A stretch of 64,000 bases of DNA from Halalkalibacillus sediminis. Lineage in GTDB: Bacteria; Bacillota; Bacilli; Bacillales; Alkalibacillaceae. Of the stretch, positions 1 to 64,000 are shown piece after piece (position 1 is the first letter of the stretch; each line of letters begins with the position of its first letter). The notes beneath the pieces were generated by a model. The model was not told the DNA's origin. It saw only the letters and a list, made by a program, of their open reading frames with translations, and ran no database searches. The stretch covers positions 124,001-188,000 of the forward strand of contig NZ_PJNH01000002.1 of NCBI RefSeq assembly GCF_002844535.1, written 5' to 3'. The position numbers and the translations under genes are program-made.

Positions 1-394
1 CCAAGTGCTCAATCTGATGGCTGATCTTCAAGATGAATTCGATCTTACTTATTTATTCATCGCGCATGATTTGAGTGTTGTTAAGCATATTAGCGACCGG
101 GTGGCTGTAATGTATCTGGGTCGCATTGCTGAAATTGCACCGAAAAAGTCGCTTTACGATAACCCGCTTCACCCATATACACAAGCGTTACTGTCGTCTG
201 TTCCTTCTACAGACGTCAAGAATCGGCGTGAAAAAATCCATTTAACAGGAGATTTACCGAGCCCTTCTGACCCGCCTACAGGATGTGCATTCAGGACGCG
301 ATGTCCTCAAGCGCATGATCGATGTGCAATAGAACGTCCTGAATTAAAACATAGGGGAGAAGGTCATTATGTGGCTTGTCATTTATATAAATAA
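1..394 (+). CDS. appF: Peptide ABC transporter ATP-binding protein, C-terminal part (AppF/OppF family)
   Basis: Only the last ~130 residues are in the window; the frame is open to the left edge, so the true start lies upstream. Visible are the H-loop ([12 protein letters not shown], switch histidine), then the oligopeptide-transporter C-terminal extension with [12 protein letters not shown] and a cysteine-rich stretch ([14 protein letters not shown]) that in OppD/OppF-type ATPases is associated with an iron-sulfur site. The protein energises peptide uptake as a cytoplasmic ATPase subunit with the permeases encoded downstream. The order ATPase, binding protein, permease, permease matches Bacillus appDFABC rather than oppABCDF, hence the symbol; family certain, exact paralogue inferred. 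Confidence 0.88.
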
Positions 395-478
395 AAATGC
401 TTCATCATCGGAGGTGATCACCTAAAAATAAATCGTTTGTTGTTTTTTGTTTGGTCGAAAATTTAAAGGGGTGAGAAT

Positions 479-2320
479 TTGAAGTTAAAAAGAAATTGGC
501 TGTTGATGTTAGCGTTTGTGTTGATGCTTGGTATGGTGTTAGTTGCTTGTAATAATGATGATACTTCAAGCGAAGAAGAGCCTGAAGAGGAAGAAACAGA
601 AAACGAAGAAAATGAGGAAGAAGAGGAAGAGTCTGAGTCTGAAGAGGAAGAAACGGAAGAAGAAGAGGCGAAAGATGATGGTCCTCAGATGGGTGGAACT
701 GTAACTGGCGCGATGGACACTGCTCCAGCTGGAGTTTTCAACCCGATCTTTTATACAGAAGCGTATGAAGCTAACATTTTAGACTTCACTCATGAAGGGC
801 TTCTTTCACAAAACGAGAATCTTGAGTTTGTTGAAGGCCTAGCTAATGACTGGCAAATCAACGATGATCAAACCGAAATCACTCTAACTCTCGAAGAAGG
901 CGTGAAATGGCACGATGGCGAGGAATTCACTGCTGATGATGTAGTTTTCACTTATAAAGCAATTGCGAGTCCTGGCTATGTTGAGGCTGGGGGAGTTCGT
1001 ACCGAGTATGCTAATAAATTAGTTGGTTATGAAGCGTTTAACACTGGAGAAACTGAAGAGTTTGAAGGTGTAGTTGCTGAAGATGATTATACAGTCACTT
1101 TTAAATTCGCAGAACCGAACGTGACAATTTTAAAAGATGTTGCATTCTCGATTATTCCTGAGCACGTTTTTGGTGAAGTGCCTGTAGAAGAAATCCCAGA
1201 GCACCCGGCAACACTTAATGCTGGAGAAGTTATCGGAACTGGACCTTTCCAGTTCACAGAAATGCTTGATCGTGAGCAATACGTACTTGCGAAAAACGCT
1301 GATTATTGGAAAGGTGAACCATACTTAGACCAGATCGTATGGCGTATCGTCGAGCAATCCGTCATGTTAGGACTGCTTGAAAATGGTGAGATTGACTTTA
1401 TTTCAGATCCAAACGGGGTGCCTGCAGCAGACTTTGAAACTGTTGATGGCCTAGAACATATCGAAATCATTGAACAGACGGATTTCGGATATCAGTTGAT
1501 GGGTTATAAGATTAACCACCGATCCGATGCTGAAATTGACAGTGGCGAAATCAATCCTGATAGCTGGGAGAAGAATAAAGATGTAGGTGAGCAATTAGTA
1601 AGGCAAGCGATGGCTTATGCAATCGACCGACAAGCCATTGTTGACAACTTATTATACGGCCACGGTTCTGTTATTAACGCACCGATCGCTCAACAATTCT
1701 GGGCGTATGATGAAAGTGCAACAACAGCTTATGAATACAACCCTGAAAAAGCAGGAGAATTGTTAGATGAAGCGGGCTATGTAGATACGAATGACGATGG
1801 ATTCAGAGAAACGCCAGATGGGGAAGAATGGATCGTCAACTTGAACTACCCGACTGGTAACAAGCTCCGTGAAAATTCTGCACCAATTTTAGCTCAATTC
1901 CTTGAAGAAGTCGGCATTAAGATCGACTTGAGACAACCGAAGGAAATGACAGCGTATGTTGAAGATTTGATCAATGATAATGGTGATTGGGATCTTTATC
2001 TGATTGGTTGGAGTTTAGGCAGTGGAGATCCGGATCCATCAGGATTGTGGAACTCAACAGCAGCCTATAACTTCTCTCGTTGGAACAACCCAGATTCTGA
2101 TCAATTGATTGCTGATGCTATAAAGGCACCAGATGCGTTTGATCAAGCTTACCGTGAAGAAAAGTATAGTGAGTGGCAGTCTGTTTTCTCTGAAGACTTA
2201 CCAGCTTTACTCCTATATGCACAAAACAAAATTTACGGTTTCAACAAGCGTATGAATGGTGTTAGTCCAATGCCATACTCATTCAATAACGACCCAGAAT
2301 TATGGTGGGTTTCAGAGTAA
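479..2320 (+). CDS. appA: Peptide ABC transporter substrate-binding lipoprotein (SBP_bac_5 family)
   Basis: TTG start preceded by AAAGGGGTGAG. Residues 1-24 are a lipoprotein signal peptide (basic MKLKR, hydrophobic core, lipobox LVAC at about 21-24), so the mature protein is tethered to the outer face of the membrane. Residues ~30-65 form an almost pure Glu/Asp/Ser linker, as often seen in halophilic Bacillaceae. The rest is a family 5 extracellular solute-binding domain (LEEGVKWHDGEEFTADDVVFT, GTGPFQF, YNPEKAGELLDEAGY). It delivers peptides to the permeases encoded just downstream. 613 aa fits the family. A hairpin terminator-like sequence follows, so the permeases may be expressed at a lower level. 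Confidence 0.93.
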   Translation: MKLKRNWLLMLAFVLMLGMVLVACNNDDTSSEEEPEEEETENEENEEEEEESESEEEETEEEEAKDDGPQMGGTVTGAMDTAPAGVFNPIFYTEAYEANILDFTHEGLLSQNENLEFVEGLANDWQINDDQTEITLTLEEGVKWHDGEEFTADDVVFTYKAIASPGYVEAGGVRTEYANKLVGYEAFNTGETEEFEGVVAEDDYTVTFKFAEPNVTILKDVAFSIIPEHVFGEVPVEEIPEHPATLNAGEVIGTGPFQFTEMLDREQYVLAKNADYWKGEPYLDQIVWRIVEQSVMLGLLENGEIDFISDPNGVPAADFETVDGLEHIEIIEQTDFGYQLMGYKINHRSDAEIDSGEINPDSWEKNKDVGEQLVRQAMAYAIDRQAIVDNLLYGHGSVINAPIAQQFWAYDESATTAYEYNPEKAGELLDEAGYVDTNDDGFRETPDGEEWIVNLNYPTGNKLRENSAPILAQFLEEVGIKIDLRQPKEMTAYVEDLINDNGDWDLYLIGWSLGSGDPDPSGLWNSTAAYNFSRWNNPDSDQLIADAIKAPDAFDQAYREEKYSEWQSVFSEDLPALLLYAQNKIYGFNKRMNGVSPMPYSFNNDPELWWVSE

Positions 2321-2339
2321 AGACATATAGCACAAAGGA

Positions 2340-2374
2340 AGAGCGTGCGAACATAGTTCCATGCTCTTTCTTTT
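2340..2374 (+). terminator. Hairpin after appA-like gene
   Basis: GAGCGTG and CATGCTC pair around a 12-nt loop and are followed by TTTCTTTT. It lies between the binding-protein gene and the permeases, so it may set a high A-to-BC expression ratio by partial termination. Confidence 0.65.
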
Positions 2375-2405
2375 AAATAAATTTTGTACAAGTTTTAAGT
2401 TTGTT

Positions 2406-2545
2406 GTTGATTCTAACGAATCGTTTGTCGGCGGACGCGTTCCTGGGGGCACGGATTCAACTTCCCAAAACTCACAATTCGCGAGTTTTGCGTGATTTTC
2501 AGCTTGTGCTGATCCCCTAGGAGTCGCCGCCTCTCACGATTCGTA
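2406..2545 (-). repeat. Dispersed structured repeat, short copy
   Basis: About 140 bp that match, in reverse complement, the element at 45487-45690. Shared blocks include GTTGATTCTAACGAATCG, GGCGGACGC, TGGGGGCACGG-TTCAACTTCC, an inverted repeat CAAAACTC...GAGTTTTG with a different loop in each copy, GTGATTTTCAGC, and CCCCTAGGAGTCG-CGCCTC. This copy lacks ~65 bp present in the other. It occupies most of the 347-bp gap between the binding-protein and permease genes. It resembles from memory a GC-richer repeat widespread in Bacillaceae genomes; that match is recollection, not a search result. Confidence 0.85.
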
Positions 2546-2667
2546 TAGTATAGAATCTAATCTTTCAAATTAACAAGTGACTTTAACATACCTAAATAAG
2601 ATGTTGTTAAAGCTCAAATGAAAAAAAACTAATTAGAAATGTCCGGTTTTAGATCAGGGGGAATCTC

Positions 2668-3636
2668 ATGTACAAATTCATTATTCGCCGCATACTTGTT
2701 TTCATCCCGATGCTTTTTGCCCTGACCATTATAGTATTCGGACTCGCTCAATTAGCTCCAGGTGATGCCTTGACGGGGCAATCACTAGCTGACCCAGATG
2801 TGAATCCGGAAGTATATGAACAACAACGTGAAGCATTAGGACTGAATGATCCTATTCCAGTTCAGTATGGAAGGTGGATCACCGCTGCTGCCCAAGGGGA
2901 CTTTGGTAACTCATTGATATTCAAAGGAAGGTCAGTAGCTGATTTAATTGAAGCACGTTTTGCCAACACGCTTTACCTAGGGCTCTTTTCCTTAGGAATC
3001 ACAATTATTGTCGCTATCCCGATTGGAATTTATTCTGCTAGGCGACCTTATTCATTACTGGATTACGGCGCGACAGGCTTCGGGTTCCTGGGGCTTGCGA
3101 TACCGAACTTCTTTTTCGGATTAATCGCTATTTATGTTCTATCCATTCAATTAGGATGGTTTCCGGCTCAAGGTACGCTTTCTGCACCAGGAGTGACTGG
3201 AATCGAAGCATTCTTCGACCGGATCCATCATATGGTATTGCCTGGTATTACGCTAGGCCTAGCGGGGACAGCAACGTATATGCGTTACATGCGTTCTGAA
3301 GTGCTTGATGTGCTAGGAAGTGACTATATTCGTACTGCCAGAGCTAAGGGTATGACTGAACGGAATGTTCTTTATAAACACACCCTTCGAAATGCTCTGA
3401 TTCCGATTATCACGTTGATGGGATTTGAAATTGGGGTTTTGTTAAGTGGTGCGGTAATTACTGAACAAGTTTTCCAATACCCAGGTCTAGGAACGCTATT
3501 TTTGAGTTCGGTCACGAACAGGGACTTTCCTGTTGTAATGGCAATCGCCATGATTTTGGGAGTGCTGATCTTAGTTGGTAACCTATTGGCCGATATTTTT
3601 TACAGTATCATCGATCCAAGAATTCGATACGATTGA
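2668..3636 (+). CDS. appB: Peptide ABC transporter permease (AppB/OppB/DppB family)
   Basis: 322 aa, the usual length for DppB-type permeases. N-terminal membrane segment (residues ~9-30), the conserved extracellular start of the family (PGDALTGQSLADP, REALGLNDP), then five further membrane segments. The cytoplasmic EAA loop that contacts the ATPases is visible around YIRTARAKGMTERNVLYKHTLRNALIP (described here by its key residues ARAKG). Start ATG follows GATCAGGGGGAATCTC. It forms the heterodimeric channel with the next gene, 11 bp downstream. Confidence 0.93.
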   Translation: MYKFIIRRILVFIPMLFALTIIVFGLAQLAPGDALTGQSLADPDVNPEVYEQQREALGLNDPIPVQYGRWITAAAQGDFGNSLIFKGRSVADLIEARFANTLYLGLFSLGITIIVAIPIGIYSARRPYSLLDYGATGFGFLGLAIPNFFFGLIAIYVLSIQLGWFPAQGTLSAPGVTGIEAFFDRIHHMVLPGITLGLAGTATYMRYMRSEVLDVLGSDYIRTARAKGMTERNVLYKHTLRNALIPIITLMGFEIGVLLSGAVITEQVFQYPGLGTLFLSSVTNRDFPVVMAIAMILGVLILVGNLLADIFYSIIDPRIRYD

Positions 3637-3647
3637 GGTGAAAACAT

Positions 3648-4568
3648 ATGCAGTCGAATCCGCAAGAATCTGTAACTACACAACCAGAGAGTGGACCAGC
3701 TAAGTCGCAAGAAAGTAGAAGTCCGTTTCAATTGGCCTTGAGACGGTTCATGAAGAATAGATTAGCAGTGGTTAGCGTGTTCGTGTTATTTGTGATTGTC
3801 ATCATTTGCATCATGGCTCCCTTGCTGACAGACCACGATCCGGAGAAAACCAACCTTTTACTGTTGGAAAAAGGTCCGAGTGATGAACATCTATTAGGAA
3901 CTAATGGACAGGGGCAGGATAATTTTTCTCGCTTGTTGTACGGGGGACGTATTTCCTTAATCGTGGGATTTAGTGCAATGTTTTTCACCTTGGCCATAGG
4001 TGTCACATTAGGTTCAATCGCTGGATATTATGGGAAAAAAGTCGATAACCTCATCATGCGAGCTGCAGATATTATGCTGATGCTACCTTTCCTTGTGCTT
4101 GTCCTTACGATCATGGCAATCATAGATAAAGTGACCATTGGAATTTTTGTGACGATTATTGCACTGACATCGTGGCCGAATCTGACTCGTATTATTCGCG
4201 GGACGTACTTGTCGCTACGTGAGCAAGAGTTTGTGCTAGGTGCACGAGCAATAGGTGCAAGTGATTTCAGGATCATATTCAAACACTTTATACCGAATGC
4301 CATGGGACCAATCGTTGTTAACGCGACTTTGATGATGGCTGTTTACATTATCATTGAGTCTGGACTCAGTTTTATCGGCTTTGGGATACCGAACCCGACA
4401 CCGACATGGGGGAATATGATTTCTGAAGCTCAAAATATTCGTATTTTACGCAACCATCCTGAGGCATGGATCCCACCAGGGGTTGCAATATTGATTACTG
4501 TCTTGGCCATCAACTTCATTGGAGACGGTCTCAGAGATGCATTCGATCCAAAAAGTAAAGCTAGATAA
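3648..4568 (+). CDS. appC: Peptide ABC transporter permease (AppC/OppC/DppC family)
   Basis: 306 aa. A polar, Gln/Ser/Pro-rich N-terminal ~25 residues precede the OppC_N segment (FMKNRLAVVSVFVLFVIV), then LLGTNGQGQDNFSRLLYGGR, the family signature of DppC permeases, and the EAA loop (FVLGARAIGASDFRI). Five to six membrane segments are evident. Start ATG has GAGGTG upstream and follows the partner permease after 11 bp, so the two are cotranscribed. It ends the operon, with a terminator 60 bp later. Confidence 0.93.
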   Translation: MQSNPQESVTTQPESGPAKSQESRSPFQLALRRFMKNRLAVVSVFVLFVIVIICIMAPLLTDHDPEKTNLLLLEKGPSDEHLLGTNGQGQDNFSRLLYGGRISLIVGFSAMFFTLAIGVTLGSIAGYYGKKVDNLIMRAADIMLMLPFLVLVLTIMAIIDKVTIGIFVTIIALTSWPNLTRIIRGTYLSLREQEFVLGARAIGASDFRIIFKHFIPNAMGPIVVNATLMMAVYIIIESGLSFIGFGIPNPTPTWGNMISEAQNIRILRNHPEAWIPPGVAILITVLAINFIGDGLRDAFDPKSKAR

Positions 4569-4625
4569 TAAGGTGAGAAAGAAGTCTCCACTAGGTGGAG
4601 AAACATACAAAATATCACACTAATT

Positions 4626-4666
4626 AACAGACCAAATCTCATATGATTTGGTCTGTTGTTTTTTCC
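4626..4666 (+). terminator. Rho-independent terminator of the app-type operon
   Basis: Perfect inverted repeat AACAGACCAAATC / GATTTGGTCTGTT with a short loop, followed by GTTTTTT. The remaining ~255 bp before the next gene are AT-rich with no further feature that I can support. Confidence 0.9.
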
Positions 4667-4922
4667 TTATATATCAATGTTTATTGGATATAAACACTTG
4701 AATTTGCATACAAGATCGCACCTCAAATAACATAGCGCCAATATTGTTGTTAACGTGCTAATTACTAGTTTATTTGGTATGCCATTTGTTATGTCGATTT
4801 TATAGACTAATTAGGTAAATGTAATTTTATGTTAAAATAAACGGAGATGTGAAGGTTTTTTCTTAAAATAAAGAAGCAGTTTAATTTAACAAAAGTTTAC
4901 TGGATATAGGGAGATAAATATA

Positions 4923-5420
4923 ATGATTATAAGGGAAATAAAAACATCTGATGCAGAAAATTTAGCAGTTCTTATACAACAAGTTGAAGGAAGTTCTCAA
5001 TATATGCTTTGGGAAAAAGGGGAAAGGAATTTTCAATCTGACAATCAACTAAAGATGATTGAGAGTATGAAGGATAACGAAAACTCTACTATACTTGTTG
5101 CAGAAGTTGAAAATGGATTAATTGGGTACTTGCTGGTAATTGGTGGGAATACCAAGAGAAATAGACACTCTGGTTCTATCGTTATTGGAATACTTAAAGG
5201 TTATAGAGGAAAAGGTGTTGGAACTCTGTTATTCGGAGAATTAGAACAGTGGGCATCTAAGCATAACCTACGTCGATTAGAATTAACGGTAGTTACTCGT
5301 AACAAAGCTGGTTTGTCCCTATATAAAAAGATGGGGTTTGAAATCGAAGGAACAAAAAAAGGTTCATTATATATTGATGGAGAATACCTTGATGAATATT
5401 ATATGTCAAAAATTTTATAA
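4923..5420 (+). CDS. GNAT family N-acetyltransferase
   Basis: 165 aa single GNAT domain. The acetyl-CoA-binding motif A is visible as GILKGYRGKGVGTLLFGELEQWA (key residues R/Q-x-x-G-x-G: RGKGVG), followed by motif B-like LTVVTRNKAGLSLYKKMGFEIEG. This family transfers acetyl groups to amines; the substrate cannot be told from sequence. Start ATG follows GGGAGATAAATATA. It is a single-gene unit, with its own terminator and AT-rich flanks. Confidence 0.85.
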   Translation: MIIREIKTSDAENLAVLIQQVEGSSQYMLWEKGERNFQSDNQLKMIESMKDNENSTILVAEVENGLIGYLLVIGGNTKRNRHSGSIVIGILKGYRGKGVGTLLFGELEQWASKHNLRRLELTVVTRNKAGLSLYKKMGFEIEGTKKGSLYIDGEYLDEYYMSKIL

Positions 5421-5465
5421 TGTATATTTCACTAACGGCTGCTTTAGTTTAATAAGGCAATAATG

Positions 5466-5503
5466 AAAACGCTTGGGTATTTTATTTACCCAAGCGTTTT
5501 TGT
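5466..5503 (+). terminator. Rho-independent terminator after GNAT gene
   Basis: AAAACGCTTGGGTA pairs with TACCCAAGCGTTTT over a TTTTATT loop, then TTGTTT. The following ~350 bp to the XRE-TPR gene hold no recognised gene; a weak 21-bp periodicity is noted at 5698-5781. Confidence 0.9.
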
Positions 5504-5697
5504 TTGGAAATTGTACAGTTATTTGTGGTGATAAACATAGTGTGTTTTAGTTTGTCATTTTAACTGTTATTTTAGATTTTCTCCACGGTATCGGAACTAC
5601 TTACACTATGTGAAGGGTTCTTTTTTTGATTAGGTCTAGAAGATTCAGTTCAGAGTAGAAGAGTAATTGCGTCGTTATTTAACTGAAAACCTCAATT

Positions 5698-5781
5698 TTG
5701 CAAACTTATAGTGGAATAAATTCATATTTTTAGTTAATATTGCGCCATTAAATCCGATTATTGCTCCATTATTAATCTTTT
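5698..5781. repeat. Possible decayed 21-bp array
   Basis: TTGCGCCATTAAATCC at 5740 and TTGCTCCATTATTAATC at 5761 are exactly 21 bp apart; TTGCAAACTTATAG at 5698 lies two periods upstream, but the unit at 5719 is not recognisable. Listed because clear 21-bp arrays occur elsewhere in the window; by itself this could be chance. Confidence 0.25.
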
Positions 5782-5853
5782 AAGGAAAACTATTTAAATA
5801 CTATTACATATTTTTTAAATAAGTTAAAATATAGATAGAATCGAGGTGCTTGG

Positions 5854-7149
5854 ATGCAAACGATCGGAGAACAAATCAAAACTATACGGAAAAATAAAAA
5901 ATTGACACTGACTCAAGTGGCTGGAGAAAAGATGTCTGCCGCTATGGTTAGTTTGATTGAAAACAATAAAACAAAACCTACCGTTGAAACGCTTCAACAT
6001 ATAGCCCGTACTCTGAACATCGATCCCCAAGAAATTATGGGGGGCATGACGAGAGAAGAGTTGGCTAGTGAAATAGAACAGATTTCGGAATGGACGGAAG
6101 ATTACGAACTGGAAGGCTTCTTAAAAGCAATTGATCGAATGGAAAATTTGTTACCTCACCTTTCGAACAATTATGAATCTGCGAGAATCTATGAAAAACT
6201 AGCCAAAATCCTATACTTTTTGGAACGTTTTCATAAGGATTCATATGAAGAACTATCTATTCAAAATTACTTCGATTACACCAAAAGAGCGAAAGAAATC
6301 TATCATAACTTACAAATGAAGACTTATGCACTGGAAGTCGTTTTATTCGAAGCGAATATCGAACACTCTAACGGTAATTTTAAGAAAACCCTTGATATTC
6401 TGAATGAGTCAATTGAGTCGCTAAAAAATGAAACTCGTTCTGATATGAAAAGTTTGTATGTGAAATTCCTTTTATTCAGAATCCATGCAGTTTCAGCAAG
6501 CGGAGACTTTAAACAAACATTTGATCTTTTAGATGAAGCGATTGAATTTTCCAAGAAGCATGTAATCATGGATGTATTTTATGAATTACATAACACATAT
6601 GCATTATTGTTGTTCAATGAGAATCAGAAAAAGCAAGCCAATAAACACTTGGAAACAACAGAAAAGTTGATTGACCTTACTGAAAACACTATGTATAGAA
6701 TCAATACGATGGAGATTAAAATTCATTTTCTAGAGTATTTTGAGAACCAACTTGAAGAAGCCCTAGTATTAGCTGATGAATTAGAAGAGGAATTGAAGCG
6801 AGCAGATCCTGTGACTAAGGAAGTTACTGAAGCACTTCACGTTCACTTGTCTGATGCTCGTGCAAGATGCTATACGAAATTAGAGCAACCTCAAAAAGCG
6901 TTGCCACTTTTTCAAAAAATCGATGAGAACTTTCATTTTATGAAAGAAAGGCACCCGATCGATAGCTCACTTGATTATCTTACCCCAAGTTATGAAGCTC
7001 TCTGTTACCTGCAATTAGGTGAGTTTGATAAGGCTCAAGAATTAGCTGAAAAAGGTGTCGAGCTTCAGCGTGAATTCCCACACTTACAGTATTATCAATT
7101 TTCTAAAGAAGTATTGAAGACTGTAAGAGAGAGAGTTTCATTGAAATAA
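5854..7149 (+). CDS. XRE-family transcriptional regulator with TPR domain
   Basis: 431 aa. Residues ~5-62 are an HTH_3/XRE DNA-binding domain (IGEQIKTIRKNKKLTLTQVA, MVSLIENNKTKPTVETLQHIA). Residues ~75-425 are all-helical with degenerate tetratricopeptide repeats, a layout like that of peptide-responsive RNPP-type or Rap-like regulators (NprR, PlcR). ATG start after TCGAGGTGCTTGG. No small signalling-peptide gene is evident immediately downstream: the next feature is a shared terminator, so a peptide ligand is not supported. It is transcribed convergently with the TRAP operon and need not control it. Confidence 0.82.
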   Translation: MQTIGEQIKTIRKNKKLTLTQVAGEKMSAAMVSLIENNKTKPTVETLQHIARTLNIDPQEIMGGMTREELASEIEQISEWTEDYELEGFLKAIDRMENLLPHLSNNYESARIYEKLAKILYFLERFHKDSYEELSIQNYFDYTKRAKEIYHNLQMKTYALEVVLFEANIEHSNGNFKKTLDILNESIESLKNETRSDMKSLYVKFLLFRIHAVSASGDFKQTFDLLDEAIEFSKKHVIMDVFYELHNTYALLLFNENQKKQANKHLETTEKLIDLTENTMYRINTMEIKIHFLEYFENQLEEALVLADELEEELKRADPVTKEVTEALHVHLSDARARCYTKLEQPQKALPLFQKIDENFHFMKERHPIDSSLDYLTPSYEALCYLQLGEFDKAQELAEKGVELQREFPHLQYYQFSKEVLKTVRERVSLK

Positions 7150-7156
7150 GTAAATT

Positions 7157-7195
7157 AAAAACCGAGTTCCCTCTACAAGGAACTCGGTTTTTAAG
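7157..7195. terminator. Bidirectional terminator
   Basis: AAAACCGAGTTCC and GGAACTCGGTTTT form a long stem with A-rich and T-rich flanks, serving the XRE-TPR gene on the plus strand and the TRAP operon on the minus strand. Confidence 0.9.
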
Positions 7196-7196
7196 T

Positions 7197-9239
7197 TTAT
7201 GTGGTGCTGACTGCATTGGTTCTGCGGTGTTGCATGTAGTTTAATACGAACATGAACCCGACGACCACGAAGCCGATAATGTCAGATGTTACTTCTGGTA
7301 GGATTAGGGCAAGTGCCCCTGCCCCAAGAACGATCCGGTAAATAGGATTCATAGGAGTCTTCAAAAAACCTTCCAGTGCAGAGCTTAAAGCTACAATTCC
7401 GATAATAGCTGTCACCACAATCAGAACCACGTCCATGATCGGTGGAACTCCGAACTCAGTCGCATTTGTCGCAACCCCTTCTGTATCAATGAGGAGCATT
7501 GCGGGATTATAAACGAACAAGTAAGGAATGATGAATCCGGCTAAAGATAGTTTCAATGCTTGGAAGCCGGTACTCATCGGGTTTCCTCCTGATACCCCGG
7601 CACCTGCGAATGCTGCTAGGGCAACCGGAGGTGTAACATTGGCGAAAATACCAAAATAGAAAACAAACATATGCGCAACTAATATAGGTACATCGAATGC
7701 AGCTAATGCAGGTGCAGCCATCGTCGCAGTAATGATATAAGCCGGGATTGATGGAAGCCCCATACCTAGTAGCATCGAAGCAATCATCGTAAAGAACAAT
7801 GTCAGGAATAGAGAACCTGAACCTAGGCTAGCGATAGATGATGTCATCACTGTACCGAAGCTTGTCAGGCTTACGACACCGATGATGATTCCTACGACCG
7901 CACAGGCGATCATTACAGCTAATGACTGACGAGCACCTTGTGCCATTGCATCTAGAATATCTTTTATAGACATGCGTGTAGATTTACGTAGCGTAGCCAC
8001 AATGACCGTCAAGACGATAGTGTAGAACGCTGCGTAACCGACAGGAACGTTCTGATATAACATGACAATCAGACCGACGATCGGTAACAACAGATGTCCG
8101 CGTTCTTTCATGACCTCTTTTACTCTAGGAAGATCTGCTTTAGGAATACCACGTAAATCTCTTTTTCCTGCGCGGAAGTGAACCTGCATAATTACGGCTA
8201 AATAATAGAGGACAGCAGGTATTAATGCAGCTAGCGCAATCGTCCCGTACTGAATTCCAGTTGTCTCAGCCATGATGAAGGCACTGGCCCCCATGATTGG
8301 AGGTAGAACCTGACCACCGACGGATGCACTTGCTTCAACAGCTCCCGCAAAGTTACGGTGGTAACCGATTTTTTTCATCAATGGAATGGTGAAAGCCCCA
8401 GTTCCTACGACGTTTGCGACCGCAGCACCATTAATGCTTCCCATGAAACCACTAGAAACGACTGCCACTTTCGCTGGACCACCTTGTCGATGACCGGCGA
8501 GTGCAAGCGCAATATCGTTGAAGAACTGTCCCATACCTGATTTCGCTAAGAAAGCGCCGAACAGGATGAATAAGAAAATAAAGTTAACCGAAGCCCCGAT
8601 GGCAGTAGAGAAGAGGCCTTCAGTTTTCAAAAACATTTGACCGAAGATATCGCCTAGATCGAAGTCACGTGTCATCAACCTGAACGGCATGAATTCCATA
8701 TGACTGATGAAAGGATAGGCTAAGAAGATCAATGCGAAAATCGGTAAAATGATTCCTGTTACACGTCGTGCTGCTTCTAAAACGAGTACGACAGTGATGA
8801 TCGCGACAATGATATCCATGTTTGTCGGGATACCACCACGTTCTGTGACAATCGCGTTGTATTCGTACATTAAATAAACAGTAGAAAATATACTGAGAGC
8901 AAATAAAATCCAATCATAAAAAGGGATTTTTGCTCGATCTTGTTTAGCGAATGTCGGATAAATCAAGAAAATCAGTGCCAAACCAAATGCTACGTGCAAA
9001 GACCTTTGCTGCAACGCTGGTAAGGGGTTGAATGTAATGTATAGGTGAAATGCCGAATAGGCGATCGCTAGCATGAATACAAAATAGATCATCTTTTTAT
9101 TAGTAAAAGATCTGATCTTCGATTCGCGGCTATATTTTTCAAGTATTTTTTTATCTTGTGCACTATTTTCGTCGCTTTGGTCGGAAGGTTGTTCTGTCGA
9201 TGACTGGGATTCCTTCAGCTTGTTTCTCTTCTGACTCAT
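7197..9239 (-). CDS. TRAP transporter fused permease (DctQM type, TAXI family)
   Basis: 680 aa, the size of TRAP permeases in which the small (4-TM) and large (12-TM) subunits are one chain. A charged N-terminal tail (~50 residues) precedes many hydrophobic segments; the DctM-like core shows MGSINGAAVANVVGTGAFTIP, VEASASVGGQVLPPIMGASAF and MGLPSIPAYI. These transporters use an ion gradient and a periplasmic-type binding protein to import small carboxylates or amino acids; the substrate is unknown. Start ATG at 9239 overlaps the stop of the DUF1850 gene by 4 bp (translational coupling). Confidence 0.92.
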   Translation of the reverse strand: MSQKRNKLKESQSSTEQPSDQSDENSAQDKKILEKYSRESKIRSFTNKKMIYFVFMLAIAYSAFHLYITFNPLPALQQRSLHVAFGLALIFLIYPTFAKQDRAKIPFYDWILFALSIFSTVYLMYEYNAIVTERGGIPTNMDIIVAIITVVLVLEAARRVTGIILPIFALIFLAYPFISHMEFMPFRLMTRDFDLGDIFGQMFLKTEGLFSTAIGASVNFIFLFILFGAFLAKSGMGQFFNDIALALAGHRQGGPAKVAVVSSGFMGSINGAAVANVVGTGAFTIPLMKKIGYHRNFAGAVEASASVGGQVLPPIMGASAFIMAETTGIQYGTIALAALIPAVLYYLAVIMQVHFRAGKRDLRGIPKADLPRVKEVMKERGHLLLPIVGLIVMLYQNVPVGYAAFYTIVLTVIVATLRKSTRMSIKDILDAMAQGARQSLAVMIACAVVGIIIGVVSLTSFGTVMTSSIASLGSGSLFLTLFFTMIASMLLGMGLPSIPAYIITATMAAPALAAFDVPILVAHMFVFYFGIFANVTPPVALAAFAGAGVSGGNPMSTGFQALKLSLAGFIIPYLFVYNPAMLLIDTEGVATNATEFGVPPIMDVVLIVVTAIIGIVALSSALEGFLKTPMNPIYRIVLGAGALALILPEVTSDIIGFVVVGFMFVLNYMQHRRTNAVSTT

Positions 9240-9700
9240 TTAAACGTCCCTCCAATGTATTCCCAAAGATGAAGCTGTTCGATGGAAATCGATACTGATT
9301 CATATTCTTGGGCTAATTTGTATAAGTCGATCGTTTTTTCTTCTGTATGGATCTTCGTTTTAACGTTATTTGAAACGGATATGTTCAACTCAGGTATGGA
9401 TCGGTTCATTTTCATATGGACATAACCATCATCTGAATGGATCACTTCACCGTCAGCAGGTACTCCTGCACCATACGTTTTGAAATATGTTTCTGAAAGG
9501 AAGAGGTCTTCTCCGTCCTTTTCATACACTTCGAACCACTTTTCGTTTTCAACAGAGTGGATCCAAGAAAGCTCGAAGCGGTCTTCTTTTAAGTAAAAAG
9601 TTTCCTCGTCGAGATGAACTTGAATAACTGGAATTCTGTACAAAAGAAAAATAAGGAGCACGATGATGCATGCGCTCCCTATCAATCGTTTACTGTTCAT
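9236..9700 (-). CDS. DUF1850 domain protein, TRAP-associated
   Basis: 154 aa from the preferred ATG at 9700; an in-frame ATG at 9742 would add 14 residues within the preceding gene and is less likely. One N-terminal membrane anchor (residues ~6-22), then an extracellular domain with FELSWIHSVENEKWFEVYE, the typical opening of DUF1850 (SWIHSVE-x(n)-W-E). This family is found almost only beside TAXI-type TRAP genes; its molecular role is unknown. It overlaps the binding-protein gene by 11 bp upstream and the permease gene by 4 bp downstream. Confidence 0.85.
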   Translation of the reverse strand: MNSKRLIGSACIIVLLIFLLYRIPVIQVHLDEETFYLKEDRFELSWIHSVENEKWFEVYEKDGEDLFLSETYFKTYGAGVPADGEVIHSDDGYVHMKMNRSIPELNISVSNNVKTKIHTEEKTIDLYKLAQEYESVSISIEQLHLWEYIGGTFK

Positions 9701-10667
9701 TGTAATAGCGTTCTGCTCCTGGATGTAGTGGTGCAATGACACCCTCTTGAGCGTTTTCTAACGAAATGTCAGATGCTGCTTGGTGAGCGTTCTCTAGTTG
9801 ATCCAAGTTTTCAAATAATGTTTTTGTCAGTTCGTACACATCATCTTCGCTTAAATCAGAGCGAACAACCAATGCGTTCATGATTGCCGCAGTTGGAATA
9901 GCTTCCTCGTTGCCGTACGTATCTGCTGGAATTTCTAAAGAAACGAAGTACTCTTTATCTTCAGCAATGCGTTCAACGTCTTCTTGTTCGATACGAACGA
10001 TTTGTAAGTCAACGGAATTTGCAAGTTCCATGACAGATGCGTTTGGAAGACCACTAGTTAAGAATGCTGCGTCAATTTGTCCAGAACGCAATCCATCTGC
10101 TGCCTCAGCGTAGCCAAGGTAATCAACTTCGATATCATCATATGTAATATCGTGGCCTTCTAAAAGAGTACGAGCGTTCACTTCCACGCCAGAGTTTTGG
10201 TCGCCGACTGCAACTCGTTTACCTTCTAGGTCAGATAATGTTTCAATTCCAGAATCTGCAGTTGTTACAACTTGTACGTAATTTGGATATAATGTACCGA
10301 TTTGGCTGACATTGTCGATTGACTCATCGAAGTTTTCAACACCATTTACGGCTTGGCTAAGTACGTCACTCATCATAAATGCCATTTCAACTTTTTCTTC
10401 TTTCATTAAGTTAACGTTTTCAACCGAAGCACCAGTAGTCTGTGTTTTAGAGTTAACACCTAGTTCTGATGTATATGTTTCTGCTAAAGTTGTAGCGATA
10501 ATATTGTAAGGACCTGAAGAACCACCAGTCGCAATCGTAGCGATATTAGTATCTAATCCTTCTCCATTACCTTCTCCTGATCCACCTTCTTCGCCACCAC
10601 AAGCTGCAAGGGTCATAGCAGTTGTCAGCATAAGAATGAAAGCGGTTAAAATTTTCTTGTTCATCAT
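9690..10667 (-). CDS. TAXI family TRAP transporter solute-binding lipoprotein
   Basis: 325 aa. Signal peptide with lipobox LAAC at about residues 20-23 followed by a Gly/Glu linker. The domain begins IATIATGGSSGPYNIIATTLAETY, the hallmark of TAXI proteins (key GGxxGxYY-like motif, here GGSSGPY), and continues with RVAVGDQNSGVEVNARTLLE and LRSGQIDAAFLTSGLP. It captures the substrate outside the membrane for the fused permease. RBS AAGGAGGA lies 8 nt before the first ATG. It is the first gene of a three-gene operon. Confidence 0.93.
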   Translation of the reverse strand: MMNKKILTAFILMLTTAMTLAACGGEEGGSGEGNGEGLDTNIATIATGGSSGPYNIIATTLAETYTSELGVNSKTQTTGASVENVNLMKEEKVEMAFMMSDVLSQAVNGVENFDESIDNVSQIGTLYPNYVQVVTTADSGIETLSDLEGKRVAVGDQNSGVEVNARTLLEGHDITYDDIEVDYLGYAEAADGLRSGQIDAAFLTSGLPNASVMELANSVDLQIVRIEQEDVERIAEDKEYFVSLEIPADTYGNEEAIPTAAIMNALVVRSDLSEDDVYELTKTLFENLDQLENAHQAASDISLENAQEGVIAPLHPGAERYYNEQ

Positions 10668-10944
10668 TTCAATTGTCCTCCTTCTAGATGTATAAATCTT
10701 CTGTATTTTAGCAACAGTTTCGAATTATAGCACAGGAGGAGTATGAAAAATATTGTTCATATGCAGTAACATTTCAACGAAAAATTGTGTATTTGCCCAA
10801 GGTAAAAAATTGAAGGAGTCGTATAAGCTGTCAGGTTCAACTTTTTCAAATAAATAAAATGCAGATATTGATGATAAATAAGTTATTTCTACATTAAATC
10901 AGGGAAAAAGTACTATTACGACATTAGAAGGGGAGTAAACATAC

Positions 10945-11622
10945 ATGATGAACACTTTGAAGGAAATACCTGCTAGAACATATATAATGATATTTATCGC
11001 TTTGACCGTTATAGGTGGCGGTTTCTATATCTTCTCTGAGTTGGCAGACGAGGTGCTGGAACAAGAAAAGTTCATCATTGATCAATGGGCTTCAGAATTT
11101 GTGGCGCAGTTCAGCAATCCAACTCTGTATACTTTTTTGGGATGGGTGACTGAATTAGGTTCGGTTTATACCCTGACGTTTGGTTCAATTGTGCTAGTGG
11201 CGATTTTAGCTATTTATTATAAAAGAAGAACATGGAGAATTGTCTATTTTATTATTGCAATGGGAGGTATAGCACTACTCACAACAGGTTTGAAGAGTGC
11301 TTTCTCAAGAGATCGACCGAATATCCTCGAGCAATATGACGGCACTGGGCACAGCTTTCCAAGTGGACATTCGACAGCCCCGATGGTTTTTTATGGATTC
11401 ATCATTTATTTGATCATTCGTAGCCACCTAAACAAAGCTGCCAAGTGGGCCCTCAACACTTTCTTGGTCATATTGATCCTTTCGATCGGATTGAGTAGAG
11501 TATTTTTAGGCGTCCACTTTATAACAGACGTGTTCGCAGGTTTCCTGCTAGGACTAAGCTGGCTCGTAACCTGTATATTGATATTAGAATACACCCTTTG
11601 GAGAAAAGGGCGAGACATTTAA
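10945..11622 (+). CDS. PAP2-family membrane phosphatase
   Basis: 225 aa integral membrane protein with about six membrane segments. The three acid-phosphatase motifs are complete: KSAFSRDRP (K-x6-RP), PSGHS, and SRVFLGVHFITD (SR-x5-H-x3-D), which supply the catalytic histidines. Bacterial members dephosphorylate phosphatidic acid, phosphatidylglycerophosphate or undecaprenyl pyrophosphate; which one cannot be told here. Start ATG at 10945 after AAGGGGAG; a second ATG follows directly. Single-gene unit with its own terminator. Confidence 0.9.
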   Translation: MMNTLKEIPARTYIMIFIALTVIGGGFYIFSELADEVLEQEKFIIDQWASEFVAQFSNPTLYTFLGWVTELGSVYTLTFGSIVLVAILAIYYKRRTWRIVYFIIAMGGIALLTTGLKSAFSRDRPNILEQYDGTGHSFPSGHSTAPMVFYGFIIYLIIRSHLNKAAKWALNTFLVILILSIGLSRVFLGVHFITDVFAGFLLGLSWLVTCILILEYTLWRKGRDI

Positions 11623-11650
11623 CCGAGGAGAGAGCTCCTCGGTTTTTTTG
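11621..11650 (+). terminator. Rho-independent terminator after PAP2 gene
   Basis: AACCGAGGAG AGAG CTCCTCGGTT followed by TTTTTG; it starts at the stop codon. Confidence 0.9.
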
Positions 11651-11837
11651 TTGCGATTTATTTAAGTGAAGCTGAAGGGATGCTTCACCTAAATAATAAA
11701 GTCACTTGGGAGACAAATGTTAGTAAAGAAACAGAAAAAATATTGAATGAATAAAAATCACACTCAAAATATTTTGAATTTTATGGTAATATTATAAGGT
11801 GTAACCTCACAAAAATGTATTTATATGGAGGGTTTAT

Positions 11838-13355
11838 ATGTATTTACAAGATATATTGCCAAAAATGTCTAAGCTTTATCTTGGAAGGATAGTAGATAGT
11901 TTTTTAAAAGATGTTCGCATGGAAACAGAAGAAGATATGAGAGATGTAATTCTTCGGAACATCGATGAATTTCAAAACAAAGAAAGAGTAACCCGAAATC
12001 TGAATTTCAACAAAGAGAAACGTGATATAGCATTAATCAACGAAATGATTCTCATGTCTTTAATGGAGCAACAGGGTTACTCACTAAGTGAAACGGACCT
12101 CTTCAAAATGGTTCACAAACTAGAAACAGAAATAGTAGAGCAAAGCAAGGATGATGATTATATTAATACAGCAATACCTGCGTATGAAGAAAGAGTTTAT
12201 AGTGCGGTATTAAACGAGTCATGGAAAAAAGATGATTCACTCAATGAACATGAAATTAACATTTTGAATGTCCTTAGACAGGAGCTTGGTTTGACTAAGA
12301 GAGACCATCATCTTCTAGAAAGTAGGATCGGCCGTTTTCCACAGAAAGCTAATAAATTACATTCAACTAAACAAATTGAAAGGTCTTTAAAAAATCTTCA
12401 ATCTCGTGGTGTAATTTTAAGGTTCAAAGAAGATACATCTTATTATATAATTCCAAAAGAAATAGCAAGGGTCGTTCGTTATGAAATGGGTGGTGAGCTA
12501 AGGAATGAAGTATATGAATCATTACTAGATGATTTAAACGTTTCACAACTTAAAGCTATCCTCCACAACTTAAATGTAAGTATTGGAGGTAAAAAAGAAG
12601 ATCTAGTTTCAAGGATAATTAAACATAATATATTACCATCTACAGCTCTTTCGACATTTAGCTCAAAAGAACTTTCTGACATACTTAAGGGTCTAGAAGG
12701 TGCAAAAGTAAGTGGAACTAAAGAAGATAAAATCCAAAACATCATCGATTACTATGAAAATCTATCTACGCCAGAATCTTCGGACCCGACCGATGAACGA
12801 GCAAGGTTATATGACTTTTACGAAGAACTTGCATCGAGAGATTATAAAGCTTTAAGAGTTAATAAAATAATCGATAAAGATATTAAGACTGAGAGATACT
12901 TTGAAGAAGCTACTCATTATTTATTCGAGAAAAAACTAGGTGTAGAGACGACTGACATGAAAGGCTCAAAACATGCAGATGGAAAATTAAGGTATTCTTC
13001 CAAAGAAACAATTTTATGGGACAACAAAAGTACGGAGCAACCCTATCATTTTCCGGAAGAACATTTTAATCAGTTTCTTGGATATATTCGCTCAGAGGAA
13101 AGTAGAGTTACCTTATTCTTGGTAGTTGTATACGATTATACAAAAGAGGCAGTGGCGCAAGCTCAAAAGCTTAAAGCCTTTTCTGATCAAGATACTGATG
13201 TGGCTTTAGTAAAGGCCTCCGATTTAAAATATGTAGCCGAGAATTGGATGAATTATTCTACAAAAAAACAGCCTGTTTTCGATCTTCAAGTGTTTAATTT
13301 AACCGGCGAATTAACAAGGAGTATGTTGATTAGTCGCATGGAATGGGCGCTCTAG
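11838..13355 (+). CDS. SAP-domain protein with FokI-like PD-(D/E)XK nuclease domain
   Basis: 505 aa. The N-terminal ~220 residues are helical and charged and I do not recognise them. Residues ~233-310 contain two SAP-like helix-extended-helix repeats (NVSQLKAILHNLNVS...GGKKEDLVSRI; SSKELSDILKGLEGAKVSGTKEDKI), a DNA-binding fold. Residues ~353-490 look like a FokI-type cleavage domain: a Glu-containing helix (FEEATHYLFEKK), then HADGK (Asp381) and WDNKST (Asp395, Lys397), giving D-x13-D-x-K, followed by PEEHFNQFLGYI. No methyltransferase or second restriction gene is adjacent, so a classical type IIS system is not supported. Start ATG after GGAGGG. Coding sequence looks AT-richer than its neighbours. 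Function inferred: DNA cleavage, possibly defence or repair. Confidence 0.72.
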   Translation: MYLQDILPKMSKLYLGRIVDSFLKDVRMETEEDMRDVILRNIDEFQNKERVTRNLNFNKEKRDIALINEMILMSLMEQQGYSLSETDLFKMVHKLETEIVEQSKDDDYINTAIPAYEERVYSAVLNESWKKDDSLNEHEINILNVLRQELGLTKRDHHLLESRIGRFPQKANKLHSTKQIERSLKNLQSRGVILRFKEDTSYYIIPKEIARVVRYEMGGELRNEVYESLLDDLNVSQLKAILHNLNVSIGGKKEDLVSRIIKHNILPSTALSTFSSKELSDILKGLEGAKVSGTKEDKIQNIIDYYENLSTPESSDPTDERARLYDFYEELASRDYKALRVNKIIDKDIKTERYFEEATHYLFEKKLGVETTDMKGSKHADGKLRYSSKETILWDNKSTEQPYHFPEEHFNQFLGYIRSEESRVTLFLVVVYDYTKEAVAQAQKLKAFSDQDTDVALVKASDLKYVAENWMNYSTKKQPVFDLQVFNLTGELTRSMLISRMEWAL

Positions 13356-13360
13356 GATTT

Positions 13361-13984
13361 ATGAAATCGTTTCTAAGCATTACAACCTTCATCATTTCAT
13401 TCTATTTTTTCTCAAGTTTCTTTTATTCAGTTTTAGCTGATATTTTTACTGAACCAATAGGGATGGCTAGATTCATAGTAATCTTTTTTGGATTTATCAT
13501 TTCGATTATCATCTCAGGTACCTTTTATCGTTTTCTTGAAGACCGTGAGCGTACATGGTTCCCACCTAAAAGAAGGTTGCTAGTTACTGCTGGTATCATT
13601 TTCTTTTTAGTTGCGGTTTTCGGTATCGACTATTGGAATGATTATAGGGAAAAGCCTGTGCTTGCTGCTATGAAGGTAAATGTTGAGAGTGATAGTCCGT
13701 TTTATTTGCTTATTGATCGTAACGAGGAAAGACTTAAACTGACATCGGAAAAAGACATCAAGCAGTTTTTTAGCTACTTTGAGGAAGTAACTGTACAGAG
13801 GGTAAAAGAAGATGAATGGCAATTAGGTAAGGCTTATAGTTTGCATCTTTATAATGAAAAAAATGGTCATAGATCATTCATCATTTCAAACGGATTTATC
13901 ATGATCGGTGAATCTTTATATGAAGTGATAGATGGTGATTGGAATCCCATGGGAGTTATGAAATTTTTAGAAGAAAAAACCTGA
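13361..13984 (+). CDS. Membrane protein of unknown function, coupled to the nuclease gene
   Basis: 207 aa from ATG 13361; an in-frame ATG at 13343 would overlap the nuclease stop by 13 bp. Three membrane segments (about residues 1-22, 30-52 and 68-88) are followed by a ~110-residue soluble domain, probably extracytoplasmic, with no motif that I recognise. The start lies within 6 bp of the nuclease stop, so translation is probably coupled. Whether it works with the nuclease is unknown. Confidence 0.7.
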   Translation: MKSFLSITTFIISFYFFSSFFYSVLADIFTEPIGMARFIVIFFGFIISIIISGTFYRFLEDRERTWFPPKRRLLVTAGIIFFLVAVFGIDYWNDYREKPVLAAMKVNVESDSPFYLLIDRNEERLKLTSEKDIKQFFSYFEEVTVQRVKEDEWQLGKAYSLHLYNEKNGHRSFIISNGFIMIGESLYEVIDGDWNPMGVMKFLEEKT

Positions 13985-14013
13985 TATTAATAAATCGAAA
14001 GGTTGGATATTTC

Positions 14014-14808
14014 ATGTATTCTCTAGGCACTTTACCTTCATTTGTAAAAGAAGAGAAGTTATTGAATGCGATTGGAGAAAATATTATCTTTGCTGACGAA
14101 AATTATGATATTGTATGGCTCAATTCGAGTGCGGTCAACCTGTTGAAGAAGGTGATCTCTTTATTCGATGTAGATTCCGTAGAGGACATAATAGGAATTA
14201 GTATGGACCACTTTCACAAAGAGCCTGCTTATCAAAGAGAACTTATGGATCCATTAACTACATCACATAAAGCAAGAATTAATATTAAAGATACTTATAT
14301 TACAGACATCGTTATCAACCCTATTAAAGATAATGATGAGGTAAAAGGTTATGTCGTCATGCTGATGGATGTAACAACCAAAGCCCAAGAAGAGGAAAGA
14401 AAAGAAAATCTCATTAAAGAGCTCTCAGTCCCAGTGATGGATATTTGGGAAAAGACTGTTGCGGTACCATTAGTGGGAACGTTCAGTAATAAGAGAATCG
14501 ATTTTGTCATCTTGAAGTTGCTAAACGTATGTAAGGAAAAGGATACAGATTATTTATTGTTGGATGTGAGCGGTGTTACAGAATTAATTGAGAAGACCGG
14601 ATCTCAATTAGAGAAGATGATAACTGCCCTGAACACGATGGGTACGGAAGTGATTATAGTAGGGATAAGTCCAAAGTTAGCTATTCATTTAAAAAATTAT
14701 TCATTTAACGCTAAATTTATATCATCCACAAAGGAAGCAACAAAATATATAATGGCGGTTCAAGATAAAGAGAATCGGACTGAAAAAGTATTGGAAGAAA
14801 ACTTTTAA
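14014..14808 (+). CDS. PAS-STAS protein (RsbR-paralogue-like)
   Basis: 264 aa from ATG 14014, which has GAAAGGTTGG upstream; a longer in-frame ATG at 13939 lies inside the previous gene. Residues ~20-125 form a PAS domain (IGENIIFADENYDIVWLNSSA ... VKGYVVMLMDVT). Residues ~140-255 form a STAS domain (PVMDIWEKTVAVPLVGTFS; LLLDVSGVTELIEKTGSQL; GTEVIIVGISP). This order, sensor domain plus STAS, is that of RsbR-type stressosome proteins that feed the sigma-B pathway; no rsbS/rsbT partners are nearby, so a stressosome role is inference. Confidence 0.8.
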   Translation: MYSLGTLPSFVKEEKLLNAIGENIIFADENYDIVWLNSSAVNLLKKVISLFDVDSVEDIIGISMDHFHKEPAYQRELMDPLTTSHKARINIKDTYITDIVINPIKDNDEVKGYVVMLMDVTTKAQEEERKENLIKELSVPVMDIWEKTVAVPLVGTFSNKRIDFVILKLLNVCKEKDTDYLLLDVSGVTELIEKTGSQLEKMITALNTMGTEVIIVGISPKLAIHLKNYSFNAKFISSTKEATKYIMAVQDKENRTEKVLEENF

Positions 14809-14843
14809 AGATTAAAATTAGTCTTTAGTAGGTAAGCATTTCC

Positions 14844-14876
14844 CCTGCACGCAATCTAACGTGCAGGATTTTTTTT
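14844..14876 (+). terminator. Rho-independent terminator after PAS-STAS gene
   Basis: CCTGCAC GCAATCTAAC GTGCAGG followed by ATTTTTTTT. Confidence 0.9.
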
Positions 14877-14887
14877 GCAAAAACATC

Positions 14888-14922
14888 ATCCATTTACTTA
14901 TTATCAACGTATACTTAGTGAA
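14888..14922 (+). promoter_or_regulatory. Candidate ECF-type autoregulatory promoter
   Basis: ATCCA at 14888, then CGTATACTTAGTGAA from 14908. The same elements at the same 20-bp offset occur at 17907-17941 upstream of the wall-anchored protein gene (CGTATGCTTAGTGAA). CGTAT fits the -10 style of ECF sigma factors; ATCCA would be the -35 side. The start codon of the sigma gene is ~75 bp downstream. Confidence 0.55.
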
Positions 14923-14997
14923 TCCCCTATAAATTGAGAAAGGCTGATCACTCACTTATAATAGTATTTATTAACTTTGTGCAAAAAGGAGACTAAT

Positions 14998-15564
14998 ATG
15001 AGCGATCGGGATTTAGAACTATATGACGCAATCCAAAGCGGCGACAAACGTGCGCTCGGAGAACTGTACGAGAAGTATGAAAAGCTCCTGTATTCTTTTG
15101 CTTTTAAGATGACAAGAAATAGAGAGTTGTCGGAGGAAGTGGTGCAGGAAGTATTCATTAAGATTTGGACCAAGAAAGGGATTTACCAGAAAAAGAGAGG
15201 GAAGTTTTCTTCTTGGATTTTGACAGTAGCAAGAAATATGGCAATCGATATCATGAGAAAAAAGAAGGTTCAAACCTATACGTTAGAAGAGAGAGATTCG
15301 GTGTATAGCGAAGAGCCATTAACTGAAGAGCTGTTCGAGTGGAAAGAAGATGCTGGTAGAGTTCGGGAGGCCATGGGTAGATTGAATGAGGATCAACGAG
15401 AAGTCATTCATTTATTCTACTTTGATGCATTGTCTCAACAAAAGATATCCGAACGACTCGGCATCCCACTCGGAACAGTCAAGGGGAGAATACGATTGGC
15501 ATTAAATCATCTAAAGAAACATCTGGCGACAATCGACGAAAGGGGGGGATCGCGTGATGAATAG
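14998..15564 (+). CDS. ECF-type RNA polymerase sigma factor
   Basis: 188 aa. ATG at 14998 has AAGGAG 6 nt upstream; an in-frame start 7 codons earlier lacks an RBS. Region 2 (residues ~25-90: LGELYEKYEKLLYSFAFKMT, VQEVFIKIWTKK, WILTVARNMAIDIMRKKK) contacts the -10 and core polymerase. Region 4 (~125-180: LNEDQREVIHLFYFDALSQQ, IPLGTVKGRIRLALNHLK) reads the -35. No region 3, as expected for group 4. The stop overlaps the next gene, an anti-sigma factor, by ~8-11 bp, so the two form an operon and the sigma is probably held inactive until a signal arrives. Confidence 0.92.
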   Translation: MSDRDLELYDAIQSGDKRALGELYEKYEKLLYSFAFKMTRNRELSEEVVQEVFIKIWTKKGIYQKKRGKFSSWILTVARNMAIDIMRKKKVQTYTLEERDSVYSEEPLTEELFEWKEDAGRVREAMGRLNEDQREVIHLFYFDALSQQKISERLGIPLGTVKGRIRLALNHLKKHLATIDERGGSRDE

Positions 15565-16357
15565 AGAAGAATGTAATTGGTTGATAGATTATTTTAACGG
15601 GGAGTTATCAATAGAAGAACAGAAACAATTTGAAGAACACTTGAAAAATTGTTCTGAGTGTCAGCAGGAATTGGCTGAGCTGAATGCATTGCACGAAGAT
15701 CTCCCCTTCGCTTCTGAGCCTGTCGATCCTCCAGAGGGGATGAAAGACCGCGTGCTTGCGAATGTATTCGCAGCTGGTGAAGAAGAGTCGACTAATGAAA
15801 AAGAGACTGTAGAAGATAGAACGTCTAATGAAACAGATCAAAGAGTGACATCAATTAATGAACACGAGCCAAGAAGGAAGGTTCAGAAAAAGCAGGGTCT
15901 ATTTTATACTCTCGCAGCAGTTCTGTTCTTATCGATTGCGGGGAATGTTTATTTTCTGATGGAGATGAGTGATACAGCTGAAGGTCCTAGTCCTGGTGAA
16001 GAGACTGAAAATCAGACAGACCGTCTCGTTCAGTCAGTTACTTTAGGCGCTACTGAAGTGATGGACGCGAACGGTCAGGCATCGATTTTAGAAAATGAGA
16101 ATGGCCGCACTTTATTAGTGCAAGCAGATAATTTAGAGGCTGTGTCTGGTGATCAAGCATACCAAGTTTGGTTATTAGAAGGTGAACAGCCATATCGAGC
16201 AGGGACTTTCGTTCCTGGTGAGGATGGAAGTGGAGCCGTCTCATTTGATTTGGATCAACTCGAAGGCGTGAACTGGGATACGGTCGCGATTACACTTGAG
16301 CCGACCCCTAATAGTGAGCTCCCACAAGGGGATATCCTGTTAGCCGCCGGTTTGTAA
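15554..16357 (+). CDS. Anti-sigma factor, zinc-finger plus RskA C-terminal domain
   Basis: 267 aa from GTG 15554 (ATG at 15557 is equally possible); RBS AGGGGGGGAT. Residues ~5-45 form an anti-sigma domain with HLKNCSECQQEL (H-x3-C-x2-C, zinc-binding type). One membrane segment at ~115-135 (FYTLAAVLFLSIAGNVYFLM) divides it from an outer RskA-like domain (YQVWLLEGEQPYRAGTFVP ... VAITLEP). The protein should bind the sigma factor inside and sense a signal outside. Overlap with the sigma gene supports partnership. Confidence 0.9.
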   Translation: MMNREECNWLIDYFNGELSIEEQKQFEEHLKNCSECQQELAELNALHEDLPFASEPVDPPEGMKDRVLANVFAAGEEESTNEKETVEDRTSNETDQRVTSINEHEPRRKVQKKQGLFYTLAAVLFLSIAGNVYFLMEMSDTAEGPSPGEETENQTDRLVQSVTLGATEVMDANGQASILENENGRTLLVQADNLEAVSGDQAYQVWLLEGEQPYRAGTFVPGEDGSGAVSFDLDQLEGVNWDTVAITLEPTPNSELPQGDILLAAGL

Positions 16358-16369
16358 GTGTTGTAACCA

Positions 16370-16436
16370 GCATCTGCCCGTGTCGCATTACTTCTTATTT
16401 GTTGAAGTGATGCGGCTCGAGGCAGATGTTTTTTTA
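16370..16436 (+). terminator. Rho-independent terminator of sigma/anti-sigma operon
   Basis: Long stem: CATCTGCC pairs with GGCAGATG, with an inner GCATTACTTC / GAAGTGATGC stem, followed by TTTTTTT. Confidence 0.88.
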
Positions 16437-16545
16437 TGAAAAGAAGTTTATAATTAGATTGATCTTCTTTATGCCCCCCTATGATCCCCTTCCGAAAAAT
16501 ATCCCCTAAATTTGAATTGAAAAAATGAACTAAGGAGGTTGTTAG

Positions 16546-17565
16546 GTGATTCTGAAGCAACCTAAGTTTTCTATTTATCAGAAGATGTTAGAGTGTGCAG
16601 ATTTTCGCATGAAAGATTTGAGCAAGCGTAGTTATGTTGATGGGTTGTTGTACAACGAACGTAGCGGATTGCTCGGCGAGGAAAGCTTGTTGTTTCCGAT
16701 TAGTAAGATTGATTTTCCGTTTGTCGCGTTGTGTAATTTGCGGCTGATTTTGAAAGGTGTTGTGTTCCAGATGGATACGATTTTGTTGTCGCCGCGTTTC
16801 GCTTTGATTATTGAGGCGAAACATTATACGGGGCAGGTCTGGTTCGAATGCGATTTTGACCAAGTTCGGCAAGTGAGGCCAGGCGGTGAGGAGCGAATTT
16901 ACGATGACCCAGTTCTTCAGGTCGAGGAACAAAAGTATTTGTTGGAGCTATGGTTGCAACTAAATGGATATGAAAACCTCCCTGTCGAAACCGTCGTTGT
17001 CATGACGAACCCCAACGCCCAATTGAAACTCCAGAAACCCTCTGAACTCCACAAAAAGAAAGTCATCACCCTTCCACGATTGTCCAAACGATTCCGAGAA
17101 ATTTCCGATTACTTTGATGAAGAGTTTTATAGCATGGATCAAGTGCGTAGTTTAGGTGAAAGTTTGCTGCGCGCCGACCGCCCATACTGTCCAAATATAT
17201 TGGAGCGGACTAAATTAAGTTCAGATGATTTTAAGAGAGGCGTGTGGTGTGTGAATTGCAAAGATTTTTGCATGAAGCGCGCGAGGTTGAGTTGGGAGTG
17301 CGATAGATGCGGGCTGCGAGATCGAAATGCCCATCTCCCCGCGCTGAAAGATTACTATCTACTGTTTGGGGAGGAGATTAGTAATTCACAATTACGCTGG
17401 TGGTTGGGATTGGAATCCTCGGACGTAGCTGGCTATCTTTTAAAAAAGTTGAATTTGAAGAAAAGAGGGCGTGGGAGATCGCTCAAACACCTTCTGGGCT
17501 TTGACTACTACAAGGATTTCGACTATATGGATGCCAGAAGGCACGAAAAAGATAGAGGTTATTAG
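16546..17565 (+). CDS. NERD-domain (nuclease-related) protein with zinc-ribbon
   Basis: 339 aa. GTG start with AAGGAGG 7 nt upstream. Residues ~40-155 form a NERD domain (GVVFQMDTILLSPRFALIIE, EAKHYTGQVWF with the E-x-K pair of a PD-(D/E)XK-like fold, then VVVMTNPNAQLKL). A cysteine cluster follows at ~225-250 (CVNCKDFC ... CDRCG), probably a zinc ribbon, and a basic C-terminal region (LKKRGRGRSLK). NERD proteins are proposed nucleases of unknown role. Leucine is written TTG unusually often in the first half compared with neighbours. A 21-bp repeat array starts ~60 bp after the stop. Confidence 0.82.
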   Translation: MILKQPKFSIYQKMLECADFRMKDLSKRSYVDGLLYNERSGLLGEESLLFPISKIDFPFVALCNLRLILKGVVFQMDTILLSPRFALIIEAKHYTGQVWFECDFDQVRQVRPGGEERIYDDPVLQVEEQKYLLELWLQLNGYENLPVETVVVMTNPNAQLKLQKPSELHKKKVITLPRLSKRFREISDYFDEEFYSMDQVRSLGESLLRADRPYCPNILERTKLSSDDFKRGVWCVNCKDFCMKRARLSWECDRCGLRDRNAHLPALKDYYLLFGEEISNSQLRWWLGLESSDVAGYLLKKLNLKKRGRGRSLKHLLGFDYYKDFDYMDARRHEKDRGY

Positions 17566-17624
17566 AAAAGTAGATTTGAAAGATGATAGTCTAGGTTATT
17601 TTGCAAAAAGTTACGGAATTGGGA

Positions 17625-17812
17625 TTGAATTCACGTGCAAATGTAGAAAGTCACGGGAAAGGGGATCGAATTCACGGGAAAGAAGCAGAAAGCCACGGGA
17701 AAATGGGTCGAATTCACGGGAAAGAAGCTGAAAGTCACGGGAAAGGGAACTGAATTCACGGGCAAATCCAGAAAGTCACGGGAATGAGTACCGAATTCAC
17801 GGGATTGGGTGT
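17625..17812. repeat. 21-bp tandem array A
   Basis: Nine units carrying CACGGG (first copy CACGTG) at 17632, 17652, 17673, 17694, 17715, 17736, 17757, 17777 and 17798: spacing 20 or 21 bp. The five bases before the core alternate strictly between GAATT and AAAGT/AAAGC, so there is a 42-bp higher-order period. The array fills much of the 402-bp gap between the NERD gene and the wall-anchored protein gene. Confidence 0.92.
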
Positions 17813-17906
17813 CCAAATGAGGATCTACAGCTAGACTTTGTATTCAATAGAACCCCGTCCCACCAACACCTCAACAAAAAATTCAAAAAAATTTTAAAAA
17901 ATAGTG

Positions 17907-17941
17907 ATCCAATTGATCAACCCCTCCGTATGCTTAGTGAA
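17907..17941 (+). promoter_or_regulatory. Candidate ECF-type promoter for the wall-anchored protein gene
   Basis: ATCCA at 17907 and CGTATGCTTAGTGAA from 17927, matching in sequence and 20-bp offset the block at 14888-14922 before the ECF sigma operon. It lies ~27 bp before the ATG of the downstream gene. Confidence 0.55.
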
Positions 17942-17967
17942 ATAAATAAAAAGGAGAGTGTTGAATA

Positions 17968-19314
17968 ATGAATTGGAAAAGAGGATTAATGGTTGTACCA
18001 CTTGCAGCGTCGTTGGTGATTCCGGGGACGTTGACGGTAAACGCAGACGATCACGACAGTCAGAATATGGAGCCTACAGTACAGAACGAAGCGATTGACC
18101 TTCGAGCGACTTTGGATCACTACTTAAGTGAACACGCGTTCTTAGCAGTTGAAGCTATGCGTAAAGGTGCTGATGGTGCTGAAGATTTTGATGCCATCGC
18201 AGCAGCACTCAACGAGAACACGGAAGACTTATCAGGAGCAATTGCTTCAGTATACGGCGAAGAAGCTGGTCAACAGTTCAATCAAATGTGGTCTGAACAC
18301 ATCGGTTACTTTGTTGATTATGTAACGGCTACTGCCGAGGGGGATGAAGACGGAAAACAAGCAGCACTTGATGAACTTGCTCAGTATAAAAATGAATTTT
18401 CTCAGTTCCTCGAGACAGCAACTGAAGAACGTCTAGAAGCTGACGCACTTGCAGAAGGTTTGCAAATGCACGTAAACCAACTGATCGGAGCATTTGACGC
18501 TTATGTAGCTGGCGATTATGAAACGGCATACGAATATGAGCGAGAAGCAATCGGTCATATGTATATGGTAAGTAAAGGTTTATCAACAGCAATTACGGAT
18601 CAATTCCCAGATAAATTCAACGAAACGTCACCAACAACTAAAGCTGCGGACCTACGTTCAGACTTGAACAATCTATTATCTGAACACGCTGGACTAGCAG
18701 TAATGACGATGCAGAATGGAATTGACGGTTCAGAAGATTTTGATGCTTCAGCTGCAGCACTTAGCAACAACACGAACGATTTAGCAGCAGCGATCTCATC
18801 GGTCTATGGTGAAGAAGCGGGACAGCAGTTCAAAGAAATGTGGGCTGCACACATCGGTAACTTTGTTGAGTACGTTCAAGCAACAGGAGCTGAAGATGAA
18901 GAAGCGAAGCAAGCGGCGCTAGATGCACTTGATCAATACCGCGCAGACTTCTCAACTTTCCTTGAAACTGCAACAGAAGAACGCCTACAATCTGACGCAC
19001 TAGCTGAAGGACTTCAAATGCACGTGAACCAATTGGTCGGCGCATTCGATAGCTATGTAGCAGGTGATTATGAGATGGCATATGACAACACTCGCGAAGC
19101 ATATGCACACATGTTCAACCCAGCTGAAGGCCTATCAGGAGCATTCGTTGATCAGTTCCCTGAAAACTTCCAGGAACAATCACCATCAGATATGCCTAAG
19201 ACAGGTCTAGCACCAGCAGATGAAGGCATGTCAGCTCTAGGGTTGACTACACTGTTCGGAATCCTTGCATCAATCATAGCAACAGGATTCTATATCAGAA
19301 GATCCGAACAATAA
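17968..19314 (+). CDS. Wall-anchored duplicated-domain helical protein with MPKTG sorting signal
   Basis: 448 aa. Sec signal peptide (residues 1-26, cleavage after VNA). Two tandem copies of a ~165-residue helical domain (about 34-205 and 213-390) share ASVYGEEAGQQF, FLETATEERL and LAEGLQMHVNQL. Each copy keeps histidines in LSEH, the W-x2-H-I-G motif, QMHVN and GHM/AHM, which suggests a metal- or cofactor-binding helix bundle (inference). The C-terminus has MPKTG (409-413), an LPXTG-like sortase signal, then a hydrophobic segment and RRSEQ. ATG follows AAGGAG. The two domain copies differ at many synonymous sites, so the duplication is old. A sortase gene lies 4 kb downstream. Confidence 0.82.
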   Translation: MNWKRGLMVVPLAASLVIPGTLTVNADDHDSQNMEPTVQNEAIDLRATLDHYLSEHAFLAVEAMRKGADGAEDFDAIAAALNENTEDLSGAIASVYGEEAGQQFNQMWSEHIGYFVDYVTATAEGDEDGKQAALDELAQYKNEFSQFLETATEERLEADALAEGLQMHVNQLIGAFDAYVAGDYETAYEYEREAIGHMYMVSKGLSTAITDQFPDKFNETSPTTKAADLRSDLNNLLSEHAGLAVMTMQNGIDGSEDFDASAAALSNNTNDLAAAISSVYGEEAGQQFKEMWAAHIGNFVEYVQATGAEDEEAKQAALDALDQYRADFSTFLETATEERLQSDALAEGLQMHVNQLVGAFDSYVAGDYEMAYDNTREAYAHMFNPAEGLSGAFVDQFPENFQEQSPSDMPKTGLAPADEGMSALGLTTLFGILASIIATGFYIRRSEQ

Positions 19315-19332
19315 ATTAAATAATCAAATGTA

Positions 19333-19366
19333 GAAGGACCGTCCACCCCCGGGCGGTTCTTTTTTG
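19333..19366 (+). terminator. Rho-independent terminator after wall-anchored protein gene
   Basis: GGACCGTCC / GGGCGGTTC around ACCCCC, followed by TTTTTT. Confidence 0.8.
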
Positions 19367-19516
19367 ATGAAAATATCCTCAGCCTGCCTTCCAGTAACTT
19401 TTCGCATTCCAATATTCCACACTCATCATCCACCCCCCCAAACACTAGCAAAAGCAGCCGAAACTTAGCGCCTGATCATCCTAGTGGACATCTGGTACTT
19501 TTTTAACACAAAAGAC

Positions 19517-19544
19517 TAAATAATAAGTCGCATTCTGTCGATAA
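19517..19544 (+). promoter_or_regulatory. Candidate sigma-D (motility) promoter
   Basis: TAAA at 19517-19520, 16 bp, then GTCGATAA at 19537-19544, close to the Bacillus sigma-D consensus TAAA-N15-GCCGATAT. It sits 42 bp before the cheW-like start, in front of chemotaxis genes, which is the expected regulon. Confidence 0.65.
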
Positions 19545-19585
19545 TAGACTTAGTTTATAAACGTGTGAAAGAAAGAGGTGTACAT

Positions 19586-20041
19586 ATGGAAAATGTTTCA
19601 AAGTATGTTCTGTTTCAATTAGATGATGAACGATTAGGTGTGAATATCAATCAAATTCATTCGATAGAAAGAGTGCCTGGACTAACGAAAATGCCTGAGG
19701 CACCGGAATTCGTCAAAGGGATTGTGGAACTTCGTGGTGAGATCACGACGATCGTCGATTTCAAGCAAATGATCCAAGGGGTGGATACTGATTTGACTCA
19801 GGAAACCCGCATACTGATTTGTCAGCTAGATGGTTTGAAAATCGGATTGTTGGTTGAAGCTGCCAAGGAAGTGGTTGATATCCCAGCAGATCAACTGGAA
19901 GAACCACCGAAAATGGTCGGGGGATTGAAGAAAGAATACATTAATGGCGTGGCCAAGCTGAATGATCGATTAATCATCTTGGTAGATTTGGACCGGATTT
20001 TCAGTAAAGAAGAAGTTGAGGAAATTCACGCAGTACAATAG
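19586..20041 (+). CDS. cheW: CheW-like chemotaxis coupling protein
   Basis: 151 aa from ATG 19586 (RBS AGAGGTG); an upstream in-frame GTG at 19565 would place the RBS inside the gene. The whole chain is one CheW domain: [40 protein letters not shown] (the conserved N-L-R-G-x-I-like region), [37 protein letters not shown]. CheW links chemoreceptors to the kinase CheA. A receptor gene follows after 19 bp, so the pair is probably one unit outside the main flagellar operon. Confidence 0.9.
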
Positions 20042-20060
20042 AGATAGAAAGAGGATGAGT

Positions 20061-21746
20061 ATGAATTTTAAAAGTATACGAATGAAAATTTTAGCAGGAT
20101 TCCTGATCATCATTTTGTTGGTTGTGTCTCTAGGTGCATTTAATTTTTATTCGATCAGTCAAGTGAATACGAACACAGAAGATATCGTGGATGAACAGTT
20201 GCCGGTCTTACTCGCAGATGAGAAGCTTGCATTTAATATGGCTCAGCGAGTAGCTTTAGCGAACGCATACATAACATACGGTAGCGATAAGTATAAAAAA
20301 GGTTTCCAAGAATACACGGAAGATAGTGTAGAAGCACAAGAATTCCTTTTAGCTGAGAGTGGTTCAGAAAAGGTCGCTTCGCTGATCGAGCAAAGCAAGG
20401 AATGGAGACAGTATGTGGAGGAAGAAGTCTTTGCCACATATGACTCGGGAAGTGAAAGTCTTGCTCAAGATTTTATGGAAATAGAAGGGCAATCAAAGGC
20501 AAATGACATCATCACTGGTTTCGAAGAGATTTCAAATGAAAGAAGAGCATCAATGGAAGCTGATGGGGAAGAGATCATTGCAAATGGTAATAACTCATTA
20601 TTGTTGGGAGCAATCGTCACACTCGCTGTCATTGTATTAGGAATTATTATTGCTTTATACACTGCTAGAATGATTACCAAACCACTTAACCAAGTGAAAA
20701 ATCGAATGCAATCTGCAGCTGATGGGGACCTGACTCAGGAGCCACTTGAGACAAAATCGAAAGACGAGCTCGCACAGTTGATCGTGGCGACTAACGTCAT
20801 GATGGAAAATAACCGCCAGTTACTTCAGAAAATTTCAGAAGTATCTGAGTCTGTTTCTGCCCAAAGTGAAGAGTTGACTCAATCCTCCAACGAGGTTAAA
20901 GAAGGATCTCAACAGATCGCAAGTACGATGCAAGAATTATCTTCAGGTTCAGAAGCACAAGCTGATCATGCAAGTGAATTATCAGAATCAATGAACAGAT
21001 TTTCTGACAAAATGAAATCAGCGAATCAAAATGGTGAGATGGTTTACGAAAGTTCACAAGAGGTTCTAGGTATGACTGAAGATGGTAGTAAAGTGATGCA
21101 AGAATCCGTTCAACAGATGAGTACAATTGATGAAATCGTAAGAGATGCTGTAACGAAAGTGAAAGGTTTGGATAGTCAATCACAAGAGATTTCGAAACTA
21201 GTTCAAGTGATTCAGGACATCGCTGAACAAACCAACCTTCTGGCTTTAAATGCAGCGATAGAAGCGGCACGTGCTGGCGAACATGGAAAAGGTTTCGCGG
21301 TAGTTGCTGATGAAGTGCGCAAGTTAGCGGAACAAGTGGGGAATTCAGTCACGGACATCACGAATATTGTCGGTAGCATTCAAACAGAATCCTCCACTGT
21401 AGTAGGATCTCTACAAAATGGATATGAAGAAGTTGAAAAAGGTACAGCACAAATGAAATCGACAGAAGAAACCTTCGAAGGCATTCAATTTGCCGTTCAA
21501 GAAATGGCGACGAATATCAAGAGTGTTACTGAGAGCCTTACAGATATGACGCAAGATAGTCAGGAAATGAATGCATCTATCGAAGAGATTGCTTCGATTT
21601 CTGAAGAGTCTGCAGCAGGAGTCGAACAAACTTCAGCCTCAGCTCAACAATCAACAAGTTCGATGGAAGAAGTATCGAGTAGCGCTGATCAACTGACAGA
21701 GCTAGCAGAAGAACTGAATGATCTAGTGAAAAGATTTAAAATATAG
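20061..21746 (+). CDS. Methyl-accepting chemotaxis protein
   Basis: 561 aa from ATG 20061 (RBS AGAGG); ATG 20055 is also possible. Membrane segments at about residues 8-30 and 183-205 enclose a ~150-residue four-helix-bundle ligand domain, followed by a HAMP linker ([15 protein letters not shown] ... DGDLT) and a long coiled-coil signalling domain. The hairpin tip [18 protein letters not shown], which binds CheW and CheA, is intact, and Glu/Gln-rich methylation helices flank it. Ligand unknown. Cotranscribed with the preceding cheW. Confidence 0.93.
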
Positions 21747-21864
21747 ATTGAAATTAATACTGAATTATAATTGTTAAGTGAAGAAAGCAATTTATTTTTG
21801 TTAATTAACTTTTTTTTCAAGAGTGAAAAAGGAGATGATTATACATACACCAGGGAGGATCATC

Positions 21865-23169
21865 ATGAAAAAGGGAAATGGAAAGAATTTAAAAAAGGTT
21901 AAGTTAGGTTTGCAGATAAAGATATTTTTAGGTGTGTTTCTCAGCTTATTAATCAGTTCCCCGATATCAGCTTATATAAATTCTTTTATAACTGATATTC
22001 TGGATTGGAATGTTGGAGTTTATATAAATACGATTGTATCACTCCTAGTAACTTCGTTAATCATCATGCTATTTGTCCGTTTCATTATTACGAATCCTAT
22101 TAAAAAGATTATTAACTCTGTCGCGGAGACAACTGAAGGTGATTTAACAGCTGAAATAAACCATAAGTCCAGTGATGAATTAGGTCAATTAGTAGATGCT
22201 GTTAACACCATGCAACAAACGTTAAGAAATAACATTGGCAAAATGGTTGAAGAAGTAGGCAAAGTATCAGATGAGGTGTCCGAACAAAGTGTCGAGCTTC
22301 AACGCTCAGCAAACGAAGTGAAAGAAGGTAGTACCCAAGTCGCTTCTACTATGCAGGAGTTGTCTGCTGGAGCAGAATCCCAAGCGGAAAACGCCAGTGA
22401 TTTATCATCTGTCATGATGACTTTTACTGACAATGTGAAAGACGCTAATGAGAATGGGAAGAAGATCCAACAGTCTTCCGGTGAAGTGTTGCAGTTAACA
22501 GATGAAGGTAGCTTATTGATGAAAGCATCCGTGGAACAAATGAGTACTATTGAAGGGATTGTCAAAGAATCTGTCAAGAAAGTTCAAGGTTTAGATACAC
22601 AATCCAAGGAGATTTCTAAACTGGTAAATGTGATTAATGATATTGCTGAACAGACGAATCTATTGGCTTTGAACGCTGCCATTGAAGCAGCAAGAGCTGG
22701 GGAACATGGAAAAGGTTTCGCGGTTGTTGCTGATGAGGTTAGAAAGTTAGCTGAGCAGGTGTCAGGTTCCGTAACGGATATCTCTGAAATTGTAGAGAGG
22801 ATTCAGAGTGAATCCTCTCTAGTGGTAGACTCTTTACAGAGTGGATATGCTGAGGTTGAAAACGGAACTGGGCAGATCAAGTCCACTGGTGAGAAATTCG
22901 AAGGAATAGAACTTTCTGTAAAAGATATGGTAGTAGGAATAGAGGAAGTGACTAATAGTCTTACTGTCATCTTAAGGAATAGCGAAGATATGACAGCTTC
23001 AATACAAGAAATTGCCTCCATTTCGGAGGAATCAGCTGCAGGAATAGAAGAGACATCTGCTTCTACTGAACAAACTACCAGTGCAATGGAAGAAGTGGTC
23101 AGCAGTTCAACGGTATTAGCAGAGTTAGCCAATAACTTAAACATCAAAGTACGACAGTTTAAAGTATAA
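21865..23169 (+). CDS. Methyl-accepting chemotaxis protein lacking a large sensor domain
   Basis: 434 aa from ATG 21865, which has GGGAGGATCATC upstream; an in-frame ATG-like start 14 codons earlier is poorer. Two membrane segments (~18-37 and ~50-72) are separated by only ~12-25 residues, so there is almost no extracellular domain; a HAMP linker ([19 protein letters not shown]) and a signalling domain very like that of the preceding receptor follow, including [18 protein letters not shown]. It may sense membrane or internal state. It looks like a relative of its neighbour that lost or never had the ligand domain. Confidence 0.9.
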
Positions 23170-23180
23170 CCAAGATACCT

Positions 23181-23217
23181 AAAAAAAGGCAATCGCACTC
23201 AAGCGATTGCCTTTTTT
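23181..23217. terminator. Bidirectional terminator
   Basis: AAAAAAAGGCAATCG / CGATTGCCTTTTTT stem between the convergent chemoreceptor and sortase genes. Confidence 0.9.
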
Positions 23218-23937
23218 CTATTCTTTCAGTTCTGTATAGACTACTAGACGATCTTCACGCTCTGTTGTTTCTTCATCATATTCTCCCTCGCACGTAATCA
23301 AGTTTAGGAGACTACGATGGGAATAGCCAAAAATCTCTTTCACTGGTGAGTCTTCGCGAGGGTAGACTTCTTTTTCAAACACTTCAAATGTAAGTTTCTC
23401 ACCATTCTCATCGGTTACAATGACTTCATCTCCAGGTTCAAGCTTGTGTAAATCATAGAAGACAGCTGGATTGACTGTATCATCCACATGTCCAGCGATA
23501 ACTGAATTACCAGGAGCACCTGGTTGTGTCCCCGGCTCGAACCAAGCGACATTATCAGGGCCATCAGGTACATCCATCTGGCCATTATCTAAAAGCCCGA
23601 CATGTTCGATGACTGTATCCACACCAATGGCTGGGATTTCAATACGCGTAGGTGCAATGCCTGTACGTTCATCTTTGATAATATCGCTACTTGAAAAAGA
23701 ACTCTCGACTTTTTCATCTTCTGAAGTATCTTTTTCATCCTCTTTCACAATTTCTTCGGATTCATCTTTCTCAGGCTCTTCATCATTCTGTTCATTAGTG
23801 GTAACTTCTGTTTCTTCAGAAGCGCTTTCTGAATCAGAAGAGTCACCTGAATTCGATTGGTTTTGTGCTGAACTCGTACATCCAATTAAAAAAATAAGGA
23901 AGAATAATAGACTGAATAAACCTATTTTGCGTTTCAT
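23218..23937 (-). CDS. Sortase (class F-like) with lipoprotein signal peptide
   Basis: 239 aa from ATG 23937 (RBS GAGGAG); a longer frame upstream lacks an RBS. Residues 1-20 are a signal peptide ending in LIGC, a lipobox, followed by a ~75-residue Ser/Glu/Asp linker. The catalytic domain (~100-239) has VIAGHVD (catalytic His), LITCEGEYD (catalytic Cys) and REDRLVVY (catalytic Arg), and the compact form and GPDNVAWF motif seen in class E/F sortases. It should act outside the membrane, joining sorting-signal proteins to the wall; a candidate substrate with MPKTG lies 4 kb upstream. Class assignment is by inspection. Confidence 0.85.
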   Translation of the reverse strand: MKRKIGLFSLLFFLIFLIGCTSSAQNQSNSGDSSDSESASEETEVTTNEQNDEEPEKDESEEIVKEDEKDTSEDEKVESSFSSSDIIKDERTGIAPTRIEIPAIGVDTVIEHVGLLDNGQMDVPDGPDNVAWFEPGTQPGAPGNSVIAGHVDDTVNPAVFYDLHKLEPGDEVIVTDENGEKLTFEVFEKEVYPREDSPVKEIFGYSHRSLLNLITCEGEYDEETTEREDRLVVYTELKE

Positions 23938-24155
23938 ATCACATGCACTCCTCTTTTTCTTGAGATCTATTAAGCATACGATTTCATAAAAGGTTTGGAT
24001 CATATGATTTTTAAATTGTACCAAGTAAATGGACTATGATATTATGACTGGGTTAAGAAGTGAAAAACAATTTTCCAAAATAAAATGAGAAGCATATGCA
24101 TGAAAAGCTTTAGTCATATTTTTTAGGAGACTAACGAAAAGTTAGGAGGCACAAT

Positions 24156-24986
24156 GTGTTATCCAAAGAACAATTACAAAAGATTGAACGGCTACAACTA
24201 GCAGTAGAAGGTCACGACAAAGTCGAACTGAAACTGAACTGGTATTTCTTGCGTACAAGAACGAGTGAAGAGGACGACTTCTTCTATTATGATGGTGAAA
24301 AACTAGTCGGATATCTAGCTTTATATTATATGGGTGGGGACTATGAAATGTGTGGAATGGTCCATCCTGATTACCGAAGAAAAGGAATTTTCGAAGAATT
24401 ATTCCACCGTGCTTTACACGCTTTAACTGACAGAGAATTCGATAGGCTATTTATCAATGCTCCAGCAGACGCAACCAATGCGAAACATGCATTAGATAAA
24501 GTGAATGCTAAGTATGATTATTCTGTCTACCAAATGCGCTGGAAGAAGCAAGAGCTTCCTGAGCCCGACCAATCTGTTAAACTACGTAGAGCTGAATGGA
24601 AAGACGCCGAAAAAATGATTGATATCGATGTTCAATCATACTTTTTGGATCGTGAGGGTGCTTACGAACTGAATCACTCCTTGAATCAAGAACAAGGGCA
24701 ACGAGCATACTTGATTGAATTTGACGGAGAGGATATCGGGAAAATCCGTATTAAAAAAGAAGGTATGGAAAGTTATATTTTCGGGTTTGCGATTTTACCA
24801 GAATACCAGCGAAAAGGTTATGGTAAGAAAGCATTGATTGAAGCGGTACGGATGGAACAATGCGAGGGTCAATCCATTTTCATCGAAGTGGAAACCAATA
24901 ATGAATTCGCTTTGAATCTTTACCAATCAGTCGGTTTCAAAACGTTACAGACACAAGACTTTTACCTATATATGCGAGAAGTTTAA
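24156..24986 (+). CDS. Acetyltransferase with two GNAT domains
   Basis: 276 aa. GTG start placed by TTAGGAGG six nt upstream; the ATG two bases earlier is in another frame. The N-terminal GNAT domain has MVHPDYRRKGIFEELFHRAL (motif A, RRKGIF); the C-terminal one has FAILPEYQRKGYGKKALIEA (QRKGYG) and IEVETNNEFALNLYQSVGF. Tandem GNATs usually have one catalytic copy; the second has the better acetyl-CoA motif. Substrate unknown. Single-gene unit with its own terminator. Confidence 0.88.
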   Translation: MLSKEQLQKIERLQLAVEGHDKVELKLNWYFLRTRTSEEDDFFYYDGEKLVGYLALYYMGGDYEMCGMVHPDYRRKGIFEELFHRALHALTDREFDRLFINAPADATNAKHALDKVNAKYDYSVYQMRWKKQELPEPDQSVKLRRAEWKDAEKMIDIDVQSYFLDREGAYELNHSLNQEQGQRAYLIEFDGEDIGKIRIKKEGMESYIFGFAILPEYQRKGYGKKALIEAVRMEQCEGQSIFIEVETNNEFALNLYQSVGFKTLQTQDFYLYMREV

Positions 24987-24993
24987 AGAACGA

Positions 24994-25033
24994 AGAGCCT
25001 TAATTCTTAACTAGGATTAAGGCTGTTTTTTTG
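24994..25033 (+). terminator. Rho-independent terminator after tandem GNAT gene
   Basis: AGAGCCTTAAT / ATTAAGGCT stem with loop TCTTAACTAGG, then GTTTTTTT. Confidence 0.88.
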
Positions 25034-25091
25034 GGAAATATGTTAGAATATTACTATTGAATAGCTTTTGGAATGAATCGGTGGATATAAC

Positions 25092-25589
25092 ATGATGAGG
25101 GGTGGGCGTAGGGTGGAACACAACAATCATATTAAAAATATTTTAAAAGAAAGCACTTTATTCCGTTTATACTTTATATTGATGAGTATCCTTGCTGTGG
25201 CTTATGTTTCTATAGAGACTTATAAAAGTGAGATTAATAAACCTTTAATCGAAAAATCAGGTTTAACTAAATCAGAATTCTTGGAAGCACATAGTTTAAC
25301 TATCCTAGCAAATAACGTGGAAATCGCATTAGTTGTTTTAGCGTTGCTCGGTGTTTGGGTGATTTATTTAAAAAAGTACCGTCCTTACATGGGGAGCTTT
25401 CTCATCAGTCACATTATTTTTCTAGCAGCGATATTTTTAATGGGTACCGTCGTAGCAAAAATCTTTGATGCGCCCGTTGGGAATTTAACTGAAATCGTAT
25501 TCTCCACCGCAGGACCTGTGCTTTTACTGCTTATTATATACATCGCCCTGTCGGTAAAGAAGGGGTTGAGTGTTTTAACCAGTAGTTGA
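25092..25589 (+). CDS. Small four-TM membrane protein, unknown function
   Basis: 165 aa from ATG 25092; GTG at 25113 with GAGGGGTGGG upstream is an alternative start. Hydrophobic segments lie at about residues 26-45, 75-93, 103-122 and 137-158. I do not recognise the family. It is convergent with the small membrane-protein gene that follows, with no clear terminator between them. Confidence 0.65.
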   Translation: MMRGGRRVEHNNHIKNILKESTLFRLYFILMSILAVAYVSIETYKSEINKPLIEKSGLTKSEFLEAHSLTILANNVEIALVVLALLGVWVIYLKKYRPYMGSFLISHIIFLAAIFLMGTVVAKIFDAPVGNLTEIVFSTAGPVLLLLIIYIALSVKKGLSVLTSS

Positions 25590-25594
25590 TCTTT

Positions 25595-25864
25595 TCAAAT
25601 CCTTTTGATTACTCTTTGCCACATGATTCCTCCACCAATTCCGATACTTGCATAGATGAAAAGATTCAGACCTATGTCCCAAAACACTGTACGTTTCAAA
25701 TCGATCAATGCAAAGAAAATCATGATGAAGGATAGCACAAGTAATGGTCCGAACACCCACAGAAAAATATCTATGCGAGTGAAACTTTTTAGTTGAATGA
25801 CTCGCAGAACCCCCGTTAAAACAAGTACTATGAATAATAAAACGACATGCTGTCCAAAACTCAC
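25595..25864 (-). CDS. Small membrane protein, unknown function
   Basis: 89 aa. GTG start chosen because AAAGGAG lies 9 nt upstream. Three hydrophobic segments (about 7-24, 33-55, 62-80, the last glycine-rich). No family recognised. It lies 65 bp downstream of another minus-strand membrane protein gene and may be in its transcript. Confidence 0.6.
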   Translation of the reverse strand: MSFGQHVVLLFIVLVLTGVLRVIQLKSFTRIDIFLWVFGPLLVLSFIMIFFALIDLKRTVFWDIGLNLFIYASIGIGGGIMWQRVIKRI

Positions 25865-25929
25865 ATCGACCGGCTCCTTTAAAGTAGTACTACCATTTTA
25901 CGTGAGAGGTCATAAAAAAATTCACCTTC

Positions 25930-26370
25930 TTAGATGGAAGAAGATGAATTCTTTTTGTGTTGATAAAAATACCACAGGTGAAAAAAGATATTAGCCGCTA
26001 AAATACCGTAGACCATACTAGCGATATAAGCATTGAAATAGGATTGGGTAATCCCTTGATTTACAGCGATGTAAAAAATGAATCCGGCTACTGCCCCTGC
26101 CGCTGAATAAGAAGTCATTTTAGCTGAATAAATAAAGTATTTTGAACCATTTTTGATACGGTCCAACCATCGATCCAGCAGAATAGAGACAGGTAACCCG
26201 AACAAAACATAGACAGGTGCTGAGTAGACTAGTGCAAATGTAAATGTTTCAAAAAAGCTGAAATAATATACATTTTCCATACGGCTGCCCTGTGGGACAT
26301 AGTTAAGCCCTGATAATATAAGAGCAAATATAACACTTGATATCAATAAAATAATAACCCTATATAGCAT
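25930..26370 (-). CDS. Four-TM membrane protein, unknown function
   Basis: 146 aa, ATG with AAAGGAG 7 nt upstream. Four hydrophobic segments (about 4-23, 40-62, 86-106 and 112-133) and a Ser-rich tail (NSSSSI). No family recognised. It follows the DUF3052-like gene on the same strand after 11 bp, so the two are probably cotranscribed. Confidence 0.7.
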   Translation of the reverse strand: MLYRVIILLISSVIFALILSGLNYVPQGSRMENVYYFSFFETFTFALVYSAPVYVLFGLPVSILLDRWLDRIKNGSKYFIYSAKMTSYSAAGAVAGFIFYIAVNQGITQSYFNAYIASMVYGILAANIFFHLWYFYQHKKNSSSSI

Positions 26371-26381
26371 GGTAAACTCCT

Positions 26382-26846
26382 TTATAAACGCCCAGTCCGC
26401 TTTTTACCTTCTTCAGTTACAGCAAACTTTCGCTTCATGTTTTTAATCTGATCCGTCTTGCGAAAACGTAGCGCCGACCAATCATCGTCAATGGCAATCT
26501 GACGAACAGGTTCAAATCCGTCTGTTGACAGCATGGAACCAACAGAATCACGGCTCGCATCTGATCCTTTATACTTTTTAGATGATTTCTTAGGATAACA
26601 TAGCCACAATATACCATTTAGAGCCAAGTGTTCAACAGCGAGCTTTGCAAAACGCGCAATTTCCTCATTATTTTCACCAAAAACCTGAATGAATGGATAA
26701 CGCTCTTTTTCCGGGTTTAAGTGCACTTCCTCAGGGAAGTGAGGCACCACTTCTTGTTTATATGATTCTGGGGCATTCAAAACCAACACAGGTTCTTGTT
26801 GAAGTTTAAATTGTAATTTTTTGATTACTGGATGTAGCTCAGTCAT
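26382..26846 (-). CDS. Conserved cytoplasmic protein (DUF3052-like)
   Basis: 154 aa from ATG 26846, which has GAAGGAG 7 nt upstream; a longer frame to 26903 overlaps the neighbouring gene and lacks an RBS. The opening LVLNAPESY, central ILWLCYPKKSSKK and end DDDWSALRFRKTD match my recollection of a family of small proteins of unknown role (DUF3052-type). A Lys/Arg-rich tail follows. It starts 4 bp after the stop of the small glycine-rich gene upstream, so they are coupled. Confidence 0.68.
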   Translation of the reverse strand: MTELHPVIKKLQFKLQQEPVLVLNAPESYKQEVVPHFPEEVHLNPEKERYPFIQVFGENNEEIARFAKLAVEHLALNGILWLCYPKKSSKKYKGSDASRDSVGSMLSTDGFEPVRQIAIDDDWSALRFRKTDQIKNMKRKFAVTEEGKKRTGRL

Positions 26847-26850
26847 ACGA

Positions 26851-27045
26851 TTACTCCTTCTCAGAATTCGATTGATCTTCATCCGATTTATTTTTAATAC
26901 CATGTTGGAAAGCGAGTCCGAAAGAAATCCCTACCCCTATTCCTATTGCGGCCCCAAGAGCCATTGAATCCAGAGCGACCCCCAATGATGTTCCTAAACC
27001 TATTCCAATAGCAATTCCCGCACCCATTCCTTGTTTTTCGTTCAA
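26851..27045 (-). CDS. Small glycine-zipper membrane protein
   Basis: 64 aa. TTG start with GAGGGG 9 nt upstream. Residues ~7-48 are a continuous glycine-zipper pattern (GAGIAIGIGLGTSLG ... GAAIGIGVGISFG), likely two packed membrane helices, followed by a polar tail rich in Asp, Glu and Ser. Function unknown. First gene of a minus-strand run of four small genes. Confidence 0.65.
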   Translation of the reverse strand: MNEKQGMGAGIAIGIGLGTSLGVALDSMALGAAIGIGVGISFGLAFQHGIKNKSDEDQSNSEKE

Positions 27046-27169
27046 ATGATCAGCCCCTCTTTAATTGGCAGTCCCTGACAGAATTATTACCCTAATTGTA
27101 TCCTTTTCAAGATGAAAGTAAAGATTTGAAAGCAAATTCATTTTGGAAAGGAAAATGTGTAGATACGGT

Positions 27170-27320
27170 GTGAGTCTGCGATTACGGGCTGTGAGTCTGC
27201 ATTTATGGCCTGCGAGTCTGCATTTAGCTCAGAAAAGTCTGCATTTACGGTCGATTAGTGCGCGTTTAGCCCAAAAAAGTCCGCGAATAGCACCGAGGAG
27301 TTCTCAAATCCAGAAAAGTT
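27170..27320. repeat. 21-bp tandem array B
   Basis: AGTCTGC-type motifs start at 27173, 27194, 27215, 27236, 27257, 27278 and 27299: seven units exactly 21 bp apart, decaying to the right (AGTGCGCG, AGTCCGCG, AGTTCTC). Typical unit: GAGTCTGCATTTA plus 8 variable bases. It lies in the 503-bp gap between divergent genes; the other part of this gap (27330-27540) is AT-rich with nothing else that I recognise. Confidence 0.9.
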
Positions 27321-27548
27321 ACAAATTAATCCAAAAATTAGATTTGAACTGTGTTATCCTTACAATAATTAAATACATAATTATCAGAAAATATGAAACG
27401 CTCAACTAACAATATTCGTATTATTATTAGTCAATTAATCATTTATATAGTGAAACTACACGTGAATTTAGAAGAGATTTATACATATTCGCAATTGTTT
27501 GAGTTGTAAGTGAGCTTTGAGCTCTATATGGATTAAGGGAGGCTTGTC

Positions 27549-27935
27549 ATGGTAGAAAAATTCATCTTGATTGCAATAGCATATCTCGTGGTTACATATA
27601 TTCTCGAGCTTGTTCTAGTCAAACTTTTCGACGTTGATAAACCTGAAGAGCGGGACGAAAGGTATGTGAATAATTTCCATCATTACCTTCACAGAGGGTT
27701 GTTAGTTTTAAGCTTCCTAATCCTGTTTTTCGGTTTTTATTATGAATCTAAATATGGTTCATTAAGTGTATGGTGGATCCTAGCGACGGGTTTCGCACCT
27801 ATTTTTGTTGGGCTATTGATCGACTTGGTCATGCAATTAAAATATCAACCCCAATTCAGGAGACACATCTTATCGGCATTTCACATCATTTGGTTAACCG
27901 GGACTGTGTTTACTTTTTTCAATATCATCACCTAA
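27549..27935 (+). CDS. DUF4181 membrane protein, copy 1
   Basis: 128 aa, ATG with GGGAGG 7 nt upstream. Four hydrophobic segments, with a conserved polar patch after the first (DKPEERDERYVNNFHHYLHR) and LKYQPQFRRHIL between segments 3 and 4. This matches the small DUF4181 family of Bacillaceae, function unknown. First of three adjacent related genes (spacing 13 and 21 bp), followed by a yndJ-like gene, so the four probably form one operon. Confidence 0.75.
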   Translation: MVEKFILIAIAYLVVTYILELVLVKLFDVDKPEERDERYVNNFHHYLHRGLLVLSFLILFFGFYYESKYGSLSVWWILATGFAPIFVGLLIDLVMQLKYQPQFRRHILSAFHIIWLTGTVFTFFNIIT

Positions 27936-27948
27936 AGGAGTTTTGGGT

Positions 27949-28311
27949 ATGAACGTTTTTTACGCAGCCATGATTTCTTTGTTTCTTCTTTCGGTCTACG
28001 ATTTCTGGATGAAAAAAATTACTGGAATTAAACGACGCAGAGAGTCTATAAATTCCTCACAAGAGAAAACGGAGTCCGTTCTATTGATTATTTTTGCATT
28101 CATTTTCATTGCAGCGATAGCAATTCTCCAAGAAAATTTGTTCAGCCTTTTTAACTTCTTCATTTTCCTTGGAGCGTATGGACTTATAATTCAATTGATA
28201 AATTTCAGTTTCGAAATGAAATATGCACCACAAGAAAAACGTTATCTAAGATTAATCCCTGACAAGATGCTTTTTGTTACATTCATACTCGTTATGCTCA
28301 ATTCTGTTTAG
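27949..28311 (+). CDS. DUF4181 membrane protein, copy 2
   Basis: 120 aa from ATG 27949 (AGGAG 8 nt upstream). Same design as its neighbours: segment 1, a basic/polar patch (GIKRRRESINSSQEK), two central segments, MKYAPQEKRYLRL, last segment. The middle gene of the tandem trio, more diverged in the polar patch. Confidence 0.73.
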   Translation: MNVFYAAMISLFLLSVYDFWMKKITGIKRRRESINSSQEKTESVLLIIFAFIFIAAIAILQENLFSLFNFFIFLGAYGLIIQLINFSFEMKYAPQEKRYLRLIPDKMLFVTFILVMLNSV

Positions 28312-28332
28312 GGAAATTAAGGAGTTGATTCA

Positions 28333-28740
28333 ATGTTTTGGCCTTTACTATGGATTTTGGGTTCGTTTATTTTGTCAATCTACATCGTCAATACCATTTT
28401 AAGGAATAAATACAACATCCAAAAACGAGATTGGACTGATTTTGATAATAACCACGTCAATGGAACTCATAGAAAAATCTCTTTTTTTATGTTTATTATC
28501 ACTGCTCTAGTGTTTATAATTGTCGTTTATTTGAGGTTTCCAAAAGATCCTACATATATCTTTTTTGGTTTTGCGATTGTGACTCTGTTATTAAATGAAA
28601 CACTGAAAGTCTATATGGAATGGAAACACCGAAGACAAGAGAAGCACTACATCTTGGATGCTAGTAATCTAGTATTATCTCTGATTTTCACCGTGATATT
28701 CTATGTTTATGCAATCAGCAATTTCCCATCCCCCTACTAA
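28333..28740 (+). CDS. DUF4181 membrane protein, copy 3
   Basis: 135 aa, ATG after AAGGAGTTGATTCA. Segment 1, polar patch with NIQKRDWTDFDNNHVN, central segments, MEWKHRRQEKHYIL, last segment. Paralogue of the two preceding genes; the trio shares the pattern K/W-x-P/R-Q-x(2)-K/R-H/Y between segments 3 and 4. Confidence 0.75.
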   Translation: MFWPLLWILGSFILSIYIVNTILRNKYNIQKRDWTDFDNNHVNGTHRKISFFMFIITALVFIIVVYLRFPKDPTYIFFGFAIVTLLLNETLKVYMEWKHRRQEKHYILDASNLVLSLIFTVIFYVYAISNFPSPY

Positions 28741-28755
28741 TAAGGAGCAACATTC

Positions 28756-30357
28756 ATGAACCTACAGCTCATCGGTCTATTCAACATCATTACTCTAGCC
28801 GTCATCGGCTGGATCTCATCAACCAACATATATCTACTCATCTTGACCGCGGCCCAACTCATTTACGTACCAATGATCTTACACCTTTTACTTCGTGAAA
28901 ATGGGGGTGTCTTCTCCAAATGGTTACCGAGAATCACGATTGGCGCCATGACAGCGGTAGTTGCAACACTCCTAGTCGGAGATGACGTCACCACCACTTG
29001 GTTGGCTATGGCTTATTGGGTCTTCACCATGGCGGTTGCATTATTTGGGATCAGCCGTCTGTTGCAACCTCGTTACCGTCGTATCGAAGAAGTGATGATC
29101 AATATCGGCATGATTTATCTTGTCATTGGGGGAGGGTGGTTCCTTGCCTCAGAAGCGGGAATTGATACGGGTTTCTCACCAATCATTACATGGCTGACGG
29201 GTGTTCACTTTCACTATGCAGCATTTCTTTTTCCGATATTCACCGGGTTCCTTGGACGACTTCATCAAAGTAAATTGTACCGTCGAGCGGCGATTGTAGT
29301 TGCTATCGCTCCTATTTTCGTAGCTCTAGGAATCACGTATTCTGTCACGCTTGAACTGATTTCTGTTTTGTTATACATATTTGGGATTTATAGCTTGATT
29401 TTGGTCGCTTTCCGTACGAAATTTGCGAATCGACTTCAACGTTGGTTGTGCCGCATATCTTTTTCAGCTCTAGGTGTGACGATCCTTTTTTCACTAATGT
29501 ATGCGTATGGGAATTGGTCGGGTCAATTTACAATCACAATCGATTTCATGCTGCAATTCCATGGGGTGACGAATGAGCTAGCCTTTGGACTATTAGGTGT
29601 GATTGGGTGGTCGCTAGCGGTGCCTTCCGCAAAGCCTTTTGAACAAAAGATTCCGGTCAGTCATATCAGAGGTGGATGGAAAATTGGTGAAGGGGTTGTT
29701 CGAAAACATGAAGATTCATCGAAGTCATATGCTGGTCTCGTGGATGATATGGCGGTTTTTTCTGAACAAGCGAGAGAAGAGAAATCTGTGATTGATGACT
29801 TTTATGAAAACACAGTAAATTACCGTCTTTACGCACGTGTGAAATGGCTAAATTGGTTTAAACCATTTGCAGCTATTTTTCGTCTTATCAGTAAAGGGAT
29901 GCAGCAATTGAATCTACCTTTGAGAAGTGAGCGTGTCGAAATGACCGGTGATATCTTAGCAATTGATGATGCGAAAGACAGTCGCCAAAACGTCCGAGCA
30001 TGGATCAGGAAAGTCGATGGTGATACGGTTTTCGTGGCGCTGTATTCGATTCATTCAAACAACGGTATCACATTTACGAACATTGCTCTTCCTTTACCTT
30101 TCTCCACCATGGTCGGTGTGTTGAGACATTCTAAAAAGGGTAAAGGTATACAACTGACGAGTAAAAAATCAACTGACGATGCAGGAATATATTTGGCAGG
30201 TAAAAAGATGTTTTTCCGCTTACCGATTGACGAAACATTCTATGTTGAGGAATCGGAAAAAGGGCATCTGACCGCCACTCATCGAATGTGGATTTTTTCA
30301 ATTCCATTCTTAAGAATTGAATATGATATAGAACGAAAACGAGGGGAGGAGATTTGA
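28756..30357 (+). CDS. yndJ: YndJ-like membrane protein
   Basis: 533 aa. Residues 1-300 carry about nine membrane segments (LLVGDDVTTTWLAMAYWVF, GVHFHYAAFLFPIFTGFLGR, a motif that I associate with YndJ of Bacillus subtilis). Residues ~310-533 form a soluble domain of mixed alpha/beta character, resembling an extra DUF4166-like part that the shorter relatives lack; this is uncertain. ATG with AAGGAGC upstream. Its TGA shares one base with the next start. Function unknown. Confidence 0.72.
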   Translation: MNLQLIGLFNIITLAVIGWISSTNIYLLILTAAQLIYVPMILHLLLRENGGVFSKWLPRITIGAMTAVVATLLVGDDVTTTWLAMAYWVFTMAVALFGISRLLQPRYRRIEEVMINIGMIYLVIGGGWFLASEAGIDTGFSPIITWLTGVHFHYAAFLFPIFTGFLGRLHQSKLYRRAAIVVAIAPIFVALGITYSVTLELISVLLYIFGIYSLILVAFRTKFANRLQRWLCRISFSALGVTILFSLMYAYGNWSGQFTITIDFMLQFHGVTNELAFGLLGVIGWSLAVPSAKPFEQKIPVSHIRGGWKIGEGVVRKHEDSSKSYAGLVDDMAVFSEQAREEKSVIDDFYENTVNYRLYARVKWLNWFKPFAAIFRLISKGMQQLNLPLRSERVEMTGDILAIDDAKDSRQNVRAWIRKVDGDTVFVALYSIHSNNGITFTNIALPLPFSTMVGVLRHSKKGKGIQLTSKKSTDDAGIYLAGKKMFFRLPIDETFYVEESEKGHLTATHRMWIFSIPFLRIEYDIERKRGEEI

Positions 30358-30806
30358 TGATTCATAGTGTGAATCCTTATCTGATATTCGAAGGAAATGG
30401 AAAAGAAGCGGCTTTATTTTACGAAGAAGTACTAGGGGCGGAACGAATAGGGATGCAGATGATGAGTGAATTACCTCAAAGTGAGTATGGGCCGTTTTGC
30501 GATGGTGAAGATCAGCTCCTTCATGCCCACTTGCGAATTGGGCAAACAGATTTAATGCTCACAGACGGTCAACCTGGAGAGCGATTGGCTGTTGGGAACA
30601 ATGTCACCGTGGCAGTCGCTGCTGATGACAGAGAAGAAGCAAGGCAGTTATTCGACCGATTAGCAGAAGGTGGCGAAGAACTTATGGCCCTTCAGGAAAC
30701 GTTTTTCAGTCCCGCCTATGGCCAGGTTACTGATCGATATGGGGTCACTTGGCATGTATCGACGCACGCACAAAAAGAAGAATCGATCGATGAAGTAAAT
30801 TTGTAG
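30357..30806 (+). CDS. VOC superfamily protein (PhnB-like)
   Basis: 149 aa, ATG 30357 overlapping the yndJ stop by one base, RBS GGGGAGGAG. Sequence NPYLIFEGNGKEAALFYEEVLGAE and ARIG/LMLTDGQPG, then EETFFSPAYGQVTDRYGVTWHV, is the PhnB-type glyoxalase fold (beta-alpha-beta repeats). Members bind small ligands, sometimes metal; no specific reaction can be assigned. Confidence 0.85.
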   Translation: MIHSVNPYLIFEGNGKEAALFYEEVLGAERIGMQMMSELPQSEYGPFCDGEDQLLHAHLRIGQTDLMLTDGQPGERLAVGNNVTVAVAADDREEARQLFDRLAEGGEELMALQETFFSPAYGQVTDRYGVTWHVSTHAQKEESIDEVNL

Positions 30807-30823
30807 AGGGAAGGGAAACTTTC

Positions 30824-31699
30824 ATGCGTTCTGAAAAAGAAATGATGGATATGATTTTAGGGTTTGCTGAAAAAGATGAACGAGTTAGGGCTGTGGTGAT
30901 GAATGGGTCACGCACGAATCCCAATGCCAAACGAGACATCTTTCAGGATTACGACATTGTTTATGTAGTCACTGATGTAACCCCGTTTACTGCTGACCAT
31001 AGCTGGATAGACCTTTTCGGTGAAAGGATCGTCATGCAAATGCCTGATTTGAATGATTTTTCGGGGGCTCCTGGAGAAAATGGAAGATTCGCTTATTTGA
31101 TGCAGTTCGCAGATGGTAACCGGATTGATTTGACGTTGATTTCCACGGCATTAATTGACGAACATATCGGGCAAGATCCACTTGAAATGATTTTATTGGA
31201 TAAAGACGAAAGATTGCCTGACTTACCACCACCGACAGACCGAAGCTATTGGGTGAAGAGACCGACTGAAGAAGATTTTCGAGGCTGCTGCAATGAATTT
31301 TGGTGGGTGACTCCATATATCGCCAAAGGATTATGGCGAGGAGAAATTCTATATGCAAAAGGCATTATGGATGGACCGATCCGTTATGCATTCAATCAAA
31401 TGCTCGATTGGAAAGTCGGAATAGCACACGATTTCCAAGTTTCAACCGGGAAATTCAGTTCGTATCTGAAGGATTACTTAGATGAAGAAACTTGGAATAG
31501 AGTGTTAAGGACGTTTTCTTCGGCGGAAGCAGAAAAGATATGGAATTCACTGTTCGTAATGTGTGAATTGTTCAGTGAAATTGCACAAGAGAATGCGAAA
31601 AACCTTGGCTTTTCTTACAACCGAGAAGAGGAGAGGAAAGTGAGAACGCACCTACACCATGTTCGTAAGCTCCCAGACGATGCGACTGAGATGTACTAG
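30824..31699 (+). CDS. aadK: Aminoglycoside 6-adenylyltransferase family protein
   Basis: 291 aa, the length of AadK/ANT(6). N-terminal nucleotidyltransferase motif VVMNGSRTNP...DYDIVYVV (G-S-R with D-x-D), then FADGNRIDLTL with the third acidic residue; central W-rich region (FWWVTPYIAKGLWRGEILYAK) and C-terminal helical domain are typical. ANT(6) adenylylates streptomycin; chromosomal Bacillus copies are intrinsic. Whether it acts on the drug here is not shown. Start ATG after AGGGAAG. It follows the VOC gene after 17 bp. Confidence 0.88.
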   Translation: MRSEKEMMDMILGFAEKDERVRAVVMNGSRTNPNAKRDIFQDYDIVYVVTDVTPFTADHSWIDLFGERIVMQMPDLNDFSGAPGENGRFAYLMQFADGNRIDLTLISTALIDEHIGQDPLEMILLDKDERLPDLPPPTDRSYWVKRPTEEDFRGCCNEFWWVTPYIAKGLWRGEILYAKGIMDGPIRYAFNQMLDWKVGIAHDFQVSTGKFSSYLKDYLDEETWNRVLRTFSSAEAEKIWNSLFVMCELFSEIAQENAKNLGFSYNREEERKVRTHLHHVRKLPDDATEMY

Positions 31700-31808
31700 G
31701 TTCTTTGGGTGTTTCGCCAATTAGTAGGGCGATGAGTTGAACTGAAATTTACTTTTCGTGCAGTTTGAGAGGTTACATATTTTAATAACGATAAAAGGAG
31801 GGATCTTG

Positions 31809-31958
31809 TTGGGGGGGCTTCTCGTTTTATTTGCGTTTTTCGTAGTTGTCATGTTGGTCATGATTAACTCGAAACTTAATAAGTTGATTCGTCATCATAA
31901 AGTGGGCGAAATTGAAAAGTTAAGTGATGATGAAATTGAAAAAGAATTGCAGCGATAG
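31809..31958 (+). CDS. Small single-TM protein
   Basis: 49 aa from TTG 31809, placed by AAGGAGG 8 nt upstream; an in-frame GTG at 31758 has no RBS. One membrane segment (residues ~1-21), then a short charged tail (NKLIRHHKVGEIEKLSDDEI). Function unknown. Confidence 0.55.
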   Translation: MGGLLVLFAFFVVVMLVMINSKLNKLIRHHKVGEIEKLSDDEIEKELQR

Positions 31959-32080
31959 GCTTAAATCTAAGGGAAGCAGGTGGCTTATACTAGATACCTA
32001 TCTTTTTTTCATTCATAATGGTAATAACTACTAGCTTTTATGACAATAATCGAGGTTTTGTTGGAGAGAGGGAAACAACA

Positions 32081-32548
32081 ATGAGCAAAGTCTATAAATT
32101 CATTCGAATCGTTCTCATACCAGTTATTTTGACACTTTTGATTGTTATTCCTAACTACGATGATTTGCATTCTGAATCATTTTATTACTATACATTGATG
32201 GGGCTCATTCCTGCGCTCCTTTTCCGTGAAGTTTGGAGAAAGATGTTCGATGAATGGTTTTATGAGCGTTGGAAAACTGAGAGAAATAAGCCGATGACCT
32301 ATCATTATGCAAAAGGGGCAGCTATTGGCTTGGGCCTTATTTTTATTGTCGCTTCTTGGTACCAATATGTTTTCAATGGTTTGACCCCATGGGATATTAT
32401 CATACGCTTGAGTGACGTTGGTTGGGCGCTGATGATACCCGCGATATTAATTTTAGGTGGCTTATTAGGTTGGATCCAGAAGCCGTCCCAAGAGCGTAGA
32501 TTCAGGAAAGTGGAGAAGCGGATGGCTGAGGATAAGGAAAAAGATTAG
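32081..32548 (+). CDS. Membrane protein, unknown function (paralogue of next gene)
   Basis: 155 aa from ATG 32081, RBS AGAGGG; an in-frame longer frame lacks an RBS. Four hydrophobic segments (about 9-26, 36-50, 82-100 and 114-136), a basic tail (RRFRKVEKRMAEDKEKD). It shares layout and several residues (IPN/IPD near the first segment end, FNGLTPWDII versus LHGRNPFEVI) with the gene 73 bp downstream. No family recognised. Confidence 0.68.
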   Translation: MSKVYKFIRIVLIPVILTLLIVIPNYDDLHSESFYYYTLMGLIPALLFREVWRKMFDEWFYERWKTERNKPMTYHYAKGAAIGLGLIFIVASWYQYVFNGLTPWDIIIRLSDVGWALMIPAILILGGLLGWIQKPSQERRFRKVEKRMAEDKEKD

Positions 32549-32621
32549 ATAAAGCTGAAACGTATCCTTTCGTCGAACGTAATGTTAATAAGACATTATG
32601 TACGATTGAAAGGGTATTTTT

Positions 32622-33065
32622 ATGTGGAGAAAATGGTTCGAATTCATATTCACGTTAGGTTTGCTGGTTTTACTTTTAACAATTCCTGATCGAAATGAGG
32701 TAGCATATCCTGTCATTTATTATGTGACAGTGATTGTTCTCTATGGGATCGTTTTGGTTCAAATTGTGCGCAGTAGGAACAGTGATCTAAAATTTTTTTA
32801 TAAATGGAAAAGAACGAGGGATTACCGATTCTGGTATCATTTTATTAGGGAATTCTCGAAAGCTTTTCTCGGTGTTTTAATTTTTGGAGTTTTTCATGCG
32901 TGGGTTCTCCATGGAAGAAACCCATTCGAGGTAATTTTTATTTTTTATGTGGCACTGATTATGGGTGTACTTGCTGGGACTTTTTCCTGGCAGTTAAACG
33001 AAAGTAAATATATTAAAATCTATGAAAGCCTCAAAAAAGAAGGGTACTTTGATCAGTCGCGGTAA
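32622..33065 (+). CDS. Membrane protein, unknown function (paralogue of previous gene)
   Basis: 147 aa, ATG after GAAAGGGTATTTTT. Four hydrophobic segments placed as in the preceding gene; the loop FYKWKRTRDYRFWYHF matches YERWKTERNKPMTYHY there. The tail is ESLKKEGYFDQSR. Probably an old tandem duplication. Confidence 0.68.
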   Translation: MWRKWFEFIFTLGLLVLLLTIPDRNEVAYPVIYYVTVIVLYGIVLVQIVRSRNSDLKFFYKWKRTRDYRFWYHFIREFSKAFLGVLIFGVFHAWVLHGRNPFEVIFIFYVALIMGVLAGTFSWQLNESKYIKIYESLKKEGYFDQSR

Positions 33066-33127
33066 TGTATGAAAGGCTCGTAATTTGTTAAAATGATAAA
33101 AAGCATACTTGGTGAGGAAGTGTTTAT

Positions 33128-33292
33128 ATGTCTTCGAACAACGGTTTCGATGGTAAAAAATTAGTTTGGGTCATTATCTTTTCAGTAATTGCAGTAACTA
33201 TTATCACTTATGGAATGTATTACTATATGCAACAGAATGAAATGATCGATGAAGATCTTAAAGAATCTGAAACTGTAAATGTATATAGTTAG
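33128..33292 (+). CDS. Small single-TM protein, 54 aa
   Basis: ATG 33128 with GAGGAAG ~9 nt upstream; TAG at 33290. The protein starts MSSNNGFDGKKLVW, has one membrane segment (residues ~13-33, VWVIIFSVIAVTIITYGMYY), and ends in an acidic tail (NEMIDEDLKESETVNVYS). A GTTAAAAT -10-like element lies ~25 bp upstream of the RBS. Its composition is protein-like; function unknown. Confidence 0.62.
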   Translation: MSSNNGFDGKKLVWVIIFSVIAVTIITYGMYYYMQQNEMIDEDLKESETVNVYS

Positions 33293-33318
33293 TTTAAACC
33301 CCCTATGTTACAGGGTAA
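33292..33318 (+). promoter_or_regulatory. Candidate sigma-B promoter
   Basis: GTTTAA (33292-33297), 15 bp, GGGTAA (33313-33318), near the general-stress consensus GTTTAA-N12-15-GGGTAT. It starts at the last base of the small-protein stop and lies 37 bp before the acetyltransferase start. Confidence 0.5.
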
Positions 33319-33354
33319 AATAGTACTAGAAGATTTCTATAGGGGGTTAATCCA

Positions 33355-33648
33355 ATGAATATTCATCAAGATGGTAATGAGTTTTACTATGGTGATCAAG
33401 ATGACAAAAAAGCTGAAATTCATTTTGTCGAAAGAGATGAGGACCATTTAGAAATTGATCATACGTATGTAGCGGAAGAACTACGTAACCAGGCGATTGG
33501 ACAAGCTTTAGTGGAAAAAGTTGTGCACTACGCACGTGAAGTGGATAAGAAAATCATTGCGACGTGCCCTTACGCAAAAATGCAACTTGAGAAAAATGAG
33601 GATTATCACGATGTTATTTCGCTAGACGGAGTAGAAGGGGCTGAGTAA
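33355..33648 (+). CDS. Small GNAT-like acetyltransferase (NATD1/YjdJ type)
   Basis: 97 aa. ATG with AGGGGG 9 nt upstream. The half-size GNAT fold is evident: FVERDEDHLEIDHTYVAEELRNQAIGQALVEKVVHYAREVDKKI (acetyl-CoA motif RNQAIG) and TCPYAKMQLEKN near the end, typical of COG2388 proteins. Substrate unknown. It may be under stress control through the GTTTAA/GGGTAA element upstream. A long inverted repeat (CCCCCTAT/ATAGGGGG) spans 33299-33346 and includes the RBS. Confidence 0.82.
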   Translation: MNIHQDGNEFYYGDQDDKKAEIHFVERDEDHLEIDHTYVAEELRNQAIGQALVEKVVHYAREVDKKIIATCPYAKMQLEKNEDYHDVISLDGVEGAE

Positions 33649-33722
33649 AGCCTCTTTTTTATGTAATAACTGATAGTTTGTATGGTAAAATTAGCTCAAA
33701 AGTGTAAATGGTGAGGAGAAGT

Positions 33723-34019
33723 ATGATGGGTTTACCTACATGTGATAGTTGCGGCCATCAGTGGTCTTGGAAGAACGCATTCAAAATGAATTTTCGTTTT
33801 GGTGGGGGCACGAGATGCAACAATTGCGGTGAAAAACAGTATATGACGACAAAATCTTTTTGGAAAACATGGATGATTTTGTTGCCGATATTCTTGATTG
33901 TTCCGACTTTCATAGCTATAGAAATCGCGGCTTTTGTTGTGATTCTGCTTGCTATCGGAATACTTTGTGCAACGCCTTATTTTCTTGAATTATCGAGTGA
34001 AGAAAAACCGATGTGGTAA
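33723..34019 (+). CDS. CXXC-type zinc-ribbon membrane protein (TIGR04104-like)
   Basis: 98 aa from ATG 33723 (GAGGAG 6 nt upstream). CDSCGHQWSWKNAFK and, 20 residues on, CNNCGEKQYMT form a zinc-ribbon pair, the pattern of the cxxc_20_cxxc family; two membrane segments follow (about 48-66 and 68-88). Role unknown. Monocistronic, with a terminator 5 bp after the stop. Confidence 0.8.
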   Translation: MMGLPTCDSCGHQWSWKNAFKMNFRFGGGTRCNNCGEKQYMTTKSFWKTWMILLPIFLIVPTFIAIEIAAFVVILLAIGILCATPYFLELSSEEKPMW

Positions 34020-34024
34020 TAATG

Positions 34025-34057
34025 AAGGCGACTCATTTGTTGAGTCGCCTTTTTTGG
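34025..34057 (+). terminator. Rho-independent terminator
   Basis: AGGCGACTCA / TGAGTCGCCT with loop TTTGT, then TTTTTT. Confidence 0.9.
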
Positions 34058-34090
34058 TGCAATGAAAACTTTTTTTATATTTGAATTTAA

Positions 34091-34220
34091 CCGAACCTAA
34101 TTTACGTTTATCCGAACTAAACTAAAAATAATTGAACCTAATTTCGGATTAACTGTACCTATCACCGAAACAACTGAACCTAACTTGCATTTAACTGAAC
34201 CTATTTTCAAAACCGCTCAA
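34091..34220. repeat. 21-bp tandem array C
   Basis: GAACCTA-type motifs start at 34093, 34114, 34134, 34155, 34176 and 34197 (spacing 21, 20, 21, 21, 21). Consensus unit: GAACCTAATTT then 5 variable bases then TTAACT. It is between the convergent zinc-ribbon and ptsI genes. The same unit makes up array F at 55620-55766. Confidence 0.9.
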
Positions 34221-34232
34221 ATTAAATCTTTT

Positions 34233-35948
34233 TTATTTCAAAAAGTTCTCTTGCACATATTCTTTCACGGCTTCATTTGTGGATTGGGCTAAAATCTTAG
34301 GACTAGCGGTTTTCGTCTCCTTGTAGCTAAGTTCTTTCAACTGGGCGCGTGCTTCTAATATTGATGAAGCACTCATGCTGAATTCGTTTAACCCTAACCC
34401 TAGTAATACAGGTATAGCAACTGTATCCCCGGCCATTTCACCGCACATGCCTGTCCATTTTCCTTCTGCTTTCGCAGCTAGAATGACTCGCTCGATTAAC
34501 CTTAGCACTGCGGGATGATAAGGCTGATACAAGTACGAAACGTTCTCGTTCATGCGGTCTGCTGCCATCGTGTACTGGATCAAGTCGTTCGTTCCGATGC
34601 TGAAAAAGTCGACTTCTTTTGCGAATTGGTCAGCTATCATTGCAGTGGACGGGATTTCTACCATGATTCCGACTTCTATTGAGCCGCTGACTTCATGTCC
34701 TTCGCCTAAAAGATTCTGCCGTTCTTCCTCTAGTAATGCTTTAGCTTCACGAAATTCTTCTAATGTAGCGACCATCGGGAACATGATTTTCAAATTCCCG
34801 TAAGCGCTAGCTCTCAACAATGCACGCAACTGGGTGCGGAATAAGTCTGTGCGTTCAAGACATAGACGAATCGCACGGAAACCTAAGAATGGATTTAGTT
34901 CTTCAGGTAAATCTAAATAAGGTAGATCTTTGTCTCCGCCGATATCGAGCGTACGGATGACGACGGGGCGTCCAGCCATTTTTTCTAACACTTCGCTGTA
35001 CGCCTGGAATTGTTCGTCCTCAGTCGGAAGGCGATCGCGATCCATGTATAAAAATTCAGTGCGGAATAAGCCGATGCCTTCAGCACCATTCGCTAGGGCT
35101 ACATCGATGTCTTTCGGCGAGCCGATGTTAGCTGCGAGTTCCACCTCGTGCCCGTCCTTGGTGGTTGATACATCGTCTACGAGTTGTTGTAATTCTTCCT
35201 CACGTTCACGCTGTTCTTCCACCTTTTTTTCATAAAAAGAAGTTTGCTCTTCGCTAGGGTTAAGCAATACTTCGCCTTCTGCTCCGTCTAAGATTAATGG
35301 CGTTCCAGCTTCGATCTGCTCAGTAGCGTCACCGGCACCAACGACTGCAGGGATGCCCATTGAACGTGACATGATCGCGGAGTGAGAGGTGCGCCCACCG
35401 ATGTCGGTCACAATTCCTTTGACAAAGGCTGGGTTGAGCTGTGCTGTATCAGACGGTAGCAAGTCATGTGCTACTAGAATAACTTCTTCTGTAATGTCGC
35501 TAGTTGAAGCGAGTGGTAAATCCAATAAATAGGATAAAACACGTTTCGAAACATCTCGAATATCAGCTGCGCGTTCTTTCATATATTCATTATCCATCGA
35601 TTCGAAGATGGTTACGAACTGATCGGCCGTATCTTGCATCGATTTTTCGGCGTTAGTGCTGTCACTCTCGATCTTTCCTTTGACTGTGTTAAGTAACTCC
35701 GGATCTTTTAATACTAAAATGTGGGCTCCAAAAATTTTCGCATGTTCCTCGCCCATTTCTTTTTCAACATGAGCTTGGATTTTTTCCAAATCAAGAGTCG
35801 CTCGTTCAATTGCTTGGTTGAAGCGTTCTAACTCTTGAGCGTGATCTTCAACTTTATGTTCTGGAATCTCTATATTAGGGTTTTGCACAACGAAAGCTTT
35901 TCCGATGGCAACGCCGTTCGAAGCGGCAATCCCGTTCAATTTTGTCAT
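34233..35948 (-). CDS. ptsI: PTS enzyme I (phosphoenolpyruvate-protein phosphotransferase)
   Basis: 571 aa from ATG 35948 (RBS GGAAGGAGAG), the standard EI length. N-terminal HPr-binding and phospho-His domain ([20 protein letters not shown]; active His in [17 protein letters not shown]), linker [13 protein letters not shown]-binding barrel ([39 protein letters not shown], catalytic Cys in GMCGEMAGD). It moves phosphate from PEP to HPr. Unusually it is divergent from the fructose operon, while HPr sits at the far end of that operon rather than next to it. Confidence 0.97.
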
Positions 35949-35973
35949 TGGTCGATCTCTCCTTCCAGTCTGA

Positions 35974-36002
35974 ATTTTATATAAACAATCACAAATGAGC
36001 AA
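35974..36002 (-). promoter_or_regulatory. Candidate promoter of ptsI with overlapping operator
   Basis: On the minus strand TTGCTC (36002-35997), 17 bp, TAAAAT (35979-35974). The -35 and spacer overlap AATCACAAATGAGCA (35987-36001, plus strand), whose parts AATCACA and AATGAGCA recur at 36070-36095 next to the divergent fruR promoter. This fits shared control by the DeoR-type repressor. Confidence 0.55.
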
Positions 36003-36033
36003 TAAATGCGCATGAATTTTTAAAAATAACTCT

Positions 36034-36062
36034 TTGACACCGCTTTCACCTTCTATTATAAT
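36034..36062 (+). promoter_or_regulatory. Sigma-A promoter of the fructose operon with embedded cre
   Basis: TTGACA (36034-36039), 17 bp, TATAAT (36057-36062): a full consensus vegetative promoter. TGACACCGCTTTCA (36035-36048) overlaps the -35 and spacer and matches the CcpA site TGWAANCGNTNWCA at all but one fixed position, so glucose repression by CcpA is likely. Confidence 0.78.
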
Positions 36063-36069
36063 CATAAAT

Positions 36070-36095
36070 AATCACATTCAGTCAATAATGAGCAT
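36070..36095. promoter_or_regulatory. Candidate DeoR-family (FruR) operator
   Basis: AATCACA at 36070 and AATGAGCAT at 36087, just after the -10 of the fructose promoter; the same two words occur joined (35987-36001) over the ptsI promoter. A repressor here would block both divergent units. Confidence 0.45.
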
Positions 36096-36121
36096 AAAAA
36101 ATCATCGCAAAAGAGAAGTAG

Positions 36122-36919
36122 GTGATGTATTTGTTATATAGTGAAGAACGTAAAAATCAAATAGCTACATTCGTCCAAAAACAATCAAGAGCATCGGTTC
36201 AAGAATTGAGCGAACATTTCGGTGTGTCGGAATCAACCGTCCGAAGAGATTTGAAAGAGTTAGAAGATGAAGAAATGTTGAGACGGACACATGGCGGAGC
36301 CATCGCTACAGAAACAGTGAATTTCGAACCGACTGTTTTGGAAAAGTCGGATCGTCTAAAGGAAGAAAAACAGGCGATCGCACAAGCGGCACTTTCCTAT
36401 ATCGATGAAAACGACACGATCCTTTTAGATTCAGGGACAACGACATTACAACTCGTTCCGGGCTTGAAAAAGTTTCAATCGCTGACGATCGTTACGAATT
36501 CAGTAGAAATATCGGAACATTTGAGGGATGCACCGCATCTTGAAGTGGTCGTTCCGGGTGGAAAGTTACGACATGAAACACAAGCACTTGTTGGGCCATT
36601 GACCGATCAAATTTTAAAACAATTATATGTTGACAAAGCGTTTATCGGAACGAATGGAGTTGATCTAGCACACGGCTTGACGACACCCAACTTGATTGAA
36701 TCAGCAACGAAGCGAACGATGTTGGAGCAATCGAAGGAAGTAATCGTTTTATCTGATCATAGTAAATTCGGGAAAGTAAGCTTCGCGGCATTCGGTTCTA
36801 TTATTGACCAAGTCGACGTTTTAATTACGGACGATCGTGTACCACAAGACTTAGTAGAAGAAATGCGAAATGAAGGAGTTAATATCGATATCGCGACACT
36901 GCAGGGGGATCCATCATGA
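36122..36919 (+). CDS. fruR: DeoR-family repressor of the fructose operon
   Basis: 265 aa from GTG 36122, or ATG 36125. N-terminal HTH (SEERKNQIATFVQKQSRASV, HFGVSESTVRRDLKELE, RTHGGA) is the DeoR signature. C-terminal sugar-phosphate sensor domain shows DSGTTTLQL, VTNSVEIS, FIGTNGVDLAHGLTTPN and SDHSKFGKVSF, shared with repressors responsive to fructose phosphates. Its TGA overlaps the fruK ATG by 4 bp. Probably represses this operon and divergent ptsI, released by fructose-1-phosphate. Confidence 0.9.
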   Translation: MMYLLYSEERKNQIATFVQKQSRASVQELSEHFGVSESTVRRDLKELEDEEMLRRTHGGAIATETVNFEPTVLEKSDRLKEEKQAIAQAALSYIDENDTILLDSGTTTLQLVPGLKKFQSLTIVTNSVEISEHLRDAPHLEVVVPGGKLRHETQALVGPLTDQILKQLYVDKAFIGTNGVDLAHGLTTPNLIESATKRTMLEQSKEVIVLSDHSKFGKVSFAAFGSIIDQVDVLITDDRVPQDLVEEMRNEGVNIDIATLQGDPS

Positions 36920-37854
36920 CATCAGTAATTACACTCACCTTGAATCCAGCTGTTGATCGTACGATAACAGTTCCCAAGTTAGAACTTGGAGGACTCCATC
37001 GGCTGGAAGAACAGCCTCTAATGGATCCTGGTGGAAAAGGTATCAACGTTGCCAAGGTGCTCAGGAAATTTAATGTTCCAGTCACGGCGACAGGTTTTCT
37101 AGCAGGTGCACTAGGTGAAAAAATGCAGCAAGAGTTATCAGTTTTGGGTATTGAATCGGATTTCGTTCAAGTAAAAGGGGAAGTTCGAACAAACCTTAAA
37201 ATCGTTGACCTGGAAAAAGGACAAACGACAGAGATCAATGAACCGGGCTTCGGGGTTGAAAATGAGGAAAGTTTACAACTAGATCAACACCTAGAACGGG
37301 ACTTACAAGAGGCAGAGTACCTTGTGTTGGGTGGCAGCACTCCCCAAGGTATAGACGATTCTATTTATCATAAATACGTAGAACTCGCGAAAAAACACAG
37401 AGTTAAAACGATTCTAGATGCGAGTGGGAAAGCACTCGAAAAAGGAATCGAATCTAAACCTTTTGCGATCAAACCGAATTTAGAGGAACTAGAACATCTT
37501 TTTGATAGACGGTTTGAAAATGTTCAGGAAATCACTGAAGCTTCGAATAACCTAATCGAAAGTGGTATTGAATTAGTTGTTGTTTCACTTGGGAAAGAAG
37601 GTGCGTTGTTTGTAACTGAAGACGCGCAGGTTTTGGCTAAACCTTTTCCAATTGAAGCGAAAAGTACAGTGGGAGCAGGAGATTCAATGGTAGGAGCTAT
37701 GATTTATAGTTTATTGAATGGATTCTCGCTAGAAGAAATTGCGAAGTGGGCGACAGCGGCAGGAACAATTACCGCGTCTAAACCGGGCACAAAGGTTTGC
37801 TCACTTGATGAAGTAGAGGCATCGAAAGATAAAGTCCACATAGATCATATTTAA
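36916..37854 (+). CDS. fruK: 1-Phosphofructokinase
   Basis: 312 aa PfkB-family sugar kinase. Start MTSVITLTLNPAVDRTI is typical of FruK; further motifs are MDPGGKGINVAKVL (substrate glycines), KPNLEEL, and the ATP/catalytic signature STVGAGDSMVGAM with the catalytic Asp. It phosphorylates fructose-1-phosphate, made by the PTS below, to fructose-1,6-bisphosphate. Overlaps fruR by 4 bp and precedes the PTS gene by 18 bp. Confidence 0.96.
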   Translation: MTSVITLTLNPAVDRTITVPKLELGGLHRLEEQPLMDPGGKGINVAKVLRKFNVPVTATGFLAGALGEKMQQELSVLGIESDFVQVKGEVRTNLKIVDLEKGQTTEINEPGFGVENEESLQLDQHLERDLQEAEYLVLGGSTPQGIDDSIYHKYVELAKKHRVKTILDASGKALEKGIESKPFAIKPNLEELEHLFDRRFENVQEITEASNNLIESGIELVVVSLGKEGALFVTEDAQVLAKPFPIEAKSTVGAGDSMVGAMIYSLLNGFSLEEIAKWATAAGTITASKPGTKVCSLDEVEASKDKVHIDHI

Positions 37855-37872
37855 ATACGAGGAGGTTTTATT

Positions 37873-39258
37873 ATGAAAAAGCTAGTAGCTGTAACTGCTT
37901 GTCCGACGGGTATTGCCCATACATTCATGGCCGCAGAGTCGTTGGAGAAGACAGCGAAAGAGAAAGATGTACCGATGAAGGTCGAGACGCAAGGGAGCGT
38001 CGGTGTCGAGAATGAATTGACTGAAGAGGATATTCGTGAAGCACACGCCGTCATTTTGGCAGTAGATACGAATGTCGATGAAAGTCGTTTTGAAGGTAAA
38101 CCAGTCATTCGAGTTGCGGTTTCAGAAGCGATCAAGAATGCTGGAGATTTGATCGACCGCGCATTGGCGAAAGAAGCGATGTCAGCGGAAGACTACGCGG
38201 ATAATGTTCAACGTAAAAAGGCTGAAAAGGGAGAAGAACGTCAAGGTTTCTACAAACACTTGATGAATGGTGTTTCGTTCCTAATCCCGATTGTTGTAGC
38301 GGGTGGTATCCTAATGGCTTTATCATTTTTCGGTGGTTTAGACCCGGCGGAAGATAGCTTCTTTGCGCAGTTGGGTGTAATTGGTAAAGCTGCCTTAGGA
38401 TTAATGGTACCTGTACTTGCTGGTTTCATTGCTTACTCTATTGCAGATAAACCCGGACTCGCGCCAGGTTTGGTTGTCGGTATGATGGCCAGTAATAACG
38501 GTTCAGGTTTCTTAGGGGGTATCATTGGTGGTTTCGTCGCTGGTTATGTTGCGAAACTGATCAAAGATAAATTCCCTTTACCAAGGTCTTTGGAAGGAAT
38601 TCGCCCTGTATTAGTCATTCCTGTTCTAGCTACTCTAGTTTCAGGGATACTGATGGCGTATGTGATCGGCGTTCCAATTGGTGCTTTAATGACAGGACTT
38701 GAAAACTGGTTGAATTCATTAACTGGAGCTAACGCGATCCTATTAGGCTTGTTATTAGGTGGAATGATGGCCGTAGATATGGGTGGACCTGTTAACAAAA
38801 CAGCTTATGCCTTTGGTGTCGGTCTAATCGGAAGTGAAATTTTCGGACCGATGGCTGCGATTATGGCTGCTGGTATGACACCACCGCTTGGACTTTTCAT
38901 CGCAACACAAATCGCTAAAAATAAATTTTCTAAAGAAGAACGTGAAGCAGGTAAAGCGGCAGGAGTTATGGGTATATCCTTTATTACTGAAGGGGCGATT
39001 CCGTTCGCGGCAGCCGACCCATTCCGAGTAATACCATCGTTGATTGCTGGTTCAGCTGTTGCCGGTGCATTGTCAATGGCTTTCAATGCTGGGCTTCGTG
39101 TACCGCACGGTGGTATATTCGCGATGGCCATACCGGATGCAGCACAAAACGTCTTTTTATACGCACTAGCGATTATTATCGGTGCGTTAGTTACAGCGGT
39201 TCTTGTTGTTATCCTTAAGAAAAAACCAACCGAAACTGCTGCAGATATCACAAGCTAA
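37873..39258 (+). CDS. fruA: Fructose-specific PTS enzyme IIBC
   Basis: 461 aa. IIB domain (1-100) opens KKLVAVTACPTGIAHTFMAA, with the phosphorylatable Cys in ACPTGIAHT. After a linker, the membrane IIC domain (~120-455) shows GVSFLIPIVVAGGILMALS, GFLGGIIGGFVAGYV, MAVDMGGPVNKTAYAFG and FITEGAIPFAAADP (GAIP-type substrate motif). It imports fructose as fructose-1-phosphate. Unlike many FruA proteins it lacks a fused IIA, which is the next gene. RBS GAGGAGG. Confidence 0.96.
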   Translation: MKKLVAVTACPTGIAHTFMAAESLEKTAKEKDVPMKVETQGSVGVENELTEEDIREAHAVILAVDTNVDESRFEGKPVIRVAVSEAIKNAGDLIDRALAKEAMSAEDYADNVQRKKAEKGEERQGFYKHLMNGVSFLIPIVVAGGILMALSFFGGLDPAEDSFFAQLGVIGKAALGLMVPVLAGFIAYSIADKPGLAPGLVVGMMASNNGSGFLGGIIGGFVAGYVAKLIKDKFPLPRSLEGIRPVLVIPVLATLVSGILMAYVIGVPIGALMTGLENWLNSLTGANAILLGLLLGGMMAVDMGGPVNKTAYAFGVGLIGSEIFGPMAAIMAAGMTPPLGLFIATQIAKNKFSKEEREAGKAAGVMGISFITEGAIPFAAADPFRVIPSLIAGSAVAGALSMAFNAGLRVPHGGIFAMAIPDAAQNVFLYALAIIIGALVTAVLVVILKKKPTETAADITS

Positions 39259-39321
39259 TACTTTTAACTTTTAATCAAAAAGGGAAATGTATAGACATCT
39301 AAGAAGAAGGAGCTGTAATCA

Positions 39322-39771
39322 ATGAGCTTAGCAGAATTACTGAAACAAGAACACGTTTTACTTGGATTGCCTAGTGAAACGAAAGAGGATACAATTAATA
39401 AGATGGTTGAAAAAATGCAAGAAACAGGAGTCGTGACTGAGCCTGAAACATTCAAAGAAGCAGTCAACGCTCGTGAGGTTGAAGGATCAACTGGAATTGG
39501 ATACGCTGTTGCAATTCCACACGGAAAATCAACAGGAGTAGCTGAAGCATCTTTAGCATTTGCGCGCTTGGCAAATGAAGTGGATTGGCAATCACTCGAC
39601 GGCAATCCGGTTTCATATGTATTCTTAATAGCGATTCCAGAAGAACAAGCAGGAAAAGAACACTTGCAAATCCTTTCACAACTATCAAGAAAATTAATGC
39701 ATGAAGAGTTCAGAGCAAAATTAGCAGAAGCTGAAGATAGTAAAGAACTCATCGCAGCATTAGAAGAGTAA
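39322..39771 (+). CDS. Fructose PTS enzyme IIA
   Basis: 149 aa, PTS_EIIA_2 (mannitol/fructose) fold. Active-site His lies in GYAVAIPHGKS; other family motifs are KEDTINKMVEKM and VEGSTGIG. It carries phosphate from HPr to the IIB domain. Stand-alone here instead of fused to IIBC. ATG after GAAGGAGC; 63 bp after fruA and 12 bp before HPr. Confidence 0.94.
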   Translation: MSLAELLKQEHVLLGLPSETKEDTINKMVEKMQETGVVTEPETFKEAVNAREVEGSTGIGYAVAIPHGKSTGVAEASLAFARLANEVDWQSLDGNPVSYVFLIAIPEEQAGKEHLQILSQLSRKLMHEEFRAKLAEAEDSKELIAALEE

Positions 39772-39783
39772 GGAGGGATTTTC

Positions 39784-40047
39784 ATGGCAAAAGTAGATAT
39801 TGAAGTAACAAACCAAACAGGTCTTCATGCGCGACCAGCACAACAACTCGTGCAAGAAGCGAACAAATTCACATCTGACATCAAAATCGTCAAAGGTGAT
39901 AAAGAAGCTGATGCCAAAAGTATTCTTGGCGTCATGACTCTTGGTGTAGAACCAGGTACGACAATCACTTTGACAGCAGATGGCGATGATGAAGACGAAG
40001 CACTAGAAAAATTAACGAATTTGATTAAAAATAACTTTAATGAGTAG
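39784..40047 (+). CDS. ptsH: Phosphocarrier protein HPr
   Basis: 87 aa, standard HPr size. Active His in NQTGLHARPAQQL (His15 position) and the regulatory serine in DAKSILGVMTLGV (Ser46 position), so both EI-dependent transfer and HprK-dependent CcpA signalling look possible. Acidic C-terminal half. ATG after AAGGAGGG, directly after IIA. It is the last gene of the fructose operon, far from ptsI, an unusual arrangement. Confidence 0.95.
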   Translation: MAKVDIEVTNQTGLHARPAQQLVQEANKFTSDIKIVKGDKEADAKSILGVMTLGVEPGTTITLTADGDDEDEALEKLTNLIKNNFNE

Positions 40048-40055
40048 TAAATTGG

Positions 40056-40090
40056 AGGCTGTTTTCCGAAAAGGAGGCAGTCTTTTTTAT
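40056..40090 (+). terminator. Likely terminator after ptsH
   Basis: Imperfect stem (CTG-TTCC / GGA-CAG) followed by TCTTTTTTAT. Weaker than the others in this window. Confidence 0.5.
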
Positions 40091-40149
40091 AATTCTTGTA
40101 TGTATAACTTTGTGGATTGGGTGCTGTGTTCAATGCACCATAACGCGAG

Positions 40150-40400
40150 TTTAATCCATCGTAACAAAAGTCGAACCCGCCACGTTGAGTTTTGAATCCT
40201 CCACGTCGGGAGTTGAACCCGCCGCGTCGGAAGTCGAATCCTCCACTTCGGGAGTTAAATCCTCCACGTCAGGTTTGTAATCCTCCATGTCAGAAGTTGA
40301 ATCCTCCACGTCAGGTTTCTAATCCTTCACGTCAGGAATTGAACCCTTCACGTCAATAGTTGAACCCTCCACCAAGCACGAGCGGAACCCCCACCATTCG
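40150..40400. repeat. 21-bp tandem array D
   Basis: AATCC or AACCC starts at 40153, 40174, 40195, 40216, 40237, 40258, 40279, 40300, 40321, 40342, 40363 and (23 bp on) 40386: twelve units, ten intervals exactly 21 bp. Consensus AATCCTCCACGTCAGGAGTTG. It sits between the convergent ptsH and sigma-like genes. The reverse complement of this unit builds array G (57129-57350). Confidence 0.95.
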
Positions 40401-40429
40401 AGAGTCCGCTTATTTTCGGGAAATCCCCC

Positions 40430-40942
40430 TTAAAGAAAATCCGTCAAAACAGGCTTGAGTTTCCGCTTGACTTCCTTGCCCCAGCCCTTTACCGCATCCA
40501 CAGTTACATCCCCTTCAAAAGCAATTTCCTTATAGGACTTACCTTCGATCAGGCGCTTTCCGACGAATATCCACTGCTTATCTGTCAGGGCATTACGAAC
40601 CACCTGCCAGAACTCAGGGTCGAAACCTTCAAGACGTCCATCCCATGCACCCTCATCCTCGTTCATTTCCGAAGCCGTCTCATTCTCTTGGATGCGTCGA
40701 CTCTTGCGGATTGTATCGATCAATCGACTCCGGATCGTAATGTATGCAAGCTTTGGAAACGTGTCGAAATCCGCATACTTCCCATGTGCCTCCCATAACG
40801 CCACCATGCCCTCCTGATAGAAATCACCATGAGGATCCTTGATATTCAACTTATGAATGACATGATGAATCATCTTTTTATATTCAACTAACACCTTCTC
40901 GAAATCATCTGTATATAATTCTTCCCCCGTAACATCATTCAT
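40430..40942 (-). CDS. Orphan sigma-70-like factor
   Basis: 170 aa. Region 2-like segment (MIHHVIHKLNIKDPHGDFYQEGMVALWEA, YITIRSRLIDTIRKSRR) and region 4-like segment (ALTDKQWIFVGKRLIEGKSYKEIA, VTVDAVKGWGKEVKRKL) are present, giving a compact sigma of the SigH/YvrI-like or phage-type class. No anti-sigma gene is adjacent. RBS TAGGGGGAAATCG before ATG. The ~330-bp upstream gap has a GGCCGGCC palindrome at 40964 and two ATAATGCG words 51 bp apart but no promoter that I can support. Confidence 0.78.
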   Translation of the reverse strand: MNDVTGEELYTDDFEKVLVEYKKMIHHVIHKLNIKDPHGDFYQEGMVALWEAHGKYADFDTFPKLAYITIRSRLIDTIRKSRRIQENETASEMNEDEGAWDGRLEGFDPEFWQVVRNALTDKQWIFVGKRLIEGKSYKEIAFEGDVTVDAVKGWGKEVKRKLKPVLTDFL

Positions 40943-41218
40943 CGATTTCCCCCTAATTATGGAGGCCGGCCAATATTTATCTATATCAAAAAGAGCACTC
41001 TTTGGTAATTTACAAATATTCTAACAATTTGTCACATGTGGAAATCAACACAATCCACCCAGATAATGCGAAAAACTCGCGGTTTTTTGCAAAAATCAAC
41101 AAAAACAAGTCGGATAATGCGAATTTCAAATAAAATCTTTTTTTATGAAAATTTGAGCTCTACTACCATAATCGGAAAATAATCCAAAAAGGGGGAGTGC
41201 TTATCCAAATACTAACAA

Positions 41219-41262
41219 AAGACGCCTAGTCCGAGGGGGAACTAGACGCTTAGCGACTGAGT
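41219..41262 (-). terminator. Terminator of the lia operon
   Basis: Minus-strand GCGTCTAGT / ACTAGGCGTC stem with loop TCCCCCTCGG, then TTTTGTT, 10 bp after the liaR stop. Confidence 0.8.
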
Positions 41263-41271
41263 GTATCTAGG

Positions 41272-41901
41272 TTAGACGATGTCATGTTTGAACGCATATA
41301 CGACTGCCTGTGTCCGGTCGTGAACCTCGAGCTTTGAGAGAACATTACTGACATGGACTTTCACCGTTTTAAGAGCAATAAATAATTCATCAGCGATTTC
41401 TTGATTGGATTTGCCTTGGGCGATCAACATCAAGACTTCTTTTTCCCTTTGTGTCAGAGAATCGTGAAGAGGTTCTTCTGTAGGTGTGCGCATCCGGTTC
41501 ATCAGTTTTCCTGTTACTTCTGGCTCTAGAATTGATTGACCTTGGTGGGTTGCTCGGATGGCTTCAGCAATATCTTTTGCCTTGGATGTTTTTAATAAAT
41601 AGCTGGTTGCCCCTGCTTCGAGGGCTGGATATAATTTATCATCGTCCAAGAAGCTTGTGATGATGACTATTTTTGCTTCGGGCCATTCATTTAGAATTCG
41701 CTTTGTGGCCTCGACTCCATTGACGCCCTCCATTACGAGGTCCATCAGTATAATATCGGGGCGGAGATCTAGTGCCAAACGCACACCGTCCTCACCGTTA
41801 TCCGCTTCGCCTATTACGTCAATATCTTCTTGAGCTGACAAATATGAAGATACACCAATCCGTACCATTTCATGATCATCGACAAAAACAACTTTAATCA
41901 A
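41272..41901 (-). CDS. liaR: NarL-family response regulator LiaR
   Basis: 209 aa. Receiver domain (1-120) with acidic pair DDH, phospho-acceptor Asp in IILMDLVMEGVNG, Thr/Ser ITSF and Lys LLKTSKA. LuxR-type HTH (~145-205): LTQREKEVLMLIAQGKSNQEIA, KTVKVHVSNVLSKL. Closest in length and pattern to LiaR/VraR, which activates the cell-envelope stress response. Overlaps the kinase gene by 8 bp. Confidence 0.92.
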   Translation of the reverse strand: MIKVVFVDDHEMVRIGVSSYLSAQEDIDVIGEADNGEDGVRLALDLRPDIILMDLVMEGVNGVEATKRILNEWPEAKIVIITSFLDDDKLYPALEAGATSYLLKTSKAKDIAEAIRATHQGQSILEPEVTGKLMNRMRTPTEEPLHDSLTQREKEVLMLIAQGKSNQEIADELFIALKTVKVHVSNVLSKLEVHDRTQAVVYAFKHDIV

Positions 41902-42937
41902 CTGAATGCCCTCCTCGTGCAGGAACTTTTATTTCAATTTTTGTGCCGTAATCTTCTAAGCTGATCACTCGCGCTATGCCACCGATCTCGTAAGCACGCT
42001 CTTTAATGTTCATCAATCCATATGACTTCTCAGCTTCCTCTATGTCAAAACCTATACCATTATCAACCAAACGTAAAATGACAAAACCATCTCGTTCTAT
42101 GAGCAAAGTGTCGATGGCTCCCGCCTTTGCATGTCGCAAGCTATTGGATACACATTCTTGTAAAATACGGAACAATTGATCCTCGATATCTTTATCCATC
42201 GAAACATCTTCTATTTTCCATTTCAAATCTATCGGTACGCGTTGCATCAAATCATTCAAGAAAGACTCCACGCCTTCCTTCAAAGACTTGTCGCGTAAGG
42301 CAATCGGTCGTAACTGAAGTAATAAAGCTCTCATCTCAAGTTGCGACTGTTGAATCATTTCTTCAACTTTTTTCAATTGTTGATCTAAAGCATCATTACT
42401 AGATAATTTTTGCTCGGTTATGGAAGAGAGTAGCATGGAGGCGCCGAACAGTTGCTGGCTAACGGAATCATGTAGCTCTCGAGCGAGTCGGCTACGTTCT
42501 TTTTCTAAAATATGATCTTCATTGACTGGATCTGTTTCGATCGATGCCAATTCATTCGCAAGGTAGCGAATTCTCTTCATGCGGTCTTGTTTCTCGGCTT
42601 CGATTTTCTCCATCCACTCGAACGAAGGATCGTCCCAACTTGAGCGTTCCCGTTCATTTTTATATAGAGGTTGATTTTTCAAAATCCGCTCTAAGCCGAT
42701 TAAGATTTTACGACGTTTAATAGAATAGACGCCTCCTAGAAAACTCGCTAATAGAAGCGTAACTATGATTGTTCCTCCAAGAAGATAAAAAGGTATTGGA
42801 ACAGAATAATAGGTGGCATCCATCAAGTCTGAGTAAGTGATAGCTTCGAATGACTGCATCAGAAGAAACGTGAATCCCCATATTGTTGTGGCCACTACCA
42901 AAATGATTGTTAGGAAGAGATACTTGAACATACTCAT
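41894..42937 (-). CDS. liaS: Sensor histidine kinase LiaS
   Basis: 347 aa. Two N-terminal membrane segments (~6-26 and ~47-70) with a short loop (intramembrane-sensing type), then a coiled region and HisKA_3 with the phospho-His in RELHDSVSQQLFGAS, and an HATPase domain (QECVSNSLRHAKA N-box, DNGIGFD G1 box, YGLMNIKERA). Phosphorylates LiaR under envelope stress. Overlaps liaF by 4 bp. Confidence 0.93.
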   Translation of the reverse strand: MSMFKYLFLTIILVVATTIWGFTFLLMQSFEAITYSDLMDATYYSVPIPFYLLGGTIIVTLLLASFLGGVYSIKRRKILIGLERILKNQPLYKNERERSSWDDPSFEWMEKIEAEKQDRMKRIRYLANELASIETDPVNEDHILEKERSRLARELHDSVSQQLFGASMLLSSITEQKLSSNDALDQQLKKVEEMIQQSQLEMRALLLQLRPIALRDKSLKEGVESFLNDLMQRVPIDLKWKIEDVSMDKDIEDQLFRILQECVSNSLRHAKAGAIDTLLIERDGFVILRLVDNGIGFDIEEAEKSYGLMNIKERAYEIGGIARVISLEDYGTKIEIKVPARGGHSVD

Positions 42938-43680
42938 GTGCGCACAACCTCCAAGCGTCCGAATATCAGTGAAGTCATAATTTTTACTCTAGGTTGCCCA
43001 AGGTCGAAGTCTTCAGTTTGATACGCGATAGTTTCATTGACGACTCGTCCTAATTTTTCATTAAAAATAGTTACTTCACCTAAGAGAGTGGAGTGATGTA
43101 CACTCACTTCAATTTCATAAGGAACGAGTACTTGAATTTTACCAAGACCATGTCGGATCGAAATGATCGCATCATCTTCTGGTAGGAATGTTTCTGTCAA
43201 GTCCACCGTACGATCACCGAATACCCCGGTGATATGTATATCTCTCCATGGGTATGGTTCATCAGGAGTTTTTTGGTGGGAAATCAATGACTGTCTTAAA
43301 AGTGTAGAATCTTTTTGAAATTTATCAGAATCTGCTAGGTTTTCATCATCTGCCTCATTCGTTGAAAATGAGGGCCGAACGGTCTTAGGTTGTTTACGAG
43401 ATTCATAATAGTAATAAATGAAATAACCGATAATTGCGATTAAAATAAACTTAACAACCATCATGTTCAAAATCGAAATAATTGCTGTTACTACACCTAT
43501 CCAGAAAAAGATTTTCCCTGATTGACGTTCATATCGCTGATATCCCAGATAGATCAATATCGCTGAAATACCAAGTGATACAACAAGTCCGCCATCAAAT
43601 AGGACGATTTCGATCGCGACTAGAATAATAGCTATGATAATGATTGCATTGACGATTTCCGAGTTGACCTTGTCGAACAC
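42934..43680 (-). CDS. liaF: LiaF, inhibitor of LiaS
   Basis: 248 aa from GTG 43680, chosen because AAAGGAGG lies 8 nt upstream; in-frame ATGs at 43713 and 43752 would put this RBS inside the gene. Three to four membrane segments in residues ~8-90, then a LiaF-like C-terminal beta-rich domain (DIHITGVFGDRTVDL, GLGKIQVLVPYEIEVSV, VKIMTSLIFGRLEVVRT). In Bacillus it keeps LiaS off without stress. An extended -10 (TGGTAAAAT) just upstream on the minus strand suggests its own basal promoter. Confidence 0.88.
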   Translation of the reverse strand: MFDKVNSEIVNAIIIIAIILVAIEIVLFDGGLVVSLGISAILIYLGYQRYERQSGKIFFWIGVVTAIISILNMMVVKFILIAIIGYFIYYYYESRKQPKTVRPSFSTNEADDENLADSDKFQKDSTLLRQSLISHQKTPDEPYPWRDIHITGVFGDRTVDLTETFLPEDDAIISIRHGLGKIQVLVPYEIEVSVHHSTLLGEVTIFNEKLGRVVNETIAYQTEDFDLGQPRVKIMTSLIFGRLEVVRT

Positions 43681-43703
43681 AGGGCGAACCTCCTTTTGTG
43701 TAT

Positions 43704-43712
43704 ATTTTACCA
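43704..43712 (-). promoter_or_regulatory. Extended -10 before liaF
   Basis: Minus-strand TGGTAAAAT, ~25 bp before the preferred liaF GTG and just after the liaH-liaF hairpin; could give constitutive liaFSR expression. Confidence 0.4.
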
Positions 43713-43723
43713 TAATCAAAGAT

Positions 43724-43748
43724 CGGTCCTCTTTAAAAAAGAGGACCG
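43724..43748 (-). terminator. Hairpin between liaH and liaF
   Basis: Perfect 11-bp stem CGGTCCTCTTT / AAAGAGGACCG with a 3-nt loop, 7 bp after the liaH stop. The minus-strand sequence after it (ATCTTTG) is only weakly U-rich, so it is more likely a partial terminator or mRNA stabiliser separating strongly induced liaIH from liaFSR. Confidence 0.7.
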
Positions 43749-43754
43749 GCATGA

Positions 43755-44387
43755 TTAAGCTTCGTGCTTCATATCTTTTTCAAGCTTAGCGATTTTATCG
43801 TCAAAAGTATAATGTTCATAGTCTCGATTAACGCGCTGTTCAAGTGACTCCATATAGCGATCGATTTCGTCGAACTTTCTAGACGATTGTTCATTATTGT
43901 GGCTCAAGACTTGGTTCATACGATGGTTCAGTCGGATCATATTTTCTTTACCCATCAACTCCAACCGCTTGTACTTCATATCTTTCAATTTGTGTTTCAT
44001 GTCACGATATTTCACTTCCAGCTGATCGATGGATTGCTTGATTTCTGTTAAAGAAGATTGAAGCTTATCAGCTTGCTCTTCATATTGCTCTTCTTCTCTT
44101 CTTGCAAAATCATAAAGAGACTGCTCGTCCGCTTTTTTGGCGACAATTGCTTGTTTTTCACGCTTTTCTTTCATATAAGAAGCTTGCTCGAATTCTTTTG
44201 TGAACTCATCGCGTAATTGACGCTGACGGTCCATCATCTTACGTATTTTCTCAACCTCTTTCTCGCTTTCTCTTAAATGTTGATTAAGCATAGCGATCGG
44301 ATTCTTTTGTTCCTTTTCATCCATCCAGTCATGTAAATCTGCAGATACTGCGTTTTTCATTCTAGTAATGATATTACTCATATCCAT
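43755..44387 (-). CDS. liaH: PspA/IM30 family phage-shock protein LiaH
   Basis: 210 aa, almost entirely coiled-coil, as in PspA/LiaH. Motifs: NPIAMLNQHLRESEKEVEKI, and basic/acidic heptads through residue ~170. N-terminal amphipathic helix (MDMSNIITRMKNAVSADLHD) should bind stressed membranes. ATG after GAGGAGAG. Coupled to liaI 13 bp upstream. Main effector of the Lia response. Confidence 0.93.
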   Translation of the reverse strand: MDMSNIITRMKNAVSADLHDWMDEKEQKNPIAMLNQHLRESEKEVEKIRKMMDRQRQLRDEFTKEFEQASYMKEKREKQAIVAKKADEQSLYDFARREEEQYEEQADKLQSSLTEIKQSIDQLEVKYRDMKHKLKDMKYKRLELMGKENMIRLNHRMNQVLSHNNEQSSRKFDEIDRYMESLEQRVNRDYEHYTFDDKIAKLEKDMKHEA

Positions 44388-44400
44388 CTCTCCTCATAAA

Positions 44401-44742
44401 TTAGTATTTCGATAATTCTTTCCATTGATTTTCAAAATTCGTGAAAGGGTCATCATTTTCCGGCTCTTCATCCACGTCGTCTTTCTTCTGGTACATCACA
44501 TATAATCCGTATGCAGCAGCGATCCCGATAATAGCGTAACTATTAGCAATGGCGATACTGACCAGAATTGCTCCTACAACCAATATGAGCACCTTTGTAG
44601 ATGTTGAGTCTGTGCGGAACCATTTTCTGAGCAATAAATAACCGAACCATAATGCTAAACCAAGTACAATCATCGGACCTAAGTTAGCGAGTACCACAAT
44701 TGCCAATACGATGGCTAGCACGATCCATAACCATTTAGGCAT
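44401..44742 (-). CDS. liaI: LiaI-like membrane protein
   Basis: 113 aa, ATG after AAGGAGG. Hydrophobic segments at ~4-38 and 50-85 (two to four helices), followed by an acidic tail (DDVDEEPENDDPF). Length and position before the PspA-like gene match LiaI, the membrane partner of LiaH, in Bacillus, though sequence similarity is weak and assignment leans on context. Confidence 0.75.
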   Translation of the reverse strand: MPKWLWIVLAIVLAIVVLANLGPMIVLGLALWFGYLLLRKWFRTDSTSTKVLILVVGAILVSIAIANSYAIIGIAAAYGLYVMYQKKDDVDEEPENDDPFTNFENQWKELSKY

Positions 44743-44826
44743 GTCTATTCCTCCTTTCGTCTTGTCTGTAATTTAAGATTAATCGATAGAAAGGATTTCA
44801 GTAATGATCCTGAGCTATATTTTTGA

Positions 44827-44838
44827 CTAAGACCTTAG
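44827..44838. promoter_or_regulatory. Candidate LiaR-binding palindrome
   Basis: Perfect inverted repeat CTAAGACCTTAG (5-2-5), ~90 bp upstream of the liaI start, flanked by GA and GC. Position and symmetry fit an autoregulatory LiaR box; the match to the published consensus was not checked. Confidence 0.45.
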
Positions 44839-44980
44839 GCTTATTTGAAGCTTAGCTTTGATATAAAATGGATATAAAAAAGGGGAGAATGATTGAGCTC
44901 TTTTGCTTTAAGATTAGACTAAGTATGTTACGATGTACTTAGTCGATTTATGTTTGATCGTTACTGGGAGAGGTTATATT

Positions 44981-45370
44981 ATGCGAGGGTTGTCTCGATT
45001 TATGGACGTCCATGACCGATACATATTGAAATGGCAGCAAGCGTTGGATTCCGGAGATGCGTCTTCATTAGATTTTATGGCGGATGAATACTACGTCACC
45101 TTCTTTTGGGGAGAGGATAATCGGCCCGTTTATTACGAAAGACAGGAAGCTTTTGATGGAATGATTCAATCAGTTTCTCAACTTAGAGGAGCTAAGAAAT
45201 TATTTGAACATCGAGTTATTCGTATGAGGGACGATGATCATGCAGTTGTCTTCTTTGAACAAATTATTCAAATGGGCAACCGGGTTTTAGCGCGAATGTT
45301 GACGGTGGAGAATTGGGCGATCATTGAAAATCAATGGTTGATGACGCGTGAAGTGGAAGAACATCTTTAA
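44981..45370 (+). CDS. NTF2-like fold protein
   Basis: 129 aa from ATG 44981 (GGGAGAGG upstream); a longer frame to 44933 lacks an RBS. Pattern: helix with DRYILKWQQALDSGDASSLDFM, then YYVTFFWGEDNRPVYYERQEA and beta strands ending in WLMTREVEEHL, is like DUF4440/SnoaL-type NTF2 folds. No catalytic assignment possible. Transcribed divergently from the lia operon, ending in a terminator. Confidence 0.7.
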   Translation: MRGLSRFMDVHDRYILKWQQALDSGDASSLDFMADEYYVTFFWGEDNRPVYYERQEAFDGMIQSVSQLRGAKKLFEHRVIRMRDDDHAVVFFEQIIQMGNRVLARMLTVENWAIIENQWLMTREVEEHL

Positions 45371-45380
45371 AACGAAAGGT

Positions 45381-45412
45381 AAGGTAACAGGGGGTAACTG
45401 TTACCTTTTTTA
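45381..45412 (+). terminator. Rho-independent terminator
   Basis: AAGGTAACAG GGGGTAA CTGTTACCTT followed by TTTT. Confidence 0.9.
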
Positions 45413-45486
45413 TACTTTAAGAATGTTTAACTTTGTTAATCTCATTGTTGATAATTTGGAGATGCATTTGTCAACCCTCGTTGATT

Positions 45487-45690
45487 TTACGAATTGCCTG
45501 AGGCGACGACTCCTAGGGGAGCAGCACGAGCTGAAAATCACGCAAAACTCTCGAAGGCGAGTTTTGGGAAGTTGAAGCCGTGCCCCCAGATCGGCTAAAG
45601 TCCGACACGTCCTGTATCGAACGCCGATATTTGACCATCCAGATCGTCAGAAAGCGGCGTCCGCCTCTAAGCGATTCGTTAGAATCAACA
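45487..45690 (+). repeat. Dispersed structured repeat, long copy
   Basis: About 204 bp, matching 2406-2545 in inverse orientation. Order: TACGAATTG, GAGGCGACGACTCC, TAGGGG, CAGCACGAGCTGAAAATCAC, hairpin CAAAACTC/GAGTTTTG, GGGAAGTTGAAGCCGTGCCCCCA, then ~65 bp absent from the other copy, then GGCGTCCGCCTC, CGATTCGTTAGAATCAAC. The ends are partly complementary (GAGGCG / CGCCTC), so the whole element can fold. It fills the gap between the NTF2-like and PLD genes. Confidence 0.88.
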
Positions 45691-45713
45691 CTAAACGTTA
45701 ACAGCTCCAAATA

Positions 45714-46871
45714 TTAAAGAAAAGAATTAAACATCTTCGCAGCACTCTTCGCCAAGAAGTTACCTTCATTTAACCACTTTTCATCTAGCGGAACAGAATC
45801 CATCAGATCCTTCTCGTAAAAGCTACGTATTTCTTCAATCAATCCTTTGTCAAAAATCAACAAATTAACTTCCTCATTTATAAATAGACTCCTTTTGTCG
45901 AAGTTCGCTGTACCAATGTCACAAATCTTATCGTCAATAAATATAATTTTAGCGTGATAAAATCCATGGGTGAATAAGTGAATCTTAGCACCGGCGTGAT
46001 GCATTCTACGTAAATATGTTGAGGATGCTTCTTTAACAAGTAAATGATCCGATTCGTGTGGATATAAGACTGTAATGCTAACCCCATCCTGAGCTTTCTT
46101 TTCGAGTAATTCCATAATTGCTTCACTCGGGATGAAATAGGGACTTCCTATTAGTATGGTTTGTTTTGCTTCATCAATCAAACTCAAAAACGTACTTTCT
46201 AAAGTACCATGTGCAGACGGTATCAGTTGAGTTTCAATGCTACCTCCAGGCTCGGTTGATGCCCCGTGATGTAGGCTATGGCCATTGTTTAGTTTGAAAT
46301 CGCGACTGAAAAGGTCATAAATATCTTGGACGACTTCTCCTGTCACCCTCAAGTGGTAATCCCTCCAAAGTGAAAACTTCGGACTTTCATTAATGTACTC
46401 ATCAGCAACGTTATAGCCTCCAATGTAAGCAATTTCTCCATCAACTACCGTAATTTTTCTGTGATTGCGTTGGTTGATTGAACGAAATGGATGTCGCCAA
46501 TCGAAGCGATTACACTTTATGATGGTTCCTCCAACTGATTTCAGCTCTTGTATTAATTTCCGGTCAATTGTAAAGGAACCCAACCGATCCACCATTAGGT
46601 AGACAGGGACACCTGCGTCAGCCTTTTCGATTAGAAGCGTGAGGAAATCTCGACTGAAACGGTCTTTTTTAATAATGAAAAATTGTACACAAATAAACTG
46701 CTCAGCATCCCGGATATCACGAAAAAGCTGTTTGAACAGAAATTTTCCATTGTTGAAAAATTGGATGTCTGCCTTTCGGGTAGGGTAGGAGCTTATTATG
46801 GATTGGTGGATTGTTCGATCTTTCAATAGAACAAAAATGATGATGAGAATAATAATGACAAACACCCACAT
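45714..46871 (-). CDS. Phospholipase D-family protein (cardiolipin synthase-like, YwjE/ClsB type)
   Basis: 385 aa. One N-terminal membrane anchor (residues 2-16, VFVIIILIIIFVLL), then two HKD motifs: HRKITVVDGEIAYIGGYN and HAKIIFIDDKICDIGTANFD, each giving one half of the active site. Such enzymes join phosphatidylglycerol molecules into cardiolipin. Shorter than two-TM Cls (~480 aa) and located divergently from fadF, as ywjE is in B. subtilis. Confidence 0.88.
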   Translation of the reverse strand: MWVFVIIILIIIFVLLKDRTIHQSIISSYPTRKADIQFFNNGKFLFKQLFRDIRDAEQFICVQFFIIKKDRFSRDFLTLLIEKADAGVPVYLMVDRLGSFTIDRKLIQELKSVGGTIIKCNRFDWRHPFRSINQRNHRKITVVDGEIAYIGGYNVADEYINESPKFSLWRDYHLRVTGEVVQDIYDLFSRDFKLNNGHSLHHGASTEPGGSIETQLIPSAHGTLESTFLSLIDEAKQTILIGSPYFIPSEAIMELLEKKAQDGVSITVLYPHESDHLLVKEASSTYLRRMHHAGAKIHLFTHGFYHAKIIFIDDKICDIGTANFDKRSLFINEEVNLLIFDKGLIEEIRSFYEKDLMDSVPLDEKWLNEGNFLAKSAAKMFNSFL

Positions 46872-47071
46872 TAGATAATCTCCTTCGACTACGAGGTTGT
46901 GGTAAGGAACTCGATATTTTAATTAAACCGTTGATTTATTAGCGAAAGATCAAGAATAAATAGCTTAAAGACCTTGTGAAACAAGATTTCTACGCAAAAA
47001 GTAAAATCAATATTTCCTACCTATTATATATAGTTTCGGTAACCTTATTCGACAATTTCTTTGAAAATAGA

Positions 47072-47099
47072 TTGACTGAATGCTCATTCATTGTATAAT
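47072..47099 (+). promoter_or_regulatory. fadF promoter with FadR-type operator
   Basis: TTGACT (47072-47077), 16 bp, TATAAT (47094-47099). The palindrome TGAATGCTCATTCA (47077-47090) fills the spacer and is the core of the Bacillus FadR operator. The same 6-2-6 form recurs at 55845-55858. Repression by FadR, relieved by long-chain acyl-CoA, is inferred. Confidence 0.78.
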
Positions 47100-47212
47100 A
47101 TTAATTAATAAGAATTGTAGCTCAATTGAAAGGGTTTTCATGTTAAGATAGAAGATAAAGTTTGTCGATTTAAAACGACACATCATCGATAATACGTATT
47201 GGGGGGAGCATT

Positions 47213-49333
47213 GTGGACACATTTTTGTTGATTAACTGGATCGCTTTCTTAGGCGTGACGTTATATGCACTTTTCTTGTTTGTGCAGATTGTTCGTACGC
47301 GTATAGCTTACATCAAAATGGGTCGAGAAAAAGAGTTCGATCAAGATATGAAACAACGAGTAAAAGATATCTTGGTGTTCGTGTTCGGTCAGAAGAAATT
47401 ACTTAAAGATAAAAAATCTGGTGCGATACACGTCATGATGTTTTATGGATTTCTATTAGTACAGTTCGGTGCCATCGATTACATATGGAAAGGATTGGCG
47501 CCAGGCTCGCATCTGCCACTAGGAATATTCTATCCAGGATTTACTTTCTTCCAGGAAATAGTAACTCTGACGATTTTAGTAGCGGTCATTTGGGCCTTCT
47601 ACCGTCGTTATATTGAAAAACTAGTTCGCTTGAAGCGTGGTTTTAAAGCTGGACTTGTATTAATTTTCATCGGAACGTTGATGTTGTCTGTTCTTGCAGG
47701 TAATGGCTTTGAAATAATTTGGCATAATAATGAAATGACTTGGACAGAACCTGTCGCCTCAGGTATAGCTGCAGCGTTCATGTGGATGAATCCTGAAGTA
47801 GCAGCGGTTCTCTTCTATGTCATGTGGTGGATCCACTTGTTCGCGTTACTTGGGTTCTTAGTGTATGTACCTCAATCTAAGCACGCGCACCTGATTGCGG
47901 GGCCAGCTAACGTATTTTTAACAAAAGATAAAAAGCATGGTAAATTAGAAAAAATCAATTTCGATGTAGACGAAGACGCTGAAGATGCGGAAGAAGTCAC
48001 ATTCGGTGTCGGTAAAGTAGAAGACTTGGATCAACTGCAGTTACTCGACTTATATGCATGTGTCGAATGTGGTCGTTGTACTGACGTTTGTCCTGCATCC
48101 GGGTCAGGTAAGATGCTTTCACCGATGGATATCATGGTCAAGATCCGTAACCACTTGACTGAAAAGGGTGCAGCCGTAACGGGGAAATCTGCTTGGGTTC
48201 CGAGCTATGCTTTTGCAAACACTCAAGGTAACCAAGTTGCAGCAGACCCTAATAGTTCATTAGCTCAACAAGTTATGGAAAAAGATTTGATCGGTGACGT
48301 TGTAACTGAGGAAGAATTATGGGCTTGTACGACTTGCCGTAATTGTGAAGATGCATGTCCTGTAATGAACCAACACGTAGACACAATCATTGATTTGCGT
48401 CGTTACTTGGTATTGACTGAAGGGAAAATGGACGCTGACGCACAGCGTGCTATGTCGAATATTGAACGTCAAGGTAATCCATGGGGTCTTTCTAAGAAGG
48501 ACCGTGAAAACTGGAGAGATGCTGACGATAGCTTACATGTACCTACAGTTAAAGAATTAAATAAAGAAGAAGAAGAATTTGAATATTTATTCTGGGTGAG
48601 CTCAATGGGATCTTATGATAACCGAAGCCAGAAGATTGCAATGGCATTCGCACGTTTGATGAATAAAGCAGGCATCAAATTCGCAATCTTAGGTAATAAA
48701 GAGCGTAACTCGGGAGATACAGCAAGACGTATGGGGAACGAATTTTTATTCCAAGAACTTGCTGAAAAGAATATCAAAGAATTTGAAAAGAACGATATCA
48801 AGAAAATCGTTACGATTGATCCACATGCGTACAATGTTTTCAAAAATGAATATCCTGATTTCGGCTTTGAAGGCGAAGTATTCCACCATACTGAATTACT
48901 TGCGGAATGGATTAAAGACGGATTATTAGAACCAGAACAAGCGATAGAAGAAAAAATAACTTATCACGATTCATGTTATTTAGGTCGCTACAATGAAATT
49001 TATAATCCTCCACGTTATATTTTAGAAGCAATACCTGGCGTGGAAGTGGTTGAAATGAAACGCAGCAAAGAAAATGGAATGTGCTGTGGTGCTGGTGGCG
49101 GTATGATGTGGATGGAAGAAACCACAGGAAACCGCGTAAACGTGGCACGTACAGAACAAGCATTGGATGTGGAACCAGATACGATCTCTAGTGCATGTCC
49201 TTTCTGTCTGACGATGCTTTCAGATGGTACGAAGTCAAAAGAAGTGGATGAAGAAGTAACAACCCAAGACGTTGCAGAAGTATTAGAAAGATCTATTTTT
49301 GGGAAACCGACAAAAGTAGACCAACCTGCCTAA
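47213..49333 (+). CDS. fadF: FadF-type iron-sulfur oxidoreductase
   Basis: 706 aa. GTG start with GGGGGGAG upstream. Residues 1-235 have five membrane segments with conserved histidines (nitrate reductase gamma-like haem b domain). Two 4Fe-4S motifs follow: CVECGRCTDVCP and CTTCRNCEDACP, then two CCG domains ending CYLGRYN and MCCGAGGGMMW. Homologues (FadF/YwjF) are thought to pass electrons from acyl-CoA dehydrogenase, via electron-transfer flavoprotein, to quinone. A FadR operator overlaps its promoter. Confidence 0.92.
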   Translation: MDTFLLINWIAFLGVTLYALFLFVQIVRTRIAYIKMGREKEFDQDMKQRVKDILVFVFGQKKLLKDKKSGAIHVMMFYGFLLVQFGAIDYIWKGLAPGSHLPLGIFYPGFTFFQEIVTLTILVAVIWAFYRRYIEKLVRLKRGFKAGLVLIFIGTLMLSVLAGNGFEIIWHNNEMTWTEPVASGIAAAFMWMNPEVAAVLFYVMWWIHLFALLGFLVYVPQSKHAHLIAGPANVFLTKDKKHGKLEKINFDVDEDAEDAEEVTFGVGKVEDLDQLQLLDLYACVECGRCTDVCPASGSGKMLSPMDIMVKIRNHLTEKGAAVTGKSAWVPSYAFANTQGNQVAADPNSSLAQQVMEKDLIGDVVTEEELWACTTCRNCEDACPVMNQHVDTIIDLRRYLVLTEGKMDADAQRAMSNIERQGNPWGLSKKDRENWRDADDSLHVPTVKELNKEEEEFEYLFWVSSMGSYDNRSQKIAMAFARLMNKAGIKFAILGNKERNSGDTARRMGNEFLFQELAEKNIKEFEKNDIKKIVTIDPHAYNVFKNEYPDFGFEGEVFHHTELLAEWIKDGLLEPEQAIEEKITYHDSCYLGRYNEIYNPPRYILEAIPGVEVVEMKRSKENGMCCGAGGGMMWMEETTGNRVNVARTEQALDVEPDTISSACPFCLTMLSDGTKSKEVDEEVTTQDVAEVLERSIFGKPTKVDQPA

Positions 49334-49339
49334 AAAACA

Positions 49340-49380
49340 ACCTCCTAACTGCTGTGGAGTAGTTAGGAGCGTTTTTTGTC
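49340..49380 (+). terminator. Rho-independent terminator after fadF
   Basis: CTCCTAACT GCTGTGGAGT AGTTAGGAG followed by CGTTTTTTG. Confidence 0.9.
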
Positions 49381-49461
49381 GAATAATCTGAATGTAAAGA
49401 AGTTGTAAAAAAATGAATAATTATTAGTAAAAACAATATTTTAAAAATTTTAAAAAATAGG

Positions 49462-49490
49462 TTGCTTTTTATTAGTGTCCCTTATAAAAT
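49462..49490 (+). promoter_or_regulatory. Candidate sigma-A promoter of second peptide ABC operon
   Basis: TTGCTT (49462-49467), 17 bp, TAAAAT (49485-49490), preceded by A/T tracts (an UP-element-like region). Leaves a ~170-nt leader to the first start. Confidence 0.55.
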
Positions 49491-49592
49491 TAAAGATGTT
49501 AATTTAAAACAGTTAGCCAGAAAAAGTAATTTAAGTCATTTCATACTTCAACACTACTAAAAATAGTTTTGGCATATATCATGTTTCGCGTA

Positions 49593-49607
49593 AATTTTCA
49601 GAAAAAT
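49593..49607. promoter_or_regulatory. Candidate CodY box
   Basis: AATTTTCAGAAAAAT matches the CodY consensus AATTTTCWGAAAATT at 14 of 15 positions. It lies between the promoter and the oppD start; CodY represses peptide uptake genes when branched-chain amino acids and GTP are plentiful. Confidence 0.68.
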
Positions 49608-49667
49608 TAAATGATTGAAAATCATTATAGTCAGACAGCGAGAAAATATTACATTAGGGTGATCATA

Positions 49668-50690
49668 ATGAGTAAAAAGATTTTGGAGTTAAGAAATTTA
49701 AAAACCTCATTTCGAATTGGGGAAGAACATTATGCAGCAGTTGATGATGTTTCGTTAGATGTTCATCAAAACGAAGTGTTAGCGATTGTAGGGGAATCAG
49801 GATCTGGAAAGAGTGCTTTAGCATTCTCGGTCATGGGATTACATAATCGGGCAAAAATCGAAGGTGAAATCGACTTTAATGGACGTAACATAGCGAACCT
49901 GCCACCATCCAAAATTAATGCTCTAAGAGGAAAAGAAATTTCAATGATTTTCCAAGACCCTCTTACTGCATTGAATCCACTGATGGAGATTGGTAGACAA
50001 GTTGAAGAAGTCCTTCTACTACATAACAAGAAGATGTCGAAGTCAGTGCGTAAAAAATACGTAATAGAATTGTTGAATAGAGTAGAACTTCCTCGTGCTG
50101 AACACGTATATGGACAATTTCCACATGAACTATCAGGTGGGATGAGACAACGTGTCATCATTGCGATTGCGATTGCTAACCAACCGGAACTTCTGATTGC
50201 GGACGAGCCAACAACAGCATTAGATGCAACGATCCAGGCTCAAATTTTGGATTTAATCAATGAATTGAAAGATGATTTGGATTCTGGAATCATCCTCATC
50301 ACTCACGATTTAAGTGTTGTGGCTGAAATGGCCGACAGAGTTGCAGTCATGTACGCTGGACAAATTGTAGAAATTGCTGATGTTTATACATTGTTCAAAG
50401 AACCTTTACATCCCTATACACGTTCATTGTTAAGTTCTGTGCCTATGAATGATGGGACTCAAGAAAAATTGCACGTAATTCAGGGGATTGTGCCATCTTT
50501 ACAAAACCTGCCTCGTGAAGGATGCCGCTTTAAAGCTCGTATTCCTTGGATTGAGGACTCAGCCCATGAAGATCATCCAGAACTTCATGAAGTAAAACCA
50601 GGTCACTTTGTTCGTTGCACATGCTATAAACATTTCTACTTCCCAGAAGAGAGCAAGGAGGATCAGGAAGATGTCATTACTGAAGGTTGA
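49668..50690 (+). CDS. oppD: Peptide ABC transporter ATP-binding protein (OppD family)
   Basis: 340 aa from ATG 49668 (weak RBS TAGGGTGATC); a longer frame to 49611 has none. Walker A GESGSGKSALA, signature LSGGMRQR, Walker B LLIADEPTTALDA, switch ITHDLSVVAEM, then the family C-terminal extension HPYTRSLLSSVP. Here the usual Cys-rich site is partly lost (CRFKARIPWIEDSAHED has one Cys where four are usual), so an iron-sulfur centre is unlikely. First gene of D-F-B-C-A operon; overlaps oppF by 20 bp. Confidence 0.92.
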   Translation: MSKKILELRNLKTSFRIGEEHYAAVDDVSLDVHQNEVLAIVGESGSGKSALAFSVMGLHNRAKIEGEIDFNGRNIANLPPSKINALRGKEISMIFQDPLTALNPLMEIGRQVEEVLLLHNKKMSKSVRKKYVIELLNRVELPRAEHVYGQFPHELSGGMRQRVIIAIAIANQPELLIADEPTTALDATIQAQILDLINELKDDLDSGIILITHDLSVVAEMADRVAVMYAGQIVEIADVYTLFKEPLHPYTRSLLSSVPMNDGTQEKLHVIQGIVPSLQNLPREGCRFKARIPWIEDSAHEDHPELHEVKPGHFVRCTCYKHFYFPEESKEDQEDVITEG

Positions 50691-51597
50691 TGATTTAAAG
50701 ATACACTTCCCTATCAAGGGTGGAATTTTAAATAGAACGATAGACCACATCAAAGCTGTGGATGGAGTTTCTTTTGAGATTGAACCAGGACAAACTTACG
50801 GTTTAGTAGGTGAGTCAGGATCTGGTAAAACTACAACTGGTAAAGCAGTGATGGGTCTGAACAACATTACTGAAGGGAACATTTACTTCGAAGGTGAAAA
50901 CCTTAGTGACGGTAAAAAAGTAAATGTCCGTAAAGATATTCAGATGATTTTCCAGGATCCGTATTCTAGTTTAAATCCGAGAAAGCGCGTATTAGATATT
51001 ATCGCTGAACCACTCAATAACTATGAAAATCTGACAAGAAATCAAACTAAAATCCGTGTGCAAGAATTGTTAGAGTTAGTAGGACTTAGTCCTGAAAGTA
51101 TATTGAAGTATCCACATGAGTTCTCAGGTGGCCAAAGACAGCGTATCGGTGTTGCTCGTGCGATTGCTTTAAAGCCGAAATTGATTATTGCAGATGAGCC
51201 AGTTTCTGCCTTGGACGTATCTGTGCAAGCGCAGGTATTGAACTTCATGCAAGATATTCAAAAAGAGATGGATCTTACTTACTTATTTATCAGTCACGAC
51301 TTAGGTGTTATACAACATATGTGTGATCACATCGGAATCATGTACAATGGTCGTTTTGTTGAGGAAGGTACAAAAGAAGAAATCTTCCATAAACCTCAGC
51401 ACATTTATACAAAGCGACTTGTTGCCGCAATTCCTGATATCGATCCTTCAAAGAGAGAAGAGCACATGCGTAACCGTGCAAAAGTAAAAGAAGAATACCA
51501 GTCATCTTTCGACGAGTATTTTGATAATGAAGGTAAAGCTTACACTTTGAAACCTGTTACAGAGACACATCGCGTAGCGCTACCGGAGAGAGGTTGA
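50671..51597 (+). CDS. oppF: Peptide ABC transporter ATP-binding protein (OppF family)
   Basis: 308 aa from ATG 50671 with AAGGAGG 9 nt upstream, inside the end of oppD. Walker A GESGSGKTTTGKAV, QMIFQDPYSSLNPR, signature FSGGQRQR, Walker B LIIADEPVSALDVS, switch FISHDLGVI. Pairs with OppD to drive the permeases. C-terminal extension is acidic and lacks the usual Cys cluster. Confidence 0.93.
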   Translation: MSLLKVDDLKIHFPIKGGILNRTIDHIKAVDGVSFEIEPGQTYGLVGESGSGKTTTGKAVMGLNNITEGNIYFEGENLSDGKKVNVRKDIQMIFQDPYSSLNPRKRVLDIIAEPLNNYENLTRNQTKIRVQELLELVGLSPESILKYPHEFSGGQRQRIGVARAIALKPKLIIADEPVSALDVSVQAQVLNFMQDIQKEMDLTYLFISHDLGVIQHMCDHIGIMYNGRFVEEGTKEEIFHKPQHIYTKRLVAAIPDIDPSKREEHMRNRAKVKEEYQSSFDEYFDNEGKAYTLKPVTETHRVALPERG

Positions 51598-51604
51598 TTG
51601 TTTT

Positions 51605-52567
51605 ATGTGGAAATTTATAGTTAGACGTTTAATCATAACATTACCGCAAGTTTTTGTATTAAGCATATTAGTATTCTGGCTTGCAAAATTGATGCCGGGT
51701 GATGCTTTGACAGGTATGATTGACCCGAACATTTCACAAGAACAAATTGAAAGAAGACGTGAACAATTAGGCTTGAATAATGAATGGTATATCCAGTACA
51801 GGGATTGGTTGCTAGGAGCATTACAGGGTGACTTCGGTCAATCATTCCGATACAAAATGGATGTTACGGATTTGATCGGTCAGCGTGTAGTCAACACATT
51901 CTGGTTATCACTTGTGTCACTGATTTTCATTTATTTGATTGGTATACCACTTGGTTTGATCAGTGGTCGTTATAACGACAAACTCATTGACCAATTCATC
52001 ACTGGTTATACATATATAGGTTTCGCGACTCCTATCTTTATATTTGGACTTGTTTGCCTATGGGTGTTTGGGTTCATGTTAGGATGGTTCCCTACAGGTG
52101 GATCCGTTGCGCCTGGACTCGAACCAGGAACCTTTGAATATGTCTTAAGTAAAATACATCACTTGTTATTGCCAGGTCTAGCCATTGCACTGATAGGTGT
52201 AGTTGGTACCGTGCAGTATTTGCGAAGTGAGATTATTGATACGAAACAAAAAGATTTTATTATTACAGCTAGAGCGAAAGGTGCACCTGAGTCACGTGTT
52301 TATAACCGACACATTTTCAGAAATTCAATTTTGCCGATTGCAGCATTCTTTGGTTATGAAATTTTCTCATTAATCAGTGGAACGGTATTTATTGAAAGTA
52401 TCTATAGTTATCCGGGCATGGGAAGACTATTTCTCGAATCGATCACCCAGAGAGACTCTTCAGTTGTAACAGCACTTGTCTTGATTTCAGGTCTAGCCGC
52501 TATCTTAGGTGCCTTGTTGTCAGACATCATTTTAAGTCTAGTCGATCCGCGTATTCGAATTAAATAG
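51605..52567 (+). CDS. oppB: Peptide ABC transporter permease (OppB/DppB family)
   Basis: 320 aa, six membrane segments. Start WKFIVRRLIITLPQVFVLS, then PGDALTGMIDPNISQEQ and REQLGLN, as in the other permease of this family at 2668 (about half identical by eye). EAA loop FIITARAKGAPESRVYNRH. 7 bp after oppF. Confidence 0.93.
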   Translation: MWKFIVRRLIITLPQVFVLSILVFWLAKLMPGDALTGMIDPNISQEQIERRREQLGLNNEWYIQYRDWLLGALQGDFGQSFRYKMDVTDLIGQRVVNTFWLSLVSLIFIYLIGIPLGLISGRYNDKLIDQFITGYTYIGFATPIFIFGLVCLWVFGFMLGWFPTGGSVAPGLEPGTFEYVLSKIHHLLLPGLAIALIGVVGTVQYLRSEIIDTKQKDFIITARAKGAPESRVYNRHIFRNSILPIAAFFGYEIFSLISGTVFIESIYSYPGMGRLFLESITQRDSSVVTALVLISGLAAILGALLSDIILSLVDPRIRIK

Positions 52568-52594
52568 AAATCCCGAGCTTAGGAGGTAAAAACC

Positions 52595-53506
52595 GTGAAT
52601 GAGGAAAAAACAGAGTTAGAAGTTCAACAAACAGTTGATTCCAATAAAAGTCCATCTAGTTGGTCGATCATTTGGAAAGAAATTTTGAAAGATAAAATAG
52701 CTTTAATCTCGTTAATATTTTTAGTGCTAGTAACAGGTCTCGTTTTCGCAGTAACGATCTTCCTGGATCAGGAACAGATCGTAACAGTAGATTTATTTGC
52801 GATTTACGAACCACCTTCTAGCGAATTTTGGTTAGGTACAGATTATGGTGGCCGAGATGTATTCGGTCAGTTGATTATAGGAACAAGAAACTCATTGGCT
52901 ATCGGTATTTTAGTAACTTTGATGTCTGGATTTATCGGAATCGTATTCGGTGTCGTATCTGGATATTTCGGTGGTCAAATCGATAACGTTATGATGCGTA
53001 TACTAGATTTCTTCATGGTATTACCTTTCCTAATGATTGTTATCGTATTCGTTACTATTGTTCCTAGATATAGTATATGGTCATTTTCGGTAATCATGAC
53101 TGCTTTTCTATGGATGGGTATTGCAAGGTTGATCCGTTCCAAGGCGCTTCAAGAGAAAGAATTGGATTACGCCCAAGCTTCAAGGACATTAGGATCTTCA
53201 CATACTAGTATTATATTCAAGCAAGTATTACCTAATATCACTTCTTTAATTGTAGTAACAATGACATTGAATTTGGCAGCGAATATAGGGATTGAATCCG
53301 GGCTATCATTTTTAGGGTTCGGCTTTCCAGAAAGCACACCAAGTTTAGGTACATTGTTGAGTTACGCTACAAACCCACAGACACTAGAGAATCGTTGGTG
53401 GATATGGGTGCCTGCAGCACTATTGATCTTACTATTAATGCTTGCAGTTCGTAACGTAGGTGAAGCTTTGAAACGTGCAGCAGATGCGCGACAAAGAAGA
53501 GCCTAA
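52595..53506 (+). CDS. oppC: Peptide ABC transporter permease (OppC/DppC family)
   Basis: 303 aa. GTG start after AGGAGG. N-terminal OppC_N segment (ILKDKIALISLIFLVLV), WLGTDYGGRDVFGQLIIGTR, EAA loop LDYAQASRTLGSSHTSI, and FLGFGFPESTPSLGTLL near the end. Partner of oppB. Confidence 0.93.
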   Translation: MNEEKTELEVQQTVDSNKSPSSWSIIWKEILKDKIALISLIFLVLVTGLVFAVTIFLDQEQIVTVDLFAIYEPPSSEFWLGTDYGGRDVFGQLIIGTRNSLAIGILVTLMSGFIGIVFGVVSGYFGGQIDNVMMRILDFFMVLPFLMIVIVFVTIVPRYSIWSFSVIMTAFLWMGIARLIRSKALQEKELDYAQASRTLGSSHTSIIFKQVLPNITSLIVVTMTLNLAANIGIESGLSFLGFGFPESTPSLGTLLSYATNPQTLENRWWIWVPAALLILLLMLAVRNVGEALKRAADARQRRA

Positions 53507-53610
53507 TATTATTCTGATACGTACGCCACTCATAATGTTTGGCGTTCAGTATAAATTAATTTCAGTCAATTCATATGATGGCTGAACAAAAATTAGGGGG
53601 AGGTTTTTCA

Positions 53611-55518
53611 ATGAGCAAGAATGCATTTGCAAAACTATTGTTTGCTTTATTTCTTGCTTCCTTGCTAGTAATCGCAGCATGTAATAGCGATTCTGGTGAA
53701 GAAGAAGGTGGCGATTCTGAAGATACTGATACAGAAGAAACCACTGATGATGAAGGATCCGAGGGCGAAGGATCCGAGGGTGAAGAAGGTTCAGAAGAGG
53801 AAGATGGTTCTGACGAAGAAGCTTCAAGTGAAGATGGGATCTATAGTATCGAAGACTTCGATACTGCTGTTTCTAACGACGGCGAACCTATCGATGGAGG
53901 AAGCATAACTTATGGTCTAGTTACTGACACTCCTTTTGAAGGTACTTTGAACTGGAACTTCTATGAAGGTACTTTCGATGCTGAAATCTTAACATGGTTT
54001 GATGAAAGTCTATTAACTTCAGACGAAAACTATAACTATACTCAAGATGGTGCAGCTACGTATGAAGTTGATGATGAAAATAACGTAATCACTTTTACTA
54101 TCGGTGATGACGTTAACTGGCACGATGGAGAGCCTGTTACAGCTGAAGACTGGGCGTTCTCTTACGAAGTAATTGGTGACCCTAACTATCCTGGTGTGCG
54201 CGGTAGTACTCCTGGGTTCACATTAATTGAAGGTTACAATGAGTACAAAGAAGGATCTGCAGATTCAATCTCAGGTTTGAATGTTGTTGATGAAAAAACT
54301 CTTGAAATCACATATACTCGTTTATCACCATCTCTATTAACTGGTGGTATCTGGACTTACCCTATGGCTAAACATATCTTTGAAGGTATGGCTATAGAAG
54401 ACATCCCTGGTTCTGCTGAAGTACGTGAAGAACCAATCGGTTTTGGTCCATTTAAAGTTGAAACGATCACTCCAGGTGAATCTCTAACTTTATCTGCTTA
54501 CGAAGACTACTGGAGAGGCGAGCCTAACTTAGATGAAGTAACACTTAAAGTAGTTGACCCAGGTGTAATCGTAAACGCTCTTGAAACTGGAGATGTTGAC
54601 ATGGTTTCAAGTTTCCCTGTTGACCAATATCCAGCTAATGCGGATATGTCTAACGTTGAATTCTTAGGTGATGTAGACTTAGCTTATACGTATATCGGAT
54701 TCAAATTAGGTCATTGGGATGAAGAAGCTGGAGAAGTTGTTTATACTCCAGAAGAAATGAAAATGGGTGACAAAGATTTACGTAAAGCTATGTGGCATGC
54801 CGTGAATAACGATGCTGTAGGTGAGCAGTTCTACAACGGACTTCGTTGGGCTGGTACTACACTAATTCCACCATCCCACCCGGATTATCATGATGATTCA
54901 ATTGAAGCACCAGGATACGATGTGGAAGAAGCTAATCGTCTATTAGACGAAGCTGGCTACGAAGATGTTAATGGTGATGGATTCCGTGAAGACCCTGAAG
55001 GTGAAGAGTTAGTAATTAACTTCGCATCTATGTCAGGTGGAGACACTGCTGAACCATTAGCACAGTACTACATCCAATCATGGGGCGAGGTTGGACTTAA
55101 CGTTCAACTTACTGACGGTCGTCTATTAGAGTTCAACTCTTTCTACGATCGTGTAGAAGCTGATGATGAAGCAATCGATATCTACCAAGGTGCATGGGGT
55201 GTAGGTTATGATGTTGACCCATCTGGTCTTTATGGCCGTACGGCATCATTCAACTTCCCACGTTACGCAAGTGAAGAAAACGATGAGCTATTAGAAGCTG
55301 GTGTATCTGACAAAGCGTTCGACGTTGAATATCGTCAAGATATTTACAGCCAGTGGCAAGAACTAATGGTTGAAGAGATTCCTGTATTCCCAACTCTTTA
55401 CCGTTCTCTAGTTCTTCCAGTTAACAACCGTGTAGTTAACTACGACATGGGTGTTGGATCTGGAGTTTACCTAAGCGAATTAGGTGTAACTGCTGAAGAG
55501 TCAGAAACAGCTGAATAA
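53611..55518 (+). CDS. oppA: Peptide ABC transporter substrate-binding lipoprotein (OppA family)
   Basis: 635 aa from ATG 53611 (GGGGGAGG 7 nt upstream); an in-frame ATG at 53575 lacks an RBS. Lipobox VIAAC (residues ~19-23), then a ~50-residue Glu/Asp/Gly/Ser linker with GSEGEGSEGEEGSEE repeats, then family 5 binding domain (VNWHDGEPVTAEDWAFSYE, GFGPFKVE, EEANRLLDEAGYEDVNGDGF). It is the last gene, 104 bp after oppC; a small GCCA/TGGC hairpin lies between. Confidence 0.93.
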   Translation: MSKNAFAKLLFALFLASLLVIAACNSDSGEEEGGDSEDTDTEETTDDEGSEGEGSEGEEGSEEEDGSDEEASSEDGIYSIEDFDTAVSNDGEPIDGGSITYGLVTDTPFEGTLNWNFYEGTFDAEILTWFDESLLTSDENYNYTQDGAATYEVDDENNVITFTIGDDVNWHDGEPVTAEDWAFSYEVIGDPNYPGVRGSTPGFTLIEGYNEYKEGSADSISGLNVVDEKTLEITYTRLSPSLLTGGIWTYPMAKHIFEGMAIEDIPGSAEVREEPIGFGPFKVETITPGESLTLSAYEDYWRGEPNLDEVTLKVVDPGVIVNALETGDVDMVSSFPVDQYPANADMSNVEFLGDVDLAYTYIGFKLGHWDEEAGEVVYTPEEMKMGDKDLRKAMWHAVNNDAVGEQFYNGLRWAGTTLIPPSHPDYHDDSIEAPGYDVEEANRLLDEAGYEDVNGDGFREDPEGEELVINFASMSGGDTAEPLAQYYIQSWGEVGLNVQLTDGRLLEFNSFYDRVEADDEAIDIYQGAWGVGYDVDPSGLYGRTASFNFPRYASEENDELLEAGVSDKAFDVEYRQDIYSQWQELMVEEIPVFPTLYRSLVLPVNNRVVNYDMGVGSGVYLSELGVTAEESETAE

Positions 55519-55531
55519 TTAATTCAATAAG

Positions 55532-55570
55532 ATTGGCGTCTATGACATTGTCATAGGCGTCAATTTTTTT
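55532..55570 (+). terminator. Rho-independent terminator of second peptide ABC operon
   Basis: GGCGTCTATGACA / TGTCATAGGCGTC-type stem followed by AATTTTTTT. Confidence 0.88.
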
Positions 55571-55619
55571 AGATTAATTGTAAGAGCGTTTTTCATGATA
55601 GCTCTAACCTATGTCAATG

Positions 55620-55766
55620 ATACCTAAGTTGAATATAACTGAACCTATTAAGCAATAAACCGAACCTAATTTGAGTTTAACTGCACCTATTTAACAGTTA
55701 ACTGAATCTAATTTGGAATAAACGTTACCTAATTAAGAATTAACTGAACCTACTCTAGCTACCTTC
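55620..55766. repeat. 21-bp tandem array F
   Basis: ACCT-type cores at 55622, 55643, 55664, 55685, 55706, 55727 and 55748: seven units exactly 21 bp apart. Consensus unit AACTGAACCTAATTTGAGTTT, shared in sequence and orientation with array C at 34091-34220. It lies between the opp terminator and the thiolase promoter. Confidence 0.92.
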
Positions 55767-55844
55767 GATAAATTATTGATAAATATCTACATATTATTAA
55801 CGCCTTTGCACTTATATCAACATTTTAGTTTTAAACAAATAAAT

Positions 55845-55877
55845 TGAGCGAGCGTTCAATCGAAAATATGTTATAAT
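55845..55877 (+). promoter_or_regulatory. Thiolase operon promoter with FadR-type operator
   Basis: TGAGCGAGCGTTCA (55845-55858) has the same 6-2-6 symmetry as the fadF operator (consensus TGARYGNNCRYTCA). An extended -10 TGTTATAAT follows at 55869-55877; no good -35 is properly spaced. Confidence 0.7.
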
Positions 55878-55880
55878 AAT

Positions 55881-55894
55881 TGATAGCGGTTTCA
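55881..55894. promoter_or_regulatory. Candidate CcpA site (cre)
   Basis: TGATAGCGGTTTCA matches TGWAANCGNTNWCA except for one base. It is just downstream of the -10, where CcpA would act as a repressor or roadblock, consistent with glucose repression of beta-oxidation genes. Confidence 0.65.
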
Positions 55895-55919
55895 AACAGG
55901 AAATAAAGGAGGATTTACA

Positions 55920-57107
55920 TTGAAAAGAACAGTAATAGTAGCAGGTGCAAGAACGCCTTTTGGTAAATTTGGAGGGGCTTTGGCTCCACTAACTGCAGCA
56001 CAGTTAGGTGGCATAGCAATCAAAGAAGCGATGAAGCGTGCAAACATCGAACCTACAGAAGTGAACGAAGTAATCATGGGTTCTGTACTTCAAGGTGGGC
56101 AAGGACAATTACCTTCTAGACAAGCAATGAGAAACGCTGGAATTCCTTGGGAAACCAAAACAGAAACGGTTAACAAAGTGTGTGCTTCTGGTATGCGTAG
56201 TGCAACACTTGGAGATATGATGATCCGCCTTGGCGAAGAAGAAGTTGTAATTGCTGGTGGAATGGAAAGCATGTCGAACGCTCCATACTTCCTCCCTACA
56301 GCTCGTTGGGGAATGAGAATGGGCGATCAAAAAGCTGTCGATATGATGGTTCATGACGGTTTGACTTGTTCATTTGAAAATGTACACATGGGAACATACG
56401 GAAATCGTACAGCTAATAAATACGAATTGACACGCGAAGCTCAGGATGAGTGGGCAGTACGTAGTCATGAACGAGCAGGAAAAGCGATAGAGAACGGTAT
56501 TTTTAAAGAAGAAATTGTACCAGTTGAAGTACCTCAGCGTAAAAAAGATCCTTTGCTTGTAGACACGGATGAAGCTCCACGCAAAGGGACGACTGTCGAA
56601 TCATTAGCTAAATTGCGTCCAGCTTTCGATAAAGATGGAACAATTACAGCTGGGAATGCGCCTGGTATCAACGATGGTGCAGCTGCGATGGTACTGATGT
56701 CTGAGGAAAAAGCGAAGGCAACAGGTCAAACTCCACTTGCGACAATAATTGCACATGAAGAGGTTGCAGTTGAGGCTGACCGTTTCCCTGAAACGCCAGG
56801 AATCGTCATCAACAAACTATTAGAAAAAACGGACTATACAATAGATGATATCGATCTTTTCGAAGTGAACGAAGCATTCGCTGCAGTTTCACTTGCTAGT
56901 GGAAAAATTGCCGGCCTTGATCCGGAAAAGGTGAACGTCAACGGTGGTGCTGTAGCACTTGGACACCCAATCGGTGCAAGTGGAGCGCGCATTGTATTGA
57001 CGCTTGCTTATGAATTAAAACGTCGCGGTGGTGGCGTAGGTATCGCTTCGATTTGTTCCGGCGGCGGACAAGGTGATGCAGTATTGATTGAAGTACCTAA
57101 AAGTTAA
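55920..57107 (+). CDS. mmgA: Acetyl-CoA C-acetyltransferase (thiolase)
   Basis: 395 aa. TTG start with AAAGGAGG 7 nt upstream. Thiolase landmarks: active Cys in [39 protein letters not shown] (His), and [10 protein letters not shown] (second Cys). Carries out the last cleavage step of fatty-acid or butyryl degradation, or acetoacetyl-CoA synthesis. Head of an operon with 3-hydroxyacyl-CoA dehydrogenase and two acyl-CoA dehydrogenases, as in Bacillus mmgABC. Confidence 0.94.
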
Positions 57108-57128
57108 GATTAAACCATAGTTATGATT

Positions 57129-57350
57129 GATTAAACTCGAGTTTTGTTCTATTGAGCTCAAGTTATGGTGGGTTAAACGCGCTACGTGGCGGATTAACTT
57201 CGCGACGTGGCGGATTAACTCTGTGACGTGAAGGATTAACTTCGTGACGTGGAGGATTAAGCTCGTGACGTGGAGGGTTAACTCTGTGACGTGGAGGATT
57301 AAGCTCGCGACGTGGCGGATTAACTCTGCGATGTGAAGGATTAACCCCCA
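57129..57350. repeat. 21-bp tandem array G
   Basis: TTAA at 57131, (TTGA 57152), 57173, 57194, 57215, 57236, 57257, 57278, 57299, 57320 and 57341: eleven positions exactly 21 bp apart. Unit TTAACTCTGTGACGTGGAGGA, the reverse complement of the array D unit. It fills the gap between thiolase and 3-hydroxybutyryl-CoA dehydrogenase genes and would be within the operon transcript. Confidence 0.95.
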
Positions 57351-57405
57351 CTTCCAACATCAAAAACCACATTTTGTATATAAATTTAATGCAGGAGGTC
57401 AAAAT

Positions 57406-58257
57406 ATGTCGATCAAAAAAGTAATGGTCATTGGCGCGGGGCAGATGGGCGCTGGTATTGCTCAAGTGTTCGCGCAATCAGAGTTTGAAGTGAAGCTAAA
57501 TGACATATCAGAAGAGTCACTACAAAAAGGGCTTGCGACAATTGAAAAGTTCCTTTCAAAAAGTGTCGAAAAGGAACGTATGACGGAAGATGATAAGACG
57601 GCAACGCTCAACAGAATTGAAACGACAACTACCCTTCGTGATGCGCATGATTGTGATCTTGTCATTGAAGCGGTTGTTGAAAATATGGACGTAAAAACGA
57701 AGGTATTCCAACAACTAGACCAAATCACACCAAAACATGCGATTCTAGCGACGAACACTTCTTCTCTACCAATCACGGACATTGCGGCTGTGACTGACCG
57801 TCCAGATCAAGTAATCGGGATGCATTTCATGAATCCAGTACCAATTATGAAGCTGGTTGAAGTGATCCGTGCAATCCAAACATCTGATGAAACGTATCAA
57901 ACGATTGAAGAAGCAGCGAAAGCTTTAAACAAATCACCAGTAGAAGTAAATGACTACCCAGGTTTCGTTTCTAACAGAGTGTTGATGCCGATGATCAACG
58001 AAGCGATCTACACGGTATTCGAAGGGGTTGCAGAACCCGACGCAATCGATGACGTAATGAAAATGGGTATGAATCATCCGATGGGGCCACTGCAACTAGC
58101 TGACTTTATCGGTTTAGATACGTGTTTATACATTATGGAAGTACTCCATGAAGGATTTGGCGACAGTAAATATCGTCCATGTCCGCTACTAAGAAAATAT
58201 GTTAGCGCTGGCTGGTTAGGTAAGAAATCTGGCCGCGGCTTCTATGTGTACGAATAA
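57406..58257 (+). CDS. mmgB: 3-Hydroxybutyryl-CoA dehydrogenase
   Basis: 283 aa. ATG after GGAGG. N-terminal NAD-binding motif [16 protein letters not shown], catalytic region [25 protein letters not shown] (His), and C-terminal [15 protein letters not shown] and [13 protein letters not shown]. Oxidises 3-hydroxyacyl-CoA to 3-ketoacyl-CoA, feeding the thiolase. A 298-bp gap, filled by array G, separates the two. Confidence 0.95.
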
Positions 58258-58269
58258 GGAGGAGCATTA

Positions 58270-59409
58270 ATGAATTTGAATTTCACCGAAGAGCAGGAAA
58301 TGATGCGCAAAATGGTGCGTGATTTCGCACAAAAAGAAGTAGCTCCTGCAGTTGAACGAATGGAAGCGGAAGATCGTTTCCCTGAAGAAATCGTGAACAA
58401 GATGGGTGAGCTCGGGCTCATGGGCATTCCGATTCCAGAAGAAGCTGGTGGATCAGGAATGGACTATACATCTTACATCATCGCGATTCATGAGTTGTCG
58501 AAAGTGAGCGCGGCTGTAGGGGTAATCCTTTCAGTCCACACATCAGTAGGAACGTTCCCTATACTTTCGTTCGGAAATGACGAACAGAAATCCCACTATG
58601 TTCCCAAACTTGCTTCTGGAGAGTATCTAGGCGCATTTGCCCTTACAGAACCAGGTGCGGGTAGTGACGCTGGTAGCCTTAAGACACGAGCAGTAAAAGA
58701 TGGCGACGATTATATTTTGAATGGTTCAAAGGTATTCATCACGAATGGTGAATACGCGGATGTCTATATCGTCTTTGCGAAAACTGATTCCGACGCTGAT
58801 AGCAAAGGTATCTCAGCTTTCATCGTGGAAAAAGGTACACCAGGATTCGAAGTGAATAAGGCTGAGAAAAAGATGGGTCTTCACGGTTCAAGTACAGTTC
58901 CACTAACTTTCGATAACTGTCGTGTACCAGCGAAACAGCTTCTTGGAAAAGAAGGCGAAGGCTATAAAATCGCGCTTGCAAACTTGAATATCGGTCGTAT
59001 CGGAATTGCTGCGCAAGCTTTAGGTATTGCTGAAGCGGCGCTTGATGCAGCGACGGATTACGCAAAAGAGCGTGAACAGTTTGGTAAGCCGATCGCCAAG
59101 CATCAGGGAGTATCTTTTAAATTAGCTGATATGGCAACTGCTGTAGAAGCTTCCAAGTTGATGATCTACAATGCTGCGTCTATGCACCAAGCAGGGATTA
59201 ATTGTGCAAGAGAAGCATCAATGGCGAAGAAATTCGCATCGAAAACAGCAGTCGATACTTCGATTGAAGCTGTCCAAGTTTTCGGAGGATACGGCTATAC
59301 AGAGGATTACCCAGTAGAACGTTATTTCCGTGATGCTAAAATCACTCAAATTTACGAAGGAACGACTGAGATCCAGAACCTAGTTATCAGTCGTCATTTA
59401 CTAAAATAA
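58270..59409 (+). CDS. mmgC: Short-chain acyl-CoA dehydrogenase, copy 1
   Basis: 379 aa, standard length. Motifs: ALTEPGAGSDAGS (FAD/substrate), [40 protein letters not shown], and catalytic Glu in QIYEGTTEIQNLVISRHLLK. Flavoenzyme that makes the trans-2-enoyl-CoA. RBS AAGGAGG, 12 bp after mmgB. Confidence 0.94.
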   Translation: MNLNFTEEQEMMRKMVRDFAQKEVAPAVERMEAEDRFPEEIVNKMGELGLMGIPIPEEAGGSGMDYTSYIIAIHELSKVSAAVGVILSVHTSVGTFPILSFGNDEQKSHYVPKLASGEYLGAFALTEPGAGSDAGSLKTRAVKDGDDYILNGSKVFITNGEYADVYIVFAKTDSDADSKGISAFIVEKGTPGFEVNKAEKKMGLHGSSTVPLTFDNCRVPAKQLLGKEGEGYKIALANLNIGRIGIAAQALGIAEAALDAATDYAKEREQFGKPIAKHQGVSFKLADMATAVEASKLMIYNAASMHQAGINCAREASMAKKFASKTAVDTSIEAVQVFGGYGYTEDYPVERYFRDAKITQIYEGTTEIQNLVISRHLLK

Positions 59410-59493
59410 ACATCTTAGATCAAACGCTTGATTGAAACATCCATAAGTTGAGTTGAGCAACATATTTTAAAAAAGAAATCGGGGGATCATAGT

Positions 59494-60633
59494 ATGAATT
59501 TTCAATTGACGGAAGAGCAGGAAATGCTTCGCAGAATGGTTCGTGACTTTGCGAAAAAAGATGTAGAACCGACAGCGGCAGAACGTGATGAAGAAGAGCG
59601 TTTCGACCGCGATATTTTTGATAAAATGGCGGGCTTAGGCCTGACAGGAATTCCTTGGCCTGAAGAGTACGGTGGGATCGGATCTGACTTCGTCAGCTAT
59701 GCGATTGCAGTAGAAGAATTGTCGCGTGTGTGTGCATCAACGGGTGTAACGTTATCAGCACATATCTCGCTAGCGAGCTGGCCGATCTATACTTACGGAA
59801 ACGAAGATCAGAAGAAAAACTTCTTACAGCGTTTAGCGACAGGTGAAGCTCTAGGTGCGTATGCATTGTCTGAACCAGGTGCAGGAAGTGACGTTTCTTC
59901 CATGAAGACTTCTGCGAAAAAAGATGGCGACGATTACATCTTAAACGGAAGCAAAGTATGGATTACGAACGGTGGCGTTGCTGACATTTATGTCGTTTTC
60001 GCTAAAACAGATGCGGATGCGAAACATAAAGGAATCTCTGCATTCATCGTTGAGAAAGGCACGGATGGTTTCTCATTCGGTAAGAAGGAAGAGAAGCTAG
60101 GAATCCGTTCGTCTCCAACTACGGAATTAATTTTTGAAAACTGCCGTCTGCCAAAAGAAAATCTTCTAGGTGAAGAAGGCGATGGATTCAAGATCGCAAT
60201 GACGACACTTGACGGTGGACGTAACGGTATCGCTGCACAGGCAGTCGGTATTGCACAAGGAGCTTTAGATGCTGCGACAGATTACGCGAAAGAACGCGAA
60301 CAGTTCGGTAAGCCTATTGCGCACAACCAGGGAATCAGCTTCAAACTTGCTGACATGGCGACAGAAGTGGAAGCTTCTCGTCTATTGACTTACCAAGCTG
60401 CTTACAATGAATCTGAAGGAATCCCTTATCAGAAAGAATCAGCAATGGCGAAACTATTTGCAGGGGACACAGCGATGAAAGTGACTGTTGAAGCTGTACA
60501 AGTCTTTGGTGGTTATGGTTATACGAAAGATTACCCTGTCGAGCGTTACATGCGCGATGCGAAAATTACACAGATCTATGAAGGAACTCAAGAGATCCAG
60601 CGCCTAGTAATAGGTCGTATGGTGACAAAATAA
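59494..60633 (+). CDS. Acyl-CoA dehydrogenase, copy 2
   Basis: 379 aa, ~60% identical by eye to the preceding one. [71 protein letters not shown]. Likely a different chain-length or branched substrate; butyryl-, isobutyryl- or isovaleryl-CoA dehydrogenases look alike. RBS CGGGGGATC; 84 bp after the first. Confidence 0.93.
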
Positions 60634-60660
60634 GTTATAGCAATTCTTCACGAAAGGACG

Positions 60661-61617
60661 ATGCGGATGGAGCAACTGGCGAAGCGGGTGGCTGATCAGG
60701 ACCAGCGTGCACTTGCGCGAGCGATCACGTATATCGAGAATGATCACCCAGACAAACTCGAGCTCATGCAACAATTGAATCAGCAAAAAAAGCAGTCTCA
60801 ATATATCGGGATTACGGGTTCACCAGGAGCGGGCAAAAGTTCACTGGTCGACGCTTTGATCACGAAGCTTCGAGCTGACGATAAAACCGTTGCCATCATC
60901 GCCGTCGATCCGACGAGTCCTTTCAGTGGAGGGGCGCTTTTAGGTGACCGAGCCCGTATGCATAAGCATTTCTCGGATCCTGACGTGTTTATTCGGAGCA
61001 TGGCGACCAGAGGCTCACTCGGAGGTCTAGCACGTGCGACGAAAGATGCAATTAGAGCTTGTAATGCCTATGGATTCGACTATATTTTCATCGAAACAGT
61101 CGGTGTCGGCCAGTCCGAACTCGATATCATGAAAGTCGCTGATACGACTGCGGTGGTGCTCACCCCGAACAGTGGGGACATCATCCAAGTATTCAAAGCA
61201 GGTATCATGGAAATCGCCGATCTTTTCGTATTAAATAAAGCAGATCTTCCAGGTGTTAATAAGCTTAAAAACCAGCTTGGCGATTTGATTCATATCGCCG
61301 GGCATCGTGGTTTCGAGCCACCGATCATCAAGACCAGTGTCACTGAAAATGAAGGCATCAACGACTTGCTAGATGCCTTCAACAGACATTGGACATACTT
61401 AGAAGAAACAGATGCAGGTCAGAAACAGCGCCAGCAACAACTAGAATATGAAGTCTATGAATTGATCCAAGACTCTTTATGGAAAGATGTCGAGCACTTC
61501 ATTCAATCAGATGAGACTCGGCAAGAAGAGCTCCGATCGGCAACAGACCCTTATACACTAGCCAAAAGTTGGTTGGATGAGTGGCATAACCAGAGGAAGG
61601 GTGATTCAGATGGTTAA
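60661..61617 (+). CDS. meaB: MeaB/ArgK-type G-protein chaperone
   Basis: 318 aa from ATG 60661, or 316 from ATG 60667, which is better spaced from GAAAGGA. G-protein motifs GITGSPGAGKSSL (P-loop), VAIIAVDPTSPFSGGALLGDR, IETVGVGQSELD (switch), VLNKAD. MeaB-type proteins load and protect adenosylcobalamin-dependent acyl-CoA mutases. The mutase gene downstream has its own fused G-domain, so this is an extra copy. The stop overlaps the next start by 8 bp. Confidence 0.92.
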   Translation: MRMEQLAKRVADQDQRALARAITYIENDHPDKLELMQQLNQQKKQSQYIGITGSPGAGKSSLVDALITKLRADDKTVAIIAVDPTSPFSGGALLGDRARMHKHFSDPDVFIRSMATRGSLGGLARATKDAIRACNAYGFDYIFIETVGVGQSELDIMKVADTTAVVLTPNSGDIIQVFKAGIMEIADLFVLNKADLPGVNKLKNQLGDLIHIAGHRGFEPPIIKTSVTENEGINDLLDAFNRHWTYLEETDAGQKQRQQQLEYEVYELIQDSLWKDVEHFIQSDETRQEELRSATDPYTLAKSWLDEWHNQRKGDSDG

Positions 61618-62266
61618 ACGCATCGCTTCATCCATCAAAGATAAGAAATTGATAGAAAGAAGGCGGGCAGAACTCCACAAGGGAGCGGTCCAACTTTTTA
61701 AAGAAAAAGGGTTCCACCGGGCGACAACTCGTGAGATTGCGAAAGCTGCCGGGTTTAGTATCGGGACCTTATATGAGTACATTCGCACGAAAGAAGATGT
61801 CCTCTTCCTCGTGTGTGATGCGATTTACGATGAAGTGAAGGCACGAATGGAAAACGTAATCGATACGACAGCGACTTCAGAGGAAGCACTCTATCAAGCA
61901 GTGGAATCTTATTTTCAACTGATGGACGATATGCAAGATGAAGTGTTGATTCTGTATCAAGAAGTGAAGGCATTGCCAAAAGACGCTCAAGAATATGTGC
62001 TTGAGAAAGAGCGTGAGATGTTAGGGATGTTCGAAGAGGTGATCTCGAATGGATTTCCGAATCTTTTATCACCACAAGAGATCAATTTAGTCGCTAACAA
62101 CCTATTAATTCAAGGGCAGATGTGGAGCTTCCGTCGTTGGGCGCTTCAGAAGGATTTTTCATTAGAAGAATATACGAATGTTCAGTTTCAGTTATTAAAA
62201 AGTCAGCTGGCTCATCAAGCTCAGCAAAAAGGAGGAACGAATGATGCAGCAGCAAGAAGTGTATAA
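61610..62266 (+). CDS. fadR: TetR-family regulator, FadR-like
   Basis: 218 aa from ATG 61610 (GAGGAAGGG upstream). N-terminal HTH: AVQLFKEKGFHRATTREIAKAAGFSIGTLYEYIRTKED, described by key residues TTREIAKAAGFSIGTLYEY; C-terminal acyl-CoA-binding-type helices. Similar Bacillus FadR repressors bind TGAATG...CATTCA boxes, found in front of fadF and the thiolase gene here, and are released by long-chain acyl-CoA. Overlaps meaB and icmF. Confidence 0.88.
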   Translation: MVKRIASSIKDKKLIERRRAELHKGAVQLFKEKGFHRATTREIAKAAGFSIGTLYEYIRTKEDVLFLVCDAIYDEVKARMENVIDTTATSEEALYQAVESYFQLMDDMQDEVLILYQEVKALPKDAQEYVLEKEREMLGMFEEVISNGFPNLLSPQEINLVANNLLIQGQMWSFRRWALQKDFSLEEYTNVQFQLLKSQLAHQAQQKGGTNDAAARSV

Positions 62267-64000
62267 AGTGAAGCATCCCGTTCGTTTTGTGACGGCATCC
62301 AGTCTTTTCGATGGTCATGATGCTTCGATCAATATCATGCGTCGTATTTTACAAGCAAGTGGTGCAGAGGTCATTCACTTAGGGCATAACCGTTCGGTTG
62401 AAGAAGTGGTTAATGCAGCAGTTCAAGAAGATGCTCAAGGGATTGCGATTTCATCCTACCAAGGTGGACACACTGAATATTTCAAGTACATGGTCGATCT
62501 ATTGAATGAACGCGGTGCTGGTCATATCCGCGTATATGGCGGTGGCGGCGGTGTTATTTTACCGCGCGAAATCAAAGAATTGCACGAGTACGGTGTGGCA
62601 CGAATCTTTTCTCCAGAAGATGGTCGTACGGTAGGACTGCAAGGAATGATCAATAATATGATTGAAGAGTGTGACCATCCGACGCCTCTTGATATCGAAA
62701 AAGATGTAGAAGCGGCTAAGGCTGGCGAATACCCAGCGATTGCTCGTTTGATTACTCATGTCGAAAACGATGATATCTCGAGTGAAGAGCTTGCTAACCA
62801 ATTGAAGGTAGAAGGCGTTGATGTTCCTGTTCTTGGTATCACTGGTACAGGTGGTGCAGGTAAGAGTTCACTGACGGACGAATTGATCCGTCGCTTCGTC
62901 AACGAAGTTCCTGATAAAAAAATAGCAATCCTTTCTGTCGACCCGACGAAAAAGAAAACAGGTGGAGCGCTTTTAGGTGACCGTATCCGTATGAATGCGA
63001 TCTTCAACCCACGCGTTTATATGAGATCTCTTGCGACTCGTGATTCAAAGTCTGAGCTTTCAAAAGCGATCCAAGATGCGATCGATGTAGTGAAAGCTGC
63101 TAACTTTGACTTTGTTATCGTTGAAACAAGTGGAATCGGTCAAGGGGATGCTGAAATCACTGAAATCACGGATCTATCGATGTACGTGATGACAGCTGAA
63201 TTCGGTGCGCCATCCCAGCTAGAAAAAATCGATATGATCGATTTCGCAGACTTTATCGTTATCAACAAATTCGAACAAAAAGGTTCTGAGGATGCATTCC
63301 GACAAGTCCGTAAGCAGTTCGAGCGAAGTCATATGAGATTCCATGAAGATCACGATACATTCCCAGTTTTCGGTACGATTGCGAGTCAGTTTAACGATCC
63401 AGGAACGAACACATTGTTCGCTTCGTTAGTGGAGACGTTAAACGATCGTTTCGACTGGGGCGTTGACGTTCCTTTCGACACGAAAATTAAAATCGTCGAA
63501 AAGCAGAACTTGATTATCCCACCTGAACGCACGCAATATTTACGCGATATTGTACAGACAGTGGAAGGTTATAAAGAAGAAGCGAAGAAACAAAGTGAAG
63601 TCGCGACGAAACTTTATAAGTTGAAAGGTACGAAGGAAGAACTTGGTGAAGGTTCAGTCGAGCAGCTGGATCAACTCATCGAAGATTACGAGAAACAATT
63701 AGATGATGATAACCAGGAAAAAATCGATTCTTTCGATTCATTGAAAGAAACGTATCAGCAAGATGAACTATCCTATCAAGTTCGCGATAAGGAATTTAAA
63801 GTCGACCTAAATACGGAAAGTATTTCAGGTTTGAAAATACCGAAAGTTTCTCTGCCTAGCTATCAGGACTGGGGAGACCGTTTGTACTGGATGTTGACTG
63901 AAAACGTTCCAGGTTCATTCCCGTTCACAGCTGGGGTGTTTCCATTCAAACGTAAAGGTGAAGACCCGACACGTCAGTTCGCTGGTGAAGGAACACCTGA
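62241..64000 (+). CDS. icmF: Fused isobutyryl-CoA mutase (IcmF), N-terminal part
   Basis: Partial: 586 codons are in the window, and the frame is open at the right edge (full IcmF is ~1,090 aa). ATG 62241 (or 62244) with AAAGGAGG. B12-binding domain at residues ~13-145 (SLFDGHDASINIMRRIL, the D-x-H motif; VYGGGGGVILP), MeaI-type G-domain at ~198-400 (GITGTGGAGKSSLTDEL, VDPTKKKTGGALLGDR, ETSGIGQGDAE, VINKFE), then the start of the mutase domain (SLPSYQDWGDRLYWML). Interconverts isobutyryl- and butyryl-CoA, or related branched acids. Overlaps fadR by 26 bp. Confidence 0.95.
   Translation, partial: MMQQQEVYKVKHPVRFVTASSLFDGHDASINIMRRILQASGAEVIHLGHNRSVEEVVNAAVQEDAQGIAISSYQGGHTEYFKYMVDLLNERGAGHIRVYGGGGGVILPREIKELHEYGVARIFSPEDGRTVGLQGMINNMIEECDHPTPLDIEKDVEAAKAGEYPAIARLITHVENDDISSEELANQLKVEGVDVPVLGITGTGGAGKSSLTDELIRRFVNEVPDKKIAILSVDPTKKKTGGALLGDRIRMNAIFNPRVYMRSLATRDSKSELSKAIQDAIDVVKAANFDFVIVETSGIGQGDAEITEITDLSMYVMTAEFGAPSQLEKIDMIDFADFIVINKFEQKGSEDAFRQVRKQFERSHMRFHEDHDTFPVFGTIASQFNDPGTNTLFASLVETLNDRFDWGVDVPFDTKIKIVEKQNLIIPPERTQYLRDIVQTVEGYKEEAKKQSEVATKLYKLKGTKEELGEGSVEQLDQLIEDYEKQLDDDNQEKIDSFDSLKETYQQDELSYQVRDKEFKVDLNTESISGLKIPKVSLPSYQDWGDRLYWMLTENVPGSFPFTAGVFPFKRKGEDPTRQFAGEGTP

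Follow-up and report, generated by a model that had tools for sequence, protein, structure and literature searches.

A stand-alone FokI-type nuclease with a winged-helix region and SAP-type repeats in halophilic bacteria and haloarchaea: a candidate conditional restriction enzyme

The window, a 64,000-nucleotide stretch of DNA from the salt-loving bacterium Halalkalibacillus sediminis, encodes a solitary nuclease of 505 residues (P0001; window positions 11838–13355, + strand; all coordinates without a locus name refer to the window). P0001 consists of a winged-helix (wHTH) region (residues ∼47–219), two SAP-type repeats (residues 231–264 and 274–307) and a FokI cleavage fold (residues 314–505), arranged in this order. 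The AlphaFold model of P0001, based on an input alignment of 18 sequences, has a pLDDT of 82.4, with low confidence for residues 1–27. P0001 is best explained as a stand-alone restriction enzyme that spreads horizontally, acts conditionally (type IV-like) and combines a FokI-type blade with a wHTH-SAP aiming module, a reading to which we give an even chance. The initial annotation proposed that a FokI-like nuclease, solitary, self-sparing and equipped with SAP repeats, forms an uncharacterized defence pair with a membrane partner; the first half of this proposal agrees with the fold and the solitary status of P0001, and the second half does not stand.

The cleavage domain (residues 314–505; 12777–13352, + strand) was delineated by VIA, Foldseek and Pfam, and its assignment to the FokI fold is well supported by the predicted structure. 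FokI is the best PDB match in VIA (Z 15.7/15.6), followed by N.BspD6I (Z 14.2, rmsd 3.5 over 180), R.BspD6I2 (Z 12.5) and HindIII (Z 10.5). FokI is also the top PDB match in Foldseek (E 7.6e-6), and a BFVD search returned no significant match. At the sequence level, the Pfam FokI_cleav_dom family (PF09254) matches P0001 residues 341–424 with 17.8 bits against a curated cut-off of 25, and the isolated cleavage domain with an E-value of 5.5e-4. The same family is matched in 14 of the 18 family sequences (best E 9.6e-6), and a distant homologue (L055) scores 26.5 bits, above the curated cut-off. The FokI-like domain of the initial annotation, which had called for a structure prediction, is thus borne out by both structure and sequence alignment.

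The active site of P0001 is complete. When a profile of the C-terminal domain is compared with PDB sequences, FokI ranks first. Although its E-value of 0.18 is weak, the alignment is informative: the catalytic residues D450, D467 and K469 of FokI pair with D381, D395 and K397 of P0001. In this alignment, GSKHAD381G of P0001 lies opposite GSRKPD450G of FokI, and WD395NK397 lies opposite VD467TK469. D381 (12978–12980, + strand) and D395-N-K397 (13020–13028, + strand) form exactly the D-x13-D-x-K centre that had been read from the translation, and D381, D395 and K397 show no substitution among 17 relatives that span Bacillales, other Bacillota and haloarchaea. The acidic residue E356 (12903–12905, + strand) in the first core helix is likewise invariant in these relatives.

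The region N-terminal to the blade is predicted to aim it. The winged-helix region (11976–12494, + strand) adopts a MarR/ArsR-type wing in the N-terminal model, with a best VIA Z-score of 9.4 (RosR, SqrR), a middling value for a common fold that is shared by many wHTH proteins. Its GRFP motif (residues 165–168) is invariant from Bacillales to haloarchaea. The first SAP repeat (12528–12629, + strand) is detected by Pfam PF02037 at residues 231–263 (E 2.1e-9; 37.2 bits against a threshold of 23.9), and the SAP domain is matched in all 18 family sequences. The SAP structures of Tho1 and DEK match the family profile at this repeat with E-values of 0.01–0.02. The second repeat (12657–12758, + strand) lies below Pfam detection in P0001 itself. 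A distant homologue, L056, contains a clear Pfam SAP domain (residues 311–343, E 7.3e-8) in the stretch collinear with P0001 residues 274–307, and the initial description of two SAP-type repeats ahead of the nuclease therefore holds. In sequence alignments, homology is full-length across Bacillota and haloarchaea. Another homologue (L057, G645:C28, 1318–2856) pairs this winged-helix region with several SAP repeats (SAP E 6.3e-12) and lacks a FokI domain, which indicates that the aiming module can exist apart from the nuclease. The winged helix and SAP repeats would bind DNA.

The nuclease gene is preceded by a good ribosome site, GGAGGG (11827–11832, + strand), which lies in an upstream segment that moves together with the coding sequence (11764–11837, + strand, as delimited by DNA alignment with an Aquisalibacillus locus, L030). 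Conservation against this locus reaches to about −60/−75, although the two loci differ. The upstream region contains the promoter-like TGGTAATAT, which, read by eye, may drive the nuclease gene; a consensus scan returned no sigma-70-like promoter, although the segment is conserved. A terminator of the upstream PAP2 gene (11621–11644, + strand) separates that gene from the nuclease and is the one terminator-like site of the scan, against 1.0 expected by chance.

Downstream of the nuclease lies the gene of a 207-residue membrane protein with three hydrophobic regions (P0002; 13361–13984, + strand). Its ATG at 13361 is located 6 bp past the nuclease stop on the same strand, as originally noted for a three-TM gene, and the terminator scan found no terminator in between, so that the two genes are probably co-transcribed in this one genome. 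This arrangement suggested that the nuclease and the membrane protein constitute a two-gene defence pair, a reading for which constant pairing had been set as the test. The pairing is not observed elsewhere. With a threshold of E≤1, tblastn detected no P0002 homologue across 34 loci, totalling 524 kb, that surround homologues of the nuclease or their remnants; some of these loci overlap, and one carries a homologue without the nuclease domain. Weak P0002 relatives (19–26%) occur in seven genomes, all of them away from the nuclease, and P0002 has no family match above cut-off in Pfam, PADLOC or NCBIfam. The nuclease homologue of the Halorubrum provirus Humcor1 also precedes a small membrane gene by 3 bp (L035, 9378–9872), but this gene encodes a YdjM-family protein unrelated to P0002. 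The two-gene pair was rejected, as nuclease homologues in the loci examined do not stand beside the membrane gene and have no conserved neighbour, and we regard it as very improbable. Judged from these genome comparisons, the adjacency is particular to the H. sediminis genome, and P0002 is a chance neighbour outside the system.

The nuclease is sparsely and patchily distributed. Relatives (58–75%) are scattered among halophilic and alkaliphilic Bacillales. Relatives occur in 8 of 101 close genomes, 4 of 399 class genomes and 4 of 398 phylum genomes; in each of the latter two counts, one of the four is the H. sediminis genome itself and another is a match that is weak or lacks the nuclease. Distant homologues are found in other Bacillota classes, on a plasmid of Natrinema, close to an integrase, and in the Halorubrum coriense provirus Humcor1, which is induced (PMC7911831). 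A scan of viral contigs with a mixed alignment retrieved one locus, which looks like the same Halorubrum provirus, and the other viral-contig scans retrieved no nuclease homologue. The neighbourhood is different nearly every time, and no neighbour gene is conserved across about 20 loci. Between differing loci, DNA similarity spans the gene and ∼25–75 bp upstream and ends near the stop codon; within Alkalibacillus, the shared upstream stretch is about 130 bp. In 16 of 16 loci, the gene has a lower G+C content than the DNA on either side, with differences reaching 19 points. Decayed copies include C-terminal remnants in G004, G022 and L033 and a broken frame in L031. In the Lentibacillus halodurans remnant (L033, 7971–8666), only the last 220 residues persist, between a LutC-like gene and an FAD-oxidase-like fragment. 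In Alkalibacillus, the nuclease has dN/dS values of 0.03–0.08, indicative of purifying selection, and the protein is thus under constraint while it is kept. An empty-site comparison delimited no inserted unit, with synteny too eroded both in Alkalibacillus and around the window. This mobility signature, read from sequence, indicates that the nuclease gene probably moves horizontally as a single gene.

The neighbourhoods do not place the nuclease in a fixed defence context. Neither P0001 nor P0002 matches any PADLOC-DB 2.0.0 family up to an E-value of 1. No defence partner recurs, and PADLOC matches are scattered among the neighbours of 20 loci (NERD-UvrD by L023, WYL by L022 and PDC-M54A-like by L029). 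Most loci lie outside recognizable defence islands, which counts against the defence reading and is at odds with the defence-island presence that the neighbourhood survey was to look for, and many neighbours are housekeeping genes. In the locus of a Sporosarcina metagenome-assembled genome (L029, 1–7151), an integrase-like open reading frame, a Zeta-toxin-like kinase and a 1452-residue protein with a partial PDC-M54A match all lie upstream of the nuclease, and this locus looks like a mobile defence island. In the window, a protein that combines a NERD domain (Pfam E 7.6e-14) and, at its C-terminus, a zinc-ribbon-like part is encoded 3 kb downstream of the nuclease (16546–17565) and weakly resembles only the N-termini of PglW/MAD6. 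In four loci (L030, 1494–3047; L031, 5959–7608; L032, 6404–7879; L026, 11292–13472), a catalase gene is found no more than a few kb from the nuclease, of KatE type in three and KatG in Alkalibacillus, as named by eye from sequence. This proximity, spotted post hoc, appears to exceed a rough-guess expectation.

How the host genome is spared was addressed through its methyltransferases. No methyltransferase is encoded beside the nuclease gene in the neighbourhoods read, in line with the initial statement that none is nearby; the nearest one detected, in G458, lies at a distance of 9.6 kb. Across the eight genomes that carry an intact nuclease copy, C5 methyltransferases are present in 3/8 and the D12 type in 1/8, and the N6/N4 type is variable. 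Every one of these hosts has some methyltransferase of the searched families, and none of these families is common to all eight except PF02384/PF07669, whose matches present in all eight are short and which we read as probable housekeeping methyltransferases. Since the methyltransferase set varies by host and none is adjacent to the nuclease, host DNA modification is unlikely as a general protection. A 1212-residue Eco57I/N6-methylase protein, possibly type IIG or BREX-like, is encoded outside the window (G000:C2:18079-19050), about 118 kb from the nuclease. Winged-helix nuclease fusions without an adjacent methyltransferase have been argued to act as type IV systems, and several were shown to prefer methylated DNA (PMC11037411). 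By analogy, the same stand-alone argument may extend to the SAP-FokI nuclease.

Because no methyltransferase travels with the gene and the hosts share no methyltransferase set, the nuclease is most likely conditional. In the proposed mechanism, the winged helix and the two SAP repeats would bind and inspect double-stranded DNA, and the C-terminal FokI-type domain, with its one PD-(D/E)XK active site, would cleave DNA close to the binding site without sequence specificity, as FokI does. Cutting would probably follow pairing with a second cleavage domain; FokI needs dimerization (PMC4081073). The trigger would be a feature absent from the host chromosome, either a phage base modification, as for type IV enzymes, or another feature of foreign DNA, and the enzyme would thereby have an antiviral role. 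Against this reading stands FokI itself, which contains a winged-helix domain but does not depend on methylation (PMC11037411).

Three other readings share most of the probability left beside conditional restriction. The initial annotation held a repair function equally possible. A DNA repair or recombination nuclease would recognize damaged or branched DNA through its SAP repeats and incise it with the FokI-type domain, similar to eukaryotic FAN1. Solitary status fits this reading as well, as repair enzymes are usually solitary genes, and SAP domains are described for repair nucleases such as Fan1 and SLX4 (PMC4045212, PMC8287910). FAN1 chains also appear in the N-terminal Foldseek list, at insignificant E-values of 1.0–1.5. 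However, the VRR-Nuc domain of FAN1 is unlike the FokI-type domain, no repair-gene neighbour recurs, and the gene is very patchy in its presence, AT-rich relative to its flanks, repeatedly decayed and carried by a provirus and a plasmid. The horizontal-transfer signature, the decay, the provirus and plasmid carriage and the missing modification partner together favour restriction or defence over housekeeping repair, and a repair role, no longer on equal terms, is considered unlikely.

A fixed-sequence, orphan type IIS restriction endonuclease, protected by an unlinked host methyltransferase or by absence of its site, is given slightly less weight than repair. The cleavage fold and the recognition-then-cleavage layout are those of FokI and BspD6I, and some methyltransferase is available in every host. 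On the other hand, these methyltransferases differ from host to host, as the C5 and D12 counts illustrate, and none accompanies a gene that moves often. Less weight again falls on a selfish or mobility-linked nuclease that maintains itself through cleavage of competing DNA or by favouring capture of its gene at breaks, with no benefit to the host. Such an element would account for a locus that differs almost every time, for a shared unit of about the gene plus 25–130 bp upstream and for the provirus and plasmid carriage, but neither a common target site or flanking signature nor a recurring mobility gene is seen. The strong purifying selection in Alkalibacillus does not separate a selfish from a host-serving nuclease. 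Conditional restriction by a stand-alone enzyme is retained as the preferred reading. A wider proposal, which we advance tentatively and hold somewhat short of an even chance, is that these proteins form an undescribed single-gene immune nuclease family with members in halophilic bacteria, in haloarchaea and on a provirus. In this family, the wHTH-SAP-SAP part would sense DNA that is foreign or modified and would license the FokI-type blade; the sensor also occurs without the blade (L057).

Zinc-finger nucleases and TALENs cut DNA with the FokI blade, whose usual natural setting is a type IIS system with a methyltransferase. A naturally solitary FokI-type nuclease under a different aiming module would show how this blade stays safe without host modification and would offer a compact, testable, single-gene immunity candidate in halophiles. 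The present analysis also corrects the idea of the membrane neighbour as a part of the system.

Among the known systems closest to P0001 is the type IIS restriction endonuclease FokI (PF09254), with which it shares the fold of the cleavage domain (Z 15.7), all three positions of the catalytic centre, the downstream stretch (YxFP...QFLxYI / YNLP...MQRYV) and the layout of an N-terminal DNA-binding region and a C-terminal blade. FokI differs in that it contains no SAP repeats, P0001 is solitary without a partner methyltransferase, and the sequence similarity is marginal. The BspD6I heterodimer (Nt.BspD6I and the small subunit R.BspD6I2) shares the nuclease fold (Z 14.2 for the former and 12.5 for the latter) but is a two-subunit type IIS system without SAP. 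The adjacent cognate methyltransferase that marks type IIS restriction-modification is absent beside the nuclease gene in the neighbourhoods read, and P0001 displays the type IV feature of a stand-alone nuclease without a methyltransferase. Mrr is a type IV enzyme with a solitary wHTH and PD-(D/E)XK architecture and no methyltransferase; P0001 shares this plan, and Mrr differs by its Mrr_cat blade, matched weakly in 1 of 18 relatives (E 0.0024), and by the lack of SAP. FAN1 likewise places SAP ahead of a PD-(D/E)XK-class domain but belongs to the VRR-Nuc nuclease family and has a eukaryotic repair role. The type IV winged-helix fusion endonucleases are also modular, solitary and without an adjacent methyltransferase, whereas their blades are DpnI-like PD-(D/E)XK, HNH, GIY-YIG or PLD, and a FokI-type blade with SAP falls outside those four (PMC11037411). 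The nuclease has no NCBIfam family and no PHROG match of weight, and open-licence papers yielded no description of a SAP-FokI nuclease or restriction enzyme. Since the blade and the concept of a solitary winged-helix nuclease are both known, the parts of P0001 are not new, but the combination of a FokI blade with wHTH-SAP aiming appears to be.
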